A DNA stretch of 33,405 bases from Candidatus Krumholzibacteriota bacterium (lineage in GTDB: Bacteria; Krumholzibacteriota; Krumholzibacteriia; Krumholzibacteriales; Krumholzibacteriaceae): positions 1 to 33,405 of the forward strand of contig JAFGPI010000041.1 of NCBI GenBank assembly GCA_016926065.1. The letters are read 5' to 3'. How positions within the stretch are numbered: position 1 is the first letter of the stretch; every line of letters begins with the position of its first letter. The position numbers were made by a program, and so were the translations under genes. Shown here one piece after another: positions 1 through 33,405 of this stretch. The notes under the pieces are model-generated. The model was not told the origin of the DNA and ran no database searches. It saw nothing but the letters and a program-made list of their open reading frames with translations.

Positions 1-900
1 CACGATCAGGGCCTGCGCCGATAATTGTTCTTTCCCGACTACTTCCGCGGCGAAAATCACTACCGCCGCCAGGGGCGATCCGGAGTGGGCGTCCCCGGCC
101 GCCACGAAGGGCCTCCCCCCTCCCCTTTCCATCCCGGTAAAACCGCTTTTCTCCGCCTCCAGGAAGAAAAACCGGTCGTCCCGTCCCCGGGTTTCCTGCC
201 CGGGTTCGCCGATGCACAGATCAAGGAATATTGCCGGCTCCAGGTTAACGATGTCCGGGGAACGGTCCTCGCCCTCTCCCCGGTATTCCAGCTGCGTGGT
301 AAATCCGATAAAATCCCTGACATGCCCGTATACCCAAGAATAGCTCCGCTGGGTTAGGGCCAGCCGGGCCTGGACGGCCAAGGCCCGGGTTACCTGCATT
401 TCGTCCCCGGCCGCCGCGAAATCCTCGTCTACCAGGTCGTCTCCGTCGTTGTCGATGCCGTCGATAGGATCCTCATTGACCATCCCGTCTCCATCGTCGT
501 CCGCGTGGGCGCCCGGATAACGCTTTCCCGCCGGGCATCCCTCGAATAGGGGATTTTCTCCCGCGCCTATGTCGACCGCCTCGAACGACCAGGGATTGAG
601 GAGGAACTTTTCAGGGGACCCGCCATATTCGAACCGGAGAACCACTCCCCCGCGGCCGAGAAACTCCGTTCCCTCCGTCCCCGGCCAGCGCAAACCCAGC
701 CTTCGGCCGTCGCGCTCGCATTCCTCCAGTCTGCCGCCGGGGTGCAGGTTAGCGGCCACCCGCCCTTTCCGGTGGGTCAGCGGAGGCTGGTTCTGATCCA
801 GGGGTCGATAGATGCTTTCCTGTCCCGGCGCCGACCCTCCCCCCGCCGCGGTAACCAGAACCAGCCATATAACCAGCCTTATTCCTTTTTGTCTTATCAT
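1..900 (-). CDS. Secreted protein, N-terminal part (runs off left edge), with an Asp-rich calcium-binding-like segment
   Basis: Hand translation of the minus strand from ATG at 900 is open to position 1 with no stop: MIRQKGIRLVIWLVLVTAAGGGSAPGQESIYRPLDQNQPP...GAHADDDGDGMVNEDPIDGIDNDGDDLVDED.... Signal peptide-like N-terminus; upstream AAGGAGAGGG ribosome binding site. Absent from the ORF track because no stop lies in the window. Confidence 0.8.
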   Translation of the reverse strand, partial: MIRQKGIRLVIWLVLVTAAGGGSAPGQESIYRPLDQNQPPLTHRKGRVAANLHPGGRLEECERDGRRLGLRWPGTEGTEFLGRGGVVLRFEYGGSPEKFLLNPWSFEAVDIGAGENPLFEGCPAGKRYPGAHADDDGDGMVNEDPIDGIDNDGDDLVDEDFAAAGDEMQVTRALAVQARLALTQRSYSWVYGHVRDFIGFTTQLEYRGEGEDRSPDIVNLEPAIFLDLCIGEPGQETRGRDDRFFFLEAEKSGFTGMERGGGRPFVAAGDAHSGSPLAAVVIFAAEVVGKEQLSAQALIV

Positions 901-938
901 CGTCCCTCTCCTTATCCCCGCTCCATCCTCTGTGCTTA

Positions 939-3506
939 TCAATCCTCCTGGCGGGCCGAATCGGCGTCCTCCCCGGATTCCTCCTGCTCTCCGTTATCCA
1001 GATCTTCCTCCCCCGCTTCATTCCGTTCACCGTTATCCTGGTCTTCCTCCTCCGAGCCCTTCCGTTCATCGTCCTCCCGGCCTTCCTCCCCCGCCACCAG
1101 GGCCACGTCGACCACCGAATCCCCCTCGTTTAGATTTATCACCTTGACTCCCTTGGCCGGCCGCCGGATAAGCGATATGCCCAGGGCGGGGCAACGGATT
1201 ATCATCCCGTTCTTGGTCATGATCATGACTTCATCGGTATCCACTACTTCCTTGACCGCTACCAGGTTGCCGTTTCTCTCTCCGGTGGGAATGCACACCA
1301 CCCCTTTGCCCCCCCGCTTGATATTTCTGAACTCACTGATCCTGGTCCTTTTGCCGTAGCCCTTTTCCGTTATGCAGAGAATCTCCGTCTCCCTCTTGAC
1401 TATAACCATTTCCACCACCTTATCATCCCCCGCCAGGGTGACTCCCTTTACCCCCTGGGTGGCCCGGGAGGTTTCCCGGACGTCCTTCTCCTGGAAGCGG
1501 ATGGCCTTCCCGTTGCGCTTGGCCAGTATCACATCGTCGGTTCCCGAGGTCAGCTTGGCCCCGATGAGGCGGTCCCCCTCGCGCAGCAGGATAGCGATTA
1601 TCCCCCCCCGCCGGGGATTGGCGTAGGCCGAGAGGTGGGTCTTCTTAACGAATCCATCCTGGGTAGCCATTACCAGGTAGGCATCCTTCTCGAAATCGCT
1701 CACCGGTATAAAAGCGGTTATATTTTCCTCCCGGGACATCTCCAGGAGGTTGACTATCGCCTTGCCCCGGGCCAGCCGTCCCCCCTGCGGGACCTCATGC
1801 ACCTTCAGCCAGTAGCATTTTCCGGCGTCGGTGAAAAAGAGGATGTAACTGTGGGTGGAGGCGATGAATATCTGCTCCACGAAGTCTTCCTCCTTCATCC
1901 CCATGCCGGTGATTCCCTTGCCTCCTCTTTTCTGGCGACGGTAGGTGCCTACCGGGATCCGCTTTATATAGCCGCTGTGGGTGATGGTAATTATCATGTC
2001 TTCTTCGGCGATGAGATCCTCCAGCTGCAGATCCCCTTCATCATCTATGATCTCTGTTCTTCTCTCATCGTTGAACCGGCCGTTTATGTCGTCCAGCTCG
2101 TCCCGTATCAACCCGAGCAAGCGCGGGCGGCTCTCCAGGATGGACCGGAAGTACTCTATCTTCTGGATAAGCGCCAGGTATTCCTCGTCTATCTTTTTCC
2201 TCTCCAGCCCGGTCAAGCGCTGCAGCTTCAGGTCGAGGATGGCCTGCGCCTGAATGGGGGTAAGGGCGAATTTCTTTACCAGGGCATTCCGGGCCTCGGC
2301 CGGGGAGGCGCTCTTCTTGATCAGGGCTATCACCGCGTCGATGTTATCCAGCGCGATCTTGTAGCCCTCCAGCACGTGGGCCCTTTCCTCCGCCCGTTTC
2401 AGATCGTACTGGGTGCGCCGGGTGACCACCTCCTGGCGGTGATCGAGGAACAGGCTCATCATTTTCTTGAGGTTCATCACCTGGGGTTTGAGCTGGTTCA
2501 GCGCCAGCATGTTTATCCCATAGGTAACCTGGAGCTGGGTGTGCTTGAAAAGCTGGTTGAGGACCACCTTGGGATAGGAATCCTTCTTCAGCTCAATCAC
2601 CATCCGCATGCCGTCCTTGTCGGATTCATCCCGGATGTCGGAAATGCCGGAGAGTTTCTGTCCTCTCACCAGGTCGGCTATCTTTTCTATGATCGCGGCC
2701 TTGTTGGTCTGGTAGGGTATTTCCGTGATCACAATGTTGGTCTTGCCGCTCTTCTGGGTTTCGATATTGGCCCGGGCCCGCAGCAGGATCTTGCCCCTGC
2801 CGGTGCGGTAGGCCTGCTTAATGCCGGCGCGTCCGTATATGATCCCGCCGGTGGGAAAATCCGGTCCTTTAACAATACCGTAAAGCGCTTCCGGCTCCAT
2901 CTCGGGATTATCCAGGACCGCCTTGAGTCCGGCGACGATTTCCCCCAGGTTGTGCGGGGGAATATTGGTGGCCATTCCCACGGCGATCCCCGAGGCGCCG
3001 TTGATCAGCAGGTTGGGCACCTTGGAGGGAAGGACCAGGGCCATTTGCCGGGTTTCGTCGTAATTGGGCCCGAACTCGACCGTCTCCTTGTCTATATCAC
3101 TGAGCAGTTCCTCGGCGATCTCGTGCATGCGGGCTTCCGTGTACCGCTCCGCGGCCGCCGGATCGCCATCTATCGAGCCGAAGTTGCCCTGGCCGTTAAC
3201 CAACGGATAGCGCATCGAGAAATCCTGGGCCAGCCTGACCACCGCATCGTAGACCGAGGCCGTTCCGTGGGGATGATAGTTGCCGGTCACGTCACCCACC
3301 AGTTTCGCCGATTTCCGGTAAGGCCGGTTATGGGCCAGGTTCAGATCGTTCATGGCCAGCAGAATGCGCCGGTGCACCGGTTTCAGACCATCCCGCACGT
3401 CCGGCAGGGCGCGGGATACGATGACGCTCATCGAATAATCGATATAGCTGCTTTTCATCTCGTCTTCGATGTTTACGGGAACGACTCGTTGCCTGCTCAG
3501 TTCCAT
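939..3506 (-). CDS. gyrA: DNA gyrase subunit A
   Basis: [60 protein letters not shown] active-site region; GyrA-box-like QKRGGKG; acidic C-terminal tail. Confidence 0.98.
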
Positions 3507-3564
3507 CTATCAGTTCCTCCTCCGGACCCTACCCCGGCTTGCCCGGTTCCGTTATAACCTTGCC

Positions 3565-5792
<2,228 letters not shown>

Positions 5793-5885
5793 ATCCGGCT
5801 CCCGGAATCTTATGCCTCATTCTCCCGATTCTATTAGTAAACCCGCTAAAAATAAACAAAAAAATCTCGTTGTCCAGCCCCCTTT

Positions 5886-6998
5886 TCAGATCGGCGCCAC
5901 CCTTTCACAGGCGCCCCCCAGTACCCTGAACCGGGCGGATTTCTCTTTCCCCTCCGGAAAATCGTCTTCCCGGGGAGAGGTGATAAAAGACTGGTAACGG
6001 TCCGTCAAATGTTTCCTGACCCGGACCGTGGTTTCCTCGTCCAGTTCCGAAAAGATATCGTCCAGCAGAACCACCGGCCGCTCCGCCCTCCTCTCCATGA
6101 TGGTAAGGGCCTGCGTCAATTTCAGAATTACCGCCACCAGTCTCCTTCGCCCCTGGGATCCGTATTTCCTCAGCTCGGCCTCGCCCAGGGTAAGCAGGAT
6201 GTCGTCATACTGGGGCCCACACAGCGTATAGCCGCGGCGTCTCTCGTTCTCCCGGCTATTCTCCAGGGCTTCCCGGAGCGCCTCCCGGGTATCTCCCCCC
6301 GGTGCATTGAAGGAACAGGAATAGGCGAGCCGCAGCTCTTCTGCCCCGGGACTAATCTGTCCGTACAGCCGGGCGGCCCGGGAGGATATCTCCCGCAGCG
6401 TTTCCTCCCTCCCCTTGACTATGGCCGCCCCCTTTTCCACCAGCATCTCGTCCCAGGCGGGAAGCTCCCCCCGCGGATCTCCGTTCCCCGCGTATCTGCG
6501 CAGCAGACTGTTCCGGTGCCGGATGACCCTCCGGTACTCCTTGAGGTCGGACAGGAAAAGGGGCGATATCTGCGCCGCCGTGTAATCCAGGAAGGTTCTG
6601 CGGTAGCCGGGCGGACCCGAAGCAATCTCTATATCCTGGGCGGTGAATATTACCGAAGGGACTATCCCGATAATCTCCGCGATCCCCGAGAGTCTCTTCC
6701 CGTTCACCGATCCCCTTATCCGGCCCCCCTTCTCGTAGCCCGCCTCCAGCCGGATATCTATTCCGGTATCGCTTCGTCCCCGCAGCCTGAGGAAGAAATA
6801 TTCCTCTCCGAATTGAACCAGCTCTTCGTAGCGCCGGGTGCGAAAAGACCGCCCCAGCGAGAAGAAATGAATGGCCTCCAAGAGATTGGTCTTTCCCTGG
6901 GCATTACTGCCGGAGATGAAATTAAAGCTTTCGGAAAATTCCAGCGACGCCTTTTTTATGTTGCGGAAACAAACGGTATCAATACGATCTATTACCAA
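5886..6998 (-). CDS. recF: DNA replication and repair protein RecF
   Basis: Walker A GSNAQGKTNLLEAI; signature-like region GSQGRRRLVAVILKLTQA; VVLLDDIFSELDEETT Walker B. Confidence 0.96.
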   Translation of the reverse strand: MVIDRIDTVCFRNIKKASLEFSESFNFISGSNAQGKTNLLEAIHFFSLGRSFRTRRYEELVQFGEEYFFLRLRGRSDTGIDIRLEAGYEKGGRIRGSVNGKRLSGIAEIIGIVPSVIFTAQDIEIASGPPGYRRTFLDYTAAQISPLFLSDLKEYRRVIRHRNSLLRRYAGNGDPRGELPAWDEMLVEKGAAIVKGREETLREISSRAARLYGQISPGAEELRLAYSCSFNAPGGDTREALREALENSRENERRRGYTLCGPQYDDILLTLGEAELRKYGSQGRRRLVAVILKLTQALTIMERRAERPVVLLDDIFSELDEETTVRVRKHLTDRYQSFITSPREDDFPEGKEKSARFRVLGGACERVAPI

Positions 6999-7028
6999 CC
7001 CTCTCGTCCACCTCCCCGCTCTTCCGGC

Positions 7029-8135
7029 TCAACTGATCCTTAAAGGCATCACGATACATAGGTGTTTTACATCCCCGCTCTGTTCGACGGGCATGATTAT
7101 ACCGGCGTTATCCGGCTTATCCAGGCGCATCTCTATATCGTCGCCGTCAATCGTCTTGAGAATATCCTGAATATATGAGGCGTTATATCCGATATCCATG
7201 GCCGCCGCTGAATAAGAAGCCTCCATCTCCTCCCGGGCTTCACCCAGATCCTGAGTGGTCACGTGCAGGGTTATCTTGTCCGCTTCGATCGAAAAGATCA
7301 CCTGGTGGGTAAGGGCGTCGGATAGAATGGAAACCCTCTTGGTGGCCGCCGCCAGTGATTCCTTGGATATCACCAGTTCCTTGTCGTTCCCCGCCGGTAT
7401 CACCTTCTGGTAGTTGGGAAAGGGGCCTTCCAGCAAACGGGAGTAGATCGAGACATCTTGCATCTCGAAAGAGACGCTGTTGTCCCCCAGGGAAACCCGG
7501 ATTAATTCGTCTTTCTCGGCGTAGGCCTTGAAGGTGGACAGCGCCTTGGGAGGTATGATTACGTTCATCTTCTGTACCTCCCCCATATCCTTCTTTAATT
7601 CCACCTTGGCCAGCCGGTGACCGTCGGTGGAAACCATCACCAGACCGTGGCGGTCCACCTCCCAAAGCACTCCGCACAGGGCCGGCCGGGTCAAATCATT
7701 GGATACGGCATATACCGTCTTGTGAATAAGCTTGCCCAGGATTCCCGAATTTATGGAAAACTCCGTCTTGCTTTCCTGCTGCGGAAGCCGGGGAAAATCG
7801 TCCGGATTTCTTCCATTTACCACGAACTTGCTCTTCCCGCACTTGAGGGTGAGCTTTTCCCCGTCTACTTCCAGCGACACCTCATCCCCGGTCAGGGATT
7901 TCACTATTTCCGCGACCTTGCGGGCCGGAGCGGCGATAGCCCCCTCTTTTTCAGTGGTCCCATTGACCTTCGAAGTAACCGAGATATCCAGATCGGTGGC
8001 GGTAAACTTTATCCCATCCTTATCTGCCTTCACCAGCACCATGGAAAGGATGGGCATGGTTGTTTTTCCGGGAACAACCGATGAGATCGCGTTGAACTTC
8101 TTGTTGAGTTCTCCGAGAGAAACGAGAACTTTCAC
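7029..8135 (-). CDS. dnaN: DNA polymerase III subunit beta (sliding clamp)
   Basis: VKVLVSLGELNKKFNAISSVVPGKTTMPILSMVLVKAD...; C-terminal MPLRIS. Start set to the GTG at 8135, which has AGGAGGT upstream; the tracked start is at 8165. Confidence 0.95.
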   Translation of the reverse strand: MKVLVSLGELNKKFNAISSVVPGKTTMPILSMVLVKADKDGIKFTATDLDISVTSKVNGTTEKEGAIAAPARKVAEIVKSLTGDEVSLEVDGEKLTLKCGKSKFVVNGRNPDDFPRLPQQESKTEFSINSGILGKLIHKTVYAVSNDLTRPALCGVLWEVDRHGLVMVSTDGHRLAKVELKKDMGEVQKMNVIIPPKALSTFKAYAEKDELIRVSLGDNSVSFEMQDVSIYSRLLEGPFPNYQKVIPAGNDKELVISKESLAAATKRVSILSDALTHQVIFSIEADKITLHVTTQDLGEAREEMEASYSAAAMDIGYNASYIQDILKTIDGDDIEMRLDKPDNAGIIMPVEQSGDVKHLCIVMPLRIS

Positions 8136-8342
8136 GCCTTTACCTCCTGAATCATCTAGGCACACAAATATTCCGGTTCTGAAATCACGTTAGGGAATCG
8201 AATCATAATTTAAACCGGACTATTCTTCAAGGAAAAAGAGGTCCGGTGAAAGACAGTAGGAGATGAAATAAAAGAATATTTTTATATCTTCAACCGGCGG
8301 GGATGGGGAGGCGGTACAACTACTCTTATGTTAATAGCTAGA

Positions 8343-8370
8343 TAGCAGCAGAAGTAGAAGGTGTGGATAT
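8343..8370 (+). promoter_or_regulatory. Candidate oriC unwinding element: DnaA-trio-like run next to a DnaA box
   Basis: TAG-CAG-CAG-AAG-TAG-AAG (8343-8360), G, then TGTGGATAT (8362-8370; reverse complement ATATCCACA, one mismatch from TTATCCACA), in the dnaA-dnaN spacer. Confidence 0.55.
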
Positions 8371-8480
8371 GTTGAAAGAAGGGGGAAGGCCCCGGAGGAA
8401 GAGAGGATTGTTCCCTCCCGCGCCTGTGGGGGGAGAGGTGAGGAAGAGACAGATATCAATAGTTTTGAAGGCGGGGCGGG

Positions 8481-8535
8481 TTACTCACATACTCCCCACA
8501 GGGAATCAACAGGGGGGTGTGTAAAATGTGGAAAG
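8481..8535. promoter_or_regulatory. Cluster of degenerate DnaA-box-like 9-mers in the dnaA-dnaN spacer
   Basis: TTACTCACA (8481-8489, +); minus-strand TTTTACACA (8526-8518) and CTTTCCACA (8535-8527) directly abutting. Confidence 0.45.
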
Positions 8536-8553
8536 AGGAGGCGAAATGATTTG

Positions 8554-9942
8554 CTAGGAACGGGTGAGCTCCTGGCGTATGGTTTGAATCCTCTTTCTCA
8601 GGGAGGGATCGTCCGCGGCAAGTTTTTCGACCTTGCGCAGGGAATGAAGGACCGTGCTGTGGTCGCGGCCGCCGAAGCTTTTGCCGATCTGCACCAGGGA
8701 GAGAGAGGTCAATTCGCGGGCGAGGTAGATAGCTACCTGGCGGGCCAGCACTACGCGGCTGATACGGGTCTTGGCCCTCAGGCTCTCGGCGGGAACGTCA
8801 AAATGCTGGGAGATCGATTGCTGTATGCTTTTGACGGAGATCTTGGTCGCGCCGCCGCGCATGATGTCCTTCAGCACTTCCAACGCCATATCGGGGGTGA
8901 TTTCGCGGCAATTTATGCTGGAATGGGCAAGGATCCTGATAAGCGAGCCCTCCAGTTCCCGGATGTTGCTCTTCACGTTTTCCGCGATCACCTGGATAAC
9001 GCTGGCCGGGATGTGAATGCGCTCTTTCTCCACTTTTTTGGAAAGGATGGCGATCCGGGTTTCCAGGTCCGGGGGCTGGATGTCGGTGGTAAGGCCCCAT
9101 TCGAAGCGGGAAACGAGCCTTTCCTGCAGGGTGGGTATCTCCTTGGGGGGTCGGTCGCTGGTGCACACGATCTGGCGGTTGGCGTCGTAGAGGGAGTTGA
9201 AGGTGAAGAAAAATTCCTCCTGGGTGCTCTCCTTACCGGCCAGGAAATGGATGTCGTCTATAAGCAGGATATCTATATCTCTGTATTTCTTTTTAAATTC
9301 TAGTGTTGAGCCCGTTCTGATGGCGTGGATCAACTCGTTGACAAAGCTCTCGGTGGAAACGTAGGAAATCCTCATGGCGGGGTGTTCTTCCCGCACGAAA
9401 TGACCTATGGCCTGCAAAAGATGGGTCTTACCCAGTCCGGCCCCGCCGTAGATGAAAAGGGGATTGTAGGTGGACGCCGGTTTTTCCGCCACCGCCAGGG
9501 CCGCCGCGTGGGTGAGCCGGTTTCCGCTCCCGGCCACGAATTCGCTGAAGGTGTAGCGGGGATTCAGCCGCAGATTATCGTTCTGGGCCGCCGGACGGGG
9601 CGCGGGGGAGGGGCGCAGGGGAGGCCGGGAGGGAGGGGTAACCCGGGAGGCCGAGGGGGAAGCCTTGAACTCTATATTTACCTTCTCTCCCAGGACTTCA
9701 TGGGCGGCGGATTGAATCTTGTCGATATGATGCTCCGCCAGCCAGTCTATAAAGAAGGTGTTGGGGCCCTCGATACAGATCGAGCCGTTTTCGTAGCCCA
9801 CCAGGCGGGTGGGCTTGAACCAGGTCTGAAATGATTGGTTGTTGACCACGGCGCAGATCTTTTTCAGGATTGCTTCCCAGATCTGGAGCAAAGACTCGGG
9901 GCCTGACAGGCACCCACCGGTGGCTTCTTTCCCAGTTTCCAT
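8554..9942 (-). CDS. dnaA: Chromosomal replication initiator protein DnaA
   Basis: NPLFIYGGAGLGKTHLLQAIGH Walker A; IDILLIDDIHFLAGKESTQEEFFFTFN Walker B; GGRDHSTVLHSLRKVEKL domain IV signature. The tracked start is 9984; the internal ATG at 9942 is an equally plausible start. Confidence 0.97.
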   Translation of the reverse strand: METGKEATGGCLSGPESLLQIWEAILKKICAVVNNQSFQTWFKPTRLVGYENGSICIEGPNTFFIDWLAEHHIDKIQSAAHEVLGEKVNIEFKASPSASRVTPPSRPPLRPSPAPRPAAQNDNLRLNPRYTFSEFVAGSGNRLTHAAALAVAEKPASTYNPLFIYGGAGLGKTHLLQAIGHFVREEHPAMRISYVSTESFVNELIHAIRTGSTLEFKKKYRDIDILLIDDIHFLAGKESTQEEFFFTFNSLYDANRQIVCTSDRPPKEIPTLQERLVSRFEWGLTTDIQPPDLETRIAILSKKVEKERIHIPASVIQVIAENVKSNIRELEGSLIRILAHSSINCREITPDMALEVLKDIMRGGATKISVKSIQQSISQHFDVPAESLRAKTRISRVVLARQVAIYLARELTSLSLVQIGKSFGGRDHSTVLHSLRKVEKLAADDPSLRKRIQTIRQELTRS

Positions 9943-10013
9943 TCGCGCTTTCAAGGGGACAGTTATCCCCAGGAAAAAGATCAATTTTTCTCGCAGCTCA
10001 AGCTTTCCACATT

Positions 10014-10022
10014 TGTGGATAA
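10014..10022 (-). promoter_or_regulatory. Perfect consensus DnaA box (TTATCCACA on - strand)
   Basis: TGTGGATAA on + strand, 72 nt upstream of the dnaA ATG at 9942. Nearby variants: CTTTCCACA 10003-10011, TTTTCCACA 10082-10090, TTATCCCCA 9963-9971. Confidence 0.75.
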
Positions 10023-10370
10023 CTCGGTAATTTATTTAATTACAGCTTGTTTGGCGGGTCGTTTAATATGGTGACAGAGCTTTTTCCACATTTTCCCAGC
10101 GAGCGGAGTATTTATGGCAATTCTTGGAGAAGCTTGAAATAGGTCACTCCCCTCATCCCGCGGACGGTAATCTATCATATGGGGACGAAATATATCAAGA
10201 GGTTTTTTTCGACCCGGGGAAAATAATTTCAAAAGGTTGGGATATATGGAAATACAATTTAAGATAAAGCTTAAGGGGGGAATGGCCGGAGAGGGAGGCC
10301 CGGGAGGCTCCGGGAGGAAGGGTGGAAGGGAAAGAAAAAAAAAGAGTTAAAATTTGAAGAAATAAAAAAC

Positions 10371-10399
10371 TTGACAAAAAAAAACGGGTTTTCTATTGT
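10371..10399 (+). promoter_or_regulatory. Candidate sigma-70-type promoter for rpmH-rnpA-yidD-yidC
   Basis: TTGACA (10371-10376), 17-nt spacer, TATTGT (10394-10399); 80 nt upstream of the rpmH ATG, in AT-rich DNA. Confidence 0.55.
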
Positions 10400-10478
10400 A
10401 AGTTGTTTATATTTAGCTAAGGAATAAGCGGGGAAATAGGAAATCGGAAAATCGGGGGAGATGGAAAAAGGAAAATAA

Positions 10479-10613
10479 ATGAAACGCACATATCAGCCGC
10501 ATAATAAGAGAAGAAAAAGGAATCACGGTTTCAGAAAAAGGATGAGTACCAAGAACGGCCGCATGATCCTCAAAAGAAGGAGGGCGAGAGGAAGAAAGAG
10601 GTTGGCGGTTTAG
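10479..10613 (+). CDS. rpmH: 50S ribosomal protein L34
   Basis: Hand translation: [44 protein letters not shown]. Absent from the ORF track because it is only 44 aa. Confidence 0.97.
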
Positions 10614-10637
10614 CCAGGGAAAGAAGATAAAACTTCG

Positions 10638-10985
10638 ATGGCTACAAGGAAGTTGAAGAAAAACTGGCAGTTTAGAGAGGTATACCAGGAAGGTAAAAGA
10701 GAAGCCGGAGAAAAGATCATCATATATTACCTGCGGACAGAGAGCGAAGGAATATTACCCGGTTTTGTGGCAAGCAAGAAGAATGTAGGAAAGGCATATC
10801 AGCGAAACAGGGCGAAAAGGCAGATGAGAGAAATATTCAGAAAATTACAAAGTCGCTTCATCGAGCAAAATCTCTGGATAGTATTTATTGCTTCTTTTCG
10901 CCCCACGGAGACGTCATTTCAAGAATTACTGGAAGAAGTAGAGCGCTCATTGCTCAGGGCGAGACTAATATCAAGCAGCGGATGA
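10638..10985 (+). CDS. rnpA: Ribonuclease P protein component
   Basis: Directly after rpmH; RNRAKRQMREIFR signature; basic 115 aa protein. Confidence 0.93.
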   Translation: MATRKLKKNWQFREVYQEGKREAGEKIIIYYLRTESEGILPGFVASKKNVGKAYQRNRAKRQMREIFRKLQSRFIEQNLWIVFIASFRPTETSFQELLEEVERSLLRARLISSSG

Positions 10986-11206
10986 TATCAAAGATTCTGA
11001 AAAATGCTGGCCTGAAGGCTGTCCAGATATACAGAATTGCAATTTCCCCGTATCACGCACCGGTCTGCCGATTCACGCCCACCTGTTCCCAGTATGCCGA
11101 GGAAGCGATTAGCAGGTACGGCCTGTTCAAGGGCGGCTATAAAGCTTTTCGGCGCATTCTGAAATGCCATCCGTTCTCGGCCGGAGGATTCGATCCGGTC
11201 GGCTGA
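10982..11206 (+). CDS. yidD: Membrane protein insertion efficiency factor YidD
   Basis: AISPYHAPVCRFTPTCSQYAEEAISRYGLFKGGYKAFRRILKCHPFSAGGFDPV; 4-nt ATGA overlap with rnpA. Confidence 0.96.
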   Translation: MISKILKNAGLKAVQIYRIAISPYHAPVCRFTPTCSQYAEEAISRYGLFKGGYKAFRRILKCHPFSAGGFDPVG

Positions 11207-11250
11207 AAATCCGGTAATGAAAAGCATACCGCTGGGAAGGGAATCGAAGA

Positions 11251-13089
11251 ATGGATAAACGTTCTTTAACCGCCGTACTGATTACGTTCGTCATCCTGAT
11301 CGTTTGGCAGTTCCTGTACGTGATGCCCAGGCAGAAGGCCGCCTATCAAAGAAGGATGGAGATCCGGAGGGAGCAGGCCCTGGACGATTCGCTCTCGGCG
11401 CGGGAAAAAGAGGATGCCCCGCCTGCGGAGGAAATCCGGACCGAAGCGGAAGGAGAGGAAGCCACCTTTGCCCAGACCGCTCCGGCGCCGGGAAGGACCG
11501 CCGGTTTCTGGGCCGGGCCCCAAGAGGGCGAGGAGAGGGAACTAATCATTACCACGGATAAGATGATCGTTACCCTGAGCAACCGGGGGGGGGAAATAAC
11601 CGGGATCAAGCTGCCGGAATTCAAGCGGAAAAATGGGGAACCGGTGGAAATCATACCGGCCGGAGCGAGAGGCGGGATCTCTATCTCGTTGGATATGGAG
11701 GGCCGGGAGGAAAAACTCGCCGGGCACGTATTCGAGGCGACCGTAGACGGCCGGGGATGGGAAGACCGGGAAGAAATCGTACTGGGGGAGACAAAAGATA
11801 AAACGGAGGTGATTTTTAGGAGAAAAGGACCGGGGGGAGAGTCCCTGGAAAAGAGATTCGAGTTCAGCCGGGACGGCTACGAGGTGGGAGTCACCGTCTC
11901 CCTCGAACGGGAGGGAGAACTGCACCAGGCACGGGGATATGCCGTTTCCTGGGATTGCGGAATGGCCGTGAACGAAAAGGACATCAGCGGGGATAAACGG
12001 CAATTCGCCGCTCTGGGAAAGGTGGGGGAGGAGTTCTACAAGGAATCGGCCAGAAGCTTCGGAAAAACCGATCTCAAGGAACAGGAAGGGATGGTTCTCT
12101 GGGCGGGAGCGAGAACCAAGTATTTCATCAGCGCGATGGTGGTGGCCGAGCACCGGTCCAGCGTGCTGGGACTGCGGGGGGATAAGGAAACCGGGCAGGT
12201 CGGATACTCGATCAGTTACCCCTTCCGGGGTGATCCCCGGAGGGTGGAGGATAAGTTCCTCTGCTATTTCGGTCCCTTGGACATGGTGGGCCTGAAGGAA
12301 TACGGAGTGGGGCTGGAAAAAGCGATCGATCTGGGACGGTTGAGATTTTTCAGCGTATTCGTGCTGAGGATGATGGTGTGGATGAAGAGGTTTATTCCGA
12401 ATTACGGAGTGATAATAATCATCCTGTCGATCATGACCAAGGTGATTTTTTACCGGCTGACGCACAAGAGCTTCAGATCGATGAAGGACATGCAAAGACT
12501 GCAACCCAAGCTTAAGGAGCTGCAGGAAAAGTACAAGAACAACAAGGAAAAATTGAACAAGGAAACGATGAAGATGTACAAGGAGGCGGGAGTGAATCCC
12601 CTGGGGGGATGCCTGCCGCTGTTGCTGCAAATGCCGGTATTCATCGCCCTGTTCAACGTTTTGCGGAACACCATTGAGCTCAGGGACGCGCCCTTCGTCC
12701 TCTGGATCAACGATCTTTCCTCGCCGGACGTGCTTTTTAATTTCGGCACCAAGCTCCCCCTGCTGGGAAGCGAGTGCCACATCTTGCCCCTGTTAATGGG
12801 AGGGGCCATGTTCCTGCAGTCAAAAATGGGCGGTTCTCCCACCGGAGAGGGCGTGGGAGCGGCCCAGACCAAGATGATGTCGACCATGATGCCGATCGTT
12901 TTCACTTTCATTTTTTACGGAATGCCTTCCGGATTGGTGCTGTACTGGATCGTGAACAATATCCTTTCAATCATCCAGCAGTATTATGCGCACCAGCAGA
13001 TAGAGAAGGAAAACGCGCTGGCCCCGGCGGGGGCGGGCGAATCGGGACAAAAGGTCAACAAACGCCTGGAAAAGGGTAAAACAGAGTAA
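11251..13089 (+). CDS. yidC: Membrane protein insertase YidC (Gram-negative type with a large P1 domain)
   Basis: MDKRSLTAVLITFVILIVWQFLY...; YGVIIIILSIMTKVIFYRLTHKSFRSMKDMQRLQPKLKELQEKY...; GGCLPLLLQMPVFIALFNVLRN. Confidence 0.96.
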   Translation: MDKRSLTAVLITFVILIVWQFLYVMPRQKAAYQRRMEIRREQALDDSLSAREKEDAPPAEEIRTEAEGEEATFAQTAPAPGRTAGFWAGPQEGEERELIITTDKMIVTLSNRGGEITGIKLPEFKRKNGEPVEIIPAGARGGISISLDMEGREEKLAGHVFEATVDGRGWEDREEIVLGETKDKTEVIFRRKGPGGESLEKRFEFSRDGYEVGVTVSLEREGELHQARGYAVSWDCGMAVNEKDISGDKRQFAALGKVGEEFYKESARSFGKTDLKEQEGMVLWAGARTKYFISAMVVAEHRSSVLGLRGDKETGQVGYSISYPFRGDPRRVEDKFLCYFGPLDMVGLKEYGVGLEKAIDLGRLRFFSVFVLRMMVWMKRFIPNYGVIIIILSIMTKVIFYRLTHKSFRSMKDMQRLQPKLKELQEKYKNNKEKLNKETMKMYKEAGVNPLGGCLPLLLQMPVFIALFNVLRNTIELRDAPFVLWINDLSSPDVLFNFGTKLPLLGSECHILPLLMGGAMFLQSKMGGSPTGEGVGAAQTKMMSTMMPIVFTFIFYGMPSGLVLYWIVNNILSIIQQYYAHQQIEKENALAPAGAGESGQKVNKRLEKGKTE

Positions 13090-13138
13090 TAGCAAACGTG
13101 GCAAAACATGATTCCAATATCGGGGAGGGAAGAGAAAA

Positions 13139-13837
13139 ATGAAAAATGTCGACAAGGAAGAGAAAATCAAGAAAGCAGTGGAAACCACCGGTAAAACGGT
13201 AGAGAAAGCTTTGGAAAAAGCCCTGAAAATACTGGGAAAGAAGGTTAACGAGGTAGACATAGAGATCCTGGATCCCGGCCAGAAAGGGGTGCTGAATTTC
13301 TTCGGTTCGAGGGAAGCCCGGATCAAGGTAACCAGGAAGAAGGGTTCGAAGGGGATAGAGGAAATAGCGGATGAAGTGACCCAGGCCATCATGGATGGCC
13401 TGGAGATCAGTTACCGCCTCTTCTGCGACGAGAACGACGATTCAACCTATATCAACATAGAAACCGCGGGGGTGGACGGGCTGCTTATAGGCAGGAAGGG
13501 AGACACCTTGAATTCCCTGCAGCACCTGGTGGGAAGGATAGTCTCGCGGAGAATGGGAGGGTACCAGAGGCTCACCCTGGATGTGGGGGGATACCTGAAA
13601 AACCGGCATGAGATATTGGTGCAGAAGGCGGAAAAGGCGGCGGAGCGGGCCAAGCAAACCAACCGGGAGGTCAGCCTGGAGCCGATGAAAGCCGCCGAGA
13701 GAAGGATAATACACCTCGCGCTGGCGGACCGGGACGAAATAAATACCTATACGGTGGGAAACGGCGAGATGCGGAAGGTGTTCGTCTCTCCGGTGCGGGG
13801 GCGGGAAAAAAGGCCCCGGCATAACGGTAGAAGATAG
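13139..13837 (+). CDS. jag: Jag/KhpB family RNA-binding protein (Jag_N, KH, R3H)
   Basis: N-terminal KAVETTGKTVEKALEKALKILG; GLLIGRKGDTLNSLQHLVGRIVSR KH motif; C-terminal R3H-like APMKAAERRIIHLAL-type region; sits between yidC and mnmE. Confidence 0.9.
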   Translation: MKNVDKEEKIKKAVETTGKTVEKALEKALKILGKKVNEVDIEILDPGQKGVLNFFGSREARIKVTRKKGSKGIEEIADEVTQAIMDGLEISYRLFCDENDDSTYINIETAGVDGLLIGRKGDTLNSLQHLVGRIVSRRMGGYQRLTLDVGGYLKNRHEILVQKAEKAAERAKQTNREVSLEPMKAAERRIIHLALADRDEINTYTVGNGEMRKVFVSPVRGREKRPRHNGRR

Positions 13838-13840
13838 ATT

Positions 13841-15202
13841 ATGTATGGTGACACGGTTGTCGCCTTGAGCACGCCCCCGGGGGAGTCCGGAATAGCGGTG
13901 GTCAGGATGTCCGGCCGGGAAGCGGTGAAGATTCTCTCCGGAATGATCCCGGACGCGCACACCTGGGAAACCCATAAAATCCATAAGAGAAAGATTCGCG
14001 GAACAGACGGAAATCTCATTGACGAAGTGCTGGCCGTGATCATGAGGGCCCCCGATTCTTACACGGGCGAGGATGTGGTGGAGATATCCTGCCACGGGAG
14101 CATGCTCATAATAACCGAGCTGATAGAGGAACTTATTGCCCGGGGAGCGGTGGTTGCCGGCCCGGGGGAGTTTACCAAAAAGGCCTATCTAAACGGGAAA
14201 ATCGACCTGGTCCAGGCCGAGGCGGTGGCCGATCTGATAGCGGCCGAAACAAGACTGCAGAGCCTGGTGGCCCTGGAGCATCTGGGGGGAGGGCTCTCGC
14301 GAAAGGTGAGGGAGGTGGAGGATAAGCTGCTGGAGCAGCTTTCCCTGGTGGAGGTGTCGATTGACTTTTCGCAGGAGGACATAGAAACCTGGAGCGCCGC
14401 GGAGCTGACGGAGGTTTCACGTGAAATAAGGAAGAAATTGCGTTCCCTCATAGAGTCGGAGGTGGCGGGGAAAAAGCTTAGAAGAGGCATAAGGATAACC
14501 CTCCTGGGGCCCCGGAATGCGGGAAAGAGCAGCCTCTACAATGCCCTGCTGGGAGAAGAACGGGCCATCGTATCATCCATACCCGGAACCACCCGGGATC
14601 TTTTACGGGAAAGGATTCATATCGGGGGTTTCACCTTCTATCTGGAGGATACCGCCGGGATTGCAGAAACCGGCTGTGAGATAGAGAACCGCGGCATTTC
14701 GATCGGCAGGGAGGCGGCGAGAATAGCCGACCTGGTGCTCTTCGTGATTGACGGGAACTCCGGATGTGAAGCGCAGGAGGAGCGGGAGCTGGCACGGATG
14801 GGACACCGGGAAGTGATAGTGGTGCTGAACAAGAAAGACCTGGGGCTGCGGGAAGATGAGAGCAAGGTCTCGGTCCGGCTGGGCGGAGTAAAGGCGGTGG
14901 CCCTTTCGGCCAAGGAGGGAGAGGGGCTGGATAAGCTGCGGGAGGAGATCTTCTCCCGGGCGGTAATGAGCAGCGCCGCCGATCTTTCCCGGGAAAGGAT
15001 AGCCCTGAACGCCCGGCAGGCGGCCTCGCTGGCGGAAGCGGAACGGACGCTGGAGAAACTGGAGCGGGAGATGGACAAGGGCGCCGAAATCTTAAGCCTT
15101 TATATCCGGGAGGCTTTGGAGGCCTGCGGCAGGGTGACCGGGCGGGCGGCGGCCGAGGAGCTGCTGGATACGATATTCAATAGGTTCTGTATCGGCAAGT
15201 AG
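13841..15202 (+). CDS. mnmE: tRNA uridine-5-carboxymethylaminomethyl(34) synthesis GTPase MnmE
   Basis: DTVVALSTPPGESGIAVVRMSG; GPRNAGKSSLYNALLGEERAIVSSIPGTTRD; C-terminal FNRFCIGK. Confidence 0.97.
   Translation: MYGDTVVALSTPPGESGIAVVRMSGREAVKILSGMIPDAHTWETHKIHKRKIRGTDGNLIDEVLAVIMRAPDSYTGEDVVEISCHGSMLIITELIEELIARGAVVAGPGEFTKKAYLNGKIDLVQAEAVADLIAAETRLQSLVALEHLGGGLSRKVREVEDKLLEQLSLVEVSIDFSQEDIETWSAAELTEVSREIRKKLRSLIESEVAGKKLRRGIRITLLGPRNAGKSSLYNALLGEERAIVSSIPGTTRDLLRERIHIGGFTFYLEDTAGIAETGCEIENRGISIGREAARIADLVLFVIDGNSGCEAQEERELARMGHREVIVVLNKKDLGLREDESKVSVRLGGVKAVALSAKEGEGLDKLREEIFSRAVMSSAADLSRERIALNARQAASLAEAERTLEKLEREMDKGAEILSLYIREALEACGRVTGRAAAEELLDTIFNRFCIGK
14414..14427. promoter_or_regulatory. 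parS-like site inside mnmE
   Basis: GTTTCACGTGAAAT, one mismatch at the last base from the three perfect GTTTCACGTGAAAC sites downstream. Confidence 0.6.
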
Positions 15203-15254
15203 CGATGCGGCGCCACAACTTATTGATATATAAGGCGATACGCGGTATTAATTG

Positions 15255-17144
15255 ATGTTGAAAAAGGATAAGAAAGCTCCCGGTTTCTCCGTTATCGTGA
15301 TCGGGGGCGGGCACGCCGGATGTGAAGCGGCCCTGGCCTCTGCCCGGATCGGCTTCGATACGGCGCTGATAACAATCAGCCGGGCTGATATCGCCAGGAT
15401 GCCCTGTAATCCGGCGATCGGGGGATTGGCCAAGGGACAGCTGGTCAGGGAGGTGGATGCCCTGGGCGGGGAGATGGGTTTATGCATCGATGAAGCGGGC
15501 ATACAGTTTCGCATGTTGAATAGGGCGAAGGGGCCCGCGGTGTGGTCACCCCGGGCGCAGGCGGACAAGAAAGTGTATCATCGCAGGATGCTCAAGGCCC
15601 TGCGGGAGGAGAAGAACCTGACCCTCATCGAGGGGGAGGCGACCGCGGTGGCGGTACGTAACGGGAAGGTGGAGGGAGTTGCGATAGCCGGCGGGGAAGG
15701 GATAGGGGGAAAAAAGGTCATACTTGCCCTGGGAACCTTTCCCAACGGGATAATGCATATAGGGGAAAAGCAGATACCGGGAGGACGGGAGGGAGAGCCT
15801 CCCTCCTGCCTGTTATCGGATCAGCTGGCCGGATTGGGGATAGAGCGGCGTAGGCTGAAAACGGGGACGCCGCCCCGGCTGGAAAAAAGCACACTCGACT
15901 ATTCCCGGTGCCAGATTCAACCGGGAGACGATGATCCGGTTCCCTTCTCGTTCCGCACCCGAAGGCTGCAACCGGACCAGGTGCCCTGCTACATCACTTG
16001 GACCAACGGCAGAACGCATGAGATTATCGCCGCCAACATAGATAGAGCCCCCCTCTTCACCGGGCAGATCAAGGGCACGGGTCCCCGCTATTGCCCCTCG
16101 ATTGAGGACAAGGTGGTCCGCTTCAGAAGCAGGGAGAGACATCAGCTATTCCTGGAGCCCGAGAGCAGGGAGTCGGAGGAGATATATGTCAACGGATTGG
16201 CTACCAGCCTGCCGGCCGACGTGCAGGAGCGTATATTGCGGACGATCCCGGGGCTGGAAGAGGCGCGGATCGTTCGCTACGGATACGCCATAGAGTACGA
16301 TTTTTTCCCTCCCCACCAGATCCATCGGTCGCTGGAATCGAGAAAGATTGAGGGACTCTATTTCGCCGGACAGGTCAACGGCACCTCCGGGTACGAAGAA
16401 GCGGCAGCCCAGGGTATAGTGGCGGGGATAAACGCCTGTTTGAGCATAAGGAAGGAGCCGCCCATATTTCTGGACCGGCATCAGGCCTACATCGGGGTGC
16501 TGCTCGATGATCTGGTGACCAAAGAGATCGATGAGCCTTACCGGATGTTTACCTCGAGGGCCGAACACCGGCTCCTGCTCAGGCAGGACAATGCCGACGA
16601 GAGGCTTATGAAGTACGCGGTGCGCTATCGATTGCTGGGAAAAGAGCTGTGGGAGGAGATGATCTGCCGGCGCCGCAGGGTGGAAAGGGCCAGGCGAAGG
16701 TTAGCCGCGGAGACGGTCCCCGCCGATAGATGCAAGGGTATCCTCAAGGAGATCCTTCCCGAGAAAGGGGCTCAGCCGCGACTTGCCACCAAGCTTTTAC
16801 AGATACCGGGAGTGGATCTGGAAGAGGTGGAATCGGTCTTAAAGGATGGCCCGTTGGGACTGGGAGAGCGCGAGAGGGAAATGCTGCGTATCCGGATAAA
16901 ATACGAGGGATATATACGTAGGCAAAAAAAGATGGCCGACAAAATGCTGCGGATGGATAAGATCAAGATACCCTCTGATTTTTCATTTGAGATCGAGGCC
17001 CTGAGCGCGGAAGCCAGGGAAAAACTGCAAATATTCAAACCGGAGAACCTGGGGCAGGCCTCCCGCATATCGGGGGTGAGGGCCTCAGATCTCTCTATCC
17101 TGATGATCTTCCTGGAGAGAAGGAACAAGCAGGAACAAGGGTAG
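15255..17144 (+). CDS. mnmG: tRNA uridine-5-carboxymethylaminomethyl(34) synthesis enzyme MnmG
   Basis: FSVIVIGGGHAGCEAALASARIGFDTALIT; MPCNPAIGGLAKGQLVREVDALGGEMG; GQVNGTSGYEEAAAQGIVAGINA. Start moved from TTG 15252 to ATG 15255. Confidence 0.97.
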   Translation: MLKKDKKAPGFSVIVIGGGHAGCEAALASARIGFDTALITISRADIARMPCNPAIGGLAKGQLVREVDALGGEMGLCIDEAGIQFRMLNRAKGPAVWSPRAQADKKVYHRRMLKALREEKNLTLIEGEATAVAVRNGKVEGVAIAGGEGIGGKKVILALGTFPNGIMHIGEKQIPGGREGEPPSCLLSDQLAGLGIERRRLKTGTPPRLEKSTLDYSRCQIQPGDDDPVPFSFRTRRLQPDQVPCYITWTNGRTHEIIAANIDRAPLFTGQIKGTGPRYCPSIEDKVVRFRSRERHQLFLEPESRESEEIYVNGLATSLPADVQERILRTIPGLEEARIVRYGYAIEYDFFPPHQIHRSLESRKIEGLYFAGQVNGTSGYEEAAAQGIVAGINACLSIRKEPPIFLDRHQAYIGVLLDDLVTKEIDEPYRMFTSRAEHRLLLRQDNADERLMKYAVRYRLLGKELWEEMICRRRRVERARRRLAAETVPADRCKGILKEILPEKGAQPRLATKLLQIPGVDLEEVESVLKDGPLGLGEREREMLRIRIKYEGYIRRQKKMADKMLRMDKIKIPSDFSFEIEALSAEAREKLQIFKPENLGQASRISGVRASDLSILMIFLERRNKQEQG

Positions 17145-17145
17145 G

Positions 17146-17832
17146 ATGGACATGCGCGATATATACCGGAATATTTCGGCCGCGCTTGAGAAGGCCGGAG
17201 CCCGGCACCTTCCTCCGGGGGGAGAGCGGAAATTGGAATCCTACCTGGAGGAGCTATATGCCTGGAAGGACCGGATCCATCTGGTGGGGAAGAGCAGCTG
17301 GGAGGAAACCCTGGCAGGACAGGTCATCGAATCGGTATTGATGCTGGAATTCGCCGAAAAACTGCTCCCCTCCTCGGGGGCGCCGGCCGGGAAAAGGAAG
17401 ACGGGGCAGCGGGTCAAGGTGGCCGATATAGGCGCCGGACCTGGCTTCCCGGGGATAGTATGGAAGATCTTCCGGCCGAACCTGGAGATAACCCTTTTCG
17501 AAAGAAAGAAAAAAATGGCATTGCTTCTAGAGCGTATCGCCGGGCGTTTGGATCTGGACGGGGCCCGGGTGGTCGGGCAAGACGCCGCCGATTACGATAA
17601 AAGGGAGGTATTCGACCTGGTTGTTTCCAAGGCAGCCGGAAAGCTGGACGAGATATTGCCCCTGGCGCGCATTTTACTAAAACCGGGGGGTCTCTATATC
17701 ACCATAAAGGGTCAAAAATGGGATAGAGGGACTGAAAAGGCGGAATTTCCGGGAATGAAGATATTAAAAACAAAGAGGTTGGAGGAAAACCGGGGAATAC
17801 TGCTCGGATATGAAAGAACTGATAGCAATTAG
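17146..17832 (+). CDS. rsmG: 16S rRNA (guanine(527)-N(7))-methyltransferase RsmG
   Basis: VADIGAGPGFPGIVWKIFRPNLEITLFERKKKMALLLERI; directly downstream of mnmG. Confidence 0.93.
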   Translation: MDMRDIYRNISAALEKAGARHLPPGGERKLESYLEELYAWKDRIHLVGKSSWEETLAGQVIESVLMLEFAEKLLPSSGAPAGKRKTGQRVKVADIGAGPGFPGIVWKIFRPNLEITLFERKKKMALLLERIAGRLDLDGARVVGQDAADYDKREVFDLVVSKAAGKLDEILPLARILLKPGGLYITIKGQKWDRGTEKAEFPGMKILKTKRLEENRGILLGYERTDSN

Positions 17833-17836
17833 GAGC

Positions 17837-17850
17837 GTTTCACGTGAAAC
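17837..17850. promoter_or_regulatory. parS site 1
   Basis: Perfect 14-bp palindrome GTTTCACGTGAAAC. Confidence 0.93.
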
Positions 17851-17882
17851 GGAAGGCGGCGGGATCTAATTTCTCCCCGGGA

Positions 17883-17896
17883 GTTTCACGTGAAAC
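17883..17896. promoter_or_regulatory. parS site 2
   Basis: GTTTCACGTGAAAC, preceded by CTCCCCGGGA. Confidence 0.93.
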
Positions 17897-17929
17897 AGCG
17901 GCCTAAAGAGGAGATATTCCTCCCCGGGA

Positions 17930-17943
17930 GTTTCACGTGAAAC
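17930..17943. promoter_or_regulatory. parS site 3
   Basis: GTTTCACGTGAAAC, preceded by the same CTCCCCGGGA; 47 bp from site 2. Confidence 0.93.
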
Positions 17944-18166
17944 AAAAGGACTGGACTCGAGGACTAAAAATCTAGGATTTGGATCTTATTATATTGCAAA
18001 TGATCAGCCAGCACTTGTTTTTATAATATTCAAGCGGTATGTTTCTCTGGAGGCCGGTGCCGTGGATCAGCGCAACGACTGGCGCCGCATCATGCTCTTT
18101 TTTATTGCTTTCTAAAAGAGCCGAACCTATAATCGCTAGGCCCACCAGATGATCAAGGAGTAGGGA

Positions 18167-19405
18167 ATGTTTTCTAAAAGCTTTTTTTTCATCCGCTTGT
18201 TAGTGGTTTCTGTAGTTATCCTGGGAGCTGCCGGCTGCGAGGATACGGTGGAATTCGCGAATGGGCAGCCGGGGGGGATCTCTGTTGATAAAAGCATTTG
18301 CTACCTGGGAACCGGGGGGCTGATCACCTTTAGGGCGAAATGCCAGGATCCCGATGGTGATCTTCTTTCATTCCGGTGGACCAGCGCGGCGGGTGAGTTT
18401 ACCACCGCCACCAACGATTCCATCGTCACCTGGCGGGCCCCGGCGGTGGCCGGTGTCTACAGTGTCAAGGTAAGCGTATCTGACGGGTTGGCAAGCCGTT
18501 CCAAGACCTTAGGTGTGGAAGTGGGGGAAAATATAAACAGCGTGCAAGGGGAAGTAATCCTGGAAAATAACGGGTATCCCTATCTGATCGCCTCGCAGGG
18601 ACAATTGACGATTCCGGCCGGTTCCACCCTGCGGATAAGGGCTGGGGTCGATGTGGTCATAAATAGTGTTACCGGCGGATTGTTGGTTAGAGGAAATCTG
18701 GTGGCCGAAGGGGAACTGACCGGCAAGATCATGGTTATTCCCAATTCCTGCAAGGTCGGAGAGGGAAGATGGGAAGGGATAAGGTTCGAAGGTCCGGGAG
18801 CCACCGGGAGCCTGAAGTACGTAGATTTTCTGCGCGCCAACAGAACGATCTGGGTCAAGGACGATGCGGTCGTGAGCCTGGATACGTGCGTGGTGCAGGA
18901 TTCCGAGGAGTTGGGTGTGTGGGTGGAAGGAAGCGCGCATGTTAATATAACAGGTTGCAAAATATGGTATAACGATGGAGGAGTGAGAGTCACGGATTCC
19001 TATGTGACGATCGATAAAGCTTCAATCAGGTACAATCAGGGATACGGCATCTATTGCGCCGCCCAGCTGGCGGATAGTCCCTTTGAGGTATACATTCTGA
19101 ACAGCGTTATCGCCAATAACGATTCCCGGGGAATAATTCTCGCCGAATACGCAGATCCGGTGATAAACATGAACACCTTTTTCTATAATGAGGATGATTC
19201 TGGTGATGGTTATGCCCTGGAGCTGACCAGTTATTTTAATCCGGACAGCATAGATGCCAGGATGAATTTCTGGAGAGTTACCGAAAGCGAAGATATCGCG
19301 GAAATGATCTACGACAAGGTGGACGACGAGGTGAATATAGCGGCTTACGTCGATTACTCCGATTGGCTGATGAGTCAGCCGGCAGCGATCTGGAGAAAAA
19401 AGTGA
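18167..19405 (+). CDS. Probable lipoprotein with a PKD/Ig-like domain and right-handed parallel beta-helix
   Basis: MFSKSFFFIRLLVVSVVILGAAGCEDTVEF (lipobox-like AAGC); CQDPDGDLLSFRWTSAAGEFTT...VSVSDGLASRSKTLGVEV is PKD-like; repeated short beta-strand motifs (VNITGCKIWYNDGGVRVTDSYVTIDKASIRYNQGYGIY). Confidence 0.8.
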   Translation: MFSKSFFFIRLLVVSVVILGAAGCEDTVEFANGQPGGISVDKSICYLGTGGLITFRAKCQDPDGDLLSFRWTSAAGEFTTATNDSIVTWRAPAVAGVYSVKVSVSDGLASRSKTLGVEVGENINSVQGEVILENNGYPYLIASQGQLTIPAGSTLRIRAGVDVVINSVTGGLLVRGNLVAEGELTGKIMVIPNSCKVGEGRWEGIRFEGPGATGSLKYVDFLRANRTIWVKDDAVVSLDTCVVQDSEELGVWVEGSAHVNITGCKIWYNDGGVRVTDSYVTIDKASIRYNQGYGIYCAAQLADSPFEVYILNSVIANNDSRGIILAEYADPVINMNTFFYNEDDSGDGYALELTSYFNPDSIDARMNFWRVTESEDIAEMIYDKVDDEVNIAAYVDYSDWLMSQPAAIWRKK

Positions 19406-19416
19406 AGAGGGAGAAG

Positions 19417-20214
19417 ATGGGAAAGATAATCGCTATCGCCAACCAGAAAGGCGGGGTGGGAAAAACCACCACCGCCGTTAATCTCAGCGCCAGCCTGGGA
19501 GTGATAGAGGAAAAGGTGCTGCTGGTGGACGTAGATCCCCAGGCCAACGCCAGCAGCGGCCTGGGAGTGAGGGTAAAGGAAGAGGAAAAAACCATCTACG
19601 AGGCGCTGATTGGAGAGGTGGGGGTGGAGGAGATAATAGTGGAAACCGAGCTGACCGATCTGATTCCCTCTCACCCGCGGCTCATAGGGGCGGAGATCGA
19701 ACTGGTATCACAAATCGCCAGGGAGAAAAAGCTCAAAGAGGCGCTTTCCGAAATATCCGGCCTCTACGACTTCGTTATCGTCGATTGTCCTCCCAGCCTC
19801 GGATTGCTGACCCTGAACACACTCACCGCGGCGGATTCGGTATTGATACCGATTCAATGCGAATATTACGCCCTGGAGGGCTTGAGCCAGCTTCTCAGCA
19901 CTATCCGGATGGTTCAAAAGCACCTTAATCCCGACCTGCGCATCGAGGGGGTCCTGCTGACCATGTTCGATAAGAGGTTGAAACTGTCCAGCCAGGTTGC
20001 GGATGAAGCCATATCTTATTTCGGCGATAAGGTTTATGACAACATTATACCGAGAAACGTCAGGCTCAGCGAATGCCCGAGCTTCGGGAAACCGGTCATC
20101 CTCTACGATGTGGGGAGCGCCGGCGCCAAGAGCTATCTCAAGTTGGCCAAGGAACTCCTGGAAAAACAAGGAGGTACGGCGAAAAAGGTCATGGCCTCGG
20201 GGAGAGGTAGGTAA
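19417..20214 (+). CDS. parA: Chromosome partitioning ATPase ParA/Soj
   Basis: MGKIIAIANQKGGVGKTTTAVNLSASLG deviant Walker A; DFVIVDCPPSLGLLTLNTL. Start at 19417 rather than 19363, which would overlap the lipoprotein gene. Confidence 0.96.
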   Translation: MGKIIAIANQKGGVGKTTTAVNLSASLGVIEEKVLLVDVDPQANASSGLGVRVKEEEKTIYEALIGEVGVEEIIVETELTDLIPSHPRLIGAEIELVSQIAREKKLKEALSEISGLYDFVIVDCPPSLGLLTLNTLTAADSVLIPIQCEYYALEGLSQLLSTIRMVQKHLNPDLRIEGVLLTMFDKRLKLSSQVADEAISYFGDKVYDNIIPRNVRLSECPSFGKPVILYDVGSAGAKSYLKLAKELLEKQGGTAKKVMASGRGR

Positions 20215-20215
20215 A

Positions 20216-21067
20216 ATGAGAAAACAGGTATTGGGGAGGGGACTGGAGGCGTTGATATCGCAGGACCTCCGGGAGAGCGTATCAGAAACCGAGCGGGTCC
20301 GGGAACTGGATATCAACAGTGTAGATCCCAACCCTCGTCAACCGAGAGAAAATTTCGACCAGAAAAATCTCAAGGAACTGGCCGATTCGATAAGGAGCAA
20401 CGGAGTGCTACAGCCGGTGGTGGTAAGAAGGGTGGGGGAAAGGTACCAGCTGGTAGTGGGTGAACGCCGCTTCCGGGCCTGCCGGATGGCCGGCAAGAAC
20501 ACCATCCCCGCCTTGGTGAGGACGATAGAAGAAGAGGATTCCTTGAAACTGGCGCTGATGGAAAATCTGCAGCGCGAAGATTTGAATCCGGTCGAGGAGG
20601 CAAAAGGCTACCGGGCCCTGAAAGAGGAGTATAGTCTTTCACCGAAGGAAATCGCGGACCTTCTCGGACGCGATAGAAGCACCGTGGCCAACACTTTGAG
20701 GCTGCTGAACCTGCCCGAGAAGGTCCTCAAGCTGCTGGAGGGAGGGAAGATCAAGGCCGGACACGCCCGGGCCCTGCTCTCCATCGAGGGGGAGGAGGAG
20801 CAGCTGGAATGGGCCAGGAAGATAATCGAGCTCCGGTTCACGGTCAGGGATATAGAAAGGGCGGTTCCCGGATCCGGGAGAAAGAATAAGGGCCGGAAAA
20901 AGGTTGATCCGCTCCTGCGGGAGCTGGAGGAACGCTCGGAAAAATATCTGGGCACCCGGGTAAAGATCATGCCCAGGGCGAAAGGCGGGGTGGTAAGGAT
21001 AGAGTATTATGCGGAGGAGGAGCTGGTCGATATTCTTAACAAGATAGGCGTGGATACGGTATTATAG
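20216..21067 (+). CDS. parB: Chromosome partitioning protein ParB/Spo0J
   Basis: MRKQVLGRGLEALI; VVGERRFRACRMAG (GERRFRA CTPase motif); ALMENLQREDLNPVEEA; helix-turn-helix LSPKEIADLLGRDRSTVANTLRLL. Start at 20216, not 19997. Confidence 0.96.
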   Translation: MRKQVLGRGLEALISQDLRESVSETERVRELDINSVDPNPRQPRENFDQKNLKELADSIRSNGVLQPVVVRRVGERYQLVVGERRFRACRMAGKNTIPALVRTIEEEDSLKLALMENLQREDLNPVEEAKGYRALKEEYSLSPKEIADLLGRDRSTVANTLRLLNLPEKVLKLLEGGKIKAGHARALLSIEGEEEQLEWARKIIELRFTVRDIERAVPGSGRKNKGRKKVDPLLRELEERSEKYLGTRVKIMPRAKGGVVRIEYYAEEELVDILNKIGVDTVL

Positions 21068-21101
21068 ATATAACTGGAGTTTCGGGACAAGGCGCGAGGG
21101 C

Positions 21102-21881
21102 GTGAAAAAGGACACCTTTTCAGTAATAATCGTTCCCCACGATGTCAACAAGACCAGGACGTACAAGGTACCCTACAGCTTGTTGTATGTAATGTTGACG
21201 TTTCTGATCATAGGGACCGTTTCCCTGGTAATTTTTATCGCTACCTACGGCAGGCTGCTGGTAAAAACCCGGGAGACCATTCTGCTGGAAAAGCAGGTAG
21301 CCGAACTGACCAGAAGGAACGAGAAGATTAACGAGTTGATGAGAAATCTGGCACAGATACACGCGATGGATTTGAAGGTGCGGCAGATGCTGGGCCTGGA
21401 TATCGATCGGGCGGACAGTCTGGCCATGCAAAGCACCGGGGCGCTGGAGGATCAAACCGATAGGGAGGTGCAGAACGAAAAGGCTCAGATGCTAAGGGCC
21501 ATACCGAGTTTTTGGCCGGTGAGAGGTTTCATAACCAAAGGGTTCAGTATCGCGGGGGGTGAGAAAGATCCGAATTTTCATCCGGGAATAGATATCGGGG
21601 TGGAACGCGGGGTTCCGGTGAAGGCGGCCGCTTCGGGATATGTCCTGGAAGCGAGCTGGAACGATATCTATGGCTATTTCGTGAGGATAGATCACGGATA
21701 CGGAATAAAAACCCTTTACGGACACAATGAGAGGCTGGTAGTAATTAGGGGAGAAAGAGTGGGCCGCGGGCAGACGATAGCCTTTTCCGGGAATACCGGA
21801 AGGAGCTCGGCCCCGCATCTGCATTTCGAGGTCACGTTGAACAACAACTACGTGGACCCTTTGAAATACCTGTTGCAATGA
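21102..21881 (+). CDS. Membrane-anchored M23 family peptidase (LytM domain)
   Basis: GTG start; N-terminal transmembrane helix and coiled-coil-like region; FHPGIDIGVERGVPVKAAASGYV...APHLHFEVTLNNNYVDPLKYL (HxxxD and HxH zinc motifs). Confidence 0.92.
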   Translation: MKKDTFSVIIVPHDVNKTRTYKVPYSLLYVMLTFLIIGTVSLVIFIATYGRLLVKTRETILLEKQVAELTRRNEKINELMRNLAQIHAMDLKVRQMLGLDIDRADSLAMQSTGALEDQTDREVQNEKAQMLRAIPSFWPVRGFITKGFSIAGGEKDPNFHPGIDIGVERGVPVKAAASGYVLEASWNDIYGYFVRIDHGYGIKTLYGHNERLVVIRGERVGRGQTIAFSGNTGRSSAPHLHFEVTLNNNYVDPLKYLLQ

Positions 21882-22375
21882 GGAAGGCCATGAAGAAACG
21901 GAATAATGAATCAAAGAAAGGGTTTTCAATGTTCGGGAAAGAGGGTGATAAAATGATCTCTGAAGGGAAGATGAATTCGATCATAGGCAAGGGATGCAAG
22001 ATCAACGGCACTATCGATGTCGAAGACGGAACCTTGAGAATCGACGGTGAGTTCGAGGGGACGATCAACTGTCCCGGTACCCTCGTCATCGGAAAAGGGG
22101 GCGTGGTTAAAGCCGACGTCAAGGTTAACAACGCCGTAGTGGGCGGCAACGTGCACGGAAATATCGACGCCAAGGAGAAGATAGAGCTTCAGGCCGGTTC
22201 ACGGCTGGAGGGCGATATCAAGACCACCCGGTTGGTTATTGATGAAGGGGTGTTTTTCGAGGGTGCCTGCAAGATGAGTCCCGGCGGAAGATCTCCGGTA
22301 ACGACCGCGGCGATCGACCAGCCCGAGGATAAAAAGGAAGAAAAGAAGGAAAAAGCGAACGCCTGGGCGAAGTAA
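21878..22375 (+). CDS. Bactofilin family cytoskeletal protein
   Basis: SIIGKGCKINGTIDVEDGTLRIDGEFEGTINCPGTLVIGKGGVVKADVKVNNAVVGGNVHGNIDAKEKIELQAGSRLEGDIKTTRLVIDEGVFFEGACKM; overlaps the M23 gene by 4 nt. Confidence 0.93.
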   Translation: MRKAMKKRNNESKKGFSMFGKEGDKMISEGKMNSIIGKGCKINGTIDVEDGTLRIDGEFEGTINCPGTLVIGKGGVVKADVKVNNAVVGGNVHGNIDAKEKIELQAGSRLEGDIKTTRLVIDEGVFFEGACKMSPGGRSPVTTAAIDQPEDKKEEKKEKANAWAK

Positions 22376-22412
22376 GCGGCGGGCGTTGAAAATAGAGAGG
22401 GAACAAGAAAAA

Positions 22413-22435
22413 GGGGTCACCCCTTCGGTGACCCC
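22413..22435. terminator. Hairpin between convergent bactofilin and hsp20 genes, likely terminator
   Basis: GGGGTCACC-CCTTC-GGTGACCCC, a 9-bp perfect stem with a 5-nt loop. Confidence 0.7.
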
Positions 22436-22475
22436 CTTCCCGCACAAGCCCCCGCCTGATTTGGCCGGTGCGTTT

Positions 22476-22919
22476 TCACTTGACCTTGATTTTGATTTCT
22501 TTCGGTTTTGCCGGTTCTTTCTTGGGGATGCCTATCTTCAGTATCCCGTTTTGATAATCGGCTTCCACCTGGTCGGACAATATATTCTCCGGCAATACGA
22601 ACGACCGGGTAAAGGCTCCGAAGCTTCTTTCCAGAAGCCGGTAGTTGTTGTCCTTTTCCTCCCTTTCCCTCTTCTTTTCCCCCCTGATAGTCAAGATGTT
22701 GTCTTGAACCTCGATATTGATCTTTTCCTTTTCCATTCCCGGCAATTCGGCGGTCAATTCGAATTTCTCGGGCATCTCTTCCACGTCGATCCGGGGAGCC
22801 CAGTCGGTCTTGTCGCAGACAGCCGGTAAATCGCATCCTAAAAACTGATTTACCAGTCTTTCCCAGTCATTGCTAAAAACCGGCAGGTTCAGGTTTTTGT
22901 TATACCTTACTAACCTCAT
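22476..22919 (-). CDS. Hsp20/alpha-crystallin family small heat-shock protein
   Basis: APRIDVEEMPEKFELTAELPGMEKEKINIEVQDNILTIRGEKKRE...GAFTRSFVLPENILSDQVEADYQNGILKIGIPK. Confidence 0.95.
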   Translation of the reverse strand: MRLVRYNKNLNLPVFSNDWERLVNQFLGCDLPAVCDKTDWAPRIDVEEMPEKFELTAELPGMEKEKINIEVQDNILTIRGEKKREREEKDNNYRLLERSFGAFTRSFVLPENILSDQVEADYQNGILKIGIPKKEPAKPKEIKIKVK

Positions 22920-22982
22920 TTCCGTTCCTCCTGTTCCGGGCTTTTGCCCGCCTAATTGATTTCCGTTTCACTATTCCTAATT

Positions 22983-22998
22983 CGCAGGATACGTGCCA
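22983..22998 (-). promoter_or_regulatory. Candidate sigma-54 (-24/-12) promoter of hsp20
   Basis: Minus strand TGGCACGTATCCTGCG against consensus TGGCACG-N4-TTGCW; GG and GC separated by exactly 10 nt; about 64 nt upstream of the hsp20 ATG. Confidence 0.6.
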
Positions 22999-23338
22999 AA
23001 AAACACAAGGAGCGTATCTGATTATGTGTCTATGTGATACATCTGTTTTGCACAATTTGTGCCGGGAGCGCAAAGAAGCCGGACTGCCAAGAATTTCACA
23101 AACCTGCCATTACAACATGGGTTATGGCAGAACATGTGACAAGATGGCCATGCCTGAGTGGCGCATTTTCATCTAAAAGTAAAAATTGATTTTTCAGAGA
23201 ATAAGGCGATAAAGAATTTGTCAAGATGAAAGGCCGGCCAGCCGATTACTCAGGGGGGGATTGTGGAGGATGAATGGCGGGGACCGTGCGGGGATGAACG
23301 AAGACCTTTGAAGCTTATCGATCAACCGGGGGCCGGTT

Positions 23339-26300
23339 TTGAAATATCTTATGACGAATTTCCAGAGGAGCGTCCGGACGGCGGGGATTTTAATATTTAT
23401 TGCCGCGACGGCGGCCGCCGCGCCGGAGAGACCACGAGTAGAAAAGATTGATAAACCGGTTAGATTGCTAGTTCTGCGCGATCCCTGCAGGAGGGAGAAG
23501 TGGCGGGAACACGGCCCGGCGGGAAGGGCCCTCCTTAGGGATCCAGACTCCGGGGAAGGTGGTGGGGAGAGAATTTTCGGGCATGATTCTATACATCTAA
23601 TTAAAAAATTACCGGAGGAACTGTGGCGAATAGAGCTGGAAGATTACGCGGAAGCGGCGCGTCTGCGAGGGCAGATAGAAGAGATTGAAAAGCTGGAGGG
23701 AGTTCTCGGGGTATGGATTGAAAAAACCTATCGTTTTGATCCAGGGACGGAGGATAGGGCCCAGGAGGAATATCACCTGGGGCGCTTAAGCGCGGGGAGC
23801 GAGGCGCATGATCCTCTGTGGGAGGAGCAATGGGGCCCGGGGCTATGCGGGGTGGAGGGGGCCTGGGAGATAACCAGGGGCAGCCCGGAGGTGATCGTGG
23901 CCATCATAGATACCGGATGCGATATGACTCACCCGGATCTGGCAGGACAAATATGGAGAAACGAATCGGAATTAACCGGCCGGGAAGGAGTAGATGATGA
24001 CGGGAACGGATACCGCGACGACATCCGGGGATACGATTTCGTCTCGGTCGGCGAGGGCGAGGTTTTTAGCGGGGAGGATCCCGGACCGCCGGACAACGAT
24101 CCGGAAGATTTCGCCGGTCACGGAACTCACGTATCCGGTATAGTGGGGGCCGCGGCGGGAAACGGATGGGGGGTGGAGGGGGTCTCTCCCCGCTGCCGGC
24201 TAATGATCTTGAGGGCCGGATACCTGGCCGCCGACGGCCGGGGGGAATTGCGGGAAGGGGATCTGATCGAGGCCCTTTTTTACGCAGTAAACATGGGAGC
24301 CTCGGTGATCAACCTTAGCTGCGGTGGAGAATTCTCCGCCCTTCTTTATGAGGCGATTCTGCTGGCGGAAGAGGCGGGGGTGGTGGTCGTCGCTTCCGCC
24401 GGTAATGGCGGAGGAGAGGAAAAAACATACCCGGCCGCTTACCGGGAAACAATCGCCGTGGCCGCCCTGGAAGAGACGCTGCGCCCGGCAGTATTTACCG
24501 GCAGGGGAGATTGGGTTGATTGTGTCGCGCCCGGAGTGTCGATTATTTCATCCCTGCCGGGAGGATACGGCTACCGGAGCGGCACCTCCGCGGCCGCTCC
24601 CTTCGTTTCCGGCTGCGCGGCCCTGGTCAAAAGCAGGAATCCGGAATGGAACGCTGCCCAGGTCCGCTCCCAGGTGCTCAACACCTGCCAGGATATATTC
24701 GCAGGCGAAAAACCGGAAGAGGTTCTGTACGGGCGTGGTTTATGCCGGGCCGACAGCGCGGTCCGGGCGATCCCCGCGCTCCAGATTGCCGCTTATGGTT
24801 TTGATATTCGAGACACTGAGGGAGACGGGGATAGGGTGGCCGAGGCCGGGGAAAAGGTCACGGTGGCCTTCAGGCTGAAAAACGAATGGGCGGAAATCAC
24901 GGAAGCAGACCTGGTGGTTGCCACCGAGGACCGGTACGTGGATCTCCTGGATGATGGGGGTAGATACGTGGAGAGGTTGAAAGCGGGAGAAGAATTGCCG
25001 GTCGAAATTAATTTTAAATGTTCTTCCGCCATGGAATCCGATCACCTCTCCTGGTTCCGGGTGGAGTTACGCCGCGGCGGCCTTCTGGGATTTCAACGGT
25101 TCGCCCTGCTGCTGAATGGACGCAGGCGATTGGAGCCCGGCGAGGTGCGGGTAATGGAGATCTCCGGAGACGGTGACGGCGGAGCCGATCCGGGGGAGCG
25201 GATAAAGGTAATGACGCGGATAGTCAACCGGGGCGCCCGAACGGCCGGTGTTACTGCTTCCCTGGAAACGGAAAGGACCGGTCTCGCCGATGGTCCTCCC
25301 AGGTATTACGTGGGGGATATGGAAGAGGGAGAGAAGGCCTGGGCCGAATTCGAATTCACGCTGAATGAGGTAGAGAGAGAGGGACGGGTGATCGTTCCCC
25401 TGCGGATAAGCGGAGGGGACTTCAGCGCGGAAGAAGAGATATCTCTGTGGATAGCCTACCGGGGTAGCGGCGATGCCGGCGGCGATCCTCTTATGCTCCA
25501 GGGTGATGCGGGGCATGGCGGATTCTTCCGGGAGGCGCCCGCCGGACCGTTGGAGAGGCGCTGGGAAGGAGTGCTGGAGGGGCAGGGCAGCTTGCTGTGC
25601 CAGCCGGTAGCGGCCGGGGGAGTGGTTCTGGTGGCCAGGGAGGAAGCAGGCTCGAACACGGTGTATGCGCTGGAAACCGGCAGCGGAAGGCTCGAATGGC
25701 GGAAGAGCTTGAGCGGACAATCGCCCGGCGGACCGTCTTCCCTCGCCTGGTACCGGGGCATACTTTATGTGGGAGGCGGTGAGAATCTACAGGCCCTGGA
25801 TGTGGCCGAAGGAGAGGTCGTTTGGAGGTGGGACCCGGGAGCGGCGGAGGGGGAGGAAAGCGTCCGGGTCGGAAATCCGGCCGTTTACCGCGAACGTTTG
25901 TTGGTGGCAGTGCACGATCGTTCCCCGGGAGGGGGGGACTATATATGCTCCCTGGATCCCTATACCGGTTTCCCGGAATGGAGAAACGATTGTCCGGAGG
26001 GAGGGTACTACGCGGCGGACGCGCCCGCCTGCCTGGAGGGAAAGGTGTTTATAGCCGACGGGGCGGGGTGGATAACGGCCCGGGAGGTGGATAGCGGAGA
26101 GATTGTCTGGCACGAGGAGGCGGGGGGCACGCCCGGAGCCCCGCTTATAGCCTTCGGGGGAACTGTATGCGCCGTCACGACAGAAGGATTTTGCCGGGCT
26201 TTGAGCGCGGGTGATGGAAACCTTCGCTGGGAAACAAATCTGGGGGGGAAAGTGTCCGTTCCGCTCTGCGTCAACGGGGAGGGAAGCAGGTTGTACCTAA

Positions 26301-26905
26301 GCGTGGAAAGGTTTCCCGGTTCGGAGATCCTGGTTCTGGAGAAGGCCGGGGGAATGATCGTCGATCGATGGAAGATGGAAAAAAGGATCTCCGGAATCAG
26401 CCTCTCAGAATATGCGGTTTTCGCGACCGCCGTCAGCGGGGAATTGTTCCTCATCCCCATCGCGGGCGAGGCGGGGGAGGGGGATTGCCACGAACCTCCC
26501 CCGGGGCCGTATCCGCTCTCGGCCGCTCCGGCCTTTCACGGCGGCGGCCTGACCTTCATCGCCTACAACGGGAACGAGGAAGACCTGGTGGCGGCTTACC
26601 AAACCGTGGAGAGGCAAACGGCCCGGGGCGCCGCCCGCCTGCGGGCGAACTTTCCCAATCCTTTCAATCCCACCACCGAGATCTTATTCGAGGTCTCGGA
26701 GCGCCGGCGGGTGCGGCTGAGCGTGCATGATGTAACCGGCCGGCTTCTAAAAGTGCTGGAGGACGGGATATTTCCTCCCGGCAGCTACCGCAGTGAATGG
26801 AACGGAAGAAACCAGGGGGGAAGGAAGATGGCCGCCGGCGTTTACTTCTGCGTGCTGACCACCCGGGAGGGCAAGGAATCCCGGAAGATGGTATTGATCA
26901 AATAG
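23339..26905 (+). CDS. Secreted S8 subtilisin-like protease with C-terminal PQQ-like beta-propeller repeats and a FlgD/T9SS-type C-terminal domain
   Basis: Asp VAIIDTGCDMTHPDL; His GHGTHVSGIVGA; Ser SGTSAAAPFVSGCAAL; repeats LYVGGGENLQALDVAEGEVVWRW and FIADGAGWITAREVDSGEIVWHEEA; C-terminal LRANFPNPFNPTTEILFEV...GVYFCVLTTREGKESRKMVLIK. Confidence 0.9.
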   Translation: MKYLMTNFQRSVRTAGILIFIAATAAAAPERPRVEKIDKPVRLLVLRDPCRREKWREHGPAGRALLRDPDSGEGGGERIFGHDSIHLIKKLPEELWRIELEDYAEAARLRGQIEEIEKLEGVLGVWIEKTYRFDPGTEDRAQEEYHLGRLSAGSEAHDPLWEEQWGPGLCGVEGAWEITRGSPEVIVAIIDTGCDMTHPDLAGQIWRNESELTGREGVDDDGNGYRDDIRGYDFVSVGEGEVFSGEDPGPPDNDPEDFAGHGTHVSGIVGAAAGNGWGVEGVSPRCRLMILRAGYLAADGRGELREGDLIEALFYAVNMGASVINLSCGGEFSALLYEAILLAEEAGVVVVASAGNGGGEEKTYPAAYRETIAVAALEETLRPAVFTGRGDWVDCVAPGVSIISSLPGGYGYRSGTSAAAPFVSGCAALVKSRNPEWNAAQVRSQVLNTCQDIFAGEKPEEVLYGRGLCRADSAVRAIPALQIAAYGFDIRDTEGDGDRVAEAGEKVTVAFRLKNEWAEITEADLVVATEDRYVDLLDDGGRYVERLKAGEELPVEINFKCSSAMESDHLSWFRVELRRGGLLGFQRFALLLNGRRRLEPGEVRVMEISGDGDGGADPGERIKVMTRIVNRGARTAGVTASLETERTGLADGPPRYYVGDMEEGEKAWAEFEFTLNEVEREGRVIVPLRISGGDFSAEEEISLWIAYRGSGDAGGDPLMLQGDAGHGGFFREAPAGPLERRWEGVLEGQGSLLCQPVAAGGVVLVAREEAGSNTVYALETGSGRLEWRKSLSGQSPGGPSSLAWYRGILYVGGGENLQALDVAEGEVVWRWDPGAAEGEESVRVGNPAVYRERLLVAVHDRSPGGGDYICSLDPYTGFPEWRNDCPEGGYYAADAPACLEGKVFIADGAGWITAREVDSGEIVWHEEAGGTPGAPLIAFGGTVCAVTTEGFCRALSAGDGNLRWETNLGGKVSVPLCVNGEGSRLYLSVERFPGSEILVLEKAGGMIVDRWKMEKRISGISLSEYAVFATAVSGELFLIPIAGEAGEGDCHEPPPGPYPLSAAPAFHGGGLTFIAYNGNEEDLVAAYQTVERQTARGAARLRANFPNPFNPTTEILFEVSERRRVRLSVHDVTGRLLKVLEDGIFPPGSYRSEWNGRNQGGRKMAAGVYFCVLTTREGKESRKMVLIK

Positions 26906-27014
26906 TACGTGTACCCTTTAAGTAAATAGATCTCATGGAAGACCCGGGGGCTGAGTTTTTCGAAGACTTGGCATCCGGGTAAAAAATTAGTAATTAAAGC
27001 GTATCAATACGTTG

Positions 27015-27063
27015 CTAGGCGGGAGCAACTATATTTTTCTAGGCGGGGGAAGCCATATATAAT
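27015..27063 (+). promoter_or_regulatory. Candidate regulatory region of the ABC operon: two direct repeats ending in a -10-like TATAAT
   Basis: CTAGGCGGG at 27015-27023 and 27039-27047 (24-bp spacing; 17/24 identity across the unit), then TATAAT at 27058-27063. Confidence 0.4.
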
Positions 27064-27113
27064 ACGCTTGTTAAGAGATAGGCCTTACGAAGCTATTGCC
27101 ACGGGGGGAACCA

Positions 27114-27980
27114 ATGCCGAACGAAGCCATAAGGGTGGACAGGATAGAGTATAGCTACGGTGATATACGGGCGGTGCAGGGGATATCATTCGCGGTCGGG
27201 GAAGGTGAGATTTTCGGATTTCTGGGACCCAACGGCGCCGGGAAGTCCACCACCATCAAGATGCTTACCGGTCAGCTCAACCCCCAGGGGGGAAAGATCG
27301 AGGTGCTGGGAATGGACATCGCCAGAAACCGGGAGAAGGTGCAGGCCCTGATCGGGATCTGTTTCGAAAGAACCAATCTCTATGAAAGAATGAGCGCCAT
27401 CGAGAACCTCAACCTTTTCGCCCGGCTTCACGGGGTAAAGGATTTTGACGTGACTGAGATCTTGGTCCGGGTGGGATTGGAGCAGAGGGGGAGAGACCGG
27501 GTGTTCGGTCTATCCAAGGGGATGAAACAGCGCCTGATGGTGGCCCGGGCACTGGTCAACCGTCCCTCAGTGCTGTTTCTGGATGAGCCGACCGAGGGCC
27601 TCGATCCGGCCTCCGCCGATAATATCCGTAACGTCATCCGGCAGGAGAGAGATCGGGGGGCGACGGTCTTCCTGACCACGCATGACATGCTGGAGGCGGA
27701 CAAATTATCCGACCGGGTGGCCTTTATCAACGACGGGGAAATAGTGGCCCTGGATACGCCGGACAACCTCAAGCAAAAATTCGGAAAGAGGGCCATCCGG
27801 GCGCAGGTCAGAGGAGAAGAGGGGAAAATGGAGGAGAGGGAAATAGAGATGGATAGAGCGGGAACGGCCACGGAGGTGCGGGCCCTGTTCGACCGGGACA
27901 GGGTGATAACCATACACAGCGAAGAGGCGAGCCTGGAAGATATCTTTATCAAGATTACCGGAAGGGGTCTAAGCGCGTGA
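27114..27980 (+). CDS. ABC transporter ATP-binding protein (NatA/CcmA-like)
   Basis: FLGPNGAGKSTTIKMLTGQL; LSKGMKQRLMVARALVNRPSVLFLDEPTEGLDP. Start at 27114, after GGGGGGAA. Confidence 0.95.
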   Translation: MPNEAIRVDRIEYSYGDIRAVQGISFAVGEGEIFGFLGPNGAGKSTTIKMLTGQLNPQGGKIEVLGMDIARNREKVQALIGICFERTNLYERMSAIENLNLFARLHGVKDFDVTEILVRVGLEQRGRDRVFGLSKGMKQRLMVARALVNRPSVLFLDEPTEGLDPASADNIRNVIRQERDRGATVFLTTHDMLEADKLSDRVAFINDGEIVALDTPDNLKQKFGKRAIRAQVRGEEGKMEEREIEMDRAGTATEVRALFDRDRVITIHSEEASLEDIFIKITGRGLSA

Positions 27981-29041
27981 ACGGCAGGATCATCGGAACG
28001 CTCGTCGCCAGCGATTTCAGGAATTTTATCCGGGATAAATTCGTCAGCATAATGATGGCGGCCGGCATGGCGCTTTTCATAGCGATCTATTTTCTGATGC
28101 CGGGGAAGGTCGAAGAGACGATCAAGATCGGCCTGTACCTTCCCCAGATCCCGCACCTGACCGGGATGCTGCCGCGGGAGGAGGGAGTGGAATTCTATCA
28201 GGCGCAGTCGGAGGAGGATTTGAAACGGGAGATAATGGAGAGGCGGATTCTATTCGGCATCTCGGCTCCCGGAGATGGCGGGACGTCCCTGCAATCCGGG
28301 CAAAGACCTCGGATTTTCGTTTATTATCCTTCCGATGTCCCGGACGAGATCAAGGAAATGGGCACCATCCTGGTGGGAGAGATGATAAACGAGGCCGGCG
28401 GTTACCGCAGCGGCATCGAAGCGGCAGAGATCGTCTTGGGGCCGGATATGGGGGGAAAGCAGATCCCTCACCGGAACCGCATGCTACCCCTGCTGGTATT
28501 CGTCTTTTTGATTTCCGAGACGATAGGCCTGGCCAACCTGATAACCGAGGAATGGAGGGGGGGCACGGTCCGGGCCCTTTTGACCACGCCCATGACGGGG
28601 GTGGATTTTTTCGCCGCCAAAGGGATCACCGGACTGTGGATGTCCCTCTCCCAGATTTTTCTGCTGCTGATATTGACCGGCAGCCTGGGACGGAACGCCC
28701 TCCTGATAGCGGTTACCTTGCTTCTGGGAGCGTTGATGATAAACGGAGCGGCCTTCGTTATCGCCTCGGCATCCCGGGACATGATGTCGGTTATCGGCTG
28801 GGGAACGTTGTTTATGATGCTCCTGGCCGTGCCGGCGATCACGGTGATGATCCCCGGGCCGGTGGCAGGATGGATAAAAGTGATACCTTCATATTATCTG
28901 GTGGACATCCTCCACCGGGCGATCAATTTCGGCATAAGCTGGGAAGGCAACCTGCGGGGCCTGCTCTATCTGGGAGGCCTGGATCTGGCATTCAACTTTC
29001 TGGGGATAGTCGCCTTGAAGAGGAAGCTGTATGAGTCCTAG
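27977..29041 (+). CDS. ABC-2 type permease
   Basis: GTG start overlaps the ATPase stop; hydrophobic C-terminal half with several transmembrane segments (LLPLLVFVFLISETIGLANLITEEWRGGTVRALLTTPMTGVDFFAAK). Confidence 0.88.
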   Translation: MNGRIIGTLVASDFRNFIRDKFVSIMMAAGMALFIAIYFLMPGKVEETIKIGLYLPQIPHLTGMLPREEGVEFYQAQSEEDLKREIMERRILFGISAPGDGGTSLQSGQRPRIFVYYPSDVPDEIKEMGTILVGEMINEAGGYRSGIEAAEIVLGPDMGGKQIPHRNRMLPLLVFVFLISETIGLANLITEEWRGGTVRALLTTPMTGVDFFAAKGITGLWMSLSQIFLLLILTGSLGRNALLIAVTLLLGALMINGAAFVIASASRDMMSVIGWGTLFMMLLAVPAITVMIPGPVAGWIKVIPSYYLVDILHRAINFGISWEGNLRGLLYLGGLDLAFNFLGIVALKRKLYES

Positions 29042-30089
29042 AAGGATAGGGATCTTGTTCCAGAAGGAACTGACCGATAGCTCAAAAAGCTATTTCCTTA
29101 TCTTCGCCATAGTGGGCCCGCTCACCTTCACCCTGCTGGTCCATCTCGTCTTCGGCTCCTTTTTTGCCGGCAGACCGGAGCTGGGGATCAACGACCGGGG
29201 CGGATCGATAATAGTGGAGTCCTTAAGGGAAATGAATTCGATCGACCTGCGTGAATACTCCTCGGAAAGGGAATTGAAAGAAGCAGTGGAAAGCGGCGCC
29301 CGGGATATCGGCATCGTCCTTCCGGAGGGATTTGACGCCCGCCTCGGCGAAGGGGATTCCACCAGAATAACCGCCTATATCTGGGGGGAGAGCCTGCTCA
29401 AGAACCGTATCGCCGCCGGCGCCGCCTTTATCCACCAGGCCAGGGCGGCCTCCGGTAGAAACGCCCCCGTCGATATCGTTCCGGTTCCCCTGGGGGAGAA
29501 GGAGAATGTTCCCTGGCAAGACCGGTTTTTGCCCCTTATCGTCCTGATGGCGATATTCATAGCCGGTTTCGCCGTCCCGGCGACGTCGCTGGTGGAGGAA
29601 AAAGAGAAAAAGACCATCGTGCCGGTGCTCACCACTCCGGTCACCCAGAGCGAGATATTCATCGCCAAAGGGATGATGGGGCTGCTGGCAAGCGTAACCA
29701 TGGGGATAACCATTCTCTTTCTCAACCATGCCTTCAACGCCCAACTCGGTTTATTGATAGTGCTGACATTCATGGGCGCCCTGATGGCCTGCTGTATCGG
29801 ATTGATACTGGGAGCCCTGATGACCACCACGGGCGCCATCTACTCGACCATCAAGGGAATGGGCCCGTTCCTCTACGGTCCCGGCTTGGTGGCGCTCTTT
29901 CCGCGGATACCGAGCTGGATCGCAAAACTCTTCCCCACCTACTACGTGATCAATCCGATCATGGAGCTGTCCCGAAAGGGAGGAGGCTGGTCCACCATCC
30001 GCCAGGATGTCTATATATTAGGCGGAATAATAGCGGTCTTCATGGTGTTGGTGATTATCACCGGAAAGGCACGTCCCCAGGAGGCATGA
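29031..30089 (+). CDS. ABC-2 type permease (NatB-like)
   Basis: Overlaps the previous gene by 11 nt; FLPLIVLMAIFIAGFAVPATSLVEEKEKKTIVPVLTTPVTQSEIFIAKGMMGLL. Confidence 0.9.
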   Translation: MSPRRIGILFQKELTDSSKSYFLIFAIVGPLTFTLLVHLVFGSFFAGRPELGINDRGGSIIVESLREMNSIDLREYSSERELKEAVESGARDIGIVLPEGFDARLGEGDSTRITAYIWGESLLKNRIAAGAAFIHQARAASGRNAPVDIVPVPLGEKENVPWQDRFLPLIVLMAIFIAGFAVPATSLVEEKEKKTIVPVLTTPVTQSEIFIAKGMMGLLASVTMGITILFLNHAFNAQLGLLIVLTFMGALMACCIGLILGALMTTTGAIYSTIKGMGPFLYGPGLVALFPRIPSWIAKLFPTYYVINPIMELSRKGGGWSTIRQDVYILGGIIAVFMVLVIITGKARPQEA

Positions 30090-30096
30090 GGGATCC

Positions 30097-30240
30097 AAAC
30101 GCCGTCCCGCGAAGAGGCCCGGTTTTGAAATGGTCATTTTCGTGAGACCCGATTCTCAGGGGATAGTTAAACGCCATCCCTCGAGGAGACCCGGTTTCGC
30201 CCCGGACATTTTTATGGAGCCTGATTCTGCGGAGAGATTT
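30097..30240. repeat. Two diverged tandem copies of a 72-bp unit
   Basis: Unit 1 aaacgccgtcccgcgaagaggcccggttttgaaatggtcattttcgtgagacccgattct (from 30097); unit 2 aaacgccatccctcgaggagacccggtttcgccccggacatttttatggagcctgattct (from 30169). Confidence 0.75.
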
Positions 30241-30334
30241 CAGCAATAATCCACCAGTAGGATTTATTCCCGGCCGGACCGGCGGGGGAGCCTGATACCG
30301 GGCCGGGCCTTGAAACTTTCAGTTGGCGGTCTCT

Positions 30335-31246
30335 TTAGCCTGAGCCCTCCTCCTCGCCTCCTCCGAACTTGTAGCCGATCCCCAGGCCCAGGGTCTGCTT
30401 GAAGCGGCCTCTCAGGTCGATCTCCTTATCGTAGAGGAACTCGATATAGAGATTCACAATGATGTTTCCGGTGATGTTGGCCACGAAGTTGTTTTCCCAC
30501 CTGACATCGATGCCCTTCCAGTAATCCTCCTTGGGCAGGCCCTTCAGATCGTCCTTCTTCGAGTAGTAGAGAGCCTGGAAAACGGTGAGCTTGCTGGTGT
30601 AGGTGATCGACTTATCCAGGGGTACCCGGATATCGGTATCGAACATCAACCCGGCGTCGTAGCTGGACTGGGTCTCGCGCTTCTTGAGGATCGGATCCAC
30701 CAGCACGTCCCGGTCCAGGTATTGCCTGGTGGCCACGCCCAGCCTCACCAGCCACTCCCGGTCCTCGGCCTTCATCAGCTCCTTGGCGATTCCGGCGCTC
30801 TCGGTGAATTTTATGGGGTTGATATACCTTTTCTTGTCCGGATCGGTGCCGTCGTAGAACTGGCTTTCCAACCGGAAGCTCACGTACTGGTCGAGCGACT
30901 GGATGAAGGTCAGCCGGAAAACCGATTCGAAATCTATCAGGTCGTTCGATTTGGCCGGTTTTTTCCAGTCGCCGGTCGTTTCGTCCTGGGTGTGGGTCTG
31001 GCCGAACTTGAGTTTGAGGGTGTTGCGGTTGTTGATCTTCTCGTGGAGCTGCTTCTGGGCCAGGGAGTTGATGTTCCAGACCCAGGAGAGGTTTCCCACC
31101 TCAGTTCCGCTCCAGCTGTCGCTGTAGTAGCTCTGGGTCATGGTCAGATCGGTGTCGAGAAGCAGCTTCCAGGTTTCCTGGGCGGCCGCTCCCGAAGCAA
31201 TCAGGCAGATCGCCACGGGCAGTATTAAAAGTTTCGTGATTTTCAT
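30335..31246 (-). CDS. DUF3078-like outer-membrane beta-barrel protein
   Basis: Signal peptide MKITKLLILPVAICLIASGAAAQ; YYSDSWSGTEVGNLSWVWNINSLAQKQLHEKINNRNTLKLKFGQT; C-terminal LGLGIGYKFGG barrel-like end. Confidence 0.65.
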   Translation of the reverse strand: MKITKLLILPVAICLIASGAAAQETWKLLLDTDLTMTQSYYSDSWSGTEVGNLSWVWNINSLAQKQLHEKINNRNTLKLKFGQTHTQDETTGDWKKPAKSNDLIDFESVFRLTFIQSLDQYVSFRLESQFYDGTDPDKKRYINPIKFTESAGIAKELMKAEDREWLVRLGVATRQYLDRDVLVDPILKKRETQSSYDAGLMFDTDIRVPLDKSITYTSKLTVFQALYYSKKDDLKGLPKEDYWKGIDVRWENNFVANITGNIIVNLYIEFLYDKEIDLRGRFKQTLGLGIGYKFGGGEEEGSG

Positions 31247-31266
31247 GTCATCCTCCCGGCTGCGGC

Positions 31267-32091
31267 TCAGTTGGCCGCCGTTTCCTTGTAAAGATGCACG
31301 TCGGTCTGGGGGAAGGGAATTTCGATTCCATTGGAGTCGAATTCCTTCTTCACCTTCTCCGTGATATCAAACCTCACGGCCCAGTAATCCTCCTTTTTGA
31401 CCCAGGGGCGCAGCACGAAGTTGACGCTGGAATCGGACAGCTCGGCCACCGCTATCTGGCAGGCCGGATCAACGAGAACCCTCTGATCCCCGGAGGCTAT
31501 CTTTTGCAGGATCTGGTGGGCCTTGTCGATGGGCGAGCCGTAGGCGATCCCGAAGACCAGGTCTATGCGGCGGGTGTCGAAACCGGCGTAGTTCTTTATG
31601 ATATCTCCGTTGATCTTGCCGTTGGGAACGTAGATCTTCACGTTGTCGGGGGTGGCGATGACGGTGTTGAAAAGCCGGATCTCCTTGACCGTCCCGGCCA
31701 CGCCGGCGATTTCCACGAAATCACCGATCTTGATGGGCCGGAAAACCAGAAGCAGCACCCCGGAGGCGAAGGAGGCCAGCGAGCCCTGGAGGGCGAAACC
31801 GATGGCGAATCCGGCCGCCCCCAGTATGGCCACGAAGGAGGCGGTCTCCACCCCGAATTTCGATAGGGCGGCGATTACGGTGAACACGATAATGAGGGTG
31901 TAGACCAGGCTGCCCACAAACGAGATGATGGCCGGATCGGTTTTTGACTTCTTCAGGATCTTGACTGCGGCCCGCTTGATCAATCCGGCGGCTATGCGAC
32001 CGATAATTAATATAACGATGGCGCCGATGATCTTCAGGCCGTAGGCGCGGGCGAAATCTACGAGAAAGGTGTACATATCTTGCATCGCCAC
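31267..32091 (-). CDS. Small-conductance mechanosensitive channel, MscS family
   Basis: FVAILGAAGFAIGFALQGSLASFASGVLLLVFRPIKIGDFVEIAGVAGTVKEIRLFNTVIATPDNVKIYVPNGKI. Confidence 0.95.
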   Translation of the reverse strand: MAMQDMYTFLVDFARAYGLKIIGAIVILIIGRIAAGLIKRAAVKILKKSKTDPAIISFVGSLVYTLIIVFTVIAALSKFGVETASFVAILGAAGFAIGFALQGSLASFASGVLLLVFRPIKIGDFVEIAGVAGTVKEIRLFNTVIATPDNVKIYVPNGKINGDIIKNYAGFDTRRIDLVFGIAYGSPIDKAHQILQKIASGDQRVLVDPACQIAVAELSDSSVNFVLRPWVKKEDYWAVRFDITEKVKKEFDSNGIEIPFPQTDVHLYKETAAN

Positions 32092-32311
32092 TCCTTTTCT
32101 TTAAGGTGGAACCGATGAATTTATATATAGAGAACTCTCCTTGGCGGCGAATATACACGCCGATCCTCGTTATTGTAAATAAAAATCGAAGCTTGCAACT
32201 GCATGCTGCCTGTGATATTATGAAAGTCTCACTAGTATAGAGGGCGATAATCAAGGTCAGGACCGGTATTTCCGGGTTCAATCGAGGTGAAAGTCACCAG
32301 GGGAGGGCATT

Positions 32312-33405
32312 ATGTGCCGGATACCCGCACGTTGGATCTTTATTTCACTGCTGCTGCTTCTTCCCGCCCGCGCCGAGGGCATCGTAATGCTCAACGTCCA
32401 GTGGAACGAACACAGAGAAGAATGGGAGACGCGCCCGCTGATCCTCGAGGGCGAGGGGCTCAGCCTCAACCGGGATTACCAGAACGCCTACGGGTATGAG
32501 ATGGATCTTCCGCCGGGCCCGCCGTTCGTGATCACCGACGATATCCTTATCTATAACATCGTCGATGATGACTACGTGACCGACTGGGGAAGCCTTTCGG
32601 TGACCACGACGGGGGAAGGGACCGATCCGTTCGTCCTCCAGTTCAATCCCTCCCAGGGCCCCAGCCCCGGCCCGAATACGGGGGTGATGGTCAGGGGCCA
32701 CCTATCGATCGAGGGCACCACGAGCGATCCGGTCGTCTTCGCCGGAGCGTTCAGCGGCATCGTCAACCCGGGATGGTACGAGAACAATAAGAACAACCGT
32801 CCGCGGATCAGTCTCGCCAACTGCGTTTTCGACCGCATGGGGTATGACGGTGAATGCGGCTCGTGCCTGCTGAGCATATACGCCGCGGACGTCATCATCG
32901 AAAACTGCCAGTTCTCGAACTTTCTGCCGAATGCGTTCACGCGGCTAATCAAGTTCGAGGAGACGTCCGGCCTCGATCCGGCGACATGGAATTTCACGAT
33001 GCGGGAGTGTCGGTTCAGCAACATCATCTTGGACGGTGCCCCGCCGATCAGGCTGTGGGGTATCGGCGGCGAGGTCAGGATCGAGGGGAACGATTTCCGG
33101 GACCTCATCTTCGACGACTCGAGCTGGCAGGACGGGGTGCTGGTCGATCTCTCCCCGTTCGACTGGGGGAGGATCGCCGGGAACACGGGCGGCGGCAACA
33201 CGAACAGCGCCTTCTATATCCGGGGATATTCGGACAGCGAGCATGGATCGATGACGCTTCGTTCCTCGGAAGAACTGCCGTTTCTCATCGGGCAGATCAC
33301 GGCGCTGGATGATCAGACACTGACGATCGAAGAGGGATCGGTCCTCAAGATGATCAATAACGGCGTCGAGGCGAACTTCCGCGTATACGGTGATATGATC
33401 GCCGA
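32312..33405 (+). CDS. Secreted right-handed parallel beta-helix protein (runs off right edge)
   Basis: Hand translation from ATG at 32312 open to the window end: MCRIPARWIFISLLLLLPARAEGIVMLNVQWNEHREEWETRPLILEGEG...RISLANCVFDRMGYDGECGSCLLSIYAADVIIENCQFSNF.... Absent from the ORF track because no stop lies in the window. Confidence 0.8.
   Translation, partial: MCRIPARWIFISLLLLLPARAEGIVMLNVQWNEHREEWETRPLILEGEGLSLNRDYQNAYGYEMDLPPGPPFVITDDILIYNIVDDDYVTDWGSLSVTTTGEGTDPFVLQFNPSQGPSPGPNTGVMVRGHLSIEGTTSDPVVFAGAFSGIVNPGWYENNKNNRPRISLANCVFDRMGYDGECGSCLLSIYAADVIIENCQFSNFLPNAFTRLIKFEETSGLDPATWNFTMRECRFSNIILDGAPPIRLWGIGGEVRIEGNDFRDLIFDDSSWQDGVLVDLSPFDWGRIAGNTGGGNTNSAFYIRGYSDSEHGSMTLRSSEELPFLIGQITALDDQTLTIEEGSVLKMINNGVEANFRVYGDMIA

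Follow-up and report, generated by a model that had tools for sequence, protein, structure and literature searches.

The question raised by this locus is where the chromosome of a Krumholzibacteriota bacterium is opened for replication, and how the DNA at that place is built. We analyzed a stretch of 33,405 nucleotides (hereafter, the window), which is contig G000:C100 of a genome of 3.0 Mb in 244 contigs. Its DnaN protein is 70% identical to that of the closest named relative found, a Candidatus Krumholzibacteriia MAG. On the minus strand, the gene order is dnaA (8554–9942; PF00308, PF08299, PF11638, and TIGR00362 above cut-off), a spacer (8136–8553), dnaN (7029–8135; PF00712/PF02767/PF02768), recF, dciA (5481–5792; PF05258, E = 2.2 × 10−22), gyrB, and gyrA. 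The dciA product is a candidate helicase loader. To the right of dnaA, the plus strand carries rpmH, rnpA, yidC, jag, mnmE, mnmG, rsmG, and parAB; the names of all genes other than dnaA, dnaN, and dciA were assigned by reading the translations. Our analysis indicates that positions 8320–8378, in the dnaA–dnaN spacer, are very probably the unwinding site of the chromosome origin, in the form of a Bacillus-type basal unwinding system (BUS). The anatomy, conservation, and position of this element were observed directly, and we infer that unwinding takes place at it because of its likeness to BUS elements that have been tested.

On the plus strand, the site reads TTAATAGCTAGA (8331–8342), TAG (8343–8345), CAG, CAG, AAG, TAG (ending at 8357), AAG (8358–8360), G (8361), and TGTGGATAT (8362–8370), exactly the sequence and coordinates (8331–8370) given in the initial annotation of this DNA. 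In the sense of dnaA, from 8378 to 8343, it consists of two DnaA boxes with a 1-nt overlap, a CCTT step, and the trios CTA CTT CTG CTG CTA. The one-mismatch box described there as abutting the triplets was recovered as box 2 (ATATCCACA, minus strand, 8362–8370), which differs at one position from TTATCCACA and recurs in relatives. Box 1 (CTTTCAACA, minus strand, 8370–8378) is weak, with 3 mismatches. In relatives, its position is occupied by TTATCAACA or TTATCCACA, and the segment holding it contained a direct box in 38 of 48 spacers.

The same annotation counted six in-register triplets. Five of them hold as DnaA-trios (TAG CAG CAG AAG TAG, plus strand, 8343–8357), which are backed by the sequence, by relatives, and by shuffles. 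The sixth, the AAG nearest the box, was assigned to the 4-nt step CCTT (minus strand, 8358–8361), because the gap between box and trios is 4 nt in most relatives, and the six-trio reading was dropped. The step occupies the position of GGCC in B. subtilis (PMC8235120). Two of the trios are CAG, which had been noted as a departure from the strict consensus. They are indeed present; the concern is minor, since CAG retains the G and A that are the captured bases of each trio in the cryo-EM structure (PMC10721633), and CAG is also found among the H. pylori trios (PMC10316083).

The AT-rich tract at 8265–8290, noted beyond the triplets in the initial annotation, was rejected as the melting core, because the AT peak directly adjoins the trios in relatives. 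The core homologous to theirs is the adjacent 8329–8342, probably the first DNA to melt; AT content just past the trios is moderate in the window itself and 78–86% in relatives. The far tract lies upstream of a likely dnaN promoter, and it may be a part of it. This promoter (minus strand, 8202–8230) is a good one of the sigma-70 type, with TTGAAG (8225–8230) and TATGAT (8202–8207) separated by 17 bp, and a similar TTGA...TATGAT arrangement occurs in the spacers of relatives.

BUS elements have been searched for with a DnaA box of at most 2 mismatches and a tandem partner of up to 4 (PMC8287927), and with at least three in-register NAN trios at most 16 bp from the box. By those published criteria, 85% of 2070 origins contain such an element (PMC8287927). 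In the window, the boxes ATATCCACA and CTTTCAACA have 1 and 3 mismatches, respectively, and five in-register NAG trios start 4 nt from the box. DNA past the trios was classed as AT-rich on the AT content of relatives, and the location agrees, given the dnaA–dnaN spacer in relatives and the skew turn described below. The DnaA residues that hold trios and single-stranded DNA are N187, I190, I193, R202, K222, E228, and R264 in B. subtilis numbering (PMC10721633, PMC8287927). We compared the window DnaA with two Bacillota DnaA proteins, with the numbering mapped by motif, and found that all equivalents were identical (N187, I190, I193, K222, E228, and R264) except R202, which is replaced by K.

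Tandem boxes, a 4-nt step, in-register trios, AT-rich DNA, place, and orientation are all shared with the BUS of B. subtilis oriC (incC: DnaA-boxes 6/7, GGCC, DnaA-trios; PMC6669920, PMC8287927, PMC8235120). The B. subtilis-like order and orientation between dnaA and dnaN claimed for this spacer at the outset are upheld. However, B. subtilis has six trios and the window five, the proximal box in the window is ATATCCACA and its box 1 is weak, and the window has an extra mirrored trio-like array past the AT core. The corresponding elements are TTATCCACATTTCCACA GCCC CTA TTA CTA CTA CTA in the Priestia megaterium spacer and TTATCCACAGGTTCCACA GGCC CTA CTA CTA TTA CTT in that of Latilactobacillus curvatus. 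Overlapping tandem boxes are common to the window, its relatives, and Priestia, and with Priestia as the control, the geometry of the element in the phylum equals that of the Bacillota BUS. Helicobacter pylori oriC2 likewise belongs to a bipartite origin flanking dnaA and has trios that include CAG (PMC10316083, PMC8235120), but its DnaA-box consensus and box arrangement are different.

Conservation was explored in dnaA–dnaN spacers taken from about 48 genomes of the phylum. These spacers are otherwise highly divergent; most of them contain, in the sense of dnaA, (TTATCAAC)ATATCCACA, 4 nt, five CTN triplets, and AT-rich DNA. A gap allowed to vary from 0 to 8 between box and trios came out best at 4 in most scored spacers, and lines anchored on the element concur. 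Eleven spacers were anchored by eye, no anchor could be set in one (L058), and family f5 and a few others have more degenerate trios. Thus, the check suggested in the initial annotation came out positively, with triplet register, box, and 4-nt spacing recurring in the same spacer across families. A strict pattern derived from the family had one match, with 0 mismatches, in the genome of the window (3.02 Mb). Allowing at most 2 mismatches, it was present in 19 of 80 genomes, with a single match in each and always in the spacer beside dnaN; part of the same family had served to derive it, so the number of matching genomes is not independent. The reversed control had no match in the 80 genomes. 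Despite the origin of the pattern, the uniqueness of the match in each genome and the lack of control matches carry information.

An Omnitrophota locus (L040) was tried as an out-group and rejected, because the gene ahead of dnaN in it is, on reading the sequence, of the folate type and not dnaA. In two genomes of family f5 (L049 and L059), a methyltransferase-like coding sequence of about 700–800 bp, recognized by reading its translation frame, lies between dnaA and the trio element, and the box–trio element still adjoins dnaN.

These results extend a Bacillus-type unwinding site, with equal spacing, to an uncultured phylum. In the openly licensed literature, we found no paper that names both Krumholzibacteriota and oriC. 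The element is very probably an additional member of the DnaA-trio BUS system and, given a mirrored array, probably a new variant.

This array was absent from the initial annotation. It is a second array of NAG triplets on the opposite strand, typically 14–25 nt past the trios, and it faces them in the opposite direction with the AT core between. Past the trios, AT rises up to 78–86%, and then A and G prevail, with 75–79% purine at +18 to +30. A NAG block scoring at least 6.2 was found at +8 to +34 nt past the trios in 36 of 45 spacers, compared with one spacer at +50 to +76 and none at either control position left of the boxes (45 spacers each); these figures are descriptive and not pre-registered, because the block was already known when the scoring was drawn up, and they do not count independent events, the genomes being related. 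Local dinucleotide shuffles that kept the purine content gave 12.2 ± 2.6 in place of the 36. Pairs of AG dinucleotides were over-represented at distances of 3 nt (60 observed, 22 expected; z = 9.6) and 6 nt (z = 3.5), which argues for a triplet register beyond mere purine richness. Moreover, the best NAG run of the whole spacer lay at +8 to +42 in 37 of 48 spacers, where 11% would be expected.

The window copy (TAA GAG TAG, minus strand, 8328–8320, at +14) is one of the weaker copies of this phylum-wide element, so its assignment rests on homology. We rejected the idea that the array has an inverted DnaA box of its own, which was present in only 5 of 47 spacers. We also rejected the idea that the array belongs to all BUS elements. 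It was not found in the spacers of Priestia megaterium or Latilactobacillus curvatus, and a mirrored block was present in 11 of 29 viral BUS-like elements of a first set (0 at the control position), 2 of 8 in a second, and 0 of 22 in a third. The viral counts imply that the two-sided form exists outside the phylum and is not general. Searches of openly licensed papers, and passages of a 2026 review, yielded no account of such an array opposite the trios.

The element very probably works in the manner of tested BUS elements. Two DnaA molecules would bind the overlapping boxes (8362–8378), and more DnaA-ATP would spread over the 4-nt step onto the plus strand, capturing the G and A of the five trios from 8357 down to 8343. 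The duplex would then open into the AT-rich core (8342–8329). With the core open, DnaA may engage the mirrored array on the other strand and so mark this second strand, with one helicase placed on each strand together with DciA. The means by which a bacterial origin comes to have a helicase on each of its strands has been named as an unsolved problem (PMC10721633). We tentatively suggest that the array holds DnaA on the second strand for the second helicase and may thus help to start the second replication fork, a step that we regard as slightly more doubtful than probable. What stands against it is that the array is weak in the window, usually has no box, and is absent in the two Bacillota controls. 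It is conceivable, and short of probable, that the two facing arrays give DnaA a specific single-stranded track on each strand of a single bubble and thereby encode the placement of both helicases. Being conserved and located on the opposite strand, the array offers a concrete DNA element through which the question of the second helicase becomes testable.

Two known systems bear on this proposal. The DUE of Thermotoga maritima contains an eTrio, in which DnaA binds TAG repeats on a single strand of AT-rich DNA (PMC10316083); it is away from the box and on the same strand, whereas the extra array of Krumholzibacteriota is on the opposite strand. The DnaD recognition element (DRE) of B. subtilis is likewise a signal within the origin itself, for which a role in assigning the second strand its helicase has been proposed (PMC10201434). 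However, the DRE is formed by the trios' own complement, whereas the array is a separate block past the AT core, and its phylum yielded no DnaD domain. The DnaD domain (PF07261) was detected in none of 58 genomes of the phylum and was detected in the B. subtilis control, so the published DnaD/DRE route, which calls for a DnaD homologue, is unavailable by this test. DciA was present in 56 of the 58 genomes. What bacteria without DnaD do is a question raised in the DnaD paper (PMC10201434). If the two-strand step is true, the mirrored array does, with DciA and no detected DnaD, what the DRE is proposed for in Bacillus.

It may also be explained that the purine block acts through its pyrimidine complement (CTNCTN, plus strand) in a DRE-like manner, for a loader or another single-stranded DNA-binding protein and not for DnaA. 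In its favor, TnnT motifs on the strand complementary to the trios form a loader site in B. subtilis (PMC10201434), and CTNCTN includes TnnT. The reader could be DciA or some unknown protein, and in most genomes no DnaA box flanks the block. However, the phylum has no detected DnaD domain, the block retains the in-register NAG form of DnaA-trios, and in the viral contig L104 the block is accompanied by an inverted box, likewise 4 nt away, as expected for true trios. We consider this explanation unlikely, though it deserves to be kept in view.

A further reading is that the trios pair with the mirrored block as arms of a hairpin or cruciform, and that this structure is what matters. The arms are well complementary in a few genomes, mainly of family f7 (11 bp in L035 and 9 bp in L044), but in many genomes only 3–5 bp can pair. 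Arms of one genome paired barely better than arms exchanged between genomes (two measures; p = 0.055 and 0.037), so that co-variation is too slight to make a case for a hairpin. The structure is not supported as a general rule, and we judge this reading improbable.

The place of melting is a separate matter. DnaA boxes occur in both spacers flanking dnaA, as in bipartite origins of the B. subtilis and H. pylori type. The dnaA–rpmH spacer (9946–10479; 60% AT) has three boxes with 0–1 mismatch (9963–9971, 10014–10022, and 10082–10090), compared with one of at most 1 mismatch in the dnaA–dnaN spacer. Melting could thus occur there, with the element on the dnaN side being accessory or regulating dnaN. 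However, the dnaA–rpmH spacer contains no trio run beside a box, and it is the trio element that is conserved at a fixed spacing.

Composition also speaks on this point. The GC skew at third positions of the coding strand was −0.25 in dnaA, the sole negative value among 15 window genes (the others ranged from 0.00 to +0.34). Across the phylum, it was negative in dnaA in 47 of 47 genomes and lower than in dnaN in 43 of 47 (Wilcoxon test, p = 5 × 10−11, uncorrected for relatedness). This result favors initiation in the dnaA–dnaN spacer, since a negative skew is expected if a fork leaves this spacer and, coming from the dnaN side, runs head-on through dnaA. The skew of dnaN is also slightly negative in some families, and the composition of dnaA may stem partly from its coding constraints. 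The cumulative skew turns on the dnaN side as well, with a minimum in the window at 8040 and near-equal values up to 8231, that is, at the 5′ end of dnaN or in the spacer. In the single-contig relative G006, the minimum (2,838,990) was about 110 bp from its motif. The genome-wide GC skew was flat or mixed in G006 and two other single-contig relatives, G036 and G042 (18–20 kb samples), and the latter two showed no clear local turn. G006 combines a nearly flat or mixed genome-wide skew with a sharp local turn at the element, as in the window.

Melting in the dnaA–rpmH spacer is thus very improbable, and the initial placement of the melting site on the dnaN side is supported by conservation, by skew, and by the lack of box-adjacent trios on the other side. 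The boxes clustered upstream of dnaA probably form the second lobe of a bipartite origin. We further found four parS-like sites (GTTTCACGTGAAAC, at most 2 mismatches) in the window against 0.02 expected, three of them clustered at 17836–17944 before parAB and one at 14413–14428, and the nearby cluster supports an origin-proximal region. Finally, a chance run of triplets can practically be discarded; the plus strand is rich in purines around the site, but AGNAGNAGNAGNAGNNNNTGTGGATAA, with at most 3 mismatches allowed, matched just once in the window, with 1 mismatch, where 100 shuffles gave an expectation of 0.00, and the phylum-wide conservation at one position refutes it.

Similar elements were found in viral contigs. 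The pattern TCCACA-4-CTACTACTACT, a box, 4 nt, and trios, matched 35 stretches in IMG/VR compared with 6 for a composition control, about six times as many. Many of the matches have tandem boxes and a GGCC-like step. A strict symmetric pattern, with three AG triplets on the right, had no match in the viral contigs, and a looser one matched L104 alone (IMGVR_UViG_3300013101_000041; 79–745). L104 carries a complete, symmetric double element at 680–745, in the order box, GGCT, trios, AT, trios on the opposite strand, AGCC, and inverted box, and about 185 bp away a 138-aa ORF encodes DnaA domain IV by itself (PF08299). In L118 (3122–3449), a DnaA domain IV-like ORF (E = 4 × 10−14, home-made profile) directly adjoins the box–trio element at 3429. 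Stand-alone DnaA-domain proteins beside box–trio elements may represent a type of phage origin that hijacks DnaA. L115 (129–360) has, near phage-like genes, a DnaA-box cluster, a mirrored array, and a box–trio element like that of Krumholzibacteriota.
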